Source: a virus. From it: a stretch of DNA of 64,000 bases. The notes beneath the pieces were generated by a model, which had not been told where the DNA came from, made no database searches, and worked only from the letters and a program-made list of their open reading frames with translations. A program made the translations under genes and the position numbers. Numbering within the stretch: the stretch's first letter is position 1; the number at the start of each line of letters is the position of its first letter. Below are positions 1 through 64,000 of the stretch, piece by piece. Where the stretch lies: positions 1 through 64,000 of the IMG/VR virus record IMGVR_UViG_3300031857_000149. One strand, 5' to 3'.

Positions 1-250
1 GGTGATCCTTGAGTTCTGTCCCAAACATCTGGAGTTGCTGCCAGAAGATTACAAGAGGCGAATAGAGGTCATTCACCCAAATCTTGAGGTTTGGATATTT
101 TTTAGTAATATGAATTGCCACAGAACCACCACCCAAAAAGGGTTCCCGAAACTCATCATAGTTTCGTAGGTCTGGAAAATATGGGTCCATCTTGGTGCAA
201 GCACGGGACTTGCCGCCAGGGTATCTTAGGGGAGTTTTAAGAGATTTCAT
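1..250 (-). CDS. dam: DNA adenine methylase, Dam/D12 class (3' end beyond window)
   Basis: N-terminal 83 residues of an N6-adenine DNA methyltransferase; the gene runs off the left edge. The protein opens MKSLKTPLRYPGGKS, the family's RYPGGK signature, and residues around 40-50 read EPFLGGGSVA, the S-adenosylmethionine-binding motif I (FxGxG type). A following VNDLYSP stretch matches the conserved NDxN-like region. ATG at 250 is chosen because it sits just ahead of the signature; the start overlaps the preceding 69-aa gene by 14 bp, so it is probably translated with it. It would methylate phage or host DNA, perhaps to evade restriction. The catalytic DPPY motif lies outside the window. Confidence 0.88.
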   Translation of the reverse strand, partial: MKSLKTPLRYPGGKSRACTKMDPYFPDLRNYDEFREPFLGGGSVAIHITKKYPNLKIWVNDLYSPLVIFWQQLQMFGTELKDH

Positions 251-446
251 AATCAGGTTTGTTGTACTTCAAATATTCCCAGAATGTAAGTTTCATTTCC
301 TTATGAGTCATACCACAATGTTTTGCGGCAGCAGGAAGAGTCATTTTAGCACGAAATAATGCCTCATTTGCTTCCTTTACATTCTCGGGAGTAGTTTTAA
401 TAGGAATTTCTTTTAGGTCCTTGTATGAGATTTTATAAGGGTTCAT
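237..446 (-). CDS. Conserved small phage protein, function unknown (69 aa)
   Basis: A 69-residue protein with no recognised domain name. The middle (about residues 30-60) reads like a short helix-turn-helix: AKMTLPAAAKHCGMTHKEMK, then an aromatic-rich tail with FWEYLKYNKP. Small proteins of this look occur in T4-like cyanophages. It lies between the 2OG oxygenase gene (11 bp upstream) and the Dam gene (14 bp overlap), so it belongs to the same polycistronic unit. A DNA-binding role is only an inference from the helical pattern. Confidence 0.7.
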   Translation of the reverse strand: MNPYKISYKDLKEIPIKTTPENVKEANEALFRAKMTLPAAAKHCGMTHKEMKLTFWEYLKYNKPDYEIS

Positions 447-457
447 TATAATTTATT

Positions 458-979
458 TTACTTGTTATGTTGTAAAAAAGTAGCAACTATAACTACTCTT
501 CTTTCAGTTAATGGAGTTTGCATATAATGTTCTATATTTCCATCAAACATTATAACATCATCCTCTTTTGGATCATACTCAGAATCACCAACAATTGTCT
601 TACCTCCAGAATTAGTTAAGTAAACCAAAATATTAGAATGTTGATAAGTATGATCTACGTGTGGAAATGTGTATTCTGGTGCTCCTTTAGGGGAGACAGA
701 ATTAGCGTTTACCCTAAAAAATGTACTAACTTCTATTTCATTAAAACTTAAAATTTCCAATAAACCCTGACAAACAAACTCAGTATAGTTAGAGTTTACC
801 ATAGGAAATTTAGTAATAGTACCTTCTGGTCTTCCCAAAAAACTGTGAGCAAGAAAACTAATATTATCTTTACCAAGAGTTGTAGATGGATAATAATTCC
901 ACGTAAAATCTCCAGATAATATAATTTGCTTTATTTCTTGATAAAATTTAGTTTTTGGATTTTTTAATTTATTAATCAC
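458..979 (-). CDS. 2-oxoglutarate/Fe(II)-dependent oxygenase
   Basis: A 173-residue member of the 2OG-Fe(II) dioxygenase superfamily. The iron triad is visible: H107-V-D109 in the FPHVDH segment and distal H151 in the IEHYM segment. Arginines at 160-161 (TERRVV) sit where the 2-oxoglutarate carboxylate is bound. The double-stranded beta-helix core fills the C-terminal half (NILVYLTN, DDVIMFDG, VVIVATF). Such oxygenases are frequent auxiliary genes in cyanophages and are thought to hydroxylate proteins or nucleobases; the substrate is unknown here. The start overlaps the upstream 63-aa gene by 4 bp (ATGA type), placing it in the clamp-loader operon. Confidence 0.85.
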   Translation of the reverse strand: MINKLKNPKTKFYQEIKQIILSGDFTWNYYPSTTLGKDNISFLAHSFLGRPEGTITKFPMVNSNYTEFVCQGLLEILSFNEIEVSTFFRVNANSVSPKGAPEYTFPHVDHTYQHSNILVYLTNSGGKTIVGDSEYDPKEDDVIMFDGNIEHYMQTPLTERRVVIVATFLQHNK

Positions 980-1167
980 TCTAGGTCCTCGGTTAATTCA
1001 AATTCTTCAAATTGATCAGAAGATACTTCATGTTGCCCATCAATAAGATACCAATGATGTCCAGCACGTTCACCAAGATACTTCATCTGGTCTTCTGCAA
1101 ATATATTCTCTCTCATTGCTGCTTGAATCTTATAATGAATCAATTCTTCTTTACTTGGCACTTTCAT
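976..1167 (-). CDS. Small acidic hypothetical protein downstream of gp44
   Basis: A 63-residue acidic protein with no recognised family; it ends in a run of Glu/Asp (FEEFELTEDLE). It overlaps the gp44 stop by 4 bp and the 2OG oxygenase start by 4 bp, so the three are translationally coupled. In T4 and many relatives the gene after gp44 is gp62, the clamp-loader small subunit, but this product is far shorter and shows no resemblance I can see to gp62. It could be an unrelated insertion. Confidence 0.6.
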   Translation of the reverse strand: MKVPSKEELIHYKIQAAMRENIFAEDQMKYLGERAGHHWYLIDGQHEVSSDQFEEFELTEDLE

Positions 1168-2105
1168 TTGAATTCACACTCCACCATAATTTCCGTCAAA
1201 CAGGCAAGAAGATTAATCTCTTGGTCGGCAACAAAAGCAGACTGGTATTGATACTTTGCCACAATCAAGACCGCAGCGGCAATAGAAGGACCATCAAGAA
1301 CCTCATACAAAGAATCATAGATGCGACGCAAAATAAGATTAATGTCATTATCCAAGTTGGCAACAACCCACTTACGAACTTCGGCAAAGTTCTTTTCTTT
1401 TAGGTTCTTATTCAGTTCATTTACAGAGATGTCCGAGAAAGATGCAAGAATTCCAGAGTCGATTTCTCCTCCAACCGAATATCGCTGACATTCGTTGGTG
1501 ACTCTTCGGAAATCTGGGAAGTGCTTGTTAATGAGTTCTGCAAGGACTTTCGGATCATATCGGACGCCCTCCGCATCCAAGATGTTTTGTAGACGCTTGA
1601 AGAAGAGTCCCGCCAACTGGATTTTTTCCTTCCCTTTGATGGCAAATTCGATGACGGCACATCGGGAGTGGAGGGGTTCGATAATCTTGTTCTTGTAGTT
1701 GCAGGTAAAGATGAATCGGCAATTACCAGCAAATTCCTCAATAAACGCCCTAAGGAGGAGTTGTACGTCATTCCCCGTGTTATCTGCCTCGTCAATGATA
1801 ATGACTTTGTGTTTAGCATCTGACGAAAGTGAGACGGTCGAAGCGAAGTTTTTCGCATTGTTTCGGACAGTATCGAGGAATCTACCCTCGTCGGATCCGT
1901 TGATGACATAACAATCTACTCCCAATTCATTACACAATGCCTTTGCCACGGTGGTTTTTCCTACACCAGCAGGACCACACAGAAGCAAGTTGGGCAATTC
2001 GCCACTATTTAGAAAATCCTGAAACGACTTTTTAGTTTGTTCAGGAAGAATACAATCTTCAATTGTTTTGGGGCGATATTTTTCGCACCACAGAAAATCA
2101 CTCAT
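1164..2105 (-). CDS. gp44: Sliding clamp loader large subunit gp44
   Basis: AAA+ ATPase that opens the gp45 clamp and loads it on primer-template DNA. With the ATG at 2105 it is 313 residues, close to T4 gp44. The Walker A motif GPAGVGKT is at residues 44-51, Walker B IIIDEAD at about 102-108, and the SRC arginine-finger motif of clamp loaders at 147-149. An upstream in-frame TTG at 2111 exists, but the ATG giving MSDFLWCEKYRP fits the family N-terminus, where W and the EKYRPK box are standard. It follows the 169-aa gene by 6 bp. Its partner gp62 is not found adjacent. Confidence 0.96.
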   Translation of the reverse strand: MSDFLWCEKYRPKTIEDCILPEQTKKSFQDFLNSGELPNLLLCGPAGVGKTTVAKALCNELGVDCYVINGSDEGRFLDTVRNNAKNFASTVSLSSDAKHKVIIIDEADNTGNDVQLLLRAFIEEFAGNCRFIFTCNYKNKIIEPLHSRCAVIEFAIKGKEKIQLAGLFFKRLQNILDAEGVRYDPKVLAELINKHFPDFRRVTNECQRYSVGGEIDSGILASFSDISVNELNKNLKEKNFAEVRKWVVANLDNDINLILRRIYDSLYEVLDGPSIAAAVLIVAKYQYQSAFVADQEINLLACLTEIMVECEFK

Positions 2106-2111
2106 AATCAA

Positions 2112-2621
2112 TCAAATCCATTCAGGTTTTCGTTGTGGCATACGGAGATAATTATTGCTAACCCAAGGTTTGGATGCAATATACATCTTGTAAGCAGTAA
2201 AAGTGTCAATGCTTGTGTCAAATTTATATTCATCAGGCATAGCACGGGCAAATGGTGTCACATTAGTAATCTTTCCCTTTGGAAACAAATAGTATGCATC
2301 CAGAAGGGTATTATAGCACGAATGGGTCTTACCATATCGCAAAGTATATTCATCACAAAGATTCATACCCCACTTAATCAACCAGTAGGCATTATCAATG
2401 GTCTTTGCCGCCCATTGAGTGCAGGGATGATTACGGAAGGCACCTTTCTCTGTACTGTAAGGAGTTCCATCTGACTTTGGAAGAGTACCATAGTTATGAT
2501 ACCACTTAGAAGCAACAATAGAAAGCATTTGACAGCATTCAAGTGGCATTTTTACTATATGTTTGTCGGGAAGAACAATCGCAGATTCTGCAGGAAATTC
2601 ATTTGTGACAAAGATATTCAT
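2112..2621 (-). CDS. Conserved cyanophage protein, possible DNA-repair relative (169 aa)
   Basis: A 169-residue protein starting MNIFVTNEFPAESAIVLPDKHIVKMPLE. This N-terminal pattern (MNIFV...DKHxVKMPLE..QML) recurs in phage proteins, some of which are labelled pyrimidine-dimer glycosylase-like; I cannot confirm that label and see no resemblance to T4 endonuclease V. Conserved-looking patches are the KGAFRNHPCTQWAA segment at about 60-75 and the C-terminal SKPWVSNNYLRMP. It sits between the HExxH protein (2 bp) and gp44 (6 bp) in the replication operon, which suggests a DNA-metabolism role, as inference only. Confidence 0.75.
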   Translation of the reverse strand: MNIFVTNEFPAESAIVLPDKHIVKMPLECCQMLSIVASKWYHNYGTLPKSDGTPYSTEKGAFRNHPCTQWAAKTIDNAYWLIKWGMNLCDEYTLRYGKTHSCYNTLLDAYYLFPKGKITNVTPFARAMPDEYKFDTSIDTFTAYKMYIASKPWVSNNYLRMPQRKPEWI

Positions 2622-2623
2622 AA

Positions 2624-3031
2624 TTAAAAGCAGTATTTTTTAAGATGATAAAGAACTTCTTCGGGTTTATCTTCCAGATAATATGCTTCTGTCTCATAAA
2701 CAGCATAAGAACCGGTTGCTTTTACTGAATTCATAACATCAGTCAATTTGTATTGATCCAAAGAAGCCGATACACCTAGTTTACCACGCTTACACGCTTG
2801 AGCAACGTGAACTGCCTCGTGATAGACAGTTTCATTAACATAGTGTTTAACGGGACTAATGGTGTTCTTAATATTATCCAGACAAATTACAAAATCCGGA
2901 GATTTGAGAACACCAAAGAATTGTTTATTCCTACAAATAGGAGCATTTTCTCTAACATTATAATTTTTTAGCATAATTTTGCTAATAATTTCCTGACCAG
3001 CAGGAGTCAAATAGAGTAGAAATTCCATCAT
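2624..3031 (-). CDS. Small HExxH metallopeptidase-like protein
   Basis: About 135 residues. Residues 71-75 are HEAVH, the zinc-binding HExxH signature of zincin metallopeptidases, in the context VYHEAVHVAQ; a third zinc ligand could be a Glu or His in the C-terminal ETEAYYLED segment. The start is set at the tandem ATGATG (3031/3028) that straddles the gp45 stop codon, the usual 4-bp or 1-bp coupling; the longer reading from 3070 would overlap gp45 needlessly. The protein is small for a full peptidase and might be an inactive or minimal relative. Its place just after gp45 is notable. Confidence 0.7.
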   Translation of the reverse strand: MMEFLLYLTPAGQEIISKIMLKNYNVRENAPICRNKQFFGVLKSPDFVICLDNIKNTISPVKHYVNETVYHEAVHVAQACKRGKLGVSASLDQYKLTDVMNSVKATGSYAVYETEAYYLEDKPEEVLYHLKKYCF

Positions 3032-3696
3032 CCAAAAGTCGAATCGGGTTCCAGAGCAATATAATAGCAAAGATTAAATTTGCTGTTAGTGAATTGTGAC
3101 AGAAGTTTAGAAGAAACTACCACATCATAGGCACCAGAGACAATCTTACTGATGTTCTCAACCTTAAAGTTGAAAGTGAATTGCTCATTAGTTTCACCAA
3201 CGATGATGGAGTATTCATTAGAAGTATCATTCTTCTTATCACGAACCACCAGACGAATCACGCCAGCATCACCAATTGCAGAAATATCGGGCAATTGATA
3301 GACCGCTGCTGCTTTCACCAGTTTCTCCAGAGAACCGGTTTCAAGTTGGAAACACACGTCTTCAGAAGGCAGTTTGATTTCTTTCTCAGGAGGAGAAATA
3401 ATCACATTTGGGTCGGCATAGAAATACTTCACCCGCCGCTTACCTTCACGAATAGTAATATAAGAATCCTCGGTAAAATCAAGATCAGGGTCCTGATGCA
3501 GACTCAGACCATTCAGAAACTGGTTCAAGTCGTAAATTGCAAAATTACGGGGGAACTCTTCACTAATCTCCGCTTCTGCCAGAATGTTCTTGGCAATAGA
3601 GATTGTGCGAAGTTTATTACCTTGCTTGACAAGAATAGACTGATTAATACCAGCAAAGTTCTTGAGAAGAGTCAGGGTATTATCAGAGAGTTTCAT
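3028..3696 (-). CDS. gp45: DNA polymerase sliding clamp gp45
   Basis: Trimeric ring clamp that tethers the phage polymerase to DNA and, in T4, also activates late transcription together with gp55. The 222-residue product aligns by eye with T4 gp45: start MKLSDNTLTLLKNFAGIN against MKLSKDTTALLKNFA, internal FAIYDLNQFLNGLSL, and end YYIALEPDSTFG. The start at 3696 is chosen from that match; two in-frame upstream ATGs (3717 and 3726) would add 7-10 residues. It lies downstream of the DUF3310-like gene and upstream of the HExxH gene and gp44. Confidence 0.95.
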   Translation of the reverse strand: MKLSDNTLTLLKNFAGINQSILVKQGNKLRTISIAKNILAEAEISEEFPRNFAIYDLNQFLNGLSLHQDPDLDFTEDSYITIREGKRRVKYFYADPNVIISPPEKEIKLPSEDVCFQLETGSLEKLVKAAAVYQLPDISAIGDAGVIRLVVRDKKNDTSNEYSIIVGETNEQFTFNFKVENISKIVSGAYDVVVSSKLLSQFTNSKFNLCYYIALEPDSTFG

Positions 3697-3722
3697 AGTG
3701 TTTTCTTTCAATTTCATAATAA

Positions 3723-4100
3723 TCAACGGGTGAATTCGGAGAGTCCATTGTCTTTGCGAGTATAATGCCCGTCAAAGTGAAGCAGTAGCATAGCATAGTG
3801 AATGACTTTCATCAAGTCACGCTTGTTACGCCCATCCTTATCACCATAACGGGAACCGTACTTCAGGATGTTTGCCTGACAGAAACCTGCTGCCAGTTTC
3901 TTTGCTGCCATCAGGTCAATGGTCTGGATATCGGCATAACCATCACTATCACCACAATAATGCCCGTGATAGGTAGTGGTCACATAATCCTCAACATCTT
4001 TCAGGATTTTATCTTCGTTGTATTTCCAAAGATGATTTTTTGATTCACTCATAGTAATTTTGTATTCAACTAGGTTTTGTTCGTCTTCAGGTCCAAACAT
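3723..4100 (-). CDS. DUF3310-like protein
   Basis: Up to 125 residues. The C-terminal half contains the DUF3310-type block ANILKYGSRYGDKDGRNKRD followed by LMKVIHYAMLLLHFDGHY, a helical motif common in phage proteins near nucleotide-metabolism genes. The start is uncertain: ATG 4100 has no Shine-Dalgarno, and ATG 4052 (MSESKNHLWKYNEDKIL) gives a 109-residue protein whose N-terminus looks more like the cyanophage relatives I remember. The gene opens the gp45-gp44 operon. Function is unknown; the domain is often linked to nucleotide handling. Confidence 0.78.
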   Translation of the reverse strand: MFGPEDEQNLVEYKITMSESKNHLWKYNEDKILKDVEDYVTTTYHGHYCGDSDGYADIQTIDLMAAKKLAAGFCQANILKYGSRYGDKDGRNKRDLMKVIHYAMLLLHFDGHYTRKDNGLSEFTR

Positions 4101-4103
4101 AAA

Positions 4104-4140
4104 GGGGGAAAGTCATAATTAACCTCCCCCAATTATATCA
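4104..4140 (-). promoter_or_regulatory. Extended -10 element and leader hairpin ahead of the gp45 operon
   Basis: On the minus strand TGATATAAT (4140-4132) is a perfect extended -10, overlapping the stop codon of the AAA+ gene. Immediately downstream an inverted repeat pairs GGGGGA (4130-4125) with TCCCCC (4109-4104) around a 15-nt loop. The same stretch holds GGGGGAGG, 6 nt and an ATG at 4116 that opens a 9-codon ORF (MTFPLYVWT) ending at 4087. A start about 7 nt after the -10 would fall inside the hairpin, so the Shine-Dalgarno and full hairpin exist only on read-through RNA. Role inferred. Confidence 0.5.
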
Positions 4141-5271
4141 GATTGTGGGGTTCAAGTCAACCTCAATCGTCAATTCAGAGTTTTCGGTAGGCATCTCAAA
4201 GTCAGCATCAATCTTGTCATAGAGTTCAAGAAATGCGGTTTTGGTTTCTTCATCAAAACGGTTGATGCAAACCTGAATTGCCTTTGCCTTATCACCGAAG
4301 ATGCTGTAGGCACGGATGATATGAACCAGGCGGCGAGTGGAGATGATTTCCTCAATACCACCATCATAGAAGGTCTTACGAATCACATCACCCCAGTCGG
4401 CAAGTCGCTTGCAGAAATCATCAATCTCGGTAAGACCCAGCGATGCTGCGATGCCCTGAAGGATGCGAATCTCCGTAGCGGCGGCAGGATAAGGTTGCTC
4501 AAAAGTCACGCAGAAACGCTCCAGGAACGCTTCGTTGAGGACGTTGGTGCCGATGAAGCGACCATCATCAGAACCCTTACCCTTGGTGTTTGCGGTGGCA
4601 ATCACGTTGAATCCAGAGGCAGGTTTCACGAAACGACCAATCTTTTTCAGGAAGACACCTTTACCTTCAAGGATGGATTGTAGGCACAGGATTTTATTGG
4701 AAGCAAGATCCACTTCATCGAGAAGCAACACGGCACCACGCTCAAGTGCCTCAATCACAGGTCCGTTGTGCCATACCGTCTCACCATTCACAAGACGGAA
4801 ACCACCAATTAGATCATCTTCATCAGTCTCAATAGTAATATTGACGCGGATCAGTTCTCGCTTGAGTTGCGAACACGCTTGCTCAACACTGAACGTTTTA
4901 CCGTTACCCGAAAGACCCGTAATGAACGTAGGGTAAAAGAGACGGGACTGAATAATCTTTTTGATATCGTTAAAATTACCAAACTTGACGAAGGTATCAT
5001 CTTTTTCGGGAATAAGGTTCTGTTCTACGGCAGGAAGGGCAGCAGGAGCTTGATATGCCTGCTCCATCTTACCAACAACGGTAGGAGTCACTTCAAGATT
5101 CCAACGACCACGAGAAACTTTGTAACCCTCAAGTTTGGAAGACACGGTTTGGTAGTTTGCCCCGTTGGATGCACACCATCCACGAATGTCGGCAGAAGTA
5201 ACTTCGGTGCCAAAGAGTGCCTTGAGGGAAGTAACGATGTAGTCAGTTGTCACGGAATTTTTGCGAGACAT
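4138..5271 (-). CDS. cobS: CobS-like / MoxR-type AAA+ ATPase
   Basis: A 377-residue AAA+ protein widely annotated in cyanophages as cobS, the cobaltochelatase ATPase subunit. Walker A GLSGNGKT is at 119-126, Walker B VLLLDEVD at 181-188, and a sensor-type ATANT near 225-229. The N-terminal 70 residues look like a separate small domain. In MoxR/CobS systems the ATPase works on a VWA-domain partner; the VWA/HExxH protein at 6242-8425 is the obvious candidate. No other cobalamin gene is visible, so a remodelling role is as plausible as cobalt chelation. It has its own extended -10 promoter just behind a terminator. Confidence 0.88.
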   Translation of the reverse strand: MSRKNSVTTDYIVTSLKALFGTEVTSADIRGWCASNGANYQTVSSKLEGYKVSRGRWNLEVTPTVVGKMEQAYQAPAALPAVEQNLIPEKDDTFVKFGNFNDIKKIIQSRLFYPTFITGLSGNGKTFSVEQACSQLKRELIRVNITIETDEDDLIGGFRLVNGETVWHNGPVIEALERGAVLLLDEVDLASNKILCLQSILEGKGVFLKKIGRFVKPASGFNVIATANTKGKGSDDGRFIGTNVLNEAFLERFCVTFEQPYPAAATEIRILQGIAASLGLTEIDDFCKRLADWGDVIRKTFYDGGIEEIISTRRLVHIIRAYSIFGDKAKAIQVCINRFDEETKTAFLELYDKIDADFEMPTENSELTIEVDLNPTI

Positions 5272-5304
5272 AATCTAGTTAGGTGGTTTTGTTTAACTGA
5301 AGTA

Positions 5305-5313
5305 ATTATAGCA
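5305..5313 (-). promoter_or_regulatory. Extended -10 promoter for the AAA+ ATPase gene
   Basis: Minus-strand TGCTATAAT, a consensus extended -10, 34 nt upstream of the start at 5271. It begins right after the U-tract of the terminator at 5314-5340. No good -35 is present, as expected for an extended -10 promoter. Confidence 0.6.
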
Positions 5314-5340
5314 ATAAAAAAGGGGGCAGTGGTGCCCCCT
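5314..5340 (-). terminator. Rho-independent terminator after the 219-aa gene
   Basis: Perfect 8-bp stem (5321-5328 with 5333-5340, AGGGGGCA/TGCCCCCT) and 4-nt loop; on the minus strand it is followed by a run of T. It lies 22 bp after the stop at 5362. Confidence 0.9.
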
Positions 5341-5361
5341 GTGACGGTTTGGAAAGTGGTT

Positions 5362-6021
5362 TTATCCGTTCTCACCCATTGCCGCTTGCTTACGGAGTTT
5401 TTTAGGATTCTTTGTTACAGTTCCAGGACCCTCTGTATGTCCACGCATATTTTCGACAGAAGCTTCTCTTTTTTCATCTCTTGTTTCCTGGTCTAAAACA
5501 CCTCTACCACCAGGATAACGTGGTCTAGAAGATTTACCTTCATTTACAATACTCTCTCTCCACTCTTCACCCATATTTGCCATAATTGCTTCTGCTGCTT
5601 CTGGAGTTTCAGCATATCCTTCATCAAGAAGGTGTGAGAGGATGATGTCGTAAAGGTCATACTCATAACTATCACGAATACCTTGTCTATCACTTCTGGT
5701 TAGACGATTTCCAAATGCTTTTTTCTTATTTTTATTTGCTGCTGATTTCGCTTGTACTTTTTTTGAATCAAAAGAATTTATAGCGGTTTTTATCTTTTTA
5801 GATCTTCCTTTGTTCTTTTCATCGTCACGATGGCGGACCCCAGGATTAGGTTGCAATGATGACACCGCTTTTGTCAGCGCCTTTCCTCTTGGAGATAGCT
5901 TTGGTCTACCCAAAGAATCCTTTCTATCTTTGGTAAAATCTACATATGCCTCATCAAGTTGCTGATTTTCAACAACTTCCAAATATGCTTCTTGGAGATT
6001 GCGAAGTTCTTTTGAATTCAT
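5362..6021 (-). CDS. Putative head-cargo protein, paralogue A (219 aa)
   Basis: No named family. It opens MNSKELRNLQEAYLEV, followed by QLDEAY; the middle is basic (KKIK, KKVQ, NKNKKKAFGNR), and residues 121-161 form a module YDLYDIILSHLLDEGYAETP then EAAEAIMANMGEEWRESIV. The same module and N-terminal pattern recur in the 166-aa protein at 8509-9009. The N-terminal LQE and LDE tripeptides fit the (L/I)-x-E rule of the T4 gp21 head protease. It has a late-type promoter 20 nt upstream and a strong terminator after it, so it is expressed alone and late. Packaging in the capsid is an inference. Confidence 0.72.
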   Translation of the reverse strand: MNSKELRNLQEAYLEVVENQQLDEAYVDFTKDRKDSLGRPKLSPRGKALTKAVSSLQPNPGVRHRDDEKNKGRSKKIKTAINSFDSKKVQAKSAANKNKKKAFGNRLTRSDRQGIRDSYEYDLYDIILSHLLDEGYAETPEAAEAIMANMGEEWRESIVNEGKSSRPRYPGGRGVLDQETRDEKREASVENMRGHTEGPGTVTKNPKKLRKQAAMGENG

Positions 6022-6040
6022 CTTACAACTACTTTTTAGT

Positions 6041-6048
6041 TATTTATG
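6041..6048 (-). promoter_or_regulatory. Late promoter element CATAAATA
   Basis: TAAATA-core late element, variant CATAAATA, 20 nt upstream of the start at 6021; it lies within the last codons of the preceding 63-aa gene. Confidence 0.6.
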
Positions 6049-6235
6049 AAACCATTTTGTTTTTCAAGGTCGCAAAATATTCATCGCTGGCAATTTTGGC
6101 AGTATAACCAGGATAATACTTTTCTACCAGATATGGTACGCCATAAAGTCCAATTTGCCCATTCCCATTCCAATTAATCCAAACAATTTTTTGAATACAA
6201 TCAACAACGTGTTCGTATGGAAATTTAGTTTTCAT
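6044..6235 (-). CDS. Small hypothetical protein (63 aa)
   Basis: A 63-residue protein, unrecognised. It carries an aromatic, basic composition (IVWINWNGNGQIGLYGVPYL, then YYPGY). It follows the VWA gene by only 6 bp and so is likely co-transcribed with it from the promoter at 8451-8456. The 3' end overlaps the late promoter of the next gene. No function can be suggested. Confidence 0.6.
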   Translation of the reverse strand: MKTKFPYEHVVDCIQKIVWINWNGNGQIGLYGVPYLVEKYYPGYTAKIASDEYFATLKNKMVS

Positions 6236-6241
6236 AATAAA

Positions 6242-8425
6242 TCAAGCAACTAATTGAATAAACTCGCCAAGAATTTTCTTATTCATTTTTTTAGAACTCA
6301 AAGACTTGACAAATGCGGTTTTAATTTGTGCCTTTGAGGCATCTTCGGCAACCTTGAACTCTGTATCACTATTGAGAGCAGAGGAAGAAAGACCGAAATA
6401 AGTATGATATCCAGAGGAGGTGATGGCAAAACTACGTTCTTTCTTCCAACGGGTCATCACTTTATCGTAAGTGCCATCAGTATATCCAGTGTAGTTACGA
6501 ATAAAATGCCCCGCATCACGAGATTCAAGAATACGCATTCCAATAAAATTCACACTGGGGAAATTATCACGAAGATTCCGAAGAAGAAGGTCGGTGAATT
6601 CGCTGACACTATTCCAATTCTTTTCAGAAAACTTATAGACATTTCCAGTCTTACGATCCCGCAAATAAGAATTATCAGTCACATAATTACATCCCAAATA
6701 AGACTCTCCATTATCCCAATTACGTTTGATTTCACGATAGTACTTCAAGGGAGCAGCTTCACCATCAGTTAAAACAACACACTGAACTTTCTGCAGTTTG
6801 TTCTCACTTTGGAATTTGGGGAGGATTTGATGTAAGGCAACCAGAGCCTCATTCAAAGGAGTGCCAGAAAGAGACATCCTGTGAGGAGCTTGATAGGAAC
6901 AATAGTAACCACCATTATTAGAGCGGTCGTGATATTTGACAACCCGATAGATGTTCTTGAGTTGAGTATCAAGAACAGAACTTTTCACTTTACTGGTAAG
7001 AATATTCATCAATCCAAAAGAATAATCAATTGCCAGTTCATTTTCTTTACGAGGAGTATGTTCCTTGGGAGTACTGATTACTTTACCATCACTATCATAG
7101 GAAGACCTGTAGTTCCAATCATTCGTAAAGGCATAAACCTCAAAAGGAATATTCACCTTATTGCAGAACCAGATAAGATTATAAAGTTGCTTGACCGTAT
7201 CCATAAGAACATTATTCATAGAACCAGACCAGTCAAGAACGAAAACCAGACCGTGATTTTTACCATTGGCAAATGTGGTGACTTTCTTGAACAAATCCTC
7301 CTGATACTTATAGGTATGAAGTTTGGTGCAGTCCAGAACACCAGTCTTTGAGACAGATGCACGGGCATAGGAATCTGCTGCCTTGCGGCATTCAAATTCT
7401 TTTACCAGATAATTTACTTCCTTTTGTGCCGAACGCTTGAAATTCACATAATCAGTATCGACATTTGCGAAAATGTCGGCATTGTCCTGCACATAAATTT
7501 GATTTTGCCAAGTTTCCTTACAGGTTTCGTGAATAATTTGATTCGAAATAATCACGGAATCCATATTCAGTTTGGGAAGTTCAAGATAATTAGTTTCTTG
7601 AATGTTGTTATTCACCAGTTCCTTCAGGCTTTCCTCAAGAGAACTCATAGTCTTCACATCCGGATCGGCGTGTTCTCCACCAGTCTGTTGAATATTTTGG
7701 TTGTCAAACTTTTCACCTTGAGTTTGTTGTTCGGACCCAGAAGTTTGTTGCTTATCCTCACCACCTTCACCATCCTCTTCGGGAAAAAGTTCTTGCTGTT
7801 CTTCGGTTTTATCTCCAGCACCAGATCCAGGAGACTGTTCGTGATTATCAATACTGGGAAGTTGAATGGTTTCTTCCTGCTTTTGAGTGCAGTATTCATA
7901 AAGAACCTTGGCAGCATCCAGAGTTTCAGTAAAAGTCTCTGCCTTACCAATCATATCTACGATTTCCTGTTCCCTCTTAGTGAATTCAAGAGTCAAGAAA
8001 TTACCAATCTTAAAGTAAAGATTTACACGGTCGGCAAGATTATAGGTTGAAAGGTCATCATCACCAACCTGAAAGAAATCATCTTCCTGAAGTTCCCGAT
8101 AGGCACCATAGAAGGTCTTTGCCAGACCCGCATAACGACGCTTCATCAGTTTCTCCACACGGGCATCCTCACACACATTCACAAACTGTGGAGGAACCTG
8201 AACCTGCTCCGTCCAGTCTTCATCGGGAGTGTAGAGGGCGTGAGAGACTTCGTGAGCAACCAACATATCATAAACTCCACTGCTTGCCTTCTGCCACATA
8301 GGAAGCGTCAGGACCCGTGTATGAACGTTAAAGCAGGCAGTCTCAACTTTCTTGTGTTCCACAATCAGGTCTTCCGTTGCCAGAAGACGGGCGAGCATAC
8401 CTTTTACTTCAAAATTTACGGTCAT
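6242..8425 (-). CDS. VWA-domain protein with N-terminal zincin motif (CobT-like)
   Basis: A 727-residue protein. Residues 58-62 are HEVSH in the context MLVAHEVSHALY, a zinc HExxH motif. A long acidic, Gln/Glu-rich linker follows at about 185-255 (GEGGEDKQQTSGSEQQTQGE). The C-terminal part is a von Willebrand A domain with the MIDAS motif DWSGS at about 397-401, in LVFVLDWSGSM, and a later TDGE. CobT proteins pair an acidic middle with a C-terminal VWA domain and partner CobS; here the partner is at 4138-5271. The N-terminal peptidase motif is an extra. It has its own -10 just after a terminator. Confidence 0.85.
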   Translation of the reverse strand: MTVNFEVKGMLARLLATEDLIVEHKKVETACFNVHTRVLTLPMWQKASSGVYDMLVAHEVSHALYTPDEDWTEQVQVPPQFVNVCEDARVEKLMKRRYAGLAKTFYGAYRELQEDDFFQVGDDDLSTYNLADRVNLYFKIGNFLTLEFTKREQEIVDMIGKAETFTETLDAAKVLYEYCTQKQEETIQLPSIDNHEQSPGSGAGDKTEEQQELFPEEDGEGGEDKQQTSGSEQQTQGEKFDNQNIQQTGGEHADPDVKTMSSLEESLKELVNNNIQETNYLELPKLNMDSVIISNQIIHETCKETWQNQIYVQDNADIFANVDTDYVNFKRSAQKEVNYLVKEFECRKAADSYARASVSKTGVLDCTKLHTYKYQEDLFKKVTTFANGKNHGLVFVLDWSGSMNNVLMDTVKQLYNLIWFCNKVNIPFEVYAFTNDWNYRSSYDSDGKVISTPKEHTPRKENELAIDYSFGLMNILTSKVKSSVLDTQLKNIYRVVKYHDRSNNGGYYCSYQAPHRMSLSGTPLNEALVALHQILPKFQSENKLQKVQCVVLTDGEAAPLKYYREIKRNWDNGESYLGCNYVTDNSYLRDRKTGNVYKFSEKNWNSVSEFTDLLLRNLRDNFPSVNFIGMRILESRDAGHFIRNYTGYTDGTYDKVMTRWKKERSFAITSSGYHTYFGLSSSALNSDTEFKVAEDASKAQIKTAFVKSLSSKKMNKKILGEFIQLVA

Positions 8426-8450
8426 CGGAGTTCGTTTGTCTTATGAACGT

Positions 8451-8456
8451 ATTATA
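8451..8456 (-). promoter_or_regulatory. -10 element for the VWA gene
   Basis: Minus-strand TATAAT 26 nt upstream of the start at 8425, directly after the terminator at 8457-8484. There is no convincing -35. Confidence 0.5.
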
Positions 8457-8484
8457 CAAAAAAAGAGGGTGGTGAAACCCTCTT
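8457..8484 (-). terminator. Rho-independent terminator after the 166-aa gene
   Basis: Perfect 8-bp stem (8463-8470 with 8477-8484, AAGAGGGT/ACCCTCTT), 6-nt loop, T-run on the minus strand; 25 bp after the stop at 8509. Confidence 0.9.
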
Positions 8485-8508
8485 GTGTGCCAGTTTTGGA
8501 AGTGGTTC

Positions 8509-9009
8509 TTAACGTCCCTGCTTTTTCATAAAGGCGGCAAAAGCGGGTGAATTGATTCCTGTATGTGGATCTTCCATTGCTTTTTGCTTTTTACTCTTTG
8601 CTTTTCTTTGTCTCTCCTCATAATCTTCAGGATTATTGCGAGCCTCTTGTGCTTCAACAATACTCTGTCTCCACTCTTCGCTCATATTTGCCATAATCTT
8701 AAGTGCCGCTTCATTTGTATCGGCAAAACCTTCGGCAACTAGGTATTCTAGGATGGTGTCAAAGAGGTCGGTCTCTTCTTTACGATATCCACCACTTGTC
8801 GCTGTTGGAGTTCCTCTTCCACTACCAACAGGAGCAATAACATTAGAAACTGCTTTCCCAACAGGATTCGTTTTCATAAAATTAGCACCTTTATCAAGAG
8901 CACCTTTTACGGCACCTTGAATATTTTCATCAAGTTGCTCTACTTCTTCTTGAACCTGATGAACCTGCTGATAAGCCTCATAGAGATCTCTAACTTCTTG
9001 TTCTCTCAT
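8509..9009 (-). CDS. Putative head-cargo protein, paralogue B (166 aa)
   Basis: Paralogue of the 219-aa protein at 5362-6021. The N-terminus MREQEVRDLYEAYQQV then EQLDENIQ mirrors MNSKELRNLQEAYLEV then QLDEAY. Residues 80-119 hold the shared helical module (TDLFDTILEYLVAEGFADTN, then EAALKIMANMSEEWRQSIV). The middle is Gly/Ala-rich with NPVGKAVSNVIAPVGSGRG, reminiscent of a membrane-active or glycine-zipper stretch; the tail is basic (RQRKAKSKKQK). LYE and LDE near the N-terminus fit gp21 cleavage. It has a perfect late promoter TATAAATA 20 nt upstream and a terminator downstream. Function unknown. Confidence 0.72.
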   Translation of the reverse strand: MREQEVRDLYEAYQQVHQVQEEVEQLDENIQGAVKGALDKGANFMKTNPVGKAVSNVIAPVGSGRGTPTATSGGYRKEETDLFDTILEYLVAEGFADTNEAALKIMANMSEEWRQSIVEAQEARNNPEDYEERQRKAKSKKQKAMEDPHTGINSPAFAAFMKKQGR

Positions 9010-9028
9010 TTTTCCAAAACTTTTTAAT

Positions 9029-9036
9029 TATTTATA
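9029..9036 (-). promoter_or_regulatory. Late promoter TATAAATA
   Basis: Perfect late-type box 20 nt upstream of the start at 9009; it directly adjoins the U-tract of the terminator at 9036-9070. Confidence 0.75.
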
Positions 9037-9169
9037 AAAAAGAAGCGTCCCCGTGAAGGAGACGCTTCTTGAGTGCCTGCCGACGTGCCTTTGCCTGTCG
9101 GAGTGCCTGTGGTTTGAGTTTTCGTTTCTGCTCCTTTTTGGAGTGGTGATGCCTGTTAGGTACTTGCAT
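9032..9169 (-). CDS. Small, very basic protein (45 aa)
   Basis: A short ORF below usual cut-offs: ATG at 9169, stop TAA at 9032. The product is rich in Lys/Arg and His (NRHHHSKKEQKRKLK, then RQAKARRQALKKR), with a repeated RQA pattern, unlike random sequence. A purine-rich AAGGAAA precedes the ATG. It follows gp46 by 11 bp. Oddly the last 13 or so codons are encoded by the terminator hairpin and its U-tract, and the stop overlaps the next late promoter. It could be a nucleic-acid-binding peptide; whether it is made is unproven. Confidence 0.5.
   Translation of the reverse strand: MQVPNRHHHSKKEQKRKLKPQALRQAKARRQALKKRLLHGDASFL
9036..9070 (-). terminator. Rho-independent terminator after gp46
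   Basis: 10-bp perfect stem (9040-9049 with 9061-9070, AAGAAGCGTC/GACGCTTCTT), 11-nt loop, followed on the minus strand by TTTTTT. It closes the gp55-gp47-gp46 unit. Confidence 0.9.
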
Positions 9170-9180
9170 TTTCCTTTTGC

Positions 9181-10896
9181 TTATGATTCTACTTTATACG
9201 AGAATCCTGCCTTCTTGTCAAAGCGTATGACACTTTCAAATCTGTCCTCAAGTCCGGTCTTATGAGAAATCACAAAGATATTAGCATCCTTAATGACATA
9301 ACGAATAATCTTAAGAAACTCTTCGGTTCCAAATCCATCAAGAGAACTATCAAATACCTCATCCATAATCAGCAAGTTGGTATTCACCGAGTTCTTAAGT
9401 CTTGCAACTTCTCTCCAAGTAAAGAGAAGAGACAAATCAACTCTCATCTTCTCACCTTCACTAAAAGAACTATAAGAAAAGTTCTCGTGAATTGGAGACT
9501 TGATACTTTCATTAAACTCTTCATCAAGATGGAAATTAATATAAAAATCCATCATCTGTAAATAACGATTCACCTGCTGATTGATGAAAGGAAGATACTT
9601 TTTGATAATCTTCGTTTTTACGCCATCATCCTTGAGTAGGGAATAGGCAAAATCATAATGAACGATTTCTTCTTTTTTATCTGAAAGGTCGTCAAATGTT
9701 TTTTGGAGATTCTCTCTAAATTCTTCTAGCTTCTCATGTTCAGTATTTCGGTTTTTAAGTTGTTCGGTAATAGTTTGAACTTCAGATTCAAGGTCTCGTA
9801 TTTGTCTCTGACTGAGTGAAATCCGAGTATTGTTTTGAGAAATCTCATGGTTGAGTTTCGTAATCTCCTTCGATAGTGCTAGAAATTGACGCTCTCGTTC
9901 TTCTTCGAACTTCATAGTCTCCTCAAGTTCCTGAAAACCTTTCTGGAGTTCCTTTGCTTTATTTTGAGCGTCCGTAACTCTATTTAACCGAAACTCCTCC
10001 TCAATAGTTTGAGTGCAAGTAGGGCATACCGTATTTTCAGTAAAGAACTTGTGCTCTTTAGTAATCGTAGATACTTTCTGAGAGATCTTACCCTTAAGAT
10101 TGTTAAGTTTCCCTAACTTTTCAGCGGCACCAGTAACATCTTCCTGCTCCTTAATATATTTAAAAATGTCTTCCTCAGTCTTGGCATTCTCGTTCATGTA
10201 AATGCCAACTTCGCCCATCAAATTGGCAATCTTTTCTTGGTTGGCATTAATATTGGCATTTCCACGATTCTCAAGTTCCTCAATAAAACTCTTTTGCATT
10301 TCAACCTTATCCTTAAGGTTTTGCTTCTTCAATTCAAGAGATTTTATTTCGTCCTTTTGAACACGAATCTTTTCCTTGATAAGAGCATTCATTGCGGAGA
10401 ATATCCGAATGTCCAATAAGTCTTCAATCACCTCACGACGGTTGGCAGTCGTAAGTTGCATAAACGGCACAAAGGTACTAGAACCCAAAATCACAATTTG
10501 AGTAAAAGACTTATAATTTACTTTTAGAATATTTTCTTCTAGAATCTTCTGATTCAATCGGTCATCAGATTCTTTATGAAGTTGCTTACCATTTACTTCA
10601 ATATCAAAAACATTTGGTTTGATTCCACGACGAACCAAATAATCCCGTCCATTAACAGAAAACTCAATCTCAACCAGACAATCCTTTTCGTTGGTCGTAT
10701 TGACCAATTGCGGTTTATTGATTTTACGAAACGGTTTATTAAAGAGAACAAAAGTCAGGGCATCAAGAACAGTAGATTTACCTGCGCCATTTGTTCCAAT
10801 AATTAGGTTTGTATGATTTTTTTGGAAATCAACTTCAGTCCAGTTATTACCGGTAGAAAGAAAGTTCTTCCATTTAATTGTCTTAAATACTATCAT
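9181..10896 (-). CDS. gp46: Recombination endonuclease subunit gp46 (Rad50-like)
   Basis: SMC/Rad50-type ATPase that works with gp47 in resecting DNA ends for recombination-dependent replication. 571 residues, about the length of T4 gp46. Walker A GTNGAGKST is at 34-42; a long coiled coil spans about 175-430 and is broken by the zinc-hook CPTC at 291-294; the ABC signature FSEGEKMR and Walker B LLIMDEVFD lie near the C-terminus, with a final SHK switch. The start overlaps the DUF3110 gene by 14 bp. Confidence 0.96.
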   Translation of the reverse strand: MIVFKTIKWKNFLSTGNNWTEVDFQKNHTNLIIGTNGAGKSTVLDALTFVLFNKPFRKINKPQLVNTTNEKDCLVEIEFSVNGRDYLVRRGIKPNVFDIEVNGKQLHKESDDRLNQKILEENILKVNYKSFTQIVILGSSTFVPFMQLTTANRREVIEDLLDIRIFSAMNALIKEKIRVQKDEIKSLELKKQNLKDKVEMQKSFIEELENRGNANINANQEKIANLMGEVGIYMNENAKTEEDIFKYIKEQEDVTGAAEKLGKLNNLKGKISQKVSTITKEHKFFTENTVCPTCTQTIEEEFRLNRVTDAQNKAKELQKGFQELEETMKFEEERERQFLALSKEITKLNHEISQNNTRISLSQRQIRDLESEVQTITEQLKNRNTEHEKLEEFRENLQKTFDDLSDKKEEIVHYDFAYSLLKDDGVKTKIIKKYLPFINQQVNRYLQMMDFYINFHLDEEFNESIKSPIHENFSYSSFSEGEKMRVDLSLLFTWREVARLKNSVNTNLLIMDEVFDSSLDGFGTEEFLKIIRYVIKDANIFVISHKTGLEDRFESVIRFDKKAGFSYKVES

Positions 10897-11155
10897 TTTT
10901 GGGAGGAATCACAATATCGTCAGGAGTAATTACGGCATATTTGTAATTATAGTTCTTACAGGTCTTTATGGCAAGTTCATCATCAACTTCCACAACTTCC
11001 ATTTCTTTTTCATAGTCCTCATCATCCTCAAGCATCATAGCATAACGAGTTGCATCATCTTCATCTTCAAATAAAAATAAAACTTTTTCCCCATATCTGT
11101 CTTGGACAGCATATGCCCCGTCATCTTTTCTGTCCTTAAGTGTGAGAAGAAACAT
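10883..11155 (-). CDS. DUF3110 family protein
   Basis: A 90-residue protein matching the DUF3110 family of cyanobacteria as I remember it: an N-terminal strand (MFLLTLKDRKDDGAYAVQD), then VLFLFEDEDDATRYAMMLED, and the terminal block YAVITPDDIVIPPKND. The family is nearly confined to cyanobacteria and their phages, so this gene is good evidence for the host group and probably came from a host. It is inserted between gp46 and gp47 with tight spacing (14-bp overlap and 0-bp gap), so it has been fitted into the operon. Molecular function is unknown. Confidence 0.85.
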   Translation of the reverse strand: MFLLTLKDRKDDGAYAVQDRYGEKVLFLFEDEDDATRYAMMLEDDEDYEKEMEVVEVDDELAIKTCKNYNYKYAVITPDDIVIPPKNDSI

Positions 11156-12193
11156 TTACTCTACTTCGCAAGCTTGTTTATAAAGGTCTTGAAATATACT
11201 CTTAATAACATTTTTATCATAATCAAATTCTGCCTCATCAATGTAGCGATTCAGAATTGAAATAGTATTTTCCTCTTCATCAACTGCAAAGTTTTCATTT
11301 TCCTGAATCTCAAAGTTTTCAACAATCTTCAGGTCCTGAATACCAACTTTATAGAGTTTGTCGATAAACTTCTCAAAATCTTTTTGTTTGGACTTTTTAC
11401 GGACAATCACCTTGATAATTTTATTAGAATACTCAGAGGCATCAAACAATTGATGTGGGGTATCATCATAATAAATGTTATAGAACAATTTATAAGGATT
11501 GTTGATTGGAGTGTGTTCTAGAGTTTCAGTATCAAAGATATGAAATCCCCGAGTATCATTTACATCCGTCCAATACATTTCATAAGGATTACCGAGATAG
11601 AACACAGTTCCATTATCAGAACGAGTGTGGTAATGACCAGAAAATACCTTTGTGAAGTTTGAAAAAAGATTCGCTTCCAGTCCATGTTCCTCCATTATAA
11701 GATGTTTATTGACACGGAAACCCTTGAGTTCAAGATGTCCCAGTGCAACCTTTGCCTTGGATTTCTTAACAACTTTTAGAGTTTCATCATAGTTCTCACT
11801 ACAAATCCAAGGAATAAAAGTCATATCAATTCCACCAACCTTAGTATTCGTTGGGGAACTATAAGTTTTAATGTTTGGATAATCTTTGAGAAGAAGAGCA
11901 GGAGAATTTACATTATTGGTATTTTTGTAGTAACAATCGTGATTACCAACAATCATATGAACATCATATTGCTTGAGGGGTTCAAATACAACTCTCTTTG
12001 CCCACTCTAAACTTTGATAATCAATTGACTTACGACTATCAAAGGCATCTCCCATATGAATGACTGTCTCTACCCCGTGCTCTTCAAGGGCAGGAAAAAA
12101 TACATTCTTATAGAAGAGTTCAAAGTAATCGTGCAGATGCTTTGAACCCTTTTTGGCACCATAGTGAGTGTCGGTAAGAATTGCTACCTTCAT
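11156..12193 (-). CDS. gp47: Recombination endonuclease subunit gp47 (Mre11-like)
   Basis: Calcineurin-type phosphoesterase nuclease, partner of gp46. 345 residues, close to T4 gp47 (339). The metallophosphatase motifs appear in order: D8-T-H10 in ILTDTHYG, GDAFDSRK, VGNHDCY, GHLEL and SGHYHTR. The start overlaps the gp55 stop by 4 bp (ATGA). Together gp46/gp47 act in end resection and host DNA breakdown. Confidence 0.96.
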   Translation of the reverse strand: MKVAILTDTHYGAKKGSKHLHDYFELFYKNVFFPALEEHGVETVIHMGDAFDSRKSIDYQSLEWAKRVVFEPLKQYDVHMIVGNHDCYYKNTNNVNSPALLLKDYPNIKTYSSPTNTKVGGIDMTFIPWICSENYDETLKVVKKSKAKVALGHLELKGFRVNKHLIMEEHGLEANLFSNFTKVFSGHYHTRSDNGTVFYLGNPYEMYWTDVNDTRGFHIFDTETLEHTPINNPYKLFYNIYYDDTPHQLFDASEYSNKIIKVIVRKKSKQKDFEKFIDKLYKVGIQDLKIVENFEIQENENFAVDEEENTISILNRYIDEAEFDYDKNVIKSIFQDLYKQACEVE

Positions 12194-12669
12194 CGGTTTC
12201 CGTTTCTATATTGGATGTTGTCCTTCATCGTATTATAGTCGGAATTACTGCCAGAAAGCAACCCGTCATCAACTGTCATAACTTCATCAAATCCAGTTCT
12301 TTCGATAATTTTGGTTTTAATATCTAACTGCTTTTTCTCTTTCTGAATTCTTCTCAAGAAAGCATAGTGAATGATTTGAGTGAAGTATGCAAAAGGATTT
12401 TGTGACTTCTCTGGATTAAAATTATGGATATACTGCACACAATTTTCTATTCCGTCAGAAATCATATCTTCACGAAACATATAATTGACAAAATTGGGTT
12501 TATATGAAAGGTGAGTAGCAATCTTTAAGAAACATTCTCCAAGATAATTACTAATACGTGGTTTTGGTAGTCCTTCTTCTTTTGCCTTGGCAACTTTCGT
12601 CCTATGAACGATAAGAGCTTCTAGTAGCTCTTTGTTATTAACATAATGTTCTGACTTTTTCTTTGGCAT
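12190..12669 (-). CDS. gp55: Late-transcription sigma factor gp55
   Basis: Phage sigma factor that directs host RNA polymerase to late promoters. With ATG 12669 it is 159 residues; T4 gp55 is 185. Shared features are YVNNKELLEALI near the N-terminus and the DMISDGIENCVQYIHNFNPE segment with NPFAYFTQIIHYAFLRRIQKEKK, the sigma-2-like -10 recognition helix. The longer reading from 12714 adds 15 residues lying between the promoter and the family start, so I reject it. A clear sigma-70 promoter precedes it (12701-12730). It would read the TAAATA elements listed here. Confidence 0.95.
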   Translation of the reverse strand: MPKKKSEHYVNNKELLEALIVHRTKVAKAKEEGLPKPRISNYLGECFLKIATHLSYKPNFVNYMFREDMISDGIENCVQYIHNFNPEKSQNPFAYFTQIIHYAFLRRIQKEKKQLDIKTKIIERTGFDEVMTVDDGLLSGSNSDYNTMKDNIQYRNGNR

Positions 12670-12700
12670 AGCATTGTTTTTGTTCGTATAAGTTATGTTT

Positions 12701-12730
12701 ATTATACCACACAAAATAGGGGCTTGACAA
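12701..12730 (-). promoter_or_regulatory. Host-type sigma-70 promoter for gp55
   Basis: Minus-strand TTGTCA (12730-12725), 18-nt spacer, TATAAT (12706-12701). Predicted RNA start near 12694, about 25 nt before gp55. It makes gp55-gp47-DUF3110-gp46 an early or middle unit read by host polymerase. Confidence 0.75.
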
Positions 12731-12778
12731 GTATCAAAAACATAAGTAGAATAGGTTTGTTCCCGTTAAAGATAAGAC

Positions 12779-13189
12779 TTAGCTTTCTTTAGAGTCTTTA
12801 AATAAATTTTCTAATATCTCCCTAGCTTTCTTAACTGAGGTTAAATATCCCATTTCGGATGAAACTCCAACCTGTCCGGATGGTTTATAGACATCAATTG
12901 TATCATCATCCGAAGAAACATATTTTTTATATAATTCTATAATCATTGAATCTTTAGATTCTGTCATAGTAATTACTTTATCAAGTTTAATAATATAGAT
13001 ATCATCGCTAGAAGTTTCTATCCAGGGTTTTATCTTTAAAAATGTTCCCGTTTGATTAGTAACCGACTTCATAATAACAGGATTTTGTAGGATGATTATT
13101 GGTTCATCATCCCCTTCATCCACACTTATAAGGGAGAATACTTCTTCTCCAGATACTAGTTTTAGAGTGCAATAAAATTCTTCTCCCAT
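12779..13189 (-). CDS. Conserved protein next to UvsW, possible LSm-like fold (136 aa)
   Basis: A 136-residue acidic protein of unknown family. The first third reads as alternating strands beginning YCTLKLVSGEEVFSLISV, a pattern like the start of LSm/Hfq-type small barrels, which is a weak inference. The C-terminus is helical (VKKAREILENLFKD). It overlaps the UvsW stop by 1 bp and ends about 50 bp before the gp55 promoter, so it closes the UvsW unit. Confidence 0.65.
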   Translation of the reverse strand: MGEEFYCTLKLVSGEEVFSLISVDEGDDEPIIILQNPVIMKSVTNQTGTFLKIKPWIETSSDDIYIIKLDKVITMTESKDSMIIELYKKYVSSDDDTIDVYKPSGQVGVSSEMGYLTSVKKAREILENLFKDSKES

Positions 13190-14652
13190 CAGTCTTTCAT
13201 TGGTATGGTTACTATATCGTAATTGAAGTTTTCTTCATTATAGATTTTAATTCTTTCAATAAGGTGATTTAAAGTATAGTTTTTTCTAGACTTGTAACTA
13301 ATATCATCGGCAATATCATATAAAGTTGCCTTTACTTTATTTTCTCCTTTTCGTAAGACTCTTCCGATGGATTGGAGATTTCGTATCCTTGATTTGCTAG
13401 GCGAAGCAAATATAACATTATGAAGATTTCTGATATTGACACCAGTAGAAAAAGTGCCGTAAGAAGCAACGATGATTGCATTATTTTCTCTTTCGGTAAT
13501 TTCTCTAACTAATTCGCGTTCTTCGGTAGCGACTCCACCGTGAACAAAAAATACGTGCCTATTATCAGTTTTGTTATTATTTATGAGATCGTAAAGTGGT
13601 TGTCCGTGTCCTTCTACTCTGGCAAAAAGGACAAGAGTATTACCTTTTAAGTCAAGAGAAAGATTCTTTATAAAGTTATTTCTCTTCTGATGATTAATAA
13701 TATACTGAACTTCATCCTCAAAAGTTTCGAACCTGTTTGGAGGATGCTTAAGTAATAAAACTTTAATATCTAATTTTGCAAGATGCCCCTTTTGCATTAG
13801 TTCATCTGTCTTGATAATCTTATATGATGGACCAAATAAACCCTCAAGAACCCACTTATGAGTTTGGGATCCATCTAGTGTTCCGGTAAATCCAAAACGG
13901 TACTTGGCATCACAAAGTTTAGTCATTATAGATATTAATGACTTGGATTTAAACTGGTGTGCCTCGTCTCCTACGACAACATTAAATCTGGAAAAGTACT
14001 GCTTGGGAAGTTTGTAGATAGACTGCCAAGTAGTAATAATGACTTGAGAATCAGTTTCTCTTTCTTTTCCCGCATAGATTTTGTGGCAGTATGAACCAAC
14101 ATCCCATCCATAATCTGCAAAATCTTTATACATTTGTTCTACAAGGGAAGTCGTCGGAACAACTACGAGAATATTTTGCCGCTTCTCAACGTAGTATCTC
14201 ACAAGAGAATATATCATTAATGACTTTCCAGAAGCAGTTGGAGATATCAATAACTTACGATTATGTCTTAAAGCGTCGTATACTCCCTCAATTTGATAGT
14301 CGCGTGGAGGGTGCTTACTGATTGCCGTCATATAATCTTTTACACCTTCCTTTGATATCCCTTCATTTATCTCAAAAGGAAGTCCATAAAATTTATTATT
14401 TTTGAACTCATAGGTATAATTATGAGTCTCACAAAATCTTATAATTCTATCTAAAAGACCAATATAAATTTCACCCGTTTGCGTAGAGAACAGACGAATT
14501 TTTCCGTCCCAATACTTATTCCTATATGCCGGTGCAAACTTGGCATTGGGAACATCAAAAGTAAATTGGTCTGCTAGTTCATAATATACATGAGGTTCTG
14601 CCTGAATATGGAGATAGACCTCATTTTTCTTTGATATAACCAAATGAGACAT
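13189..14652 (-). CDS. uvsW: DNA helicase UvsW
   Basis: Superfamily-2 helicase that unwinds R-loops and branched DNA and, in T4, shuts off origin replication in favour of recombination-dependent replication. 487 residues (T4: 503). The N-terminal DNA-binding region includes PAYRNKYWDGKIRLF at 41-55; motif I SPTASGKS is at 137-144, DEAH at 229-232, then FGFTGTL, and motif VI QSIGRVLRKGE near the end. A late-type AATAAATA lies 22 nt upstream. Confidence 0.96.
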   Translation of the reverse strand: MSHLVISKKNEVYLHIQAEPHVYYELADQFTFDVPNAKFAPAYRNKYWDGKIRLFSTQTGEIYIGLLDRIIRFCETHNYTYEFKNNKFYGLPFEINEGISKEGVKDYMTAISKHPPRDYQIEGVYDALRHNRKLLISPTASGKSLMIYSLVRYYVEKRQNILVVVPTTSLVEQMYKDFADYGWDVGSYCHKIYAGKERETDSQVIITTWQSIYKLPKQYFSRFNVVVGDEAHQFKSKSLISIMTKLCDAKYRFGFTGTLDGSQTHKWVLEGLFGPSYKIIKTDELMQKGHLAKLDIKVLLLKHPPNRFETFEDEVQYIINHQKRNNFIKNLSLDLKGNTLVLFARVEGHGQPLYDLINNNKTDNRHVFFVHGGVATEERELVREITERENNAIIVASYGTFSTGVNIRNLHNVIFASPSKSRIRNLQSIGRVLRKGENKVKATLYDIADDISYKSRKNYTLNHLIERIKIYNEENFNYDIVTIPMKD

Positions 14653-14673
14653 TCATAAAGTATCAGTTATGAG

Positions 14674-14681
14674 TATTTATT
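14674..14681 (-). promoter_or_regulatory. Late promoter element AATAAATA (uvsW)
   Basis: TAAATA-core element 22 nt upstream of uvsW, in the 32-bp gap after the 501-aa gene. Confidence 0.6.
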
Positions 14682-14684
14682 TGT

Positions 14685-16190
14685 CTAATTTGGGAGACCT
14701 TGCGCCTGACCAGCAGCATCCATTCTTGCTCTTGTATCTGCTTTTTCAGCATCAGTTCTTTCCCTCTTTCTCCTTTTTTGTTCTGGAGTTTCTGGTTGAG
14801 TTTGTGGTTGTTGAGGTTGTGATGGTACTGTTGTAGGTTGCTGTGGTTTAGTATCAACGGGATCAGTTCTTTGTTGCTGTTGTACCTCAGGTTTTTGTTG
14901 TTGAGGTTGTGCTGATAATCTTTCTTTTGCTTGTGCCGCTTTTGCCTGGACATCAGCAAAAGTCATATTTGCCGTTTGTACTGCCTGATCTGCATTTGCC
15001 AATCTTGCATTTAGATTTGGATTATTAATTCTCTTTTGTGCCTGATGCTGCAAGTAAGTTCTAGTTCCATCAGAGTTTGTTTCTAATTCTTTTTGCGCAG
15101 ATTTCTTTTCTGCTTCAGCGGCAGCAAGTGCTTGTTGTGCTTCTGCTGCTTGCTTTGAAAAATCGGAAAATGTAGATTGTCTGGAAATTGGTTCCTCTGG
15201 TCTATAATCAATTTTTAAATTTCCTGGACGAGATGTGCCTTTAGGTAATGCTAATCTTGGTTTTGAACTCTTCTGCTGTTCTGATGGTTTGGCAGTTGCT
15301 TCTTTATCTTTATTTTTTCCTGTTAGAACAATTCCTGCTGTTCCTGCATCACTTTTAAATTTTCCTTTACCTGAGGTTGCAACTTGAGATAATAGTCTTT
15401 CAAATTGTGGATACTTGTCAAGAAGTCTATCTGATATTCCTTGAGAAACGTTTTTTAAACTTTGCTTTTGTTTATCAACATCTGGTGCTTCTCCTGCTGT
15501 TTTTTGTAAACGTCCTATTGCCGAAAGACGTTCGGCATCATTCATAATTTCTTTTTCAATTTTATTTCTTTCTTCTTTAGATTTATCACTGTGAAATTTT
15601 TTGATAAATTCTTTGGTAGCAATCTTATACATTCCTTTCAATTCACCACCTTCTGCTGATGCTAACTGGGCACCAGCACCCTTTTTCATACTAATTCCTC
15701 TTCTATCCTTAGGATTATCCGGATTATATATTTCCAAATCTCCCTTAGGTGTTTTATCAGTTCCACCTGCATCTTTAAATTTTTTAGATAATTCTGCTGC
15801 ACCACTTCCAGTAACTCTGGAAGGAAATCCCTTTTCGATAGCACTTCTTAGTTTTTTTTGTTTGCTGAGTGCTAGTAAACCGCTCACAGAATCATCTAAA
15901 AAATTATTATAGTCTTGTTCATCATTAGGTTGTCGTCCTTCTTTTTTGGAAAACTCTTCATCTCCGGCATTTGCAAAATTTAGTGGATGTTCTGAATTTG
16001 TTTTTGCTGCCGCTACCTGCTTTTTTATTTCTTCTTCAGCTCCTTTAAGATCGTTATTTAATATTAAATCTCTTATCTTGCTATTATCTGGATTTGCAAT
16101 AAAATAATTCCAAAGTTTACTTTGAGAATTTTCATCGTGAGTTTTATTTAACTTTTCACAAATTAATACAAATTGCACAAAAGTCTTCAT
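14685..16190 (-). CDS. Putative capsid-internal protein with nuclease-like core (501 aa)
   Basis: Unrecognised as a whole. It starts MKTFVQFVLICEK, close to the T4 capsid-targeting start MKTYQEFIAE of internal proteins, with an I-C-E tripeptide that fits gp21 cleavage. Residues about 147-185 read TPKGDLEIYN...RRGISMKKGAGAQLASAE, a D...(S)xK arrangement reminiscent of PD-(D/E)xK nuclease cores. Residues 300-501 are Gln/Pro/Ala-rich low complexity with a basic tail (KRRKRERTDAEKAD). Late-type ACTAAATA precedes it. The working idea is a packaged, injected protein; both nuclease activity and packaging are inference. Confidence 0.65.
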   Translation of the reverse strand: MKTFVQFVLICEKLNKTHDENSQSKLWNYFIANPDNSKIRDLILNNDLKGAEEEIKKQVAAAKTNSEHPLNFANAGDEEFSKKEGRQPNDEQDYNNFLDDSVSGLLALSKQKKLRSAIEKGFPSRVTGSGAAELSKKFKDAGGTDKTPKGDLEIYNPDNPKDRRGISMKKGAGAQLASAEGGELKGMYKIATKEFIKKFHSDKSKEERNKIEKEIMNDAERLSAIGRLQKTAGEAPDVDKQKQSLKNVSQGISDRLLDKYPQFERLLSQVATSGKGKFKSDAGTAGIVLTGKNKDKEATAKPSEQQKSSKPRLALPKGTSRPGNLKIDYRPEEPISRQSTFSDFSKQAAEAQQALAAAEAEKKSAQKELETNSDGTRTYLQHQAQKRINNPNLNARLANADQAVQTANMTFADVQAKAAQAKERLSAQPQQQKPEVQQQQRTDPVDTKPQQPTTVPSQPQQPQTQPETPEQKRRKRERTDAEKADTRARMDAAGQAQGLPN

Positions 16191-16210
16191 TTCTACCGAC
16201 AGTTTATTTT

Positions 16211-16218
16211 TATTTAGT
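16211..16218 (-). promoter_or_regulatory. Late promoter element ACTAAATA
   Basis: TAAATA-core element 21 nt upstream of the start at 16190; it overlaps the UvsY stop region. Confidence 0.55.
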
Positions 16219-16645
16219 TATACCCTGCCGTGAACTTATGCCACTCGATACTATTCTTGATTTGATAAGTTCTATTAGAAATCATTTTAAGAACTTCTTC
16301 TAGAAACTTAAGCATAATATCATAATATCTAATCTTTAAATCTACTTTACAGAGTCTCTCATCGGCATCCATATACCTCTGTATGGCGTCCTTTTCTCTT
16401 ACCTTATACGGAAATGGTTCTTCAGCATACACCTCTGCTGTTGCCTTTCCTGTGTAGTAGTTGTAGCGTTCCAAACGCACTCTATTGTAAGTTTCTCTTG
16501 CCTTTTCACGGAGAAGAGTGATGGTATTGTACAGAGTATAATACTTAGAATGCAACTGGGGTATTTTTAGTGATTCATCGTGTAAGTTATCGGGATCTAT
16601 AACAGAATCTCTCTGCCACATTTCCTGGATTTCATCAAGATTCAT
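16214..16645 (-). CDS. uvsY: Recombination mediator UvsY
   Basis: Loads the UvsX recombinase onto gp32-coated single strands. 143 residues (T4: 137). Matches the family in size, the basic helical layout, and segments such as NLDEIQEMWQRDSVID at the N-terminus and YNRVRLERYNYYTGKATAEVY in the middle. Its place after the gp23/gp3 block and before uvsW is the usual cyanophage order. The ATG overlaps the stop of the previous gene by 4 bp. Confidence 0.93.
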   Translation of the reverse strand: MNLDEIQEMWQRDSVIDPDNLHDESLKIPQLHSKYYTLYNTITLLREKARETYNRVRLERYNYYTGKATAEVYAEEPFPYKVREKDAIQRYMDADERLCKVDLKIRYYDIMLKFLEEVLKMISNRTYQIKNSIEWHKFTAGYN

Positions 16646-17184
16646 AGGGGATTGTTGTTTTTATCTAGGATATTATAGACAGTATACTTGAAACTTGCCT
16701 CTGCTGTAAAGAAATTGTAGTCGGTATCTCCAGCCTCAAATTCTAATGATGACAATGCATATGGAAACAAATCCTTAAACTTAATTAGTGCAACATCACG
16801 ATAGTTACTATTCAAGATTCTTAGAGTTCCATCACTAAATGCTTTTTTAGGATCTTGTCCGTCTGGTGTTGCCACAAGATTTCTATACTGTTCAGTTGTC
16901 TCCGGATATCCTAATCCAGTAATCCAATTATGAATAGCAACATAGTTTTCCATATCCTCATCAACAAGAAATTTTAAAGTCAAATCACCATAAACGATCT
17001 TATCTCCAGGAACATCCAAATCTTTCAAATACGTTGGTTGATTCGCAATTCCTAAAGTAATTTCTGGAATTCTAGCAGAATTACAAAAGAAAACTACCTT
17101 TGGTTCTTTAGCTAAGGTAAATTTAAATCCTATTGGTGATAAGTAATTTCTATTTTGAATTTGCTTATCAAAAACTGAAGTCAT
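16642..17184 (-). CDS. Tail-tube-fold protein, probable tail completion protein gp3
   Basis: 180 residues related to the T4 gp19/gp54 tail-tube fold: PIGFKFTLAKEPKVVFFCNS, SARIPEITLGIANQPTYLKD, then VPGDKIVYGDLTLKFLVDED and IHNWITGLGYP. In cyanophages the gene in this slot, between gp23 and uvsY, is usually labelled gp3, the tail completion and sheath stabiliser. The true tube protein gp19 is at 22831-23424, so this is a paralogous tube-like ring, either terminator (gp3) or baseplate initiator (gp54). TCTAAATA lies 14 nt upstream. Confidence 0.8.
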   Translation of the reverse strand: MTSVFDKQIQNRNYLSPIGFKFTLAKEPKVVFFCNSARIPEITLGIANQPTYLKDLDVPGDKIVYGDLTLKFLVDEDMENYVAIHNWITGLGYPETTEQYRNLVATPDGQDPKKAFSDGTLRILNSNYRDVALIKFKDLFPYALSSLEFEAGDTDYNFFTAEASFKYTVYNILDKNNNPL

Positions 17185-17197
17185 GGCATTTTATTTT

Positions 17198-17205
17198 TAT
17201 TTAGA
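17198..17205 (-). promoter_or_regulatory. Late promoter element TCTAAATA
   Basis: TAAATA-core element 14 nt upstream of the start at 17184, adjoining the gp23 terminator. Confidence 0.55.
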
Positions 17206-17206
17206 T

Positions 17207-17232
17207 AAAAAAAAGGGGTCCGAAGACCCCTT
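17207..17232 (-). terminator. Rho-independent terminator after gp23
   Basis: 8-bp perfect stem (17213-17220 with 17225-17232, AAGGGGTC/GACCCCTT), a 4-nt loop (TTCG on the RNA strand), then eight T on the minus strand; 21 bp after the gp23 stop. Confidence 0.92.
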
Positions 17233-17253
17233 AGTGAAATATGTGAATTTAAC

Positions 17254-18693
17254 TCACATAAGGTTAGCAACTTGTACTCTTCTGTAGTAACGGTTGCTGT
17301 TAACCTTGAGGCGTCCGAGACCCTGGTTGGTGGCATCGCCTTCTGCGAATGGGTTTGCAACCAAACCATAACGAGTCTTAAACCCGATTTTTGGCTGGAA
17401 GCTATTCTCACCAACCGCACGAACCATCTGAAGAGGAACGTATGGGCAGTAGAATAGACCTGCATCATAAGGAGAAGAACCCTTATAACCAACAACGTAG
17501 TACTGACCGCCACCAGCTCCGGGGTTAGAACCACCCGAATATGGGTCGATGTATACGCGGTACTTACCTTGAAGAATACCAGCAAAAGTATTGCCGCTAT
17601 CATCAACCTGAAGGTTTGCGTTGAGTGCAGGGGTGTAATCAAGAACGCCTGCCATGGTGAGTGCCGAAGCAACGTCAGCCGAGCAGAGGATCATGTTGCC
17701 CTTTCCTCTACGAGTTTCAGTTGCGATTGCGTTTGCATCGCGCTCGATTTGGAAGATAAGTCCTTTGAACTTCTCAACCGACCAACGACCGTTGGAGTCA
17801 ACGTCGAGGTCAAACTTACCAGCAGTTGCAACGTTGTGCTGCGCACCTGACTTAGCAGTCTTGTAGATGGTTCTGATAACTTCGCGGTTGATTTCAGCAA
17901 GAATCTCGGTTGAGAGAATGTTTGCTAATTCCGCTTCAGCATTCAGACCGTGGATTGCCTTGAGGTCTTGTGCGAGCTCTAGTGAGTACTCAGCCTTGAG
18001 TGCTCTTGACTTTGCGGTAACAGTGACTTTCTCGATTGAGAATGCCATTTGGTTGAACTGATCTCCACCAGTTGCACCAAGTGCTTCCGAGTCATCAGTT
18101 CTCATACCTTGCCCAGTAGTATATGCTGCCTGGGTGGTGTTTGAATCTGGGCTTAGGAGACCTGGATTTGTACCTGCCTGACGTGCAGTGGTTCCAAGAC
18201 CAACTGAAGCACCATCAGAACCATCAACATAAAGACCGGATTCGTTATCAAATCCACTGTCTTGACCGGACCATGAAGAATCAACTTCATTGAAGAACGC
18301 TTCAGTTCCTGACTGTGAACCGTAACGTGAACGCATTGCGAAGATCAGTCCAGTAGGACCATTCATTGGCTGAACGCCAGCGAGATCATAAGCAACTAGG
18401 TTAGGCATTGAACGTCTAATCAATGAGATTAGAACGGGATCAAAACCGGCAACAGGACCAGCGCCATTAGCGCCACCTGAGAAACCAGCACCGTAACCAC
18501 CGGCACCAGTTTGGGTATTCATATTTGGAGTTTCATAGAGGAACTCACGCTCTTCACGTAGTTCTCTCTCTTGGTTCTCTAGCAGGATAGCGGTTACCGA
18601 TCTACGATGTGAATCTCTGATTGGATCGAGACCTTGATAGTCAAGGATTGGTGCCCACTTCTCCTGCAATTGTTCTGCATTGAACATTTGCAT
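17254..18693 (-). CDS. gp23: Major capsid protein gp23
   Basis: Main head subunit, 479 residues, of the T4-like cyanophage size class (T4: 521). Recognisable segments are EKWAPILDYQGLDPI near the N-terminus, the RRSMPNLVAYDLAGVQPMNG block, VTAKSRALKAEYSLELAQDL, and the C-terminal GLVANPFAEGDATNQGLG. A candidate gp21 cleavage tripeptide L-Y-E sits at 52-54, where T4 gp23 loses 65 residues. Flanked by a strong terminator and an atypical promoter; codon use is more GC-rich than in the neighbouring tail genes, as is common for a highly expressed capsid gene. Confidence 0.97.
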   Translation of the reverse strand: MQMFNAEQLQEKWAPILDYQGLDPIRDSHRRSVTAILLENQERELREEREFLYETPNMNTQTGAGGYGAGFSGGANGAGPVAGFDPVLISLIRRSMPNLVAYDLAGVQPMNGPTGLIFAMRSRYGSQSGTEAFFNEVDSSWSGQDSGFDNESGLYVDGSDGASVGLGTTARQAGTNPGLLSPDSNTTQAAYTTGQGMRTDDSEALGATGGDQFNQMAFSIEKVTVTAKSRALKAEYSLELAQDLKAIHGLNAEAELANILSTEILAEINREVIRTIYKTAKSGAQHNVATAGKFDLDVDSNGRWSVEKFKGLIFQIERDANAIATETRRGKGNMILCSADVASALTMAGVLDYTPALNANLQVDDSGNTFAGILQGKYRVYIDPYSGGSNPGAGGGQYYVVGYKGSSPYDAGLFYCPYVPLQMVRAVGENSFQPKIGFKTRYGLVANPFAEGDATNQGLGRLKVNSNRYYRRVQVANLM

Positions 18694-18724
18694 TTGTTTT
18701 ACCTCGTTAAAAAGTTAGTTTGAT

Positions 18725-18732
18725 TCTTTATA
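18725..18732 (-). promoter_or_regulatory. Probable gp23 promoter, degenerate late element
   Basis: TATAAAGA 32 nt upstream of gp23, at the expected late-promoter distance but without the TAAATA core seen elsewhere. It could equally be a host-type -10. Confidence 0.4.
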
Positions 18733-18741
18733 CTCTAAAAA

Positions 18742-19932
18742 TCACTTATTAGAAAATTTACTGAGCAATGAAAGATAGCTCTCCATTCTTCCACTCACTT
18801 GTGGAGCCTCGGAGTAGTTTGCCTCTTCTGATAAATTCTCAGTAACATCTCTTTGAGCACTAGGTGCTTTAGTTGGGAAATAAGATTCCCTTAAAGTTAC
18901 TAGTTTCTCACGATAGTTGTCTTCACTATCAAACTCAACATTTTCAGCAAGAGAAGCGAGTTTGTCCTTCTGAGAAAGTGCAAGACCCTCAGCGACGGTT
19001 GCAAAAATTACATCAGAAACTGACTCTGCTAATCTTCTATTAAGAGCAACATTCTTTTCGATTTGCTCGTTGAGTTTTCCTTCCATTTCATCAAGTTTAT
19101 CTACCATACTCTCAATTACATCATATCTATCTTCAGGGATTGTTACATAATGATCTTCAAAAAGACTCTTCATTCCTTGGAGGAATGATTCGGTCATTTC
19201 AGTCTTAAGACCGTGCTCGATAGCAATTGCATTTTCTGAAATCCATTCATCAGCAACATACTCAAGGTATGCATCAACTCTATCAACTAGAGATTCTTTA
19301 ATTGCTTCGATTTCTTCTACAAGTGCTTGCTCGTATGAAGATTGGAGAGATTCTTTGATCTCTGCAACCTTTGCATTAATTGCTGTTTCAAAAATTACAC
19401 GGGCTTTTTCTTGGAACTCTTCTGAGAGTTCTTCACCTTCTAGAAGAGCATTGACATCTTCTTCGATGTCATACTCTTCTTTCTTCATTTCGCCTTCTTC
19501 ATCTTCATCTTTTTCATGACCTTTACCTTCCTTCTTTTCACCCTTTTCCTTTTTACCTTCTTTATGAGGAACTTCGACAGGCTCTTCGCCATCCTTTTCC
19601 TCTTTACCATACTCTCCTTCGGAAAGGAGATCTTCGTCATCCAGTTCTTCCTCTTCCTTTACAGGTGAAGCCATAGACTTCATAGGTTCGGCTGGTTTTG
19701 CGCCCTTGGTAACAACATCTTTAACTTGAGAAAGAGTTGCTCCAGGTTCCTTAAGTTTTGCAGGACCCTCGGGATCATTTGTATAATTTTCGGGAGTTGG
19801 ACCACCTAAATCTTCCCAATTACCAGTTTGACCAGCAGGAATACCCGTGGTTAATTTTGGCATTGGTTCTGCAGCGGCGGCTCCTTTGGTTACTACGTTT
19901 TCCATTTCTTGTAAATTGCTACCAACGGACAT
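18742..19932 (-). CDS. gp22: Prohead core scaffold protein gp22
   Basis: Forms the internal scaffold of the prohead and is degraded by gp21. 396 residues against 269 in T4; the extra length is an N-terminal, highly charged region (Glu/Lys blocks at about 90-155). The C-terminal half is helical and coiled-coil, with VDKLDEMEGKLNEQIEKN and VIFATVAEGLALSQKDKL, typical of gp22. Residues 13-24 (VVTKGAAAAEPM) are repeated at 73-84 (VVTKGAKPAEPM). Position between gp21 and gp23 fixes the assignment. Late promoter TATAAATA lies 31 nt upstream. Confidence 0.93.
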   Translation of the reverse strand: MSVGSNLQEMENVVTKGAAAAEPMPKLTTGIPAGQTGNWEDLGGPTPENYTNDPEGPAKLKEPGATLSQVKDVVTKGAKPAEPMKSMASPVKEEEELDDEDLLSEGEYGKEEKDGEEPVEVPHKEGKKEKGEKKEGKGHEKDEDEEGEMKKEEYDIEEDVNALLEGEELSEEFQEKARVIFETAINAKVAEIKESLQSSYEQALVEEIEAIKESLVDRVDAYLEYVADEWISENAIAIEHGLKTEMTESFLQGMKSLFEDHYVTIPEDRYDVIESMVDKLDEMEGKLNEQIEKNVALNRRLAESVSDVIFATVAEGLALSQKDKLASLAENVEFDSEDNYREKLVTLRESYFPTKAPSAQRDVTENLSEEANYSEAPQVSGRMESYLSLLSKFSNK

Positions 19933-19962
19933 TTGTTTTAGATCTGTGTTATAATCTATATT

Positions 19963-19970
19963 TATTTATA
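19963..19970 (-). promoter_or_regulatory. Late promoter TATAAATA (gp22)
   Basis: Perfect box 31 nt upstream of gp22; an overlapping AATAAATA follows 4 nt downstream. Confidence 0.75.
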
Positions 19971-19972
19971 AA

Positions 19973-20623
19973 TTAAAGATTTGCTAAGAAATCTTGAAAT
20001 AATTGAATCTTATGTTCTTGTAAAGTACTTTCATCTACAAGAGTATTAATTCTGCGTTTTGTTTGCTCTGCGAGTCTTTCACGAAGAATTCCTCCTTCCC
20101 AAACCCACTCCTTACCTTCCATAATTCCCTGAACAAAAGCATCAGGTGCAGAAGGATCAGCAACAATGTCAGCAGCAGTTGCCAACATAAAGTCTTCACC
20201 AACAACTTTATGACCCTCATTGGTCATCTTAAGTGATCCAACACCACGGGAAGAAACGCCAAGGCAAACACCTTCACCGATAAGAGATTTTGCAATCTTA
20301 CCCATTGGGGTTTCAAGAAGTTGTGCTTTACCTCTAAAGTTTGTTCCATTTTGTTCTAATGAAACAATTTTATGAGAAACACGGTCAAGATTGACGGTAG
20401 GACCATCTGGGTGACCAAGTTCTCCAAGAGCACGACCCTTTGCAACGAAAGCTTCGTTATATCTCTTTACCTCGCGGGTAAGAGTTTCCATAGGATACAT
20501 TCTACCATTACGGTTGCAAATATCACCTTGAAGGAAAACTCCCTCAATATACATTTTCTTTTCGGAACCCTTACCTTCGGTGATAAACTTAACTTGTGAT
20601 ACTTCTTCTGTGATGAGTTTCAT
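19973..20623 (-). CDS. gp21: Prohead maturation protease gp21
   Basis: Serine protease that cleaves scaffold and capsid proteins after (L/I)-x-E-type sites. 216 residues (T4: 212). Catalytic candidates are H71 in GELGHP and S124/S125 in GVSSRGVGSL; YIEGVFLQGDICNRNGRMYP at 25-44 also matches T4 gp21. The order gp21-gp22-gp23 is as in T4. Its own N-terminus contains ITE tripeptides that would allow self-cleavage. Confidence 0.96.
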   Translation of the reverse strand: MKLITEEVSQVKFITEGKGSEKKMYIEGVFLQGDICNRNGRMYPMETLTREVKRYNEAFVAKGRALGELGHPDGPTVNLDRVSHKIVSLEQNGTNFRGKAQLLETPMGKIAKSLIGEGVCLGVSSRGVGSLKMTNEGHKVVGEDFMLATAADIVADPSAPDAFVQGIMEGKEWVWEGGILRERLAEQTKRRINTLVDESTLQEHKIQLFQDFLANL

Positions 20624-20624
20624 T

Positions 20625-20891
20625 TTAGTTTGTGAATGCTACTTTATTTGCTTTAATTGCTGCTGATGTCCAAATAACATCGGATCCAAGTTTTTGTACA
20701 AATTCAACAGATGCTGCTGGCATTGCAAAATAATTTGTTGATGCTGCACCAACTAGGGTACTTACTCCAACAGTAACCACACCAGATTGATTATTGTATA
20801 AACGAACACAAGTTGCGGAGTTAATGCTAGTAGCAGCTCCGGCATTAGTACCGGTATCTACTTGCGTTTCTATAATCTTTGTAACTGACAT
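20625..20891 (-). CDS. Small virion-type protein between gp21 and gp67 (88 aa)
   Basis: An 88-residue, Ser/Thr/Ala/Val-rich protein that looks all-beta (CVRLYNNQSGVVTVGVSTLV, then NYFAMPAASVEFVQKLGSDV). It resembles small beta-sandwich virion proteins; I do not know a family name. It sits where T4 has gene 68, but no sequence likeness to gp68 is evident. It overlaps the gp67 stop by 1 bp and ends 1 bp from gp21, so it is co-translated with head genes. Likely a capsid accessory protein, as inference. Confidence 0.75.
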   Translation of the reverse strand: MSVTKIIETQVDTGTNAGAATSINSATCVRLYNNQSGVVTVGVSTLVGAASTNYFAMPAASVEFVQKLGSDVIWTSAAIKANKVAFTN

Positions 20892-21073
20892 TATTCTTCC
20901 CCCACCTCCGAGGATTCTGAACCAACTTCACCGTCACCAAAAAGAGAAGATGCAACATGTGGTCTGGCAGAATCAACTTTTTCTGCAGCTTTAGAATATA
21001 GTGTATTTTTAATGGCATCCGAAATATCTGCCGCAGCAGCATCGGTGGCAATCAAATCGATAATTTCTTCCAT
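20891..21073 (-). CDS. gp67: Prohead core protein gp67
   Basis: A 60-residue protein, MEEIIDLIATDAAAADISDA to an acidic end (GEVGSESSEVGEE). T4 gp67 is an 80-residue prohead core protein, starting MEGLIEAI and ending in a long acidic tail; the size, helical N-terminus, acid tail and place between gp20 and gp21 match. It helps determine head shape and is processed by gp21. A perfect late promoter is 23 nt upstream. Confidence 0.82.
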   Translation of the reverse strand: MEEIIDLIATDAAAADISDAIKNTLYSKAAEKVDSARPHVASSLFGDGEVGSESSEVGEE

Positions 21074-21095
21074 AAAATTTTATATGTTTATATTT

Positions 21096-21103
21096 TATTT
21101 ATA
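21096..21103 (-). promoter_or_regulatory. Late promoter TATAAATA (gp67)
   Basis: Perfect box 23 nt upstream of gp67; it overlaps the gp20 stop. Confidence 0.72.
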
Positions 21104-22799
21104 TCTCTGCCTTCTTAAAGTCTTTCTCTGCTTTAACCTGTGTTGCCTGAGCATCTTGCTGCAAATCTGGTTCCTGTGGAATTTCTCCCATACCCATCAT
21201 TTCTTCACCTTGACCACCTTCGGGTGGTAGAGGTTCTCCGGTTATTGGATCAACAGAACTTGGATCTGGAATTATACCATCTTTAATTTCTTTTTCAATT
21301 CTCTTATCAATTTCAACAATTTCTGAATCAGTTTGGCGAAGAACTTTTCTTCTGACATAATCTTGAGAAAAATACTTTCCAATATATGGTTCAATAGTTG
21401 ATAGTAAAGTTAGTCTCTCAGTCATTAATTCAGATTCTTTAAGTTCTGCAAATTGATTATCATAAAGAAAATCGTATTGGATATGGTCACTAATTTTTTC
21501 CCAATCCTCTGCTGCAATAATATTTTTAAGAATTAATTGTGTTTTTAATAAATCCGTAAATAAATTACTGAATCTCTTTCTCAGTCTACCTACAAATTTG
21601 GCAAATTTTAATTCATCTCTTAAAATTTCTGATGATCTGCCCAAATTAAATCCACCATCACTGGCAATTCTTGATTCTGGTACTCCTAAAGATCTATATA
21701 ATTTCTTTTGGAAATATTCAATATCAGAAAGTTCTCCCAGATTTTGACCACCAGGAAGAGTCGTGATTTCGGTTCCTCTGCCACCTTCTCTACGAGGTAA
21801 CCAGAAATCTTCCATCATTGACATAAACTTACGATCATCACGAACTTCACCAGTATTGGCATCGTATGCAAGTTTATTTCTGTAACGAGACATAACCTCT
21901 TTGAGGTATTGTTCTGCCTTTACTTTTGGAAGATTCCCAACATCAATATAAAAAATTCTACGTTCTGGTGCTCTAGACAATCTGTAAATTACAAGAGAAT
22001 CCTCAATCATTCTAAGTTGATTGAGTGATTTAATTGCCTTGTGTAGATACGATAGAACTGTACCCTTGTTACGATCAACTAGACCAGATGTGCAATATGC
22101 TACAGAATCTTTGGCAATTTTAATCGCTTTTTGATTACCTGACCCTGGACCAACTCCACTAAACGTCCCAACTGCAGTAGTTGGTTGGGGTGTGTACATA
22201 AAATATTCTTCTATCTCTGGATAGAACATTTTTTGAGATTCACTTAATTTTGGATTTTGTGATCTCAATAAATCTCTTCGATCTACCTTCTTCTCTTGCC
22301 TAACAAATCTCATTTTCATGGGATCGATATATCTTATATCTTGGATCCCATCATGAGGATTTTTAACATCTATAACTTTTAGATAATAAAGTCTACCATC
22401 AACATACCAATTTCTGAAAATTTCGTGGCACTTCTTATCGAAGTCCATCATTTCTTTGATTGATTTAAATTCTTCTCTAATTTTTTCTTTTAATTTATCA
22501 CTTGCATTTAAATTACTGAGTTCAATTTCAACAGGGGAATCGTATAAATCACTTACAATAGCTTCATTCACAACGTCTTCAATGGCACCCTCGCATTCTG
22601 GGTGTAGTGACATTTCTCTGTAACGACGAATGAGATCAAACTCAGTTCTATATACGCCTTCAATATCTAAATATTGACCATAAAATCCACTGGCAATAAA
22701 ATTATCAACCCCGTCCTCGTTATTTGGAGGGACGGGGGATACTAACTTTCTTTTTTCTTCACTATTATCATCAATTGAAAATCCAAAAAGTTTTGCCAT
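21099..22799 (-). CDS. gp20: Portal vertex protein gp20
   Basis: Dodecameric portal through which DNA enters and leaves the head; nucleates prohead assembly. 566 residues (T4: 524). Family segments include VYRTEFDLIRRYREMSLHPE, AIEDVVNEAIV, the RIFYIDVGNLPKVKAEQYL block and EITTLPGGQNLGELSDIEYF. The C-terminal 50 residues are Pro/Glu/Gln-rich. ACTAAATA lies 29 nt upstream. gp20 is the standard marker gene for cyanophage surveys. Confidence 0.97.
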   Translation of the reverse strand: MAKLFGFSIDDNSEEKRKLVSPVPPNNEDGVDNFIASGFYGQYLDIEGVYRTEFDLIRRYREMSLHPECEGAIEDVVNEAIVSDLYDSPVEIELSNLNASDKLKEKIREEFKSIKEMMDFDKKCHEIFRNWYVDGRLYYLKVIDVKNPHDGIQDIRYIDPMKMRFVRQEKKVDRRDLLRSQNPKLSESQKMFYPEIEEYFMYTPQPTTAVGTFSGVGPGSGNQKAIKIAKDSVAYCTSGLVDRNKGTVLSYLHKAIKSLNQLRMIEDSLVIYRLSRAPERRIFYIDVGNLPKVKAEQYLKEVMSRYRNKLAYDANTGEVRDDRKFMSMMEDFWLPRREGGRGTEITTLPGGQNLGELSDIEYFQKKLYRSLGVPESRIASDGGFNLGRSSEILRDELKFAKFVGRLRKRFSNLFTDLLKTQLILKNIIAAEDWEKISDHIQYDFLYDNQFAELKESELMTERLTLLSTIEPYIGKYFSQDYVRRKVLRQTDSEIVEIDKRIEKEIKDGIIPDPSSVDPITGEPLPPEGGQGEEMMGMGEIPQEPDLQQDAQATQVKAEKDFKKAEI

Positions 22800-22827
22800 A
22801 TTATAAATTTAAATCTTGATATAGTAT

Positions 22828-22835
22828 TATTTAGT
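22828..22835 (-). promoter_or_regulatory. Late promoter element ACTAAATA (gp20)
   Basis: TAAATA-core element 29 nt upstream of gp20, overlapping the gp19 stop. Confidence 0.55.
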
Positions 22836-23424
22836 TGATATTGTCGCCACCAGCATTTGCGCCGGTTCCCTTAACAGCTTCCCACCACTGAACCTGCATT
22901 TCTACGGTAAATTCCTGGATAGTATCGCTGCTTTCATAGGAAAGATCGATAGGAGAAACATTGGTTGGGAATAAGTCATAAAAATGATATGCCCTTAGTG
23001 TAGATCCATCACGATCTAATTGGTAAACAAAAGCATCTGCTTGATAAGATACTGGGTTAGTTAAACCAGTGTTATCAGATAGACGATTAATTTTATTCAT
23101 CCAGGTTTCGAATGCCGAACGAATTACAAAATCAGTATCATTGATTACTGTAATTGTCCAACTATCAAAAGTTCTGTCTCCAGCAACTTTAATAGTTCTT
23201 CCTCTAAAGGGAACGTCAATTGGTGCAATATTTGAACCTGGGAGAGCAGCCGTCTTGATTAGAAATCTTGACTTATCTAGAACTGCAGCATCAACTGGAA
23301 CTTCAGTTGGGAAAGAAAGAACAACTTCAAAGAGGTTAGGTCTAGCACCGCCTCCAGTTAACTTAGTTTTAAAATCCTGGATCTTTCTTAATGGGGGTGG
23401 ATTTAATTGATTTCTGGTTGCCAT
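22831..23424 (-). CDS. gp19: Tail tube protein gp19
   Basis: Builds the inner tube of the contractile tail. 197 residues (T4: 163). It shares with T4 gp19 the pattern ARPNLFEVVLSF, LPGSNIAPIDVPFRGRTIKV, AGDRTFDSWTITVINDTDF and DLFPTNVSPIDLSYESSDTI, then FTVEMQVQWWE. It precedes gp20 and follows gp18, as in T4. No separate promoter is visible, so it is probably read from the gp18 promoter. Confidence 0.96.
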   Translation of the reverse strand: MATRNQLNPPPLRKIQDFKTKLTGGGARPNLFEVVLSFPTEVPVDAAVLDKSRFLIKTAALPGSNIAPIDVPFRGRTIKVAGDRTFDSWTITVINDTDFVIRSAFETWMNKINRLSDNTGLTNPVSYQADAFVYQLDRDGSTLRAYHFYDLFPTNVSPIDLSYESSDTIQEFTVEMQVQWWEAVKGTGANAGGDNIN

Positions 23425-23445
23425 AGTTTTAAACCTCTAGGTTAA

Positions 23446-25611
23446 TTAAACGGTTCCGATAACTTCGTCAAACGAAACGCCAGTTCTAGTGGCGACAAAT
23501 GTAAGACCAATAAAGTTAATCGATCTGGTTGGTTTAATATAGATATCAGCAATAAATTCATTATTATCAATAACAGATGCTGTGTTATTAGTTTCATCAC
23601 AAATAACAACAAAATCAAAAATTCCTCTCTTAGATTGAATATCGCGGAGGAATGGTTCAACGATATTTACAAAGTTTGTTCTAGTAACTTCATCGTTAAA
23701 TTCAAATAGTTGATCTTTAGCTGCATTAGAAATTGCTTCTTCCAGGTAGATGAAGAGTCTACGAACATTAATTCTATCAAATGCTGATGCTTTTTCTAAT
23801 GCAGTTTTATCACCAAATAGTACAAACCCAGATCCTGGTGAGAAGATAATTGGATTAATTCTATTCGAATAAAGTCTATCTCTTTGTGATTTTGTTGGAT
23901 TGTATGCAAGTTTAACCGCATTTAATATTACACCTCTAGATGTCCCTGCAGGAGAATACCAGGGGAATGAATTGATGTCAGTTCTCACACAAGTTCCGGC
24001 AATGTCACCATTAAGCGGAACATATCTAAATGTATCTGAAAATCTATCGTACATATACTTATATCCAGAATCAAATACTGCATATGAAGAAGACTCCAAT
24101 GCTGAATAGAATCCAATAAGATTCTCTGTAATTTGTGCTGGAGAACTAATGACACTAGAACCAGTTCCAGAGTCAACAATCATTGAACCTCTATAAGGAG
24201 AAACAAATGCAATGCTATTCTTTCTAGAAGATGCCACTGCAATTAATTTCTTAGCTAAAGATTGTGCCTGCTCCTTTGGATATGAAACCGAACCCATTAG
24301 CAGAAAATCTACCTTAACATCTTCGGCACTTTCAAATATAGAATAACCTTCAGATAAATCCCCAATGTTTGAGGTTAAAGCTCCACTATCAGTAATAATT
24401 TCTCCACCATTATAATTTGCCCCAGACTGTAATACTAGATTTCTTGATCCTGCCGCTTGGAAAGTAGTGTTTTCTGCATTTTGATCCCATCCACCATCAC
24501 CATCTAGGGTAAATGTTGATGGATTTGAATATCCAGTAGTTACAATTCCTGCTGGTGCCGAACCACCAAAAATATACTGGGAGTTGGATGCAAGATATCT
24601 TCTCCAATAGGAAGGACTTCCGAAAGAAAATTCAGCATTAGATGCCTTTGATAGTCCAAGATGCTTTTCTAGAATTGTTCCGGCATTGCCACTTATCGAT
24701 CCGTTGTCATCGATAACAACTACGTGAATTTCATCAAATCTAGATCCTCTATCTAGACCAAAATTAGTAGTTGATGGTCTATCTGCGATGTTATCCCAAT
24801 CTAAAGTAATCTTTGATTGTGGTAATGTAATGCTTTGCTGTTCAAACCAGTCTTCGCTACCAGTATAAACTGTGGTTCCAAATGCTGCCGACTGCCCACT
24901 GGTGTGGATTGAAACAAGTCCTGCGCCATCAAATGAGAATAAACCATTCTCTTGATATGCAACATTATTAACAGTTCCAGAAGCTGTAACGTGATGTAAG
25001 ACTTTTACTTCAATTCTTGAGGTACTAACTCCGGTGACGATTCCCTCTAGATATCCGTCAACTATTGAGGTTGTTCCAATACCAGCAGAAGTTTTTCCTG
25101 CAACTGATTGTGTAATACCATATCCAACTTGGAATAGTGTATTTGCTATTCCGGTTAAAATTTGATCCGCTTTTGAATCAATAATGGCAACTACTAAATT
25201 ATTTGCCCAGGATCCTGGGTTTTTAGCGCAAAAAGTTACCCCAGGAATAGTGTTTTCTACATAACCCTTATCACCGTAGTCTTCTACACTATTAATTACA
25301 ATGCTAGTAGTTGTACCTACGGTTGCATTTTTTAAATTAACATCACCAGATCTAATAACTCTAAGAGAACCACCATATGATAAGAACGATGATGCTACGA
25401 ACCAACTTTCATAGTGCTTGTCATTTGTATGTGGAACACCGAAAACTTGAACTAAATCCTTTTCATTTTCAATTAATGTTGGTACATTAATTGGTCCCTT
25501 TTCAAAGGGTGCAACTATCCCGGCAAATTTGTTGGTGGTTGATTCAATCCTACCGACTGTTAAATCAACCTCTCTTACTACAATTCCAGGAGATGCTAAA
25601 TTTAGTGGCAT
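23446..25611 (-). CDS. gp18: Tail sheath protein gp18
   Basis: Contractile sheath subunit. 721 residues (T4: 659). Starts MPLNLASPGIVVREVDLTVG as phage sheath proteins do; the C-terminal domain has RVLFGDK-like GFVLFGDKTALEKASAFDRI, NVRRLFIYLEEAI and the final RTGVSFDEVIGTV. The middle is a Ser/Gly/Thr-rich variable domain. Shine-Dalgarno AACGAGGAG precedes the ATG, and late promoter TATAAATA lies 38 nt upstream. Confidence 0.97.
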   Translation of the reverse strand: MPLNLASPGIVVREVDLTVGRIESTTNKFAGIVAPFEKGPINVPTLIENEKDLVQVFGVPHTNDKHYESWFVASSFLSYGGSLRVIRSGDVNLKNATVGTTTSIVINSVEDYGDKGYVENTIPGVTFCAKNPGSWANNLVVAIIDSKADQILTGIANTLFQVGYGITQSVAGKTSAGIGTTSIVDGYLEGIVTGVSTSRIEVKVLHHVTASGTVNNVAYQENGLFSFDGAGLVSIHTSGQSAAFGTTVYTGSEDWFEQQSITLPQSKITLDWDNIADRPSTTNFGLDRGSRFDEIHVVVIDDNGSISGNAGTILEKHLGLSKASNAEFSFGSPSYWRRYLASNSQYIFGGSAPAGIVTTGYSNPSTFTLDGDGGWDQNAENTTFQAAGSRNLVLQSGANYNGGEIITDSGALTSNIGDLSEGYSIFESAEDVKVDFLLMGSVSYPKEQAQSLAKKLIAVASSRKNSIAFVSPYRGSMIVDSGTGSSVISSPAQITENLIGFYSALESSSYAVFDSGYKYMYDRFSDTFRYVPLNGDIAGTCVRTDINSFPWYSPAGTSRGVILNAVKLAYNPTKSQRDRLYSNRINPIIFSPGSGFVLFGDKTALEKASAFDRINVRRLFIYLEEAISNAAKDQLFEFNDEVTRTNFVNIVEPFLRDIQSKRGIFDFVVICDETNNTASVIDNNEFIADIYIKPTRSINFIGLTFVATRTGVSFDEVIGTV

Positions 25612-25648
25612 CTTATTCTCCTCGTTAAATCCAGAATTCTTCTAAAAG

Positions 25649-25656
25649 TATTTATA
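25649..25656 (-). promoter_or_regulatory. Late promoter TATAAATA (gp18)
   Basis: Perfect box in the 72-bp gap between gp17 and gp18, 38 nt upstream of gp18. Confidence 0.75.
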
Positions 25657-25683
25657 AATTACTTTACTTTGTGTAGTTAAACT

Positions 25684-27333
25684 CTAGAGATAATCCCACA
25701 TATAACTTTTATCACCATATTCATCAACATACCACCTATCACCGTCTTGGTCTATAAAGCTTGTTATATCGCTTACGCCATCAGAAATAAATCCAAATGG
25801 TGACATATCTTGATCTATTTGATTTTTTTGTTCTTCATATATTCTTTTCCTAACATCATTATCAGTCATCTCCTTAAAATAATCCTGAGCTACAATCCAG
25901 GAAAAGATAACCAAACACATTGCCAAGTCATCATTACATCCTTCCTCAGCTTCAAAGGAATTGTGTTTTTGTGCAAAAGTTGTTAATTCACTGATGATAT
26001 CATAATCACATAATAATAACTTATCATCTTCTAGTAGTGTTTTTAAGTTGGAGCATCCTAGTTTTTTTACTGCGGCAGTCATTCGAACGCCTAATTGAGA
26101 TTTTTTACCACTAAATCCAGAACCAACAATTTGACCCGCACGTCCTCTCATAGCGCACATCAAAATATTATCATATTCCAAATCAAAATGAAGAATACTT
26201 GCAACTTGATCTCCAATATCATTAACTTCAATTAGCATCCACGCATCATTATATCCTCTTCCAACTTCATAAATTATGCTTGGAAAAAGCATCGGTTTAA
26301 TTTCATTATTTCTATATTTTGCGACAATTTTATATGGGAATTCTGTGATATCAAAAACGACAAAAGCAGAATAATCATTACCTAACCCGCGAGCAACGTC
26401 GACTGTTACCAGATAATTATGCTCTTCCTTCGGATGTTCATAAACATCAAGACCTGCATTTCTTTTTATTGGATCTTCATATACCAGATTTCTCAATTTT
26501 GATGCATTAATAAGAGTATTGACAGATCCAAGAAATTCGCATTCAAATTCTACTTTGAATTGTTGTTCATTGGTGTTGGCAATCGTCTGAGCCTTCCACT
26601 CCTCATCTCTACCAGGCACTTCTGACCAGTGGACATCTGTAGGCACATATTCGTTTTTACCACGCTCAGAATCGTGCCACATTCGGTAGAAGTGGTTCAT
26701 ACCCCTTGGGGTAGAAACAATAATTACCTTTGTGCTTTGACCTGATGAAATCGTTGGATATACCGAAGCAAAAAAGTCATCGGCAATATGATTTGGGATG
26801 AATGCAAATTCGTCCAAGAATATAATGTTATAAGATCCACCACGAACTGCTGATGCTGATGTTGATGCTGCAATAATCTTAGAACCATTCTCTAATTCTA
26901 ATGAACCTTTATTCCAAGATAGAATTCCTTGTTGCATCCATCTGGGTAAATTCTCATATGCTAGTTGTAATCTTTGTAGTAAATCTCTTGCGGTTGATGC
27001 CTTGTTAGCAAGAATTGCTATATTTACATTATCATTGAATACTGCATAATGTAAAAGATATGATACACAGGTAGTTGATTTACCTGTTTGACGCGGCATT
27101 TTACAGATATTAAATCTATAGTCGTGGAAATTTTTAATCAACTTCTCTTGAAACGGATACATCCTAAATGGTTGCAATCCGTGATCAAGAGTAACAATCT
27201 TTATATAATTTCTGGCAAAGTAGACTGGATCATCCTTACATTTAAGAAACTCAAGAATTTGATCTTCAGTAAATTGGATTGGTGTATTTGCCTTTTTTAA
27301 ATTGGGATTACCAAGATATATGCTATCAGACAT
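25684..27333 (-). CDS. gp17: Terminase large subunit gp17
   Basis: Packaging motor ATPase and nuclease. 549 residues (T4: 610). ATPase Walker A MPRQTGKST at 79-87, Walker B IIFLDEFAF at 170-178, coupling motif VSTPRG at about 207-212. The nuclease domain starts at VTVDVARGLGNDYSAFVVFD with D312 as first metal ligand; a later CNDDLAMCLV carries the C-terminal acidic pair. No late promoter lies directly upstream; it follows the 435-aa gene by 5 bp and is likely co-transcribed with it. Confidence 0.97.
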   Translation of the reverse strand: MSDSIYLGNPNLKKANTPIQFTEDQILEFLKCKDDPVYFARNYIKIVTLDHGLQPFRMYPFQEKLIKNFHDYRFNICKMPRQTGKSTTCVSYLLHYAVFNDNVNIAILANKASTARDLLQRLQLAYENLPRWMQQGILSWNKGSLELENGSKIIAASTSASAVRGGSYNIIFLDEFAFIPNHIADDFFASVYPTISSGQSTKVIIVSTPRGMNHFYRMWHDSERGKNEYVPTDVHWSEVPGRDEEWKAQTIANTNEQQFKVEFECEFLGSVNTLINASKLRNLVYEDPIKRNAGLDVYEHPKEEHNYLVTVDVARGLGNDYSAFVVFDITEFPYKIVAKYRNNEIKPMLFPSIIYEVGRGYNDAWMLIEVNDIGDQVASILHFDLEYDNILMCAMRGRAGQIVGSGFSGKKSQLGVRMTAAVKKLGCSNLKTLLEDDKLLLCDYDIISELTTFAQKHNSFEAEEGCNDDLAMCLVIFSWIVAQDYFKEMTDNDVRKRIYEEQKNQIDQDMSPFGFISDGVSDITSFIDQDGDRWYVDEYGDKSYMWDYL

Positions 27334-27338
27334 AAAAA

Positions 27339-28646
27339 TTACCTACTAATTTCTTCCCAGTCCATAGAAGCAACTGCGGTATTGCCATTATTATTTGTGG
27401 CAACAACAAGAGTGAGTTCAAAGGGTGTTAATGTTAGTCCATTTCTTTCCAACTGAAACTTAAAGAGTGCTTCTTTGAGAATATCAATTTGAGTTGTTCC
27501 TTGATTTGAAGCACTAAAAAATCCACTTCCAAGTATTCTTCCACCAGCATAAGAAGTTCCAGTAATGTTATACTCCACAGCACTATCATCACCAGCACTT
27601 ACCCAAGTTCCTCCAGTAGTAGTTCCAGATGCTCTAATCTGCCAATTATAAGCACCTGTAGCAATTGGCATTACTGAAAGTGCCGTGAGAATTACAATTG
27701 CATCCAAATAATTTGGCGATGCCTTAAGACGCAAACTAATGATAGGATAAAAAGTTCCTGCAGTTGTTAAAGTTCTTGGTGTGGTGATTGGTATTCCTGT
27801 TGCCTGCTGTATTCCGCGAAGTTCATAACCACCTTCAGAAACTACAGAAGAACAAACTTGTTTCATTGTGCTTGAACTTGTAGTAATTCCAGTATTAGTA
27901 ATCTCATATCTTACTGGAAGTGATGCTGTCGTAATATAAGTCGATTCAATTATATTTGCGTGATGAAATGAATGACAATGAATAAACTTTCCATCAATTA
28001 CAAAACCCATTCTTACTGTTCCAAGTCCTAACCATTCAATATCCATCCATAAGATTTGTGCTTTGGATAGATTTAAGGTAATACCAGAAACACCAGTTCC
28101 ATCCAACTTATCAATATTCCAACTTGACTGAGCAACCTTTGTTTCAGACGCAGTTGATAAACTTCTTTCTACAAAATATGCAGTATTCCCATCAACTTCA
28201 AAATACATTCCATTATCAGCACCAAAATATCCAACTCTTTGACGAAGATTTGTTTTTGGTGCATTCATCACAAATGTATTCAATACCAACAAAGATTTTC
28301 CTGGTTGATATGAGAATGTTTTTGTGGTTTCTCTAATTACAGAACAACCAGCAGTAGTTCCAATACCTATGCTAATCAAACCTTGTGTGGTTACAAATCC
28401 AACTGTAGAACCAGTTCCTACAACTAAACTACTCCAGAGATTATTGTCCCTATATCTGTGAGAACTATCAAAAAGTGTTAATGGATTTGATACTCTAGTT
28501 CTTCCAAATGCATCTGAATTTATGCTAACTGGAAACCTATTGAGTTCATCTACAACCTCACCATCTCTGGTTGCAATTAAAGGTACTTCAAAGAGACTTC
28601 TCTCTTGATTGAGAAAGTCTTGTGTATTCTTATTCCATTGTGCCAT
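27339..28646 (-). CDS. Probable virion structural protein (435 aa)
   Basis: 435 residues, no firm family. It opens QDFLNQERSLFEVPLIATRD, then RTRVSNPLTLFDSSHRY, a start seen in structural proteins of many phages. The body is Ser/Thr/Gly-rich and beta-strand-like, with isolated charged patches (MDIEWLGLGTVRMGFVIDGK), as in carbohydrate-binding or fibre proteins. Lying between gp17 and the cargo-like genes in a late cluster, it is probably a decoration or tail-associated protein. Receptor binding is speculation. Confidence 0.7.
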   Translation of the reverse strand: MAQWNKNTQDFLNQERSLFEVPLIATRDGEVVDELNRFPVSINSDAFGRTRVSNPLTLFDSSHRYRDNNLWSSLVVGTGSTVGFVTTQGLISIGIGTTAGCSVIRETTKTFSYQPGKSLLVLNTFVMNAPKTNLRQRVGYFGADNGMYFEVDGNTAYFVERSLSTASETKVAQSSWNIDKLDGTGVSGITLNLSKAQILWMDIEWLGLGTVRMGFVIDGKFIHCHSFHHANIIESTYITTASLPVRYEITNTGITTSSSTMKQVCSSVVSEGGYELRGIQQATGIPITTPRTLTTAGTFYPIISLRLKASPNYLDAIVILTALSVMPIATGAYNWQIRASGTTTGGTWVSAGDDSAVEYNITGTSYAGGRILGSGFFSASNQGTTQIDILKEALFKFQLERNGLTLTPFELTLVVATNNNGNTAVASMDWEEISR

Positions 28647-28648
28647 AA

Positions 28649-28963
28649 TTAATCAGTCCAAGTTAATCTTTCTGGTTGGTATCTTTGTGAGTTCTTGATT
28701 TTTAAAGAACTAGTTATGTGTGGATAAATGTTATGAACAATCGCTCCAGGATATTCACCCTGAAGTTGTTCGGCAAGTTGATTTTTATCCATCATCTTAC
28801 CCTCAACTTCTAATCTATACAATCTCCCTTGCCACACTACATCGGCAATGAAAGATTCTCCAACTGCTTCTGGTTGATTATCTGAATCATTGATGTACAG
28901 ATTGCCGTTAAAATCGCCGGCAATATTAATACTTTCTGAAATAAATTGCTTGAAGGATTTCAT
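28649..28963 (-). CDS. Putative capsid-targeted internal protein (104 aa)
   Basis: 104 residues from ATG 28963, which is 1 bp after the stop of the 581-aa gene; the longer reading from 29083 only overlaps that gene. It begins MKSFKQFISESI, strikingly like the T4 internal-protein targeting sequence MKTYQEFIAE, including an I-S-E tripeptide that gp21 could cut. The rest is a small alpha/beta domain (FIADVVWQGRLYRLEVEGKM, NQLAEQLQGEYPGAIVHNIY). Inference: co-packaged with DNA and released after cleavage. Its function after that is unknown. Confidence 0.72.
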   Translation of the reverse strand: MKSFKQFISESINIAGDFNGNLYINDSDNQPEAVGESFIADVVWQGRLYRLEVEGKMMDKNQLAEQLQGEYPGAIVHNIYPHITSSLKIKNSQRYQPERLTWTD

Positions 28964-28964
28964 T

Positions 28965-30710
28965 TTAGTTACAGTTCCACTTTCTAAGAGATAATGCTTT
29001 TCTTGTTGGGCGACCTTTTTCATCTTCCATAGGACCAGGCATCCCTCCCATACGAGCACAGAATGATTTTCTACGCTTCGCATCTTTAGATCCTGGTTTC
29101 AATTTTGATGGTTCAGTTGTAACGGCAGTTTGCAATTTTGAACCAGGATTTTCTTTTCTATACGATGCAACTCCTGCAGCATTTAAACCGCCCTCTGGGT
29201 TCTTACCTTCCTTTCTTTGCCAGGTAGGAGACGCTTCTGACATAAATCTCATAAATGACTTCCCTTCTCCAAGCATCCTGCTACCAATACCTCTGGATGG
29301 TTTTAGTGGTTCTGGTTTGATGATATCAATAAATTCTGCATAATGATTACCATTAGCATCTTCAATCGAAACTGATTCTGGGACACAATTGGGAACAATT
29401 TTTTTACCCTTCTTCTTCATACCAACTTTTTTATATCCTGCCCAACACGCTTCTTTAACGTTATGTTCTCCGCCATCGATATAATCTGCAGCTGTATCAA
29501 TATAATCTGCCGCTTTGGTAATTTTTGATTGAACCCACGCTTCAATATTACCTTCACCTTTTAATTTTCCACGAAGTCTTTTTGCAGCAGAAATAATTGT
29601 AGATAATTCAGAACGAGCCATAGAATATTCGTGGTCTGGTTCCTTAGATTCATTTGCAGGATGAACCTGTGCAATATCATATTTCATTTGATTTGTGGTT
29701 AATACTGATGGTGTCGAATACATTGCCCAAAACTTAGGACCATATTTGCACTCAATTGAAAGTTCATCTTTTCGGCATTTTGGGCAGTATCTTTTTTCAT
29801 TATCATAAATTGGTCCTTCCCAATTAGGTAACCAATCGGTTGATTCGGATTTTGTTCCCCAATTAGCAGCACCAACCTTACGACATTTGACAAGTGCTCC
29901 AGAAGCATATGCACTTGGCCAAACATCATATCTTGATTTTACTTTGTTATAGCAAGCATCTTTTTTACCACTACTCTTGCCTTTAGCATCTTTTTCTTCG
30001 TTCATTTTTCTTTTTGGTTTATCAGTAGAAACGTAAGTCGGTTTTGCCGCACCAGATTTTTCTGGTTGATTTGGGTCTGCGGCACTTTTTCTTCTTTGTG
30101 CGGATATTCTTTCCTTCGTTGTCATACTCGCTCTTTTGTCTGAAGAAACGCACTTAGGTGTTTCATCTTCTTCACCTTCTTCGCGGGCGCAAGGTTCTCC
30201 GGAGATTACTTCAACCCAACCAGGCTTTCCTCCTTTTGATTTGGACCCCTTAAACCATTGATGAAGAGTACCTTCGTTTAATTTTTTAATCCAAACGTCT
30301 GGTGTTCTCTTGTGCTTTTCGACGAAAGAATTATGTAATTCTTTTGCCGTCATATTATGTTTTTTCATTATACGGCGCATCAATTTATCAATTGAATTAT
30401 ACGAAATATCGTTTAATTTTTTCAATTGATCTTCAAGTTCTTTGACCGCATCATTAAAATTTACATTCACATCTTTAAATTTATTATGATGTTTCTTTGC
30501 ATCTGCCTCCATTTTTTTGAGGCGAGTGTAATAATCTGGAATTTCATCTAGATGCTGAAGAGCAATTTTAACTGCTAATTTTTGATCCTTTGTGTGCTCA
30601 TGTTCAATTGGGGCACCCATATCGAGTTGTTTCTGAATAAAAGAAACTTCGAGACGATGCTTTTTGGCAATCTCTTCCACGCTATTATATGGCTTTAATT
30701 GCTCATTCAT
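28965..30710 (-). CDS. Multi-module Cys/Lys-rich protein, DUF5661 and DUF6321-like (581 aa)
   Basis: A mosaic of small modules. Residues 8-70: DUF5661-like, ending KIALQHLDEIPDYYTRLKKM. 150-195: QWFKGSKSKGGKPGWVEV then GEPCAREEGE. 250-285: DACYNKVKSRYDVWPSAYAS then GALVKCRKVGAANWG. 309-321: CPKCRKDELSIEC, zinc-ribbon-like. 363-413: helical block with EAWVQSKITKAADYIDTAAD. 421-444: ACWAGYKKVGMKKKGKK then IVPNCVPE. 485-492: KSFMRFMSEA, an internal copy of a capsid-targeting-like motif. 495-580: DUF6321-like, ending RRKSFCARMGGMPGP...TRKALSLRKWNC. These modules recur in cyanophages. Function unknown. Confidence 0.75.
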   Translation of the reverse strand: MNEQLKPYNSVEEIAKKHRLEVSFIQKQLDMGAPIEHEHTKDQKLAVKIALQHLDEIPDYYTRLKKMEADAKKHHNKFKDVNVNFNDAVKELEDQLKKLNDISYNSIDKLMRRIMKKHNMTAKELHNSFVEKHKRTPDVWIKKLNEGTLHQWFKGSKSKGGKPGWVEVISGEPCAREEGEEDETPKCVSSDKRASMTTKERISAQRRKSAADPNQPEKSGAAKPTYVSTDKPKRKMNEEKDAKGKSSGKKDACYNKVKSRYDVWPSAYASGALVKCRKVGAANWGTKSESTDWLPNWEGPIYDNEKRYCPKCRKDELSIECKYGPKFWAMYSTPSVLTTNQMKYDIAQVHPANESKEPDHEYSMARSELSTIISAAKRLRGKLKGEGNIEAWVQSKITKAADYIDTAADYIDGGEHNVKEACWAGYKKVGMKKKGKKIVPNCVPESVSIEDANGNHYAEFIDIIKPEPLKPSRGIGSRMLGEGKSFMRFMSEASPTWQRKEGKNPEGGLNAAGVASYRKENPGSKLQTAVTTEPSKLKPGSKDAKRRKSFCARMGGMPGPMEDEKGRPTRKALSLRKWNCN

Positions 30711-30725
30711 TGATAAAAAAATTTA

Positions 30726-31148
30726 TTACTCTTTATTATTTAGAAAACCTTGCTTAAGTAATTTTGATAGTTCTGATGTGGACCCAACAAATAGGGCATT
30801 ATTTGTGACATTATTTGTTGTTTTTATTGAGGTATCCTCAACGTCTTTCAATTTCTTTTGCAAATCTATAAGTTTATCTGTTGTATCTGCGACACTCTTT
30901 ATTAACTGTCCTGCAACTTCATATGCTCTAGGACTTCCACCTTCGCCAGCAAGTTCCATAATTCCATTAATTGCCTCCTGACCCTTTTCAATTAATGAAT
31001 ACAAATTAGCTCTTGTGTATTCATAATCTTTTTTAATATCATTAGAAATAGTATTTTCGTTTGATAAAATCTCACATTCTTCCTGCTCCACCTCAACAAT
31101 AGAACCAGAAATATTAAGTGCTTCATCTATGCTTTCAAAGTTACTCAT
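30726..31148 (-). CDS. gp16: Terminase small subunit gp16
   Basis: DNA-recognition subunit of the packaging terminase. 140 residues (T4: 164). It shares with T4 gp16 the DDYxxxRxN-type segment KKDYEYTRANLYSLIEKGQE, the SPRAYEVAGQLIKSVADTTD helix pair, and the end NNALFVGSTSELSKLL (T4: NATVFMGSPTELMDE). It precedes gp15 as in T4, but is separated from gp17 by three extra genes. Confidence 0.92.
   Translation of the reverse strand: MSNFESIDEALNISGSIVEVEQEECEILSNENTISNDIKKDYEYTRANLYSLIEKGQEAINGIMELAGEGGSPRAYEVAGQLIKSVADTTDKLIDLQKKLKDVEDTSIKTTNNVTNNALFVGSTSELSKLLKQGFLNNKE
30737..30744 (-). promoter_or_regulatory. Late promoter element TCTAAATA
   Basis: TAAATA-core element 27 nt upstream of the 581-aa gene, inside the last codons of gp16. 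Confidence 0.5.
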
Positions 31149-31157
31149 AAATTTTAA

Positions 31158-31955
31158 TTACACATCTTGCTGTAAAGTAGGACTATATGTCTTTGAATCT
31201 GTAAATATCTCTAAAGTCTCATTAAACCCAAAATCATCATCTGGATTAGCATCTATTGGATCCGGGACCACAGTGTATCTCATTTCCCTTTTTGCCGATT
31301 GGATGTCCGTAGAAGCGTGATAATCAACTTGAACCTTACGAATTAGGCCATCAGTAGTATCAGAAATAGGTCCAAACAACTGGGTTTTTGCTGTAAATTG
31401 GAACGTATAAATTAGTGCCCTTCTTGTTGAAAAATCACCTTCATAATCGTCCTGAAAATTTACAGAATTTAGTACTATTGGTATATCTCTCTTCTCTCCT
31501 ATAGAATCAATTAGATCGATAGTGATATTAAATGATGGCTGAAAAAATGGTAAAATCTGTTCAACTATTTGCAGAGCGTCATCATTAAGTTTTGCAAGGA
31601 CATTTAATTCAAATCCAATATTATATGGAACAGGTAAAAATACTTTTTTTAATTGATCACCATCTAAGGTTTTAAATGTTTGAGTAACCCCTGTCTTTCT
31701 AGCACTATCATATTGAATAGAATTCATTTCAAATGACATTCTTGGCAATGTTATTTGAACTGGTTGATTTAATTCTGGTTGTTGTCTTATCCTAGATAAA
31801 AATTTCTGAGACGGTCCATATGCCAGAGGAACTCTTAAATCACTAATTACATTAGATGAAGAATCTTTATGGTTGATATGAATATCGTTAAATAAATTTC
31901 CAAAAGATACTATGGTCTTTCTTATAATTTGATGGTAATAGTAATTTCCTAGCAT
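31158..31955 (-). CDS. gp15: Tail terminator / sheath stabiliser gp15
   Basis: Caps the tail so that it can join the head. 265 residues (T4: 272). Alignable with T4 gp15: start MLGNYYYHQIIRKTIVSFGN then LFNDIHI, the IVEQILPFFQPSFNITI block (T4: IVEQILPYFQPHFNTTM), SRRA-type RRALIYTFQFTAKTQLFGPI, then DGLIRKVQVDYHA. It overlaps gp14 by 1 bp. Confidence 0.95.
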   Translation of the reverse strand: MLGNYYYHQIIRKTIVSFGNLFNDIHINHKDSSSNVISDLRVPLAYGPSQKFLSRIRQQPELNQPVQITLPRMSFEMNSIQYDSARKTGVTQTFKTLDGDQLKKVFLPVPYNIGFELNVLAKLNDDALQIVEQILPFFQPSFNITIDLIDSIGEKRDIPIVLNSVNFQDDYEGDFSTRRALIYTFQFTAKTQLFGPISDTTDGLIRKVQVDYHASTDIQSAKREMRYTVVPDPIDANPDDDFGFNETLEIFTDSKTYSPTLQQDV

Positions 31956-33337
31956 TAGTAGACGCCGAATGGATTTGATTCTGTGAAGTCCACAATGAGA
32001 TCCGCCTCATCTTGGAATTCTTGATTTTGTTCATATTTATCATATGTAGGCTGCTTAACTACATATGCAAGACTATATGATGACTGTGACATGGATCCAA
32101 CAATCAATTCTCCGTCATAGAATTGACCGCTACTTATCCCAACTTTTAATATATTTGTATCTTTATCCCAATTTTTAACTTTTGCAGTGGTTCCTGATCT
32201 ACTACCAGTTACCCTCTCATTATACCAATAAGTACCAACTCCAGAATAACTTGGGGGAAGACTTACAGTTATACTTGGAGATCCCATGTATCCCAACCCA
32301 GCATCTACAATTAGTACTTGTGATATTGTTCCAGCCGCACTTACCACTGGTCTCAGTATGGATGGGGTTGATGGACTTAGTGCTGGAAGAGATGGTGAAA
32401 TATTTGGTGTCGTGGAATATCCAACGCCACCATTAATAATATTTACTTTAGACATTCCAAAATAATTGGTTACTATTCCGCAAGTTGCTGCTGCTCCAAC
32501 ACCCGACCCACCAATAAATGAAATTCTGGGAGTCGTTGTATAACCAGCTCCGGCATTTGTTAGCAAAATTTCTTTAATTGAATAAACTCCACCCCTGTAG
32601 GTTGTAATTGCAACAGCCGTAGCATTAACTCCTCCAGAAGGTGCAGAAGATATTGCAACCACTGGTGGAGTTCTATAACCATAACCATCATTCGTTAAAA
32701 AGACCTTTCTAACATATCCACTAGACAATGACGGAGATACTGCTGCTTGTGCTCCCGTTGAAAAAAGTTGAAGTGAAATAATATTTCCAATATTTTGAAT
32801 GGTCTTATCAATTTCGTCTATAGAAGTATCTAAAACCTCATCTTCATATTCAAATAGCTCACACTTTAATTCATAAGTGTACAATTTACCTAATTGGTAA
32901 AATGGTTGCTCGTGCTCTACGAATTTAACTTCAAAAAGTCTTTGTCCTAGAGGAAAATAGATTAAATCCCCCTCTCTTGGTCTTGTTGCAACCTCAATCT
33001 CATCCTCATCCATTGAGTTTAAGAATGGTGCAATAAAATCTTCAAATCTTTCCCTTGAAATAACTAAAGTTACTTCATCTCGCAAACTCATTCCAAATTT
33101 TGTTAAAATATCCCCAGCTCCGGAATGACCTTCATAAGTATTGATATATGCTTCCAACAAGAAATTATCATCAAATTTTGATGAGGTGACTTCTTCAATA
33201 ATTGTTTCTTTTTTGACAAATTTTCTCGGAATATATGTTACCTCAACTCCATACATTCTAAGTTGTTCATTAATTAATTCCTGAATTAATCTCTGTTCTC
33301 CGGGAGAACCTTGTAAAAAAAATGGATTTAGTGCCAT
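31955..33337 (-). CDS. gp14: Neck protein gp14 with inserted GxGY repeats
   Basis: Head-tail connector protein. 460 residues, well over T4 gp14 (256). The N-terminal half is canonical (MALNPFFLQGSPGEQRLIQE, EVTYIPRKFVKKE, LLEAYINTYEGHSGAGDILT, FGMSLRDEVTLVISRERF). From about 215 to 350 it carries at least four copies of a G-x-G-Y module: GYGYRTPPVVAI, GAGYTTTPRISF, GVGYSTTPNIS, GLGYMGSPSITV. The same module occurs in gp8, gp7 and the DUF4815 protein. The insert probably forms a beta-rich surface domain. It overlaps gp13 by 1 bp. Confidence 0.94.
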   Translation of the reverse strand: MALNPFFLQGSPGEQRLIQELINEQLRMYGVEVTYIPRKFVKKETIIEEVTSSKFDDNFLLEAYINTYEGHSGAGDILTKFGMSLRDEVTLVISRERFEDFIAPFLNSMDEDEIEVATRPREGDLIYFPLGQRLFEVKFVEHEQPFYQLGKLYTYELKCELFEYEDEVLDTSIDEIDKTIQNIGNIISLQLFSTGAQAAVSPSLSSGYVRKVFLTNDGYGYRTPPVVAISSAPSGGVNATAVAITTYRGGVYSIKEILLTNAGAGYTTTPRISFIGGSGVGAAATCGIVTNYFGMSKVNIINGGVGYSTTPNISPSLPALSPSTPSILRPVVSAAGTISQVLIVDAGLGYMGSPSITVSLPPSYSGVGTYWYNERVTGSRSGTTAKVKNWDKDTNILKVGISSGQFYDGELIVGSMSQSSYSLAYVVKQPTYDKYEQNQEFQDEADLIVDFTESNPFGVY

Positions 33338-34167
33338 TATCCAATAAAATCGTAGGGTGGTAACTCATACTCTAGAGTCATTGACTGTTTGATAGCGTCT
33401 AATTCTCTTTCTGCATCTTCATATATTTCTCTTCCATTCAATTCTATTCCACCAGGGAGCTTAACTCCTCTAAATTTAATTAGATTTTGCCCCCATTGTT
33501 TTTTAATAAGTGCGGTTAAATATTTTTTTATAAAACTATCATTATAAACTTTGGTAAAATCATTCGGATCTAAAATTCTATAGCAATCAATAACAATAAA
33601 ATTACCTGCGCTTTGCGCTCCCCAATCAATATCAAGATAAAGTCTATTCTGTCTTTTATTAAATCTAACCTGCTTATCAGTCGTCAATAAGAAATCAATA
33701 TCTTCAAGATATGATTTTGTCATAGCGTATTGTAAAAGATTAATAGAATTGAAATAATATAAGTCATTTAAAAATAACTGGTATTTGATACTGAACATAC
33801 CTCCAGATATTGAACTAGTATCAAATTTAAAAATCTTTTCTATACCAATCACAGAATCTGGAACTTGAATATAATTTGATGCTTCATAAAAATTAAATGA
33901 TGTATTTGTATTTGATACTCCAGTTGTAGTTACTACACCAACACCATCAGTTTTTGCACCCCTTCCTCTATCGATATCATTTTGAGTTATTTGATATTTT
34001 AGATACATTCTTTCGACACCATCAAAATGCCTTTCATGAAAATATTGTAGTGCATCATCAACCAAATCATCTATTTGGTCATCATCTACATTTATTTCTA
34101 ATACTGGCGCACCCAATCTACGTAGACAATAATCTACCAGTTGTTGACGTGTCGATGGTTTTGCCAT
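33337..34167 (-). CDS. gp13: Neck protein gp13
   Basis: Connector ring between portal and tail. 276 residues (T4: 309). Family start TRQQLVDYCLRRLGAPVLEI then NVDDDQIDDLVDDALQYFHE and RHFDGVERMYLKYQITQNDI are clear matches. The C-terminus with KKQWGQNLIKFRGVKLPGGI and GREIYEDAERELDAI is also typical. It starts immediately after the 73-aa gene stop. Confidence 0.95.
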   Translation of the reverse strand: MAKPSTRQQLVDYCLRRLGAPVLEINVDDDQIDDLVDDALQYFHERHFDGVERMYLKYQITQNDIDRGRGAKTDGVGVVTTTGVSNTNTSFNFYEASNYIQVPDSVIGIEKIFKFDTSSISGGMFSIKYQLFLNDLYYFNSINLLQYAMTKSYLEDIDFLLTTDKQVRFNKRQNRLYLDIDWGAQSAGNFIVIDCYRILDPNDFTKVYNDSFIKKYLTALIKKQWGQNLIKFRGVKLPGGIELNGREIYEDAERELDAIKQSMTLEYELPPYDFIG

Positions 34168-34389
34168 TTACTCTTCCCAGGATTCGGATTTACTTGCAAT
34201 TGCTTTTTTAGGTTTGGAAGACTTTAATGCTTCTAATTCGCTATTTAATTCATTAATTCTTTTTGTTAATGAATCAATAATTTGATTAGAAGTTAAATTT
34301 CTAGATTCCAATGCAATATTTTGAACGAAAAGATCACTAGATCTTTGTTGATATATTGCCAAAAGATTTTTATAGTCTATTTCGTTCAT
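34168..34389 (-). CDS. Small coiled-coil protein (73 aa)
   Basis: A 73-residue helical protein; residues 30-55 have heptad-like spacing (TSNQIIDSLTKRINELNSEL) and the tail is Lys/Ser-rich. Similar short coiled-coil ORFs accompany gp13 in cyanophages. A perfect late promoter (34425-34432) lies 36 nt upstream and a terminator isolates it from the fibre gene, so it is the first gene of the gp13-gp14-gp15-gp16 unit. Function unknown; possibly a neck or whisker accessory. Confidence 0.72.
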   Translation of the reverse strand: MNEIDYKNLLAIYQQRSSDLFVQNIALESRNLTSNQIIDSLTKRINELNSELEALKSSKPKKAIASKSESWEE

Positions 34390-34398
34390 TTTTTATAA

Positions 34399-34423
34399 TA
34401 AAAAAGGTGGGTAAATCCCACCT
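34399..34423 (-). terminator. Rho-independent terminator after the fibre-like gene
   Basis: 7-bp perfect stem (34405-34411 with 34417-34423, AGGTGGG/CCCACCT), 5-nt loop, T-run on the minus strand; 27 bp after the stop at 34450. Confidence 0.9.
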
Positions 34424-34424
34424 G

Positions 34425-34432
34425 TATTTATA
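34425..34432 (-). promoter_or_regulatory. Late promoter TATAAATA (neck gene unit)
   Basis: Perfect box 36 nt upstream of the start at 34389, 1 bp from the terminator stem: a back-to-back promoter/terminator unit. Confidence 0.72.
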
Positions 34433-34449
34433 TGTTATTTATCTAACTA

Positions 34450-36681
34450 CTAAAACGCTCCACCATCAACAGTGATATTTTCTAAAGTTCTAATACCAGA
34501 TGAACAATTAATTACTTGAGATTGTCCAGCACAATCATTAACCCATAGTGCTCCGATTTCGATAGGAGCCCAAACGGTGCTTATTGTATCAACAACTCCG
34601 TTAGTTACTGTTAAATCTGAAGCAATTCCAATTCTTCCGGTAGAATCATCCCAGAATATTCCGGACTTTTTAGCAGAAGTAGTATAGTAATTGAATAAAA
34701 CTCCAATATCAATATTTGCATCGACCGATGGCGGTACAAGTGATCCACCACTGTTAACTAGTCCTAAATCAATTAAGTTGTCTTCAACTTTCAATTCCGT
34801 GGTATTAACAATTGTTTGACTGCCAAGAACTGTTAGGTCTCCAGTTACCGTTAAACTGCTAGCAACACTTACATTTCCACTGACGTCATTAATTGTAATT
34901 GCAGAACTACCATCACTAGCATTAATTGTACCAGTTTTGATTGTCGGTACTGTTAATGTATCGGTTCCTGGGTTATATTTAATGCCAGAATCAACACGAA
35001 TTGTTTCACCAGTCTGTGAAGTTGCATCATCAACAAAAGTTAAATAGTAATCTGATGAAGTCGTTGTTGCAGTAGTATCAACTTGAGTCGAACGAGTTGC
35101 AGTGGTTGCTGTTCCAGTAATTGATCCGCCAACCTGAAGATTTCCTGTCAGTGCAACAGTAGATCCATCATCAGTAATACTTGAATTTGTTAATTGGTTA
35201 TCTGTATTATCCCACTTCAGTACAGTATTAGCGGAAAGGTTGGTTCCGTTCTTCAGAGCAACATCATCTACATTAACTGTGATGCCTTCTCCTGCCCCTA
35301 CAGCAAGGGTTGGGGTAGATCCTGCACCAGTTGTTCCCCCGGTTAATCCATTGCCCGAGGAGATGCTTGCAACGTAGTCACCTGAAGTATAAGTTCCAAG
35401 TACAACTGAATTTAGTGCAAGTGTTGCTGCTAATCCAACATTAGCAGTTCCATTAAATGAAACTGCAGGAGCAGTTATAAAATCCCCAGTGATACTAAAG
35501 TCTCTTGCATTCTGAAGAGTAGTTGCAGTTGAAATTGTACCACTCAGAGTACCACTAATGCTGGATGCTGAAATATTTGTAAAATAACCATTAGTTGCCG
35601 AGATGGAATTATCAGACATCGTAATGCCTGAACCAACAGCAAGGCGAACACCATCCGCCATTGTGGTGGTTCCAATCGCAACACCATAGTTAAAGGCAAA
35701 TGCATCAGTTCCAAAACCAAGAGTTCCTTGCTTGAACCACATCAATTGCTTGTAAGTGTCTGGAAGTGTATTGATTCCAGATGCAGCGAATGAAACTAAT
35801 GGGCTTCCAACTGTTGATGCGATTGCAACACCTGCGTGATTTGCAGTATCATCAGTTGAAGCATCTGTATTTGTTACACTTGTAGTGTATCCAAGGATGA
35901 TATCTTTGTTCTTAATAAAAACCTCTTGTCCTAATAATGTAACTGAAGTTCCACCAATAGTTACATTACCATCAACATTTAAATTGCCGGTAACATCCAA
36001 ATTTCTACTAAAATATCCGTCTCTCCATCTCTTTCCAATCAGACCTAAATCATAAGTATTGGTTACATTTGGAACAAGATTGGATATAAATTCTCCAGCA
36101 ACACTAATATTGTCTCCATCACCATCACCAAGATTAATCTGACCACCATAGAACGTAGCAGTTCCAATAAAATAGGATTCACCAGCAACAGAAAGTCCTG
36201 CGCCAACTGTGACATTCTTATTAACTCCTAATCCACCATCAATTTGTACTGCGCCAGTATCTGGATTTCCTAAGATATTATCGGTTGTATCACTAAACGT
36301 TGAAATACCAGAAAATATTGCGTTAGTTGATCCACTACCCCAAGTTAAATTACCACTTCCATCATTGGTAAGAACTGTTCCATTAATACCTTGAGAACCT
36401 GGGAGGGTATAAGTTACAATACCTGCTAATGAATCTGGAGATTTTACGCTAACATAAGCGGTTCCATTAGAAGTTCCCTCAACTAGATTTATAGAACTTC
36501 CTTTGGATGATGTTTCTTTAGTCCAATAACGATGAGATCCAAAAAACTTGTTATTATTCGTGGTACTATCAATACCAACATATAAATCAAATGTATCAGT
36601 TGTAAGTGCTGGTTCGCCTGCTCGTAACCCTGGCAGATTTGTAAAGGCACCTCTTTTAAATTGAATTACTGGAGAGGCCAT
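34450..36681 (-). CDS. Fibre-like virion protein (743 aa)
   Basis: Tail-fibre-type protein. The N-terminus QFKRGAFTNLPGLRAGEPAL then TTDTFDLYVG resembles the N-terminal domain of the Mtd tropism determinant, which anchors fibres to the baseplate. The body is Gly/Thr/Ser/Asn-rich with repeated strands such as NLDVTGNLNVDGNVTIGG and SLTVTGDLTVLGSQ, typical of trimeric beta fibres; YDLGLIGKRWRDGYF is a fibre motif near residue 215. It ends ITVDGGAF, echoed by the VDAGSF end of the 106-aa neighbour. Late element AATAAATA upstream. Host adhesion is likely. Confidence 0.78.
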   Translation of the reverse strand: MASPVIQFKRGAFTNLPGLRAGEPALTTDTFDLYVGIDSTTNNNKFFGSHRYWTKETSSKGSSINLVEGTSNGTAYVSVKSPDSLAGIVTYTLPGSQGINGTVLTNDGSGNLTWGSGSTNAIFSGISTFSDTTDNILGNPDTGAVQIDGGLGVNKNVTVGAGLSVAGESYFIGTATFYGGQINLGDGDGDNISVAGEFISNLVPNVTNTYDLGLIGKRWRDGYFSRNLDVTGNLNVDGNVTIGGTSVTLLGQEVFIKNKDIILGYTTSVTNTDASTDDTANHAGVAIASTVGSPLVSFAASGINTLPDTYKQLMWFKQGTLGFGTDAFAFNYGVAIGTTTMADGVRLAVGSGITMSDNSISATNGYFTNISASSISGTLSGTISTATTLQNARDFSITGDFITAPAVSFNGTANVGLAATLALNSVVLGTYTSGDYVASISSGNGLTGGTTGAGSTPTLAVGAGEGITVNVDDVALKNGTNLSANTVLKWDNTDNQLTNSSITDDGSTVALTGNLQVGGSITGTATTATRSTQVDTTATTTSSDYYLTFVDDATSQTGETIRVDSGIKYNPGTDTLTVPTIKTGTINASDGSSAITINDVSGNVSVASSLTVTGDLTVLGSQTIVNTTELKVEDNLIDLGLVNSGGSLVPPSVDANIDIGVLFNYYTTSAKKSGIFWDDSTGRIGIASDLTVTNGVVDTISTVWAPIEIGALWVNDCAGQSQVINCSSGIRTLENITVDGGAF

Positions 36682-36705
36682 TTTTTTTTCTGGTACTTTA
36701 GTAAT

Positions 36706-36713
36706 TATTTATT
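36706..36713 (-). promoter_or_regulatory. Late promoter element AATAAATA (fibre-like gene)
   Basis: TAAATA-core element 25 nt upstream of the start at 36681, in the 38-bp gap after the 106-aa gene. Confidence 0.6.
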
Positions 36714-36719
36714 AAAATA

Positions 36720-37040
36720 TTAAAAGCTACCTGCATCAACATCAATTTTATTATCCAAATCAATATCTAATGCACCAATAAATGCAGTTGGTAACCCTAC
36801 ACTATTTGGTTCATTAACAGCAGCAATTAGCACATCATCTGGATTAACAAATTCATATTTATTTTGGGATGAATTGTACATCAGGATATAATTATCCTGG
36901 ACATTTGTGGTATCTACATCAGAAAGTGACCCCAAACTTTGAGAAGATGAAGATGAAGAGATAACCTTTACTGAATTTTGCTGCCCAACTCTTACTTTGA
37001 CATTATTTTCATTAACTCTTACTCTGATATTACCGTCCAT
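36720..37040 (-). CDS. Small fibre-associated protein (106 aa)
   Basis: 106 residues. N-terminus is beta-like (IRVRVNENNVKVRVGQQNSV), followed by a Ser run and a DVDTTNVQDNYILMYNSSQN stretch found in fibre proteins. The C-terminus DVDAGSF resembles the VDGGAF end of the adjacent 743-aa fibre protein, so the two may share a capping or assembly contact. It overlaps the 113-aa gene by 1 bp. Function inferred from position. Confidence 0.7.
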   Translation of the reverse strand: MDGNIRVRVNENNVKVRVGQQNSVKVISSSSSSQSLGSLSDVDTTNVQDNYILMYNSSQNKYEFVNPDDVLIAAVNEPNSVGLPTAFIGALDIDLDNKIDVDAGSF

Positions 37041-37381
37041 TATCTGGTCACTCCTTCACGAACCAAAACCATACCTTCAACTACTTTCGACTTAACTCCC
37101 GTACCATTTTCTTGAATAACAACGTCATAGACATATCTTCCTGGTTTTAATGCAGATGTTATTGATGAAGCTAATCCAATTCTAATTTTTCCCAACGACG
37201 AATTGACTACTTGTGTAGTAAAATTAGTATAACTTGAGCTGCCAGAATGTTTTCTTAACTGAGACAGTACTGCATAGTTGCTAAGATTCAGTGCCGAATT
37301 TTCATTTTGGCTTTCCAAAGTAAAGACTTGATTGAAATCTATTCCAGAATCTACTACTAAATTGCTGACATATACTGCCAT
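37040..37381 (-). CDS. Small beta-rich virion protein (113 aa)
   Basis: 113 residues, predicted all-beta: MAVYVSNLVVDSGIDFNQVF, then LKPGRYVYDVVIQ and VEGMVLVREGVTR. The layout resembles the N-terminal immunoglobulin-like domain of baseplate upper proteins (BppU-type), a tentative idea. It has a perfect late promoter 26 nt upstream and starts the short unit with the 106-aa gene. Unrecognised family. Confidence 0.7.
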   Translation of the reverse strand: MAVYVSNLVVDSGIDFNQVFTLESQNENSALNLSNYAVLSQLRKHSGSSSYTNFTTQVVNSSLGKIRIGLASSITSALKPGRYVYDVVIQENGTGVKSKVVEGMVLVREGVTR

Positions 37382-37406
37382 TTGTAATCTTTATTGTTCT
37401 TTTAAG

Positions 37407-37414
37407 TATTTATA
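37407..37414 (-). promoter_or_regulatory. Late promoter TATAAATA
   Basis: Perfect box 26 nt upstream of the start at 37381; it overlaps the stop codon of the 58-aa gene. Confidence 0.72.
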
Positions 37415-37586
37415 AATCAATATTTGGCAATGATAACATAACCTCCTGCTGCTTCAAATACAATTTGAAATATGCTTTTGCAATATTTTTTAATTCATCC
37501 CCAGATAGGTCATCGATAAGTCTTGAATATTTTTCATATTCAAACTGCTTATCTATATTATTTAATTTTATATCATTTGGATTCAT
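37410..37586 (-). CDS. Small conserved-position helical protein (58 aa)
   Basis: A 58-residue ORF: ATG at 37586, TAA at 37410. The product is helical and charged: NNIDKQFEYEKYSRLIDDLS, then ELKNIAKAYFKLYLKQQEVM. It overlaps the stop of the 67-aa gene by 14 bp, and its own stop lies within the next late promoter. Composition and coupling argue for a real gene, though no family is recognised. Likely a minor structural or assembly protein. Confidence 0.65.
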   Translation of the reverse strand: MNPNDIKLNNIDKQFEYEKYSRLIDDLSGDELKNIAKAYFKLYLKQQEVMLSLPNIDL

Positions 37587-37776
37587 TTATTAATTGTAGT
37601 AATAAAGATTTAATTTCACTTACTTCATTCTTTAATTTTTCTATTTCATTCTTTTGTTTCTTTTTTTCATTTCTAGTATTAATATAATTCTGATATGCAA
37701 AAGAATCGCAATTTAAGATCGCTCCAGTATTTTCATCACGAAATAAATTTTTATGCCCTTCTACTGGTATCATCAT
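37573..37776 (-). CDS. Small coiled-coil protein (67 aa)
   Basis: 67 residues: an N-terminal motif IPVEGHKNLFRDENTGAILN that recurs in cyanophage small proteins, then a Lys/Glu-rich coiled coil (KKQKNEIEKLKNEVSEIKSL). The start overlaps the end of the 2442-aa gene by 4 bp, so it is coupled to it. Possibly a chaperone or linker for the large baseplate or fibre protein; that is only an inference. Confidence 0.72.
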   Translation of the reverse strand: MMIPVEGHKNLFRDENTGAILNCDSFAYQNYINTRNEKKKQKNEIEKLKNEVSEIKSLLLQLINESK

Positions 37777-40700
37777 GCTAATGCAATTGCTCTCAGATCT
37801 TTAAATCTTGGTGCATATGCTTCATTAGTTCCACTCATTACTATTTTTATAGAGAATGCAGTAAATTTATCTAAATTATCTGCAGTAAATTGATATTCCA
37901 AGAATTCATTTTCTTTACTTGATCTAACAAAAGCATCTGGTCGACCAGTATTAAGAGACGAGTCTACAATAGTATCTCCAAATCCATCATCATTAGAATC
38001 TGTCAAATTATCATAACCTGGGAACAGTTCATAATTTTGTTCAATATTATCAGAATCTGGTTTAAATAATTTGTATAAAATTCTAAAATCCGCAGAAGAA
38101 TTCCTATATGCAGTTACAAATACCTTGAGGGAGGTTGCTGGTTGAGAGAGATCTATTTTTTTGGAAATATAAATCGCAGAATGGGGATCTCCTGTAGTTA
38201 AATTTACTCTATTATCAAATACGTAATCTGATATTGGATTATTTAATCTATTTCTATTGAAAACAATAGAACTATTTGCCGTGTCAATAACTGGAGACGT
38301 ATTTGGATCTGCAGAGATTAATGTCATTGCTATGGTAAACGACTTATTCCTTGGTAATGAAGATAACCTTTCGGTTTCATTAACTTTTGAACAAACCATT
38401 CTGGTTGATTTTAGATTGTTTTGTTGATTGATTTCAATTGGTTCATAACCTTGATCAAGGAATGATACTTCTTTTCCTCCGGCACTAGTTGCTGAAACAG
38501 TCCTAACTTGACTGACAATTGTCGTAAATTGACCGGGATTAATAGTATTGAACTGTGGAATTAATGAATTAAATTGTACATTCTTTGTAGATAAGCATTG
38601 GTTTCCACCACAAACCTTTTCCTCAACGAAACTTAATTGCTGATTACCAAATGATCTCTCAAGTCTATCAATCTTAATATGATAGGTATCAATATCTCTG
38701 AAAGATTTTAGATATGAATCATTTGGTAAAGAATGAGTTGTGTTTATTCTGGTCAATGAGATTCCATTTAGTTCATATGGATAGACTAGAGAATCTTTAT
38801 CGTGTGATCTGATTAAACTATCACCAACTCCACGAGTGGCAATTCCAAGAATTCCATCAGAAACACTATCATAGTAAATTACTTCACTGTTAATTAATAC
38901 GTACCCAGAACTAGATGCCTGACCTTCAAATTTTGTAAATGGTAAAGTACTAGCAACAGAGATAGTAGTAGAATCTGAGGATAGATTTTCTGTTAATGAT
39001 GTTGGGAATGTATCTGGAGAAATACCAGATAGTGTAAGTACATTATTATCAGAATGCATACCATGATTGAAATTAGTAACTTCAAGCACATTTCCATCAT
39101 ACAAGGAATTAATTACGGAAGATGTTCCTCTAATAGAAGCTGCTAATCCAACAACAGTATTTTCATCACTATATTTTATTAAATTATTACCAGAAACAAA
39201 TAATTCCCCTTGAGCATTATTTAAATAAAGTGTATCTAACCCATTAATTTGAGTAACTGTAATTGATGCATTTTTACCCTTACCAACAAACGATGTGGTA
39301 ATTCCTAATACATCACCAACAGAATAACCATTACCACTCTCTTCAATTGAGGTGACAGATGATAACTTATTATTAGTAAATTCTACAGTTGCAACTGCAC
39401 CTTCACCAGAACCAGTTACACTATACAGAGGTACTCCAGTATAAATTCCATTTGAGTATCCAATCCCCACATTTAAAACATTTGCTGAAGTTATTTCACT
39501 ACCAATTCTCTCAATAAACCCATATGGACCAGAAATATTAGTCTGTCCAATCTTAGACCCAACTGACAGTGCATTAATAGTTGTTGAATCGGTTAGTGTA
39601 ACAATTCCGACTTTTAACTTTCTTGGATAAGTTTTGATTGGATTAGAACGTAATCGAGAAACATTAAGATCATCTAATCTTAGATCTGGATTATAAAAAT
39701 AAACTACTCCAGTATCAACAAATTGACATTTATATAGTTTAAATTTTAAATCCTCATTTTGACTTGCGGTCCAAATAGTTCCATTTTGTGACTTAAATAA
39801 ACTACCACCCAAATATTGCCTTGTCATAATAACATTTTCTGCATCTGGTAGATTTTGAGTTCTAACTGTGGATTCACCCATTCTACCTACCCACATTTCA
39901 TAATTATTTGATGATGGTGCAAGAATAACTAAGGCATATTCTGTTCTTGGTTGTAAATAAACTGGTGATGGGAAAACTACTTTTGTTGCAACTGAAGCAT
40001 CTTTTGAAACATTAACTTCATTTGGAGTTAATGAAACTGAAGCAAAATCTTGGACTAATTGATTTGTTGGAGTTCCAAGTTCTACAGTTCTCAGTTCAAC
40101 AGTTACCCTTTCACTTTCATCCTTACTCGCAAAGTATAAATCTACAGAGTTTAAGAATCCACCAGAATCATCCACAGTAAATGATTGTGCAAGAGGATCT
40201 TTACCTCTTCTTCTTGGTGGTGGACAAACTATAGCGGGTATAATCCATGTATTAAAACGAGATGATTGTCTTCCTAAGAATCCTATACGTCTAGCATCTG
40301 GTGTAGGTCTTGTCGCACTTATGACTAGTCTAGCTGCCCTAGGAACACACCCTGCCGGTGCCGGAGCAGGTTGAGGTTGTGGTGGATTTGGAGTAGGTGT
40401 CGCAACTGTTGGTGCAGGCGGATCTACTGGTCTTGGTGGCACTGGCGCTGGTGCAGCGATAGGTGGTGGTGGTGGTGGAGGTGGGGGTGGAGTTCTAACA
40501 ACCACTGTTGTTTGCCTAAACGTATCGATAACTCCCAGTGAGGAGTATGTAGTTTCTCCACTGCTAATTAATAAACTTCCAGTTGTTGAGATTTCATTTG
40601 TTGAACTGGATGTTAGTTTAAAACTTTTTGTTCCTGTTTGATATTTTATTGTTGGTGCTGGAGTTGCTAAAGGATCTTTTATAAAGAATGATCCACCAAT

Positions 40701-43700
40701 ATCTCCAAAATTATCACTAACTAATCTTATTTCTACTACCTTTGCCTGTGCATTGCTTGTTTGCCCGATTAAAGTCGTATTAAGTTCAACATATCCATAA
40801 AAATTTCCGAGAACATCTTCCGATAGTGAATTTGTATCAACGTTTAAAATAGTTGATGCTGAAGAGTATGACGCCGGAATAGATAATGATCTATTATATG
40901 GATTTAGTGATACTGTAGATATGGGACTGTTGTATGGTCCAGTTTTATGATTAGACTGGCACAATCTGAATGATATTACCTTTTTATTACCAATATATCC
41001 ATTTACAGTCTCTCCAACTTGGAATATTCCAGAAGACATTTGAACTTCTAGTAATTTGGGGATAATATCAATCGCTGAAGATCCATCAAAGAAGGAGAAG
41101 TAACGAGTAAATGGCTTTAAACCGCCAGCTACAAATGAAACGTTTCTAGACCTCATGAAGGGTTCTTGTTCGCTACTTATCCTAATAGTTTCAATATACT
41201 CTCTATTAGTATCTCCAAGAATACTTCTAGATCCATTATTGAGATAAATGTTTCTTACCCAACTATCAGATGCTGGAGATAAAATAATCCTTCCAACCCA
41301 TTGGATCATATTGAAAGGATTAACATTTTCAACCCGTGTAGCTAATGGTTGCTCTATCCAATTGACTTCGGAGTAAGATAGTGTAATTAAATCTCCCCTT
41401 TTAACAACTTTTGCATCCAATAAATCCAAATCTTGACTAAAATCCGCAGTTTCAACATTTATTGATGGATTTAATGCAAGTTCTGGTTTTAGTGAATAAA
41501 AATCTATGGGTGTATTTAATTCCTTAGTATTAGAATTGACATCACAATTTGCATCAATTTTTGCAATATCTATGAAATCAGTATTTTCAAAAGAGTCCGC
41601 AAAAAATCCAGATTTAAATCTACTTAGTCCATCAGAATCTTGAATTTGTAATGTTTTTGTATCTAATTCCAATAACGATAGAGAAGTTAGAACTTCTAGT
41701 TTAGAAACTCTATCTTCAATTTTTCCAATTTCTCTCATAGTATATCTTCTATTGTCAATTAACTGAATAGAAGCTTCTTGTGGATTATACAGGTATGGTG
41801 GTAGCTTGATCAAAGCAATTGTCATTGCTTCGTCAACATTTGCTGGTTCTGATGGATTTTTTGTAGATGATCCCTCAATTACTGAAATGTTTCCGGACTT
41901 ATCTAAAACTACCTTATCTATTCTTGGTAAATAATATGAATACCCAATAGCAGAAGATTCATTTGGAGATATAACTACTGACGGTACATTACCAGATGAT
42001 GCTCCAAAATTTCTTGAACTAAATGAAAATGGTGAGGAGTTTTCTGAGGTGAATTTTGATACTCTTGGTCTAAAGTCAAGCGTATCCGATGCCCTAATAT
42101 TATCATTACCCAATAATGGAATATCCTTTTCAAATCTCTCAAATGCATAAGAATTGACGGTATATAAGTCTCCACCATCATTTTGTAAAACATCATAATA
42201 ATTAAATACGACCAATAATCTTTTTGATGGTATTGTAGAATCATTATACCTTACTAATCTCGAATAATCATAATATTGATTTTCTTGTCCTTTGTTTAGT
42301 AAAAATTTATCTGTTAAATTTAAATATTTCCCAGGAATAACCTGTTGAACATTTGAAGAAATATTAGATTCTTCAAATGTAACTGATTCATCCGGTAAAA
42401 AGGTAGATGCACTTAAATAGCAAATTTCTACAGTTGTTGAAGATATAGATCTAATCAATTGTGCAATAGATCCGCTTTTGCTGCCAATTAGTTTTTCACC
42501 AATGACAGAATTTACATCTAAATTTAAACCATTTACAAAAACTAATCTGTCAAGAACAGGATTGTTTGTATCTAAAGATTCAAATACTCCAATGATATTT
42601 GAAACGTCTGGAACATTTAAAGATATCTCTTTGTCCTGAACTCTTAGACCATAATATGATGATGTAGTTAATCCACTTACATCAGTTGAAATTCCCAAGG
42701 AGCATTTATCAACTATTAACCTTTCACTTCTAACATACTGTTTAATTTTACTTTGAACATCAATTTTAATTAATGAAACATTTAAAGTTACATTTGCTGA
42801 TTGTGAGGGTTTTAATCCATTAATTGTTATATTTGATGAATTATTACTTATTACAACTTGGTCTCCGGTTAAATCTTCGATAGAACCATCTGAGTATATA
42901 ATAGTATACCTTTGAGTGTCAAATGGTTGGAAGAATGAACTGGTAACTCCTGCATTCGATACCGATGATGATAAAATTCCATCTACATCAGTCGATAAAT
43001 TTTTTATCTGTGTCTTAATTGATATGGTAGAATTATTTAAATCTGTAGAAGAAACATTCTTATCGGGTAATTCAAAATATAGTGTTGAATTATTGGCAAT
43101 AACTTTTGGATTTCCAATAGAAAATGTTGTGGTTACTGTTTGTGTTGGCAAACCTCCTGTACAAACTCCAACTACATTTGGTACAATTCCAACAGTCATT
43201 GATAAGTTATCTGATGATACTGAAGATACAATATTATAAGTTTCTAAAGTTGAACCAGGAATTTGATATCTAATTATCGTATCAGATTTAATACCCGCAA
43301 AATTTCCGCCTGCAGTGGTCACATTTCCAGTATCTGATATTGTAATTGTATCTGGCAATCTAAAGTTGGATGCAATACTTTTATCCAAAACTGTGTCGGC
43401 TGTGAAATTTGATACAAAACCTAGAGCAGATGAATTTTGAAAAACTGATTTTATATCACTAAGACTATATGCTTTAATTGAATCTAGAGACCTAATAATA
43501 CTTTTTGAACCATTGACTGAAATTTGCTCACCGTCAATAAAAGTTCCCGATGTTTGAATTAATGTTAAAATTTTACTACCTAATGTAGGTTGCTGTAAAA
43601 CATACCCAGAAGCTCCACTACTCAATCCTTTTATGTAAGTTGTTTCGGGACAATCTGAAGGACTGATTGCCTCGTTTAAAGTTATTTTTGTGTATGTCTG

Positions 43701-45101
43701 TATATCAAGTAAGTGTAAATCCCATTCTGTTGCATTTGAAGAATATGGAGAATTTGATAAATTACAAGAATATACTCTTGCCCTTCCAATCTCATACTGA
43801 GATCCTGGGCTAGTTGAATTTGAAGATTTTCTTCTATTAAAAAGTAAAACTATATTATTTTCATTATCTGACTTGATTAATGGTGTCCCGTTAACGTTAT
43901 TAATTTTTAACGAATTATTGAAATTGTATGGGACAAGAGTTCCTGAGATATTTTCTGTAGATCTGGGTTTTTGTATATCTACAATGGTAGTTCCTATTAA
44001 CTCAACATCATATCCACGAACATAAGCTTTTCCTGGAGAAACTTTAACACATGCTAAGTTATCTGATGGAATATTTCCTGATGCGGTGGTTTGATTTTGT
44101 GTATATACCCCACTATTAGATATTCCATCATTTAAAGAATTTGCCAATTCTACCTTAAATTTGTCTATTGAATAATCTCCAGATTCTTCATAGGTTCTTT
44201 TGGCAAAATAATCTCTAATTGTAGAATATTCAGTTTTATTTTGTAATTTTTTTAGTTCTCCATTATCAATTCTGATTAGTTCAATAAAACTCTTATCATC
44301 ATAATCAGTTAATGGTTTTTTCGACAAAAATGTAGATATCTTTAATCTATCAGAACCTGGAGCTGCGTAGTTTGAAAACCCTTTTGCATTATCATATAAT
44401 GCAGGATCTTCTTTTGCACTAACAATATCTTCTATAACAGTTAGACCAACCCTATATGAGGGGAAATTTGAATAAGGTTCTAAAACCAATTTATCAGAGG
44501 TTACGTCTACAAAAGAACCTCTGATAAAATATACACCACTTGCAATGCCAACAGCTGATCCAATAGCTGTAGAATTTGAATCAATTAAGGTTGCAAAAGT
44601 TTCTTGAGCATTAATTCCAGTATTTCCATATATTATTTGCTCCTCCGCCACTAAATTTTCACCATCAGTGAATGGGGATACATTATTATCATCGCCAGAA
44701 TTTAAATACTTAACAAATAATGTTGTATCAGTTACTTCATCATTTTCTGAAGGTAGTAAATAACTATCAACTACTGCTGTAATATTTGATTGCTGCCCTC
44801 TAATTTTTTTCCCAATTAAAGATTCTAAGTATACGGATACATCAATGCCGAGATGCTCCGGAGTAATTTTTACTGCAAAATAATCAGAATCATAATTAAT
44901 ATTTCCTGGAATAACCATTGAACCTTCTTTAAAAAGATGGCTTCCAAAAGATTCTATTTGATGTTGTAATGATGATTGTAGAGAAGTTAATTCTCTAGCT
45001 TGAATTGGAACTCCAGGTTTAAATAAAACTCTGTAGTAGTTATCATCTTTATCAAAATCATCATAATATGGTCCTATATTAAGATTGGTTTTTTGTGGCA
45101 T
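37773..45101 (-). CDS. Giant DUF4815 virion structural protein (2442 aa)
   Basis: Starts with a DUF4815-like domain (YYRVLFKPGVPIQARELTSL then QSSLQHQIESFGSHLFKEGS). About 1533-1590 is a proline-rich linker containing ten consecutive Pro, and just after it comes DPLAQSFTVDDSGGFLNSVD then LYFASKDE, a motif of phage tail tip and fibre proteins. Between 1850 and 1950 are G-x-G-Y modules (GIGYSNG, GNGYSVGDVLGIT). It ends with a beta-rich receptor-like domain (DFRILYKLFKP...APRFKDLRAIAL). It takes the place of T4 gp9/gp10 next to gp8, so a baseplate-periphery or short-fibre role is likely. Confidence 0.82.
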   Translation of the reverse strand: MPQKTNLNIGPYYDDFDKDDNYYRVLFKPGVPIQARELTSLQSSLQHQIESFGSHLFKEGSMVIPGNINYDSDYFAVKITPEHLGIDVSVYLESLIGKKIRGQQSNITAVVDSYLLPSENDEVTDTTLFVKYLNSGDDNNVSPFTDGENLVAEEQIIYGNTGINAQETFATLIDSNSTAIGSAVGIASGVYFIRGSFVDVTSDKLVLEPYSNFPSYRVGLTVIEDIVSAKEDPALYDNAKGFSNYAAPGSDRLKISTFLSKKPLTDYDDKSFIELIRIDNGELKKLQNKTEYSTIRDYFAKRTYEESGDYSIDKFKVELANSLNDGISNSGVYTQNQTTASGNIPSDNLACVKVSPGKAYVRGYDVELIGTTIVDIQKPRSTENISGTLVPYNFNNSLKINNVNGTPLIKSDNENNIVLLFNRRKSSNSTSPGSQYEIGRARVYSCNLSNSPYSSNATEWDLHLLDIQTYTKITLNEAISPSDCPETTYIKGLSSGASGYVLQQPTLGSKILTLIQTSGTFIDGEQISVNGSKSIIRSLDSIKAYSLSDIKSVFQNSSALGFVSNFTADTVLDKSIASNFRLPDTITISDTGNVTTAGGNFAGIKSDTIIRYQIPGSTLETYNIVSSVSSDNLSMTVGIVPNVVGVCTGGLPTQTVTTTFSIGNPKVIANNSTLYFELPDKNVSSTDLNNSTISIKTQIKNLSTDVDGILSSSVSNAGVTSSFFQPFDTQRYTIIYSDGSIEDLTGDQVVISNNSSNITINGLKPSQSANVTLNVSLIKIDVQSKIKQYVRSERLIVDKCSLGISTDVSGLTTSSYYGLRVQDKEISLNVPDVSNIIGVFESLDTNNPVLDRLVFVNGLNLDVNSVIGEKLIGSKSGSIAQLIRSISSTTVEICYLSASTFLPDESVTFEESNISSNVQQVIPGKYLNLTDKFLLNKGQENQYYDYSRLVRYNDSTIPSKRLLVVFNYYDVLQNDGGDLYTVNSYAFERFEKDIPLLGNDNIRASDTLDFRPRVSKFTSENSSPFSFSSRNFGASSGNVPSVVISPNESSAIGYSYYLPRIDKVVLDKSGNISVIEGSSTKNPSEPANVDEAMTIALIKLPPYLYNPQEASIQLIDNRRYTMREIGKIEDRVSKLEVLTSLSLLELDTKTLQIQDSDGLSRFKSGFFADSFENTDFIDIAKIDANCDVNSNTKELNTPIDFYSLKPELALNPSINVETADFSQDLDLLDAKVVKRGDLITLSYSEVNWIEQPLATRVENVNPFNMIQWVGRIILSPASDSWVRNIYLNNGSRSILGDTNREYIETIRISSEQEPFMRSRNVSFVAGGLKPFTRYFSFFDGSSAIDIIPKLLEVQMSSGIFQVGETVNGYIGNKKVISFRLCQSNHKTGPYNSPISTVSLNPYNRSLSIPASYSSASTILNVDTNSLSEDVLGNFYGYVELNTTLIGQTSNAQAKVVEIRLVSDNFGDIGGSFFIKDPLATPAPTIKYQTGTKSFKLTSSSTNEISTTGSLLISSGETTYSSLGVIDTFRQTTVVVRTPPPPPPPPPPIAAPAPVPPRPVDPPAPTVATPTPNPPQPQPAPAPAGCVPRAARLVISATRPTPDARRIGFLGRQSSRFNTWIIPAIVCPPPRRRGKDPLAQSFTVDDSGGFLNSVDLYFASKDESERVTVELRTVELGTPTNQLVQDFASVSLTPNEVNVSKDASVATKVVFPSPVYLQPRTEYALVILAPSSNNYEMWVGRMGESTVRTQNLPDAENVIMTRQYLGGSLFKSQNGTIWTASQNEDLKFKLYKCQFVDTGVVYFYNPDLRLDDLNVSRLRSNPIKTYPRKLKVGIVTLTDSTTINALSVGSKIGQTNISGPYGFIERIGSEITSANVLNVGIGYSNGIYTGVPLYSVTGSGEGAVATVEFTNNKLSSVTSIEESGNGYSVGDVLGITTSFVGKGKNASITVTQINGLDTLYLNNAQGELFVSGNNLIKYSDENTVVGLAASIRGTSSVINSLYDGNVLEVTNFNHGMHSDNNVLTLSGISPDTFPTSLTENLSSDSTTISVASTLPFTKFEGQASSSGYVLINSEVIYYDSVSDGILGIATRGVGDSLIRSHDKDSLVYPYELNGISLTRINTTHSLPNDSYLKSFRDIDTYHIKIDRLERSFGNQQLSFVEEKVCGGNQCLSTKNVQFNSLIPQFNTINPGQFTTIVSQVRTVSATSAGGKEVSFLDQGYEPIEINQQNNLKSTRMVCSKVNETERLSSLPRNKSFTIAMTLISADPNTSPVIDTANSSIVFNRNRLNNPISDYVFDNRVNLTTGDPHSAIYISKKIDLSQPATSLKVFVTAYRNSSADFRILYKLFKPDSDNIEQNYELFPGYDNLTDSNDDGFGDTIVDSSLNTGRPDAFVRSSKENEFLEYQFTADNLDKFTAFSIKIVMSGTNEAYAPRFKDLRAIALA

Positions 45102-45104
45102 TGT

Positions 45105-46658
45105 TTAAAATTCCAGAATAATTTTGATATCTTCTTTTTGTCTAGAGTTTCTTGATATTAGTGGGCGATTGTCCAAATAAAGTAACTCTCCACTTGTTTT
45201 ATTTATCTCCGGATTTGCTAATCCATTTGTAAATTGAGTACCAAGATTTATTAGTTTAGATCCAATTGTTGTTGTAATACCTGTGTATCCGGAAATAGTA
45301 CCATTAAATCCACTTGCTGATGTAACTGGAGATGCTGATGATTGGAAATCTAAAACCAAAGAATTGGTACTAACTCCGACATAGTCGGTTTGATCTTGAG
45401 TGCTGGAATTTAAATACAAAGACCGGTCTTTATAATATTTTAAAACCTTAGTCTCAACATCATATGAAGCAACATATGCCCTTGCTTGACCAGATCCAAC
45501 GGATTGTATTATTTCATCCCCAATGCTTAAATTTGTAACCCCAGAGACTGAACTGAATCTAATCCCATAAAGAGATGAGAATTCTCCACCAGTATATACA
45601 CTGGTTGAACCGATTGTTATTGGATTTTTTATGACTCCAATTTGAGAAAATTTTGTATCTGTAGGAAAATCTCTTGTAGAATCATCAAATCTAGTATATA
45701 ATAAGACTCTATCAGATCCTAGTTCTTTATATGGATCATATCCATGCCCCTTTGATGGTGGGATTATTGGAATTAATTTTGCGGGAGTTCCAAGAGTTGT
45801 TGCATTAATTGGACCAAGATCTACTATCGCATATGAATAGTCTTTTCCTCCAGATGAAACAGTAGCACTAATAATAGTAGTAGTTTCGTCATCAACTTCA
45901 ACAACTACCTTTCCACCTGTTCCGTCTCCGAGAATATTTAATTCATGAGTTCCTGGCGTGTACCCACTACCACCATTTTGAATATATATTTTTTTTATTT
46001 GATTGAGATTTACAGATGAATCTCCGTTTTCCCTGACAGATTCAACTTGAGAATCTACGGAATTTTCCCAATTATATGGAAGTGAGATATATTCGGTAGA
46101 ATCAAATTTTATAATGTCTGATGGCGATACGGTAAATAAATATTTCCATATATACCCATCTTCACTTACACCAGCTTTAGATGGATCAACATCAGTAAAT
46201 TGTGGCTCATCTAATGATGTATTTCCTACTGTGTTTATTCCCGAAGATCCATTATCTATACAAATATAAACACTATAGTTACTATTAATCACATAGTAAT
46301 TTGCATCATATAATCTGGAAGATTGGGTTATTGGTGAAAGGTTATTTAATGAATAGTCATGCCTATACATTTCATATCTTGTACCTCTTACCCAATCAAT
46401 TCTTCGTATAACTCTTCGCGCATTTGCACTATTGACTCTTTTCCCAAATAAAATTGTATCACGAGTATGTTGTTGATACTCCAAATTATCGACGGGATTT
46501 GGTGTATTGGTGTTCCAATTATTTGTTCTACCAAAACCTACTGTTTCTGGATTAGATAGACCTACAAATATGTAATAAGAATTTGAAGGATCTTCAATAG
46601 ACTTAATAAAGTTATTTGCATTCTCTAATCTAAATTGATCAGTTATAATTGCTGTCAT
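45105..46658 (-). CDS. gp8: Baseplate wedge protein gp8
   Basis: Wedge subunit. 517 residues against 334 in T4. The N-terminus matches gp8 (TDQFRLENANNFIKSI, IFVGLSNPE, RRVIRRIDWVRGTRYEMYRH), as does GYIWKYLFTVSPSDIIKF and the end LLYLDNRPLISRNSRQKEDI then KIILEF (T4: YMENRPPIIMAMDQTEEI then NILFTF). The extra length includes one G-x-G-Y module (GGSGYTPGTHELNILG). Late promoter TATAAATA is 20 nt upstream. Confidence 0.94.
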   Translation of the reverse strand: MTAIITDQFRLENANNFIKSIEDPSNSYYIFVGLSNPETVGFGRTNNWNTNTPNPVDNLEYQQHTRDTILFGKRVNSANARRVIRRIDWVRGTRYEMYRHDYSLNNLSPITQSSRLYDANYYVINSNYSVYICIDNGSSGINTVGNTSLDEPQFTDVDPSKAGVSEDGYIWKYLFTVSPSDIIKFDSTEYISLPYNWENSVDSQVESVRENGDSSVNLNQIKKIYIQNGGSGYTPGTHELNILGDGTGGKVVVEVDDETTTIISATVSSGGKDYSYAIVDLGPINATTLGTPAKLIPIIPPSKGHGYDPYKELGSDRVLLYTRFDDSTRDFPTDTKFSQIGVIKNPITIGSTSVYTGGEFSSLYGIRFSSVSGVTNLSIGDEIIQSVGSGQARAYVASYDVETKVLKYYKDRSLYLNSSTQDQTDYVGVSTNSLVLDFQSSASPVTSASGFNGTISGYTGITTTIGSKLINLGTQFTNGLANPEINKTSGELLYLDNRPLISRNSRQKEDIKIILEF

Positions 46659-46677
46659 ATTACATAGGTTTTTTCAC

Positions 46678-46685
46678 TATTTATA
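46678..46685 (-). promoter_or_regulatory. Late promoter TATAAATA (gp8)
   Basis: Perfect box 20 nt upstream of gp8, in the 34-bp gap after the gp7-like gene. Confidence 0.75.
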
Positions 46686-46692
46686 CCATTTA

Positions 46693-49600
46693 TTAACCTA
46701 AATCTTTTCTAAGAGCTCCAGTGCTTCTTAATCCAAATCCTCTCCTCTGAATATCTGGGAATGTCGATAGACCAACATCGACCGAATATCCTTTTAAATT
46801 AACTTCAAATCTATTTCCTAATACAGATCTATCAAAATCAAAAATTCTTCCCCAAGAAAATCTTCCACAAGGATTATCTACAGAACCGGATGTAGAAAGT
46901 CCGGTAGTAAGAGTTGATGGGTGAATATTTACAATAAATTCACCATATTCGCCATTAACACTTAAAGAATTTAAATAATAGATATTATCCAGGAAAGTAG
47001 ATCCATATCCAATTACATCGGAAGTTGCTGTATTAATTGAAACTACACCATTTCCAACGTAAGTATCATAGACACATATTGGGTATGTGACATTTAATCC
47101 CTGATATGAAAATGCTCTAGTAAAGAACTTTAGTGCAAGTGGATTTCCATTTGTTCCAGTTGTTGTTGTTATTCCAGTGATTATTCCAGTTGTTCCCTGG
47201 AATCTTGGAATATTTCTTATTTTTTCTATGTTTGTTTTTGGTATTGGTGATATAACAGTTGGTGGATTTGTATTTGTGTAACCAATTCCCGAATTTACTA
47301 TAGTAATTGGATATGAAATTTTTCCATTGGAAATGCTTGCAATAGCAATTGCAGTAGATCCTATCCCCAAATTTCCATATTGGTTGGATATCATTATATT
47401 TGTTGGTGACGATATGTAAATTTCTGTAGAAACTCCAGTGTATCCATTTCCACCATCATTAATTATCAATTGTTGAATAGTTCCAGATGTAGAAACAATA
47501 GCAGTGATCGCAGCCGCAACTGGATTTGTATTTTGGACAATAAGTGCATCAAACTTAGAAATGACAATATCAGATTCATCTTCTTCATAATTGAAGAATT
47601 TTATATTATCTACGAATAATTGAATATCATCTTTTCCGACTGATTTTATAACCTTTGCGGAAGGGAATACTAACGGTTCGATGGTGTCTCTAGATTTGTA
47701 AATATTAACGCCCCCAATATTCAAATCGGATTTTTGTTTTGACCAAGCAAGAGGTTTTGAATTAACTTCATCAATTCCTTGGTCAATATATAATCCAGTT
47801 TCTATAATATCCGATGAGAATATTGTTGAGACTTTTCTCTGATCTTGTGTAATTGTTTCTGGAATATAATTATTTTTATATACCTGAACAGTATCGCCTT
47901 CTTTAATTGTCTCAAGAACATTAATAAGAACACTATCAATGTCTCTACTACCTCTATAGAAGAATATCGAAACATTATCTTCTTTTTTGGGTGGATCTAC
48001 AAATATTACACTAGTTCCTCCCTCAAATTTATAATTTTTTATAGGTTCTTGAATAACTCCATTTACAAATATTAGCAACACACTATTAAGATCAATTAAT
48101 TGAGAATCTTCGTCGTTAAGATTTTTCTCAAAACTCAATAATTCTCCATTATAAACTAATGGGAACCTAACCCTAATACCATTTTGCAAATCTTTGATGG
48201 GATCAATAAAGTCTAATTCTCCAAATTGCCAAGCGGCACACGTATCTGTAAATGTTGATAGTACAGTAAGTTCAAAGTTACTAATTGGAGAATTTAAACT
48301 CTTATCCGTAACAAGTCCCACAACTCTAATAACATCCCCAATTTGGAATGAATATCCTGATCTAGAAATTTTGAAGGCAGAAACTTCGTGAAGAGATGAT
48401 GCACCATTATTTGCTGGTTCAACATCCAATGTTAACAGAAGACCAATTCCCGTATCCGTAGTTGATCCAATTCCCGCCCTGTATGCACCTATTACAGGTA
48501 AGTTTTCATAATTAGGTTCAGGAGTAAGAATTCTTATCGTATTAGTGTATCCACTACCACCATTATGAATAGTAAATGACAGTGTGCCACCAATTCCTGC
48601 GATTGCGGTTATACTTGCGGCAGTTCCTGTATGATTTGGGTCAGTTACTCCGATAGATACAACCCCACGATATGCAGAACCTAAATTATCGGTGATTCCT
48701 AATCCAACAGAAACAACACTACCACCAGCACCAATAACTGCTGTTACAGACGCTCCTACAAGGGGTGCATATCCTAATCCTGGAGTTGAACCTAAAGAAA
48801 CAATTAGACCACCTCTTGGTAGTTGATTTTGATTTATATCTTTTTCTGTAGTTATAATAAAACCATTGTCGGATGAAATTCCAGTAAATGTTACACTAGA
48901 AATCCCTGCAGATTCTTCAAAAATATAATTATTGCCAACATTATTATCTGTTGTCGGTGTTTGGAATATACCATTTATAACTAAAATTCCACTTCCTGGC
49001 TCAATTCCTGAGGTATTAATTCCATTTGCAGTTAAAGTGAAACTTTGTCCGATTCCAGTGAATTGTTTTGAAATGTCATCGTATACTTTATTGTTCGTAT
49101 AATCACTTCTAAGGTAAACCCTTCCACCAAAAGAAGAAACTGGTTTTAATAAATTTGTGTCTATGTCAATAGTTACTCCAATTCCAGATCCTTTAGGTTC
49201 ATCAACAAAATATATTCTATTACCAACAATATCATACCCACCAGTTAAAACTTCTACTTCAGTAGAATCTGCATGGTTTGTTGATATTGATCCAAAAGTT
49301 CCTCTTTTAACTTCAACAATTGGAAAATCCCCAATATTTGTAATTGGACCAATATTAGTGGTTCCCAATCCAACATTAATTACAGTTACATATTCTTGAT
49401 TGATTTGTAAAACATCTTTTGGGGCAATTGATCCTATTCCACTTAATGTGATAAATGGACTTTCATCATCAATTCCACCACCATTATTAGATAATTCATG
49501 TTTAATATTAGTATTTGATAGTGGTGATTGAATAACTCCATTTAATGTAATAATAGTCTTTTCTGCTTTCTTTGCCATTTCCAATCTATGGGCGTTTCCA

Positions 49601-52600
49601 CTGCCCAACCCGGTGAATACTACTGTAGTATTCAATTCTTTTCTCGTAGTGAGTTTGAATTGGTCTTTGTTCAATCTCTTTACATAGACAGTTGGTGGTA
49701 AAATAGTAGTAACTATTCCTGTGTAATCCATCATTGGAGAAATTTCCAATGGTAATGGATCAATCCCCCTAAATGTAGATTGTGGGATGTAAATTAATTC
49801 TTCAAGATCACTGAAAAAATGATTTTGTATATTAAATATTCCTGTGGATGGATTTAAAATACTTGAATTTTGTGGATTAAAAGTTTTGGTGAAAATGGGA
49901 ATTGTATTATAGCGCATTTCAAAATTATCTCTACCCAGTCTATTTCCAGATAGTGCATTATACTCTGAAATAGAATAATCTAGATTTGCTGTACCGTATG
50001 TTAAAGTTTCTGGAATATTTAAATAATCTATATCAGTATAGAATAATTCACTAAAACTTTCTATTTTTATTTCATTTGAGTCGTATTCAGCATCTGGATA
50101 AAATTTAATAATTACATTATCCGAACCATCAATTTCACCACCAAACGTTCCAATTCCAGTTTGACTTCCTATTGATAAAAATGGATATTGAGTTGTATAT
50201 ACATTACTAGTATCTTGTAGTATTAACAACTGGTGCAATGCACTAGTTGATCCCACTCCAACCCTAATATATGATTTGGATACATTGATTTCAAAGCAAT
50301 TGAAGGATAAAATAGTCGAAATTCCGCTTATTGCACTTAAATTTGACTCAAGTTTTGATGTTTTTTCTGATCCAGCATCTTGACCTTGAGATAAAAATCT
50401 AAATGTCCCTATTCCCAAAGATGTTGATCCAAATCCAACAACTTGGGATCTAATTGTAACTGGGTTTGATATTTTATTGGTAAAATTAAGAAAAACTAAT
50501 CCACTAGTAGAAATTCCAGAACTAAATGTTCCGATATAATTGCCAGAAGAAAACTCTGAAGTTTCCGTATCAAAGCATACTTCGGTAGTATAAGTGTTAG
50601 TACCATCATAATTCAAATATGTCTCAAAATAGTTCATTTTCAAAGTTGAATTATCAATAACTTGAGTAACTACGTACATTGATGAATAATTTTGCGCTAT
50701 TATTGCGGTTGATCCAGACCCAATAACAGAATTACTACCAATTAAATCTATGAATCCAATACCATAATCACCATATCCACCAAGCAAAGTATTAAATCTA
50801 TTTCTTAAAATTTTGATATCATAATCAATATTAAATGGATCTGTTGGGTTAAAGTATATGAGTACTAAACCATTAACTAACTCCGCACTAATATATCCTA
50901 AGTCCACCTCAGTATTTGATAGATTTGTTTTTTCTAAAATATAAAGGTCATTTGCGTTATTCAATAAAACTACTTCAAAAACTTTAGTACCCTGTGTGGC
51001 AGCATCTTTAACTATAACTAATAAATTGGAATATCTCTGTGCCTCAATATACGTGAGTATTATTGAATTAGTTTGAGATACATTTTCTCTATTTCTAAAC
51101 GCTCCGCTTATATCATCAACTGAAAGAACCCTATTACTTCTACACTCAATGTAGTCTGTCAATCTTTTTGCATTAAATCTAATAAATTTTGATCTATCTT
51201 CTGTTGCATATATGTCTTTGGTTAGATCAAAATCAAATATAGTATCAACTCTAACTTCATTAGTGACATCAATAGTATTAATAGACTCAATAGATGTTGT
51301 TAATGGTTGATTTGTTTGTGCATTTTTTTCTATCTGAGTATCTGCAAAATTCTTAAGTCCGCTTGTGTGTAAAAGACTATTAACTGGATTAATTAATTCA
51401 TCATACTCTAGTGGACTCTTGATAGTGTAAGAAAGATTTTGATAATAATCATTATTTGGGATAACCTGCAGATCTTCATTGGTAAATCCTATATTATTTC
51501 CCCACCCATAATTTTTATGTAGTGAGTAACCTATTTTAAAAATACCATAACTTTCTTGAATTTGATTAATAGTTGCTATAACCCCACTATTTTTACCCCT
51601 GATAGTGTCGCCAACTTTCAATCTATACGCCCCATAGACTTTAATATAGTCTTCTGAGGATTCTGAAATAAATAATTCCTTCAAAACATAATCGGATCCC
51701 TCTAAAATTGCAAGTTTTTCTTGATTGAAAAACGTAGAATTTTTTCTTACAACTTTAAATTTTGGATAATTGTTATAATTAATTACTATTGGATATGCAT
51801 CTTGGAATGTTTTGGCAATACCAGCATTCGTTGTTAGTCCCGATACAGAATATTCTAATTGAACAGGATTTGTGTTTACATACTTAGTAATAGTAAAGAA
51901 ATTGTAGTCATAATCCTCAGAATTGAATCCACTACCGTTTGTTATTTTTTCAATACCTTCAACAAAAATTTTATCTCCAACACCAAATGGTGCCAAATCA
52001 AATCCCAAAATCGGGGTGCTTAAATAGCAAGTAATTATACCGGCAGGTGATGAATAAACTTCATTTATTACGATGCCATTACTATTATTTGTTGCAAGTA
52101 AATTATGATCAATCGGTTCTAATCCTTTCGGATTTTCTACTATTTCTACAGATTTAATAGACCCACTACCCATTTTGGCTTCAAAAGTTGCATTATTTAC
52201 AACTTTTTTAGAAACTGGATTGAAAAGTATTAGTTTTGGTGCAGAAACGTAAGATTTGCCACCATCAATAACCTCTATCCTATCAATGGTATCAGAATTA
52301 GTAATTCTTAAAATTGGTGAAATATAGGATTCTGGTCTTAGAGTATTATCGGAAGAATATTCAAATCCGGGAGACAATATCTTTACATTAGCAATTTTAC
52401 CTATAGTATTGGATTTTGGTAAAATAAATGCATTGATGCCCGCTTCCGAATTAATCTTGACGAAAGATGGTAATTTTTTATAGTTTGCTCCAGCAAAATT
52501 AATTCTAATCTTATTTACACCACCAACATCACTAGTAGATTTCGTAGTATATTTTAATAAATCAGTATTATCTTTGGTATATGTAAGTACTTCTGGATAA

Positions 52601-55600
52601 TTTTTTAATGTTACATTAAATGAGGTATTAGTAATCCCAAAAATGGTGTATTTTCCATTATATACACTACTTTTAAGAGATATTTGTGAGTAGTTTGCAA
52701 CATCTTCATCAGGCAATATAACTTCTCCATCTTTTTGTAACGTATAAGATAAAGATTTTGGTAGATATTCTGAATATCTTAGTGTTAATGAGGCATCTGA
52801 ACTAATTCCTACCGTACCAACATTTACAATATTAAATACTGTTCCTGAAGAATCAGAAACAAATTCTTCAGTAAATGACTTATCATTATATAATTTTAAT
52901 TTATAATTAATTAATGATGGATCAGATAATGAAAATACCAAATCATTATTTCTTATAACTTCAATTTTGGGATTAATAAACCCAAGTGTATGGTTAGTTC
53001 CACCTACAGAATTAAAAGAAATAATTTGTGGTGGAGATTTATACAGATCGCTATAAGTTTCTGCTAATTGAATCTTATTATTATTTAATTTAAAAACATA
53101 GTAGTCACCAGTACTTAACCCAGATATTGTTGCCCCAGTAGATGAATAAAATACCTTATCACCAGTATTAAACTTATGGTTTGGTACATTAATAAGATCT
53201 TCTGCTATATCTACAGAAGAAGGTAAAAATTGAGTAGGATTTACAATAATTCTGTCATAAGATGAATTATATTTTAAGTTTATAAATGTTGAAGTACCAA
53301 TGCCAACACTTTGGTTTGATTTTACTTCCAAATCAATTACGTCACCAGATACCAAAGTATGTTCTTCATCTAAAGTAATTTTTGCTGTTATTTTCTCAAT
53401 ATCACCTTTAACTTGTTGAAAATCTGATTCTATAGAATATTCATAATTATTTTCTGCGTTAGATATAAAAAATAAACCACTAGTATTTGTAGTTAGACCT
53501 ACCGAAGTTGTAATTCCAATATAATCCTTTGATTTTTTAATAATATATACAAATTCCGAATTCCCACTTCTAGGTAAAATAAAACTTCCACTATTCGGAG
53601 AATCTGCTACTAGTATTTGAGTTCCTTCAGAGGGTTTCCTTAAAATTACTTTTTGTGCGTTTTCAAATGGGTGATTTGGTAAGTATATACTTTGAGTTGG
53701 TACAGAAATATTTTTAATATATTGACCAATTCCAAATGTTCTAGTCCCAGCAATTCCTGGAGTAGTTCCAACTCCAATTGATTCTACTGGATTGAAATAT
53801 ACAATATCATTAAATCTTGAATCAAATTTGTCTAGAGATTTTCTAATTTCAAACGTGGATGGTAATAATACTACAGGATCACCAATACTATGAGCAGTTC
53901 CGGTTACACTTCCCCTATTTACTCGAATAACATTATTTTCTCTAAAAACATTAAGAACTGATACTACCTCAGTTACGGTGCCGATCCCAACACTATCCCC
54001 AACAGATATTGTAGTTGGTACACTAGAAACATATATGTCTATTGAATTATTATCCAATAATATTGGATTTATTGGAACATTGGAAAGAAGAGTTACAGAG
54101 GTTTCTTCCACAGATATGTTGTGTTCTCCACCAATCAGAGTACTTAGTGATTCTGAGTTTATTCCAGTAATTCTTACATTATCATTATCAATTAATCCAT
54201 GAATTTTATTTGTTTTTACGATAATTGTACTATCGTTTTTCCAAGTAAAAATTGTATCCGGAAAATACTCTACTGTTGTATCAATTTTATTAATTGATTT
54301 GCCTTCAATTTTTGAGACATAAGCACTTAAACCGCCACCATTGGTTCCAGTATTATCAAATTCCAGTAGATCATTAATTCTATATCCTTGTCCTGGTTGA
54401 ATAATATCAAAAGAATCTACTGAACCTTTTGATGTATATTCAACCACCGAGATTTGATTGGAAATTTCATTGGGTTCAATAATAAAATCACTCCCCGAAT
54501 AAGCATCATTTACTTTATATGGTAGAGTATTTCTAATTAATGTGGAGTTATTAAAATCAAATGATTGGTCAATATTAGAATCGATATTTTCTACTAATGG
54601 AACGTAGTTATATTTGTTACCAATAAAGTATGGGAATTTGGGTTCATATAATTCTGATGATGATGTAGTGATTCCCGCAAAATATGCATAAGTTCCATTT
54701 GGGAATTCTGGAGTTTTACAAAATCTTCCATTATTTTCATCCAAATCCCCAGAATCAGTAAACTTGTAGTCCTCAACAAACATTCCATTTTCAAATCCAC
54801 TGGGCCTATTTACTACCAAAGAAGAATCTAGTGTATATCCAGTTTCTAATATTTTAACGGCAGAACTATTATTTTCTGGATCAGAATATCCATATGGACC
54901 ATAAATTGGACATCCATCATATGACCACCCAATAATCGGAGAATGATATGGATTTGATGGATTGCTATTTCTTTGATCTCCAAATACAATCTTTCCAATA
55001 TTTGTAGAATATCCAACATATCCATATTCTGTATATTCTTCCCTATTAATTAGAATTTCTTGTCCAAATTTTTTGTAATTATTAATTTTTAAATCTCTTA
55101 CCGCACATTCTAAAAATACACCGTATCCTGCTGATTTAACCTTAATGCTTGTAGATGCGCTTGAATATCCACTGCCACCCTGAATGATAATTACCTTAGT
55201 TAGACGGTTGTCAATAATTACTGCTTTTAATTTCGCCCCTACACCATCTCCCTCTACAATAATATCAGGAACACTATAATATTCAGTTCCTCTACTTTGT
55301 ACAGATGCTCCAACTATAGAACCATTTGATATAATTGGAGTTACTAAAGCATTTTTACCATTTTTAATTTTAACTGATGGTTTTTTATGTAAATTTAAAA
55401 TATTTGACCCATATCCACTACCACCATCATAAAGATATGTCCCAACTAAAGAACCTCTAACATACGGTGTCGCTGTTATCACGCCTACAGGATTAGAAAT
55501 TCTAACATTTAATTCAATTTTTGGGTATCTAAATGAATGATACCCAGTTCCAGTTGACTGAAACTTACTATAATTTTTTCGATTATAGTTTTCAACTGAT

Positions 55601-58600
55601 GTAGCGCCAATTCCAGCATCACATAACCTAAATCTATCATTGTCAATTGATAGAATATAGTATTGATTTGATGTTGATAATCCAGAAATTGCTTGTCCCG
55701 AACAAGAATATTGAACAATTTCTCCACTTTTAAATCCATGATTTTTGAATTTAATATATGAAAATTCTTTACTAATATTCTCTGACTTGACGGGAAGATT
55801 TTTATACTCAAAATCTGACCCAGAATTAATTATATTAATTTTTGTAAGTTTATTTTTTCCTGTGTACGTTACAAATTTATGAGTTCCTTTAGTATTGGAC
55901 GTGGTAAATCCTACAGTGTTAATTCCAGAGATATAATCTTCATAATCTTCGTATATTTTAATAGTTTTATTGTTCAGTACTTTTGCATAATACAATCCAT
56001 TTGATTGCAAAATACCCAAAGTATTTAAATTTGATCCTTGGTACTTACCAATACCAATGGATAGATTTGAATTGTTATTATATACAATAGTTTCACCATC
56101 TCTAAAATTATGATTAGTTTGGAAAGTAATTGTATCGTCAATAGTATCAATTCCTCCACCATAAAATACTTCTCTAGCATCAAAAAATACTTGCCTGAAC
56201 TCCTTTACTATAACAGGTTCTAATAGTAGTCCCTTACCATTTCCTCCAGTAATGTCTACAGATAAAACTTCACCAATATCAAATTCTTGGGGTTCAACAA
56301 TAATTTCTTCTAATTTTCCTTTTAAAATTGGTTCAGCATATGCAGTTGATCCAACAGATGGGTTAGAAATTGATAGTACTGGTGGGTTTACAAGATCATA
56401 TCCAAATCCACCATTAAAAACTTTAATTTCTTTAAGTGGTCCATAATATACTTTATCATCAGATTTGTAATTGACAATTTCTACACCATTACATAAAATT
56501 CCTGTTGATCTATTTCCTAAAGTTTCAACTTCAGTAGTTGGAGTTAAATTACTAGTATTTGGAAATTTTTTGAGTAATTTTTGTGGACCAAGAAATTTAT
56601 TCTTCTGAGAAAAAAGAGTAAAAGTATGTTTTCCGTTTATACCATCCGGATCTTCAAACTGCACACATTCACCCGTGGCAATGAATGCCTTAGATTGATA
56701 TAATTTAATTTTATTTTTTTGTGCTAAAACTTCAACGTGATATACCCCAGTATCAACTCCAGAAATATTATCATATTCCGGAGAATAGTATATTGTATCC
56801 CCAGTTATAAATGGCACATTTTGCCCAAAAGATAAAACAGTATATTTGTTAGTTTCTGGATCTAATACTTGGATAGATGATGATGATACTGATGCTGAAT
56901 GAATACTTGTTGAAGCAAATGATACTGTTAATGGGTATGATGGTAAAGAATTTGATGCAACGTAAAAATATTCATTATTTTCATTATATACGTTTAAAGT
57001 ATCTGCTAATAATGAGTTATTTCCAAACTTTTTACCAAATAAATCTGGGTCAGTTAAACTATTAGCCTTTTTTAATTTTCTTCGGATATCGTAAGAAACG
57101 GTACTTGGAGTAAATCCAGGAGCACTAAGGGATACGTAAATTGCTGAAGATATTCCAGTAACAGTTGCATTTGAATACGCAACAACTTCAGTTCCTCGGT
57201 TTAAAATGTCAACCTTATCATCAATATTTAAACTAGATTTATCAGTACTACTATAAAGTTTAAATTGAGATCCATTGATAGTTTCAACTTTATATCTAAC
57301 AGAGGTATTATAGACCCAAGAATTTGCAAAAACTTGTTTAAAATTTTTATTTTCAGTAGGATTTTGAATTATTTCTCCAAGATTACTTACATAAATTTTT
57401 TCACCTTCGGTTGCGAGAGAAGTATCTTCAATTGTAACATATTCGGAAAGAACCCCAGTAATTCTAAATACTACCTTTTTATCAATATCTCCATCTTCAT
57501 ACCCATAATACAAATCATTTGTCCTAATTTCCGATTTAGGACTAATTGCACTAGTAATTCCTACACACCCAAAAAATTGATTAATTGTTTTTTCAGTATA
57601 AGTAATTGTATTACCCAAACACATTAGAGTTCCAGTTTTTGGAAATCCAATAGTAGAATCTACTGTGATTATTGATGCACCAATTGAAACGTTTTCTACT
57701 ACTCTATTAACTGGAGTTACTATAAAGTTACCCCTAATATCAGTTTCATCAGTATATCCAACAAATAAGGATAATTTAAAGTATTGTTTTTGCCCCTCTC
57801 GGATAATTTCTACTTCAGAAACAGATGCCTTAGTATTTGAATCTGATTCTTTAAATATAATTTGACCAACTAAATTATCAGGATTACCACTTATTACATC
57901 TATAACAATTATTTCCCTTCTTTCAAATTCAGCAGAAGATGGTTTTATGATAAATTTTTCTAGGTCAATGACTTTGGGATTAACATCGTATAGTACATTA
58001 AAAAGAATTCTAAAAGATTCTTCGGTTCCCTTTGCCTGATAAAAGTTTTTTGCCTGCTTAATGAAATTATTTACGTTAAGTTCGGGAACAAAATTGAGAT
58101 TTTCTAATCCAGGAGTCAATAAAAACTTAATTTTTTTATAAAACTCTTTTAAGAATAAGGTACTTAGGTTTTTAACACTAGAAGCGGATTGGTGGGTTGC
58201 ACTTTGACTAGAAGTAAAAACAAGTTCTCCATACTTATCATACTCAGTCACACCACTAAATCCACGTATACAACCAGTAAATGAATTGGTTGTTATTCCC
58301 GTATATGTAATTATTTCATCATTAATTTTAAATAATCCATATTGTTGGGGATACCCTTTGGTTGAACCGACATTAATAGTTGTTGTAGTTGAATTAACTA
58401 ATGAAGTTGTAGAAGTAAGTCCGGAGAGAACCTCTGGAGTTAAGTTATCAAGTTTTATGTATTGGTCAAGATTTTCTGCAATATCAGTAGGACCACCTTG
58501 ATACTCTTGTGAAATATAATATTGAGTTAAAAAATCTACAGATTTTGGACTTTCTGAAACAACAAATGATGGAAGTTGATTCTCTACAATTTCTTGTACT

Positions 58601-58632
58601 TTAATTCTAGTTTCAAACCCAGTTGCTATCAT
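46693..58632 (-). CDS. gp7: Giant gp7-like baseplate wedge protein (3979 aa)
   Basis: Nearly four times T4 gp7 (1032 aa). Residues around 185-250 (FIKQAKNFYQAKGTEESFRI, LFNVLYDVNPKVIDLEKF) match the T4 gp7 C-terminal part FFESRSYDFYSTKGIEASYK, and LVGQIIFKE follows as in T4. After this core the chain is modular: about five copies of a 75-aa repeat, many G-x-G-Y modules, and a YHYH-type domain at about 1225-1320. The C-terminus ends DIQRRGFGLRSTGALRKDLG. Its place between gp6 and gp8 is that of T4 gene 7. The extra modules probably extend from the baseplate; binding to host surface is inference. Confidence 0.85.
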   Translation of the reverse strand: MIATGFETRIKVQEIVENQLPSFVVSESPKSVDFLTQYYISQEYQGGPTDIAENLDQYIKLDNLTPEVLSGLTSTTSLVNSTTTTINVGSTKGYPQQYGLFKINDEIITYTGITTNSFTGCIRGFSGVTEYDKYGELVFTSSQSATHQSASSVKNLSTLFLKEFYKKIKFLLTPGLENLNFVPELNVNNFIKQAKNFYQAKGTEESFRILFNVLYDVNPKVIDLEKFIIKPSSAEFERREIIVIDVISGNPDNLVGQIIFKESDSNTKASVSEVEIIREGQKQYFKLSLFVGYTDETDIRGNFIVTPVNRVVENVSIGASIITVDSTIGFPKTGTLMCLGNTITYTEKTINQFFGCVGITSAISPKSEIRTNDLYYGYEDGDIDKKVVFRITGVLSEYVTIEDTSLATEGEKIYVSNLGEIIQNPTENKNFKQVFANSWVYNTSVRYKVETINGSQFKLYSSTDKSSLNIDDKVDILNRGTEVVAYSNATVTGISSAIYVSLSAPGFTPSTVSYDIRRKLKKANSLTDPDLFGKKFGNNSLLADTLNVYNENNEYFYVASNSLPSYPLTVSFASTSIHSASVSSSSIQVLDPETNKYTVLSFGQNVPFITGDTIYYSPEYDNISGVDTGVYHVEVLAQKNKIKLYQSKAFIATGECVQFEDPDGINGKHTFTLFSQKNKFLGPQKLLKKFPNTSNLTPTTEVETLGNRSTGILCNGVEIVNYKSDDKVYYGPLKEIKVFNGGFGYDLVNPPVLSISNPSVGSTAYAEPILKGKLEEIIVEPQEFDIGEVLSVDITGGNGKGLLLEPVIVKEFRQVFFDAREVFYGGGIDTIDDTITFQTNHNFRDGETIVYNNNSNLSIGIGKYQGSNLNTLGILQSNGLYYAKVLNNKTIKIYEDYEDYISGINTVGFTTSNTKGTHKFVTYTGKNKLTKINIINSGSDFEYKNLPVKSENISKEFSYIKFKNHGFKSGEIVQYSCSGQAISGLSTSNQYYILSIDNDRFRLCDAGIGATSVENYNRKNYSKFQSTGTGYHSFRYPKIELNVRISNPVGVITATPYVRGSLVGTYLYDGGSGYGSNILNLHKKPSVKIKNGKNALVTPIISNGSIVGASVQSRGTEYYSVPDIIVEGDGVGAKLKAVIIDNRLTKVIIIQGGSGYSSASTSIKVKSAGYGVFLECAVRDLKINNYKKFGQEILINREEYTEYGYVGYSTNIGKIVFGDQRNSNPSNPYHSPIIGWSYDGCPIYGPYGYSDPENNSSAVKILETGYTLDSSLVVNRPSGFENGMFVEDYKFTDSGDLDENNGRFCKTPEFPNGTYAYFAGITTSSSELYEPKFPYFIGNKYNYVPLVENIDSNIDQSFDFNNSTLIRNTLPYKVNDAYSGSDFIIEPNEISNQISVVEYTSKGSVDSFDIIQPGQGYRINDLLEFDNTGTNGGGLSAYVSKIEGKSINKIDTTVEYFPDTIFTWKNDSTIIVKTNKIHGLIDNDNVRITGINSESLSTLIGGEHNISVEETSVTLLSNVPINPILLDNNSIDIYVSSVPTTISVGDSVGIGTVTEVVSVLNVFRENNVIRVNRGSVTGTAHSIGDPVVLLPSTFEIRKSLDKFDSRFNDIVYFNPVESIGVGTTPGIAGTRTFGIGQYIKNISVPTQSIYLPNHPFENAQKVILRKPSEGTQILVADSPNSGSFILPRSGNSEFVYIIKKSKDYIGITTSVGLTTNTSGLFFISNAENNYEYSIESDFQQVKGDIEKITAKITLDEEHTLVSGDVIDLEVKSNQSVGIGTSTFINLKYNSSYDRIIVNPTQFLPSSVDIAEDLINVPNHKFNTGDKVFYSSTGATISGLSTGDYYVFKLNNNKIQLAETYSDLYKSPPQIISFNSVGGTNHTLGFINPKIEVIRNNDLVFSLSDPSLINYKLKLYNDKSFTEEFVSDSSGTVFNIVNVGTVGISSDASLTLRYSEYLPKSLSYTLQKDGEVILPDEDVANYSQISLKSSVYNGKYTIFGITNTSFNVTLKNYPEVLTYTKDNTDLLKYTTKSTSDVGGVNKIRINFAGANYKKLPSFVKINSEAGINAFILPKSNTIGKIANVKILSPGFEYSSDNTLRPESYISPILRITNSDTIDRIEVIDGGKSYVSAPKLILFNPVSKKVVNNATFEAKMGSGSIKSVEIVENPKGLEPIDHNLLATNNSNGIVINEVYSSPAGIITCYLSTPILGFDLAPFGVGDKIFVEGIEKITNGSGFNSEDYDYNFFTITKYVNTNPVQLEYSVSGLTTNAGIAKTFQDAYPIVINYNNYPKFKVVRKNSTFFNQEKLAILEGSDYVLKELFISESSEDYIKVYGAYRLKVGDTIRGKNSGVIATINQIQESYGIFKIGYSLHKNYGWGNNIGFTNEDLQVIPNNDYYQNLSYTIKSPLEYDELINPVNSLLHTSGLKNFADTQIEKNAQTNQPLTTSIESINTIDVTNEVRVDTIFDFDLTKDIYATEDRSKFIRFNAKRLTDYIECRSNRVLSVDDISGAFRNRENVSQTNSIILTYIEAQRYSNLLVIVKDAATQGTKVFEVVLLNNANDLYILEKTNLSNTEVDLGYISAELVNGLVLIYFNPTDPFNIDYDIKILRNRFNTLLGGYGDYGIGFIDLIGSNSVIGSGSTAIIAQNYSSMYVVTQVIDNSTLKMNYFETYLNYDGTNTYTTEVCFDTETSEFSSGNYIGTFSSGISTSGLVFLNFTNKISNPVTIRSQVVGFGSTSLGIGTFRFLSQGQDAGSEKTSKLESNLSAISGISTILSFNCFEINVSKSYIRVGVGSTSALHQLLILQDTSNVYTTQYPFLSIGSQTGIGTFGGEIDGSDNVIIKFYPDAEYDSNEIKIESFSELFYTDIDYLNIPETLTYGTANLDYSISEYNALSGNRLGRDNFEMRYNTIPIFTKTFNPQNSSILNPSTGIFNIQNHFFSDLEELIYIPQSTFRGIDPLPLEISPMMDYTGIVTTILPPTVYVKRLNKDQFKLTTRKELNTTVVFTGLGSGNAHRLEMAKKAEKTIITLNGVIQSPLSNTNIKHELSNNGGGIDDESPFITLSGIGSIAPKDVLQINQEYVTVINVGLGTTNIGPITNIGDFPIVEVKRGTFGSISTNHADSTEVEVLTGGYDIVGNRIYFVDEPKGSGIGVTIDIDTNLLKPVSSFGGRVYLRSDYTNNKVYDDISKQFTGIGQSFTLTANGINTSGIEPGSGILVINGIFQTPTTDNNVGNNYIFEESAGISSVTFTGISSDNGFIITTEKDINQNQLPRGGLIVSLGSTPGLGYAPLVGASVTAVIGAGGSVVSVGLGITDNLGSAYRGVVSIGVTDPNHTGTAASITAIAGIGGTLSFTIHNGGSGYTNTIRILTPEPNYENLPVIGAYRAGIGSTTDTGIGLLLTLDVEPANNGASSLHEVSAFKISRSGYSFQIGDVIRVVGLVTDKSLNSPISNFELTVLSTFTDTCAAWQFGELDFIDPIKDLQNGIRVRFPLVYNGELLSFEKNLNDEDSQLIDLNSVLLIFVNGVIQEPIKNYKFEGGTSVIFVDPPKKEDNVSIFFYRGSRDIDSVLINVLETIKEGDTVQVYKNNYIPETITQDQRKVSTIFSSDIIETGLYIDQGIDEVNSKPLAWSKQKSDLNIGGVNIYKSRDTIEPLVFPSAKVIKSVGKDDIQLFVDNIKFFNYEEDESDIVISKFDALIVQNTNPVAAAITAIVSTSGTIQQLIINDGGNGYTGVSTEIYISSPTNIMISNQYGNLGIGSTAIAIASISNGKISYPITIVNSGIGYTNTNPPTVISPIPKTNIEKIRNIPRFQGTTGIITGITTTTGTNGNPLALKFFTRAFSYQGLNVTYPICVYDTYVGNGVVSINTATSDVIGYGSTFLDNIYYLNSLSVNGEYGEFIVNIHPSTLTTGLSTSGSVDNPCGRFSWGRIFDFDRSVLGNRFEVNLKGYSVDVGLSTFPDIQRRGFGLRSTGALRKDLG
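49580..56812 (-). repeat. Dispersed 75-aa repeat family in gp7
   Basis: Protein-level repeats encoded at about 56610-56812, 55860-56125, 55525-55745, 52975-53190 and 49580-49830. The pattern is NHxF..GD.V.Y, then ISGLSTG.YYV, then KLNNNKIKL, and a closing G..H.F. Examples are NHKFNTGDKVFYSSTGATIS and NHGFKSGEIVQYSCSGQAIS. Spacing is irregular and the copies are diverged at DNA level. Confidence 0.75.
54670..54960 (-). other. YHYH-type domain inside gp7
   Basis: Residues about 1225-1320 of the giant protein. PYHSPIIGWSYDGCPIYGPY followed after a variable loop by NNGRFCKTPEFPNGTYAYF and FPYFIGNKYNY gives the series of blocks that defines YHYH proteins, with His at 1230. Known YHYH proteins are secreted or membrane-associated and of unknown function; the domain here is embedded in a baseplate protein. 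Confidence 0.8.
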
Positions 58633-58633
58633 A

Positions 58634-60568
58634 TTATACCCTCTTTAGTTCTCCGTTTGAATAGCTTGAAGTAACCTTAAACCCAACTCCGGAAATTTTT
58701 TCTCCAGAAGTAATAGTATCCTTAACCATATTTATCTTACTCTTGGAAACATCAAAATATAGATAAAGATCCTTTAGTCCTATAACATCATTAGATTCTG
58801 GAATAGCTTGTATCTCAATAATATTATTACCAAAAGCAGATTCAGTTATATTAATTGTTGATAAAAATATTTCTCCAGTAGTATAATCTACAGTTCCTGC
58901 AGAATTGACAATCACTCTAGATTCATTAGTCTCTTTAATCTCCTTTACTACAGACAAAATTCCCTTACCACTACCATCAAGAGCTCCATCTGAATTTTTA
59001 TTTGGAATATCTGTCAAATAAACAAATTCAGATTCCCCAGGAATTTTGAATCCACTACTTTTAATATTATATCCAATTTCATTAATGTGGAATTGATTTC
59101 CAAAACATAGTTCATATTGAGTAAATTGATTTAATAATGCATTAAGATCTCTTCGCATAATCACTTTAGTAATGTTTGATGTTATTGCACCATCAACATT
59201 ATCGATAACTTGATTTAATTTACTATACTTAAATCTTCCACCAAATTTATTAATATCCAATGATGTGCCGTACTCATTCAAAGTTGATATAACTTTGGTT
59301 CTTAAATCATTTATATTTTCTACTTGAGACGAGTTGTAGTAAATAGATGAATTAATTTCAACATAAAGAATCTTAGGATCAATAATTTTTTGATTGATTC
59401 CACTCAGAGAGTATTGTTTTAGTTTTTGTAGAATAGTATTTTTATCAAACTCTGATATAAAAGTTGCATTTTTTGGTTTGATTACAATCATAACATTACC
59501 AAACTGGGGTGGATCTAATTCTTCTCCCCCAATAACCGCAACGGATTCAGTATTTGGATAAATTTGTTGTATTATTGATTCGTAATCCCTCGATGTAACC
59601 GCTCTGTATTGTGAAGAATACAATCTTGGAGCAAAATATTTAATTGAATCAATAGCTTCTATATCAGCACCATATCTTGCGGACGATGTTGTTGTAAGTG
59701 ATACTGATTCTGGGATTATACTAGCTCCATTTGGATTTTTTACATTACCACTATATTCAAATGATGATGGACCATTACCTTCTTTACCATCAGTAATGAT
59801 ATATGTTGCGGTAATAACAGATCCGTTCTGTAACTTTTTACCAAAGATTCCATCGCCAAATAAAAGTTCATATTTTTCATCTTGAACTTCTTGGAGTAGA
59901 TATACCTCAGAATCTTTAGTAATGTTTAATATATTATCGATTTTTAAATATTCTCTTCCGACTCCAGTATCAAATTGCTCTTTGATCTTTACAACTAACG
60001 TTGCAGTATCAATAAATGAGTTATCTAAAATGAATCTTTGATCCAGTGATCCATCTACTACAAATTGTTTTGTTAAAAATGTTCCTTGATAGACTTCAAT
60101 TTCATCAAATTGTGCAGTCCATCTACCATTAACCGACTCTACGGTTGTTGTAATTGATTCTGGGATAGAAAATATGTATGATGAACGTCTTTCTGATCCA
60201 ACACAAATTAACCCAGGATCTAGTGTTACGGTTGGATATGGAAGTGGTGTTAAAACAGAATTTCCAAAATCAAGAGACAAACTTATTACTGCTTTTGCGG
60301 ATGATCTAGACCTAGGAACATATCCGATGTTTCTAGCAAGAGATACGACATTTTCCCTAATTGTTGCGGAATCCAAAAAGGATTCATTCACAATCATATT
60401 AGAATTAAATGCCGTAATATAAGTATTATACGCTAAAGTATCGATAAGTATAGAAAAATTAGACCCTTCAAAATCAAAATCTGTGAAATTTGAATTAGAT
60501 CTTAGGTAGTCCTTAATTGATGTTTTAATCTGGTCAAAATCCAGATTTGTAAACTTAGTAAAAGGCAT
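58634..60568 (-). CDS. gp6: Baseplate wedge protein gp6
   Basis: Wedge scaffold of the baseplate inner ring. 644 residues (T4: 660). Starts MPFTKFTNLDFDQIKTSIKD, then the gp6/gpJ block SNFSILIDTLAYNTYITAFN, MIVNESFLDSATIRENVVSL and ARNIGYVPRSRSSAKA, as in other baseplate J-like proteins; ITSNITKVIMRRDLNALLNQ lies in the C-terminal part. It is separated from gp7 by 1 bp and from gp25 by 4 bp. Confidence 0.95.
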   Translation of the reverse strand: MPFTKFTNLDFDQIKTSIKDYLRSNSNFTDFDFEGSNFSILIDTLAYNTYITAFNSNMIVNESFLDSATIRENVVSLARNIGYVPRSRSSAKAVISLSLDFGNSVLTPLPYPTVTLDPGLICVGSERRSSYIFSIPESITTTVESVNGRWTAQFDEIEVYQGTFLTKQFVVDGSLDQRFILDNSFIDTATLVVKIKEQFDTGVGREYLKIDNILNITKDSEVYLLQEVQDEKYELLFGDGIFGKKLQNGSVITATYIITDGKEGNGPSSFEYSGNVKNPNGASIIPESVSLTTTSSARYGADIEAIDSIKYFAPRLYSSQYRAVTSRDYESIIQQIYPNTESVAVIGGEELDPPQFGNVMIVIKPKNATFISEFDKNTILQKLKQYSLSGINQKIIDPKILYVEINSSIYYNSSQVENINDLRTKVISTLNEYGTSLDINKFGGRFKYSKLNQVIDNVDGAITSNITKVIMRRDLNALLNQFTQYELCFGNQFHINEIGYNIKSSGFKIPGESEFVYLTDIPNKNSDGALDGSGKGILSVVKEIKETNESRVIVNSAGTVDYTTGEIFLSTINITESAFGNNIIEIQAIPESNDVIGLKDLYLYFDVSKSKINMVKDTITSGEKISGVGFKVTSSYSNGELKRV

Positions 60569-60572
60569 ATGA

Positions 60573-60974
60573 TTATCTTGTTGCCTCTAATAGGAAGGAA
60601 AATTCTTGAGTTGGAACATCTTGCCCCACAATATTAAATGATACAGTTACATCAAATTCATTAGAGTTGGGTTTAGGAATAACAAATATTTGCAAATTTT
60701 CAACTCTTTCTTCATATTTTGCAAGAGTCGATTCGATTTCAAATTGAATTGCCGATGCCGTGGCAACATCGACAAATTCAAAAAGAGAATTATATACATT
60801 GGTTCCCAAATCAGAATTAAAAAACCTTTCGGTTTTACTAGTTTCAACCAAATTACGAACTGCGCGACGAATCGCGTTCTCATTTTTTAAAATTGGAAGA
60901 TCCTTTGTAACTGGATGGGGTTCAAAGGATAAACTAATATCTTTAAATGATCTGGATATCCTTTGAACTGCCAT
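60573..60974 (-). CDS. gp25: Baseplate wedge protein gp25
   Basis: gpW/gp25-family protein that links sheath to baseplate. 133 residues (T4: 132). Key segments are DLPILKNENAIRRAVRNLVE, TSKTERFFNSDLGTNVYNSL, FEFVDVATASAIQFEIESTL, and a final beta region ending FSFLLEATR; the ERF/P pattern is the family hallmark. A perfect late promoter lies 23 nt upstream, so gp25-gp6-gp7 form one late transcript. Confidence 0.95.
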   Translation of the reverse strand: MAVQRISRSFKDISLSFEPHPVTKDLPILKNENAIRRAVRNLVETSKTERFFNSDLGTNVYNSLFEFVDVATASAIQFEIESTLAKYEERVENLQIFVIPKPNSNEFDVTVSFNIVGQDVPTQEFSFLLEATR

Positions 60975-60996
60975 TTTTGGGATAAATTTCTTTTTT

Positions 60997-61004
60997 TATT
61001 TATA
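60997..61004 (-). promoter_or_regulatory. Late promoter TATAAATA (gp25-gp6-gp7)
   Basis: Perfect box 23 nt upstream of gp25, just beyond the stop of the 82-aa gene. Confidence 0.75.
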
Positions 61005-61008
61005 TTCG

Positions 61009-61257
61009 CTACTTCCAAGAACTACCATATGTTGGTTCAGTACCATATTCCCAGTCATCATAGTCTAAATCATTACGAATTTTTTTGTGAATTTCATTTT
61101 GCTCCATTAAATTATGTCTTTGAATGTTCTCATCGTGCATAATTTCACGCATATGAACTTTATTGTCAGTGATTGTATAGTCTGTAATTAGTTTGTTTGT
61201 CCCCCAATTATCGAGCATATAATTGGTGTCTCTATCTGGATTTGGTTGAGTAGCCAT
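61009..61257 (-). CDS. Small hypothetical protein (82 aa)
   Basis: 82 residues, hydrophilic and helical (VHMREIMHDENIQRHNLMEQ, then NEIHKKIRNDLDYDDWEYG), no recognised family. It is bounded by the gp25 promoter and a terminator. A 7-bp inverted repeat (61258-61264 with 61276-61282, CTGTTTT/AAAACAG) abuts its start codon and could shape translation. It might be a minor baseplate or tail assembly protein. Confidence 0.65.
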   Translation of the reverse strand: MATQPNPDRDTNYMLDNWGTNKLITDYTITDNKVHMREIMHDENIQRHNLMEQNEIHKKIRNDLDYDDWEYGTEPTYGSSWK

Positions 61258-61317
61258 CTGTTTTCTGTAAAAAGTAAAACAGAACTTTTAAAGGGGTTGC
61301 TATCCCTTTGTTTACAT

Positions 61318-61355
61318 AAAAAAAGTGATATTAAATCACAAGGATCAATATCACT
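61318..61355 (-). terminator. Rho-independent terminator after the 50-aa gene
   Basis: 9-bp perfect stem (61324-61332 with 61347-61355, AGTGATATT/AATATCACT), 14-nt loop, seven T after it on the minus strand; 18 bp after the stop at 61373. It ends the glycosyltransferase unit. Confidence 0.88.
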
Positions 61356-61372
61356 CTTAGTATATTACTTTT

Positions 61373-61525
61373 TTATTTATTCCCCTGTCCTCTGTATTTT
61401 TTCCTAGCTCCATTGCGAGACGAAGCGGCATATTTGGTTCCTGCTCCATCTCCCTGTCGAGTTTTTTTAGGGGGCCCTGGAGTATAAGAAGTTTTACCAG
61501 TGAAACTACCTTTTGCTTTAGCCAT
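61373..61525 (-). CDS. Small basic conserved cyanophage protein (50 aa)
   Basis: ATG at 61525, TAA at 61373, 50 residues: MAKAKGSFTGKTSYTPGPPK then KTRQGDGAGTKYAAS and a basic end (RNGARKKYRGQGNK). I remember near-identical short proteins in T4-like cyanophages, so this is very probably real. It is 3 bp downstream of the 57-aa gene and before a strong terminator. The basic, Gly/Pro-rich, unstructured look suggests nucleic-acid or ribosome contact; this is inference. Confidence 0.8.
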   Translation of the reverse strand: MAKAKGSFTGKTSYTPGPPKKTRQGDGAGTKYAASSRNGARKKYRGQGNK

Positions 61526-61528
61526 AAA

Positions 61529-61702
61529 TTAATCTCCAATAATCTCAGTTTCAATTTCAGAAGGGTTTGGAGAACCTGACTCATAATATTGTTGTGCCAG
61601 GTCCTCAATGACATCAAAGTATTCCTCCTGTGAAAGGTTGGAATAAATCTTTCTACCTTTACACAGGACGTTGTATGTTTCCGTGCTTGGTCTGTTAGTC
61701 AT
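61529..61702 (-). CDS. Small protein, paralogue of the 62505 gene (57 aa)
   Basis: 57 residues from ATG 61702, which overlaps the glycosyltransferase stop as TGATG; the longer reading from 61753 lies within that gene. The protein MTNRPSTETYNVLCKGRKIY then SNLSQEEYFDVIEDLAQQYY is similar in pattern to the product at 62505-62693 (MNNRVYHIYVKNRCLYHSLP then EEKFTEIWKIVNDFAEI). The two flank the glycosyltransferase. Function unknown. Confidence 0.75.
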   Translation of the reverse strand: MTNRPSTETYNVLCKGRKIYSNLSQEEYFDVIEDLAQQYYESGSPNPSEIETEIIGD

Positions 61703-62457
61703 CAAATAATTCTTGTTTTCTCGTGACCAACTCTGATACGTGGATCGCACCAAATTTCAAATCCTGCTTCCTTTGCATCCAAACAGAAGCTCACATCTTC
61801 TCCACACATATCTTGAACCTCACCAGATTCAAAGACTTGCATCTTAGGAGCAAACCAAGGATACTTCATTTCGGGATGCTCAAAGACACCGTTCTTAATC
61901 AGAAGCCATCCAAAACCGGTATAATCAACGGTGAATGGCTTACGACGCTTGGTGATAGAATCAACGGTTTCGTGATTCATTACACCACCATTGTTACGGA
62001 AATCATCTTCTTCTAACCAGTGTGCAACTGAAGTGGTGTGACCATCTTCTGTGGCATACCAACCTGCAGAAATGTCCTGATCAATTAGAACGAGTTGATA
62101 GAACTTCTCAGTGTTGAAAACGATATCAGAATCGATCCAAAGTTGCCAATCATACTTAAGTTTGCCGTCCCAGGGAATTTGGTCCGGGCCACGTAGAACA
62201 TTTGCACCAAGACACTTACAACGTGCAAAGTTAACCATCGATGAATAGTCTTGTGAAATTTGAATACTTGCACCGTTCTGTACAAGATCAAAACACAACT
62301 GAACAAAACTCTTAAGATAGGTATATGAAACTCCTCTTCCTGGGAGACAGAATACGATTGATTTGCCTCGAATCATTTCACGGGCAAGATCATAATCCCA
62401 TTCCTCTTCCGATTGCTTAGGCGGAGTTTTTGCTTTAACAGTAAATCCTTTAGCCAT
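61702..62457 (-). CDS. Glycosyltransferase-like protein (GT-A type)
   Basis: 251 residues. An N-terminal nucleotide-sugar region (SIVFCLPGRGVSYTYLKSFV) is followed by the metal-binding DxD at 109-111 in YDWQLWIDSDIVF. Further GT-A features are DISAGWYATEDG, FTVDYTGFGWLLIKNGVFE, the acceptor-site GEDVSFCLDAKEAGF and a terminal GHEKTRII, where the His can bind the metal. Cyanophages often carry such enzymes, which could modify virion, host surface or DNA. It is driven by a near-consensus host promoter and sits next to the tail genes. Confidence 0.87.
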   Translation of the reverse strand: MAKGFTVKAKTPPKQSEEEWDYDLAREMIRGKSIVFCLPGRGVSYTYLKSFVQLCFDLVQNGASIQISQDYSSMVNFARCKCLGANVLRGPDQIPWDGKLKYDWQLWIDSDIVFNTEKFYQLVLIDQDISAGWYATEDGHTTSVAHWLEEDDFRNNGGVMNHETVDSITKRRKPFTVDYTGFGWLLIKNGVFEHPEMKYPWFAPKMQVFESGEVQDMCGEDVSFCLDAKEAGFEIWCDPRIRVGHEKTRII

Positions 62458-62479
62458 AATAGAAATTAATTACTTCAGT

Positions 62480-62508
62480 ATCATACAGTATTATATAGTG
62501 ATTGTCAA
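62480..62508 (-). promoter_or_regulatory. Sigma-70 promoter for the glycosyltransferase
   Basis: Minus-strand TTGACA (62508-62503), 17-nt spacer, TATGAT (62485-62480). Consensus -35 and ideal spacing; predicted RNA start near 62473, 16 nt before the ATG. The -35 overlaps the end of the upstream gene. Confidence 0.8.
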
Positions 62509-62693
62509 TACGAGCGATTGTGATATTTTTCTTCTTCTGAGAGTTCAACATATTCAATGTCTTTCTCATCCACAACTTCTAAAATTTCTGCAAAATCATT
62601 TACGATCTTCCAGATTTCGGTAAATTTTTCTTCTGGAAGACTATGATATAAACATCTATTCTTTACGTAAATGTGGTAGACTCTATTATTCAT
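62505..62693 (-). CDS. Small protein, paralogue of the 61529 gene (62 aa)
   Basis: 62 residues from ATG 62693; the reading from 62771 lies inside the AbrB-like gene. The protein MNNRVYHIYVKNRCLYHSLP then EEKFTEIWKIVNDFAEILEV and an acidic end (DIEYVELSEEEKYHNRSY) parallels the 57-aa product on the other side of the glycosyltransferase. It overlaps the AbrB-like gene by 8 bp. Function unknown. Confidence 0.75.
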   Translation of the reverse strand: MNNRVYHIYVKNRCLYHSLPEEKFTEIWKIVNDFAEILEVVDEKDIEYVELSEEEKYHNRSY

Positions 62694-62862
62694 TTTCGTG
62701 CTCGGATAATACAATGTCTCTTCCCTCAAGATTAATTTCAATCTCAGTATCTTCATACCAGGAAAGTTCATTCATCATCCATTCGGGAATCGTAATGTAA
62801 TATTCCCCAGTAATTGGATCAACCTGTACGAGCTCAATATTTTCCCCGGATTTTTTTCTCAT
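62686..62862 (-). CDS. AbrB/SpoVT-like small protein (58 aa)
   Basis: ATG at 62862, TAA at 62686. The product, MRKKSGENIELVQVDPITGE then YYITIPEWMMNELSWYEDTE and IEINLEGRDIVLSEHENE, has the swapped-hairpin pattern of AbrB/MazE DNA-binding domains: a G-x-hydrophobic-x-IP block, a helix, then a W/G-x-D-x-hydrophobic strand pair. The family forms dimers and often regulates transcription or acts as antitoxin; no toxin gene is visible beside it. It is below common length cut-offs. It is the last AT-rich phage-like gene before the composition changes. Confidence 0.75.
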   Translation of the reverse strand: MRKKSGENIELVQVDPITGEYYITIPEWMMNELSWYEDTEIEINLEGRDIVLSEHENE

Positions 62863-63089
62863 GTGCGGTATTTTTAAATCGACTTTATTTTCTTTTTATA
62901 TAGCGAAAAAAATTTTTATAATGAGCGTTATATTTACATCGCTTCCGTAACACTTTGTAGGTTAGGGTAGTTATGCGTTTTTATAACCGCGCCCCGCGCC
63001 GACATAACAAACCCCCCACAATTAACTGCCAAATCACGAACGAAGGCACAAGGGCAGTAAGCGTAACCTACTGCCCCCCACACTCACTA
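62863..63089. other. Intergenic segment at the composition switch
   Basis: No convincing gene. The first 80 bp are very AT-rich, with several TATA-like runs that could supply the promoter for the AbrB-like gene (minus-strand TATATAAAAAG near 62898). After about 62940 the sequence becomes GC-rich. A hairpin lies at 63052-63076. A short plus-strand ORF (62973-63167) overlaps the neighbouring minus gene and is not favoured. Confidence 0.5.
63052..63076 (-). terminator. Hairpin downstream of the 63090 gene
   Basis: Perfect 8-bp stem (63052-63059 with 63069-63076, GGGCAGTA/TACTGCCC) and 9-nt loop, 13 bp after the stop at 63090. There is no T-run, so termination would be weak or factor-assisted. 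Confidence 0.4.
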
Positions 63090-63314
63090 TCAGCGAAGTG
63101 CCGCCTTAAGTGCAATCTCATCAGGACGAAGTTGCCCTGCCTTGAGTGCAGAATTAGCACCGGTTGAATTATGCCAACGTGAAGAACCACCGCCAACCCG
63201 TGACATTACCAATTCAGATTTGCGGGCGCGGCGAATAGGCAGGCGGGTAACCTTAATCAGACCCTGTGCCTCAGCGATTGCCAGTTCCAGTTTAGTCGCG
63301 GTGGTGAAGTTCAT
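63090..63314 (-). CDS. Small GC-rich unknown protein (74 aa)
   Basis: 74 residues from ATG 63314; the reading from 63365 adds a segment without Shine-Dalgarno or family support. The product, MNFTTATKLELAIAEAQGLI then KVTRLPIRRARKSELVMSRV, is basic, with a Gly/Ser turn and a final helix (RPDEIALKAALR). Unrecognised. Codon use is clearly more GC-rich than in the phage genes to the left. Confidence 0.45.
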   Translation of the reverse strand: MNFTTATKLELAIAEAQGLIKVTRLPIRRARKSELVMSRVGGGSSRWHNSTGANSALKAGQLRPDEIALKAALR

Positions 63315-63361
63315 TTGAGAGTGTAGAGAATTGTTTGGCGTAAGGCACGAACGGGGAAGGG

Positions 63362-63535
63362 TCACCCCCGCACTTCGTCAGAATGAACCTCAGCGAACTG
63401 TGCCGCCCATACGGTAGCGGGAATGCCCACGGGGTAAACCATAGCGGGGTTCTCATTCCAGCTGCTGCCGTCGTTACGGTAGGAGACCCACACGGTTTGG
63501 CGGTCCTTGAGGCGGGTAGCGGGAGAGAGGCGCAT
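63362..63535 (-). CDS. Small GC-rich unknown protein behind a repeated leader (57 aa)
   Basis: 57 residues from ATG 63535; reading further up would enter the repeated leader and give the same 12 residues as the next gene, which argues that the leader is not coding. Product: MRLSPATRLKDRQTVWVSYR then NDGSSWNENPAMVYPVGIPA. Hydrophilic start, aromatic centre, no known family. Preceded 1 bp away by the 37-bp direct repeat. Confidence 0.5.
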   Translation of the reverse strand: MRLSPATRLKDRQTVWVSYRNDGSSWNENPAMVYPVGIPATVWAAQFAEVHSDEVRG

Positions 63536-63536
63536 C

Positions 63537-63573
63537 GGAGGCGGTTGGTTGAACTGGGTTAATTGTAGCACGT
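63537..63573 (-). repeat. 37-bp direct repeat, copy 1 (promoter plus leader)
   Basis: Identical to 63773-63809. On the minus strand it carries TGCTACAAT (63570-63562), an extended -10 with one mismatch, followed by a C/A-rich leader ending 1 bp before the ATG at 63535. No Shine-Dalgarno. Confidence 0.8.
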
Positions 63574-63588
63574 AACGGGGCAGGGGGG

Positions 63589-63771
63589 TCAGTCCCCCAT
63601 CGCTTCCTTCAATGCCTCAAACGCTGCCATCCAATGGTCGGCATCGGCACGGTTGCCGGCAAGGCGCTCATCTACGGCAAAGCACAGCACGGCGGTTCGG
63701 ATGGTGCCCCAAGTGCCATCGGGCAGGGTCAGGGTGGTAAGGTTCTCAGCGTTCCAGGGGGAGGCGGTCAT
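63589..63771 (-). CDS. Small GC-rich unknown protein behind a repeated leader (60 aa)
   Basis: 60 residues from ATG 63771: MTASPWNAENLTTLTLPDGT then WGTIRTAVLCFAVDERLAGN and a C-terminal helix (HWMAAFEALKEAMGD). It reads like a compact folded domain. No family recognised. It is preceded by the second copy of the 37-bp leader. GC-rich codon use. Confidence 0.55.
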   Translation of the reverse strand: MTASPWNAENLTTLTLPDGTWGTIRTAVLCFAVDERLAGNRADADHWMAAFEALKEAMGD

Positions 63772-63772
63772 A

Positions 63773-63809
63773 GGAGGCGGTTGGTTGAACTGGGTTAATT
63801 GTAGCACGT
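63773..63809 (-). repeat. 37-bp direct repeat, copy 2 (promoter plus leader)
   Basis: Perfect copy of 63537-63573, 236 bp away, 1 bp upstream of the ATG at 63771. TGCTACAAT spans 63806-63798. Confidence 0.8.
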
Positions 63810-63817
63810 CGGGGGGG

Positions 63818-63979
63818 TCAGCGCCCGTCAGTGTAGTCTCCGATGATCACCCCATTCTGGCGGACCTGAGCGTAACCGTACTCCTCAGACAAATCCAGGC
63901 AGAGGTCCCAGGCACGGTCGGCGTCGGTGGTAGTGTTCTCCCAGGGGGCGGCGGGGCAGATCACGTCAAGGCGGGTCAT
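63818..63979 (-). CDS. Small GC-rich unknown protein (53 aa)
   Basis: ATG at 63979, TGA at 63818: MTRLDVICPAAPWENTTTDA then DRAWDLCLDLSEEYGYAQVR and QNGVIIGDYTDGR. It has a beta-start, amphipathic helix, beta-end layout, plausible for a small folded protein. Unrecognised. Its leader is C/A-rich (GCAAACGAACCAA) without a Shine-Dalgarno, like those of its two neighbours, although the 37-bp repeat is not complete inside the window. Confidence 0.5.
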   Translation of the reverse strand: MTRLDVICPAAPWENTTTDADRAWDLCLDLSEEYGYAQVRQNGVIIGDYTDGR

Positions 63980-64000
63980 TTGGTTCGTTTGCTTTGGTTC

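Follow-up and report, generated by a model that had tools for sequence, protein, structure and literature searches.

A probable T4-type capsid-targeting tag on a small cyanophage protein encoded between gp16 and gp17, and on many unrelated proteins of T4-like environmental phages

If a small phage protein opens with the sequence that targets T4 internal proteins to the capsid, then it may be loaded into the prohead, cut by the prohead protease, and delivered to the host together with the DNA. This question is raised by a 104-aa ORF in the window analysed here, which comprises 64,000 nucleotides of a 64.8-kb virus record from a T4-like cyanophage (IMGVR_UViG_3300031857_000149; Table 1). The ORF runs on the minus strand from an ATG at 28963 to a stop at 28649, and its product, MKSFKQFISESINIAGDFNGN... 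(104 aa), begins with MKSFKQFISES, exactly as the sequence-only reading had stated. Homologues start at precisely the same Met, which supports the start codon. Proteins of this type occur in 135 annotated phage records, cyanomyoviruses in every case, and the closest annotated relative is that of the freshwater Synechococcus phage S-SRM01 (76% identity). Pfam and PADLOC searches of the protein gave no match, and a sequence search of solved structures returned weak chance matches only.

Table 1. Features of the window that bear on the 104-aa protein.
Feature	Position	Strand	Basis
104-aa protein, phrog_1742 (function unknown)	28649..28963	-	ORF call and PHROG family match
T4-type capsid-targeting tag MKSFKQFISE (putative), residues 1-10; predicted gp21 cut after Glu10	28934..28963	-	T4 comparison, conservation, profile
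Beta-beta-alpha-beta domain, about residues 36-81 of the 104-aa protein	28721..28858	-	AlphaFold, confident; nearest solved fold T7 Gp2 / RNAP epsilon, a match at fold level alone
581-aa basic mosaic protein, DUF5661 and DUF6321	28965..30710	-	Domain match
Internal tag-like segment, residues 483-494 of the mosaic protein, just before DUF6321	29229..29264	-	Profile score 15.5
gp16 terminase small subunit	30726..31148	-	Family/domain match
Virion structural protein (phrog_1645), downstream neighbour of the 104-aa gene	27339..28646	-	PHROG match
gp17 terminase large subunit	25684..27333	-	Family/domain match
gp21 prohead protease (Peptidase_S77), expected tag-cleaving enzyme	19973..20623	-	PF03420, 2.1e-35
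gp22 prohead core scaffold, expected tag-binding partner	18742..19932	-	T4_CASP, 4.2e-79
Predicted gp23 propeptide junction FLYE/T (slash, cut), residues 51-54, motif class of the tag junction	18532..18543	-	Sequence comparison

A single base separates the ATG of the 104-aa gene from the stop of the upstream gene for the mosaic protein, and the neighbourhood is that of terminase and cargo-like genes described earlier, with gp16, the mosaic protein, a structural protein, and gp17 around the 104-aa gene. The order of gp16, one or more variable genes, and the 104-aa gene is the same in S-SRM01, S-SKS1, S-CAM9, S-SCSM1, Syn33, S-B05, and DSL-LC03. Downstream of the 104-aa gene, these seven phages have a gene that is structural or uncharacterised, and gp17 comes after it; S-CAM9 and Syn33 have extra genes ahead of gp17, and the annotation of S-SRM01 is altered here. 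Published work describes the interval between gp16 and gp17 as a hot spot for gene content in cyanophages (PMC3037559), and it holds three mutually unrelated tagged proteins in different phages. S-PRM1 gp011 (L008:8736-9362), an unrelated protein of 208 aa in the same interval, starts with MKTYNQFVLEA, which is nearly the T4 tag. For Syn33_106 (L006:19989-20001), the annotated GTG start is four codons too early, and the conserved Met is at 20001.

The resemblance of the start to the T4 targeting sequence holds residue by residue against MKTYQEFIAE, with which both IPII and IPIII begin in the T4 genome record; IPI begins with MKTFKEF. The leader of T4 Alt has a sequence different from this type of tag. 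Similar to the T4 internal proteins, the 104-aa protein is small, its leader has the same length, position, and pattern (M-K-[ST]-[FY]-x-[QE]-F-[ILM]-x-E), and its genome encodes the cognate protease and scaffold families. In contrast to them, it has no detected similarity in its mature part, its gene sits between gp16 and gp17, and its packaging, cleavage, and injection are predictions. Judged from its sequence, it probably joins the known class of T4 capsid-targeted internal proteins.

Suppressor-mutant work in T4 assigned targeting mainly to residues 4 and 7, and processing to residues 8 and 10 (PMC9026906). Residues [FY]4, F7, [ILM]8, and E10 are conserved across 87 members of the 104-aa family, a set recruited by two peptide patterns of which one is the tag itself; therefore, the seven loci found by whole-protein similarity are the unbiased part, and these carry the same motif. 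The ratio of nonsynonymous to synonymous codon differences in the family is 0.64 in the tag versus 2.29 in the linker (residues 23-36). Residues 12-22 are conserved to the same degree as the tag, and the predicted cut site is thus inside a conserved block that reaches residue 22, with no visible break there. The AlphaFold model has low confidence over residues 1-34 and places a short helix at residues 4-9.

A tag profile was trained on environmental tags with the 104-aa family left out. By this profile, whose training N-termini were picked by pattern and whose score therefore repeats the constraints of that pattern, the start of the 104-aa protein scores 26.6 and the runner-up among the window's 571 possible minus-strand starts scores 4.9. 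In two cyanophages, just 7 of the 115,816 positions inside proteins score 6 or more. Over 50 kb of T4, which like the proteome sequences tested below lay outside the training set, the profile recovered IPI, IPII, and IPIII and nothing else. The tag match is far beyond chance.

The tag is not confined to this family. IMG/VR was scanned with the pattern MKxF..F[hydrophobic].E and with a control in which the second Phe was shifted by one residue. Matches lay at ORF starts in 116/120 cases for the pattern versus 44/120 for the respaced control (p about 2e-25), which is the N-terminal excess that the sequence-only reading had put forward as a test. These DNA scans used codon-fixed patterns, so AT-rich codons were favoured. 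A second scan fixed only M-K-S-F-x-x-F and left residues 8-10 free; among the 80 matches listed, Glu10 was present at 29/47 ORF starts versus 2/22 in the control (p=6e-5), against a Glu background of 5.6% in those proteins, and Gln6 and Lys5 were also enriched at ORF starts. Clustering of the tagged ORFs gave about 90-99 groups, between which no sequence similarity was detected outside the tag. Pfam domains on 87 cluster representatives include nucleotidyltransferases (7), adenylate and other P-loop kinases, S-adenosylmethionine lyase, and RimK, as well as HD_4, DnaJ, SET, GNAT, HAD phosphatase, DUF6267, DUF6321, DUF5661, and others. The tag is therefore modular and is used on many unrelated proteins in T4-like environmental phages.

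Further forms and carriers were observed. A second tag form, MKSF[KS]QFx-E-[ET] (L265, L289, L311, L315), has its Glu at position 9 and no fixed residue at position 8, and is found on nucleotidyltransferases and a CWKGW-module protein, among others. Other tagged proteins (L110:1223-1783, L042:10526-11047, and L054:3736-4152) comprise one protein with an HD domain, similar to (p)ppGpp hydrolases, and two whose YHGT starts are, by eye, reminiscent of ADP-ribosyltransferases; it is possible that these are packaged host-takeover enzymes. Weakly tagged short ORFs lie right after gp23 at L002:32033 (MKSFQQFQED) and L010:27203 (MKSFNQFCKD). The expectation that tagged genes would cluster near head genes held in part in S-CREM2, where one lies between gp16 and gp17 but the others are near 4-13 kb and 125 kb.

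The mosaic protein encoded immediately upstream of the 104-aa gene has a virion-detected homologue in S-SCSM1 and contains an internal tag-like segment, GKSFMRFMSEAS. Because this segment precedes DUF6321, which elsewhere is a separate tagged protein (L097, L154), the mosaic protein looks, from its domain order, like a fusion of tagged cargo. The window copy has no excess of [IL]-x-E sites (3 observed, 4.6 expected), so the internal tag is the one observation that suggests a gp21-cut polyprotein.

The prohead machinery that the tag would require is encoded in the window. The proposal that ISE fits the (L/I)-x-E rule of gp21 agrees with the motif itself, with the presence of gp21, and with the gp23 propeptide junctions, which are mostly of the same class. 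The tag junction is FISE/S in the 104-aa protein and F[ILM][ST]E/S in its family. Likely gp23 junctions in the source and related phages are FLYE/T, FLSE/A, FLAE/A, ILNE/T, and LLTE/A, i.e., mostly [FIL]L[SYANT]E/[AT]; that of S-B05 (LMETP) fits the class less well, and that of S-CAM9 was left undecided since its annotation starts too late. Across environmental contigs, an S77 protease was present in 6/24 tagged versus 1/24 control contigs (p=0.10), and in 3/4 tagged versus 0/7 control contigs of at least 80 kb (p=0.02); counted together with a T4-type portal, it likewise occurred in 6/24 tagged and 1/24 control contigs. This co-occurrence is supportive but weak, because the contigs are fragments.

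Published virion proteomes link the tag to virion proteins. The S-CREM2 virion list includes 52/219 proteins, some of which may be co-purified according to its authors (PMC10665884). Five S-CREM2 proteins are tagged, namely gp6 SAM hydrolase (MKDFDSFLEE), gp13 (MKDLHSFLTE), gp14 APH-like kinase (MKRFDAFLTE), gp136 (MQTFSMFFSE), and gp154 cytidylyltransferase (MKNFSSFLTE); the virion list contains all five of them, and none of the S-CREM2 proteins missing from it scores as tagged. S-SCSM1 has two tagged proteins, of which the NMNAT (MKSFLQFLKE) is virion-detected and S-SCSM1_30 (MKTFKQFMSE), the homologue of the 104-aa protein, is absent from the virion list although both of its neighbours are present (PMC9602691). 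Pooled over the two phages, 6/7 tagged proteins are virion-detected versus 100/501 (20%) of proteins overall (p=3e-4). Similarly, the S-SM1 cytidylyltransferase T4-GC190 has been reported as a virion protein (PMC3037559); it starts with MKKFSAFLNE and is the sole tagged ORF within the 49 kb examined. In tblastn searches, the S-SCSM1 NMNAT aligns with jumbo Escherichia phages from near residue 100, past the leader, and with many cyanophage homologues already from residue 1. Additionally, S-CREM2 gp12 (L011:7704-10313, minus strand), Cas9/Csn1-like by annotation and present in virions, has F..FMAEAA at residues 16-27, slightly inside its annotated start.

The 104-aa protein thus shares its tag with the S-CREM2 SAM hydrolase, APH-like kinase, and cytidylyltransferase, the S-SCSM1 NMNAT, and the S-SM1 cytidylyltransferase, each of which was detected by mass spectrometry in purified virions (PMC10665884, PMC9602691, PMC3037559). 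Unlike these enzymes, it shows no catalytic domain that can be recognised, and the single homologue of it covered by proteomics went undetected. This non-detection is the main evidence against packaging of the 104-aa protein. Just two of the tryptic peptides of S-SCSM1_30 have a convenient length, yet that study did detect four shorter S-SCSM1 proteins (61-93 aa).

We consider it likely (probability about 0.78) that residues 1-10 are a T4-type capsid-targeting sequence and that the 104-aa protein is loaded into the prohead, cut by gp21 after Glu10, and most likely delivered with the DNA. During head assembly, Phe4 and Phe7 would dock the new protein on the gp22 scaffold core, around which the prohead would close. 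Cleavage by gp21 after Ile8-Ser9-Glu10 would then free a 94-residue protein inside the head, comprising a flexible arm and a small folded domain, and this mature protein would most likely travel with the DNA into the cyanobacterium at infection. For the 104-aa protein itself, we infer docking, cleavage, and delivery. The conservation and modularity of the tag, its match to T4 internal proteins, the gp21 and gp22 genes, and the association with virion proteins are observed; targeting and cleavage are well supported because of the conserved residues, the protease and scaffold, the gp23 junctions, the modularity, and the virion-proteome association. Delivery into the host is plausible. The earlier proposal of a packaged and injected protein is sustained in part, by inference, as regards prohead targeting and gp21 cleavage, and the missing S-SCSM1_30 weighs against it.

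The strongest alternative accepts the tag as a real scaffold-binding signal on a prohead core or packaging factor, comparable to gp67/gp68 or to IPIII in its morphogenetic role, which acts or is degraded in the head and is not delivered. The gene is highly conserved and keeps its position between gp16 and gp17 across diverse cyanomyoviruses, the non-detection of S-SCSM1_30 fits degradation or a low copy number, and T4 IPIII also affects head morphology (PMC9026906). However, many tagged proteins are enzymes with host-directed chemistry (SAM lyase, nucleotidyltransferases), which argues for delivery as the usual outcome of the tag, and we regard an undelivered core factor as a serious but unlikely explanation.

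If the 104-aa protein is delivered, its folded domain bears on what it might do. In S-PRM1 and S-8S55, a recurrence of the domain close to the N-terminal end of the mosaic protein is detectable from sequence, and in S-SCSM1_29, a virion protein, the domain recurs at fold level. Its best PDB fold matches, with two separate models, are T7 Gp2 (4lk0_M) and RNAP epsilon YkzG (4njc), to which its small beta-beta-alpha-beta fold is similar by structure comparison, and several of its viral fold matches bear the name RNAP inhibitor. These matches raise the reading that the mature protein, with a Gp2/epsilon fold, is packaged, delivered at time zero like T4 Alt, and modulates the RNA polymerase of the host. 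Nevertheless, the match to 4lk0_M has a TM by target of 0.72/0.69 with a weak E of 0.04/0.08, on a fold that is small and simple. Homology to Gp2 by sequence was considered and rejected (hhalign probability 0.3%, no BLASTP alignment). Gp2 residues R56 and R58 contact the beta' jaw and are needed for RNAP binding (PMC3541766), whereas the aligned positions in the 104-aa family are not Arg. T7 Gp2 is made in the cell rather than packaged, and the 104-aa protein is predicted to be packaged. A role as an RNAP modulator is doubtful.

A further alternative casts the conserved N-terminus as a peptide that docks on another late protein, e.g., a neck or terminase component, with no capsid-targeting role. 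This would agree with the place of the gene among terminase and neck genes and with the unbroken conservation to residue 22, but the tag equals the experimentally mapped T4 signal and is also carried by unrelated virion enzymes encoded far from the terminase genes (NMNAT, SAM hydrolase, kinase), making such a peptide distinctly improbable. A chance resemblance of an amphipathic N-terminus to MKTYQEFIAE, conceivable for a short motif of which single examples prove little, is rejected statistically by the enrichment, Glu10, conservation, profile, and T4 tests and deserves very little credence.

Overall, the presence of the tag on many unrelated proteins, including virion-associated enzymes, is a more valuable result than the 104-aa protein alone. 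No report of capsid-targeting sequences in cyanophages was found in the open-access papers searched. At its most speculative, the tag may be a general label with which aquatic T4-like phages mark a large repertoire of mix-and-match, host-directed cargo, and the 104-aa protein a prepackaged Gp2/epsilon-fold effector acting on cyanobacterial RNAP from the first moment of infection; this combined proposal is a tentative and improbable one. The authors of a cyanophage virion proteome were unable to tell packaged from co-purified metabolic and regulatory enzymes (PMC10665884); because those enzymes share a T4 loading signal that is understood from experiments, the question becomes testable. The tag thereby offers a sequence rule for predicting, in abundant aquatic phages, the proteins that enter the host together with the DNA.
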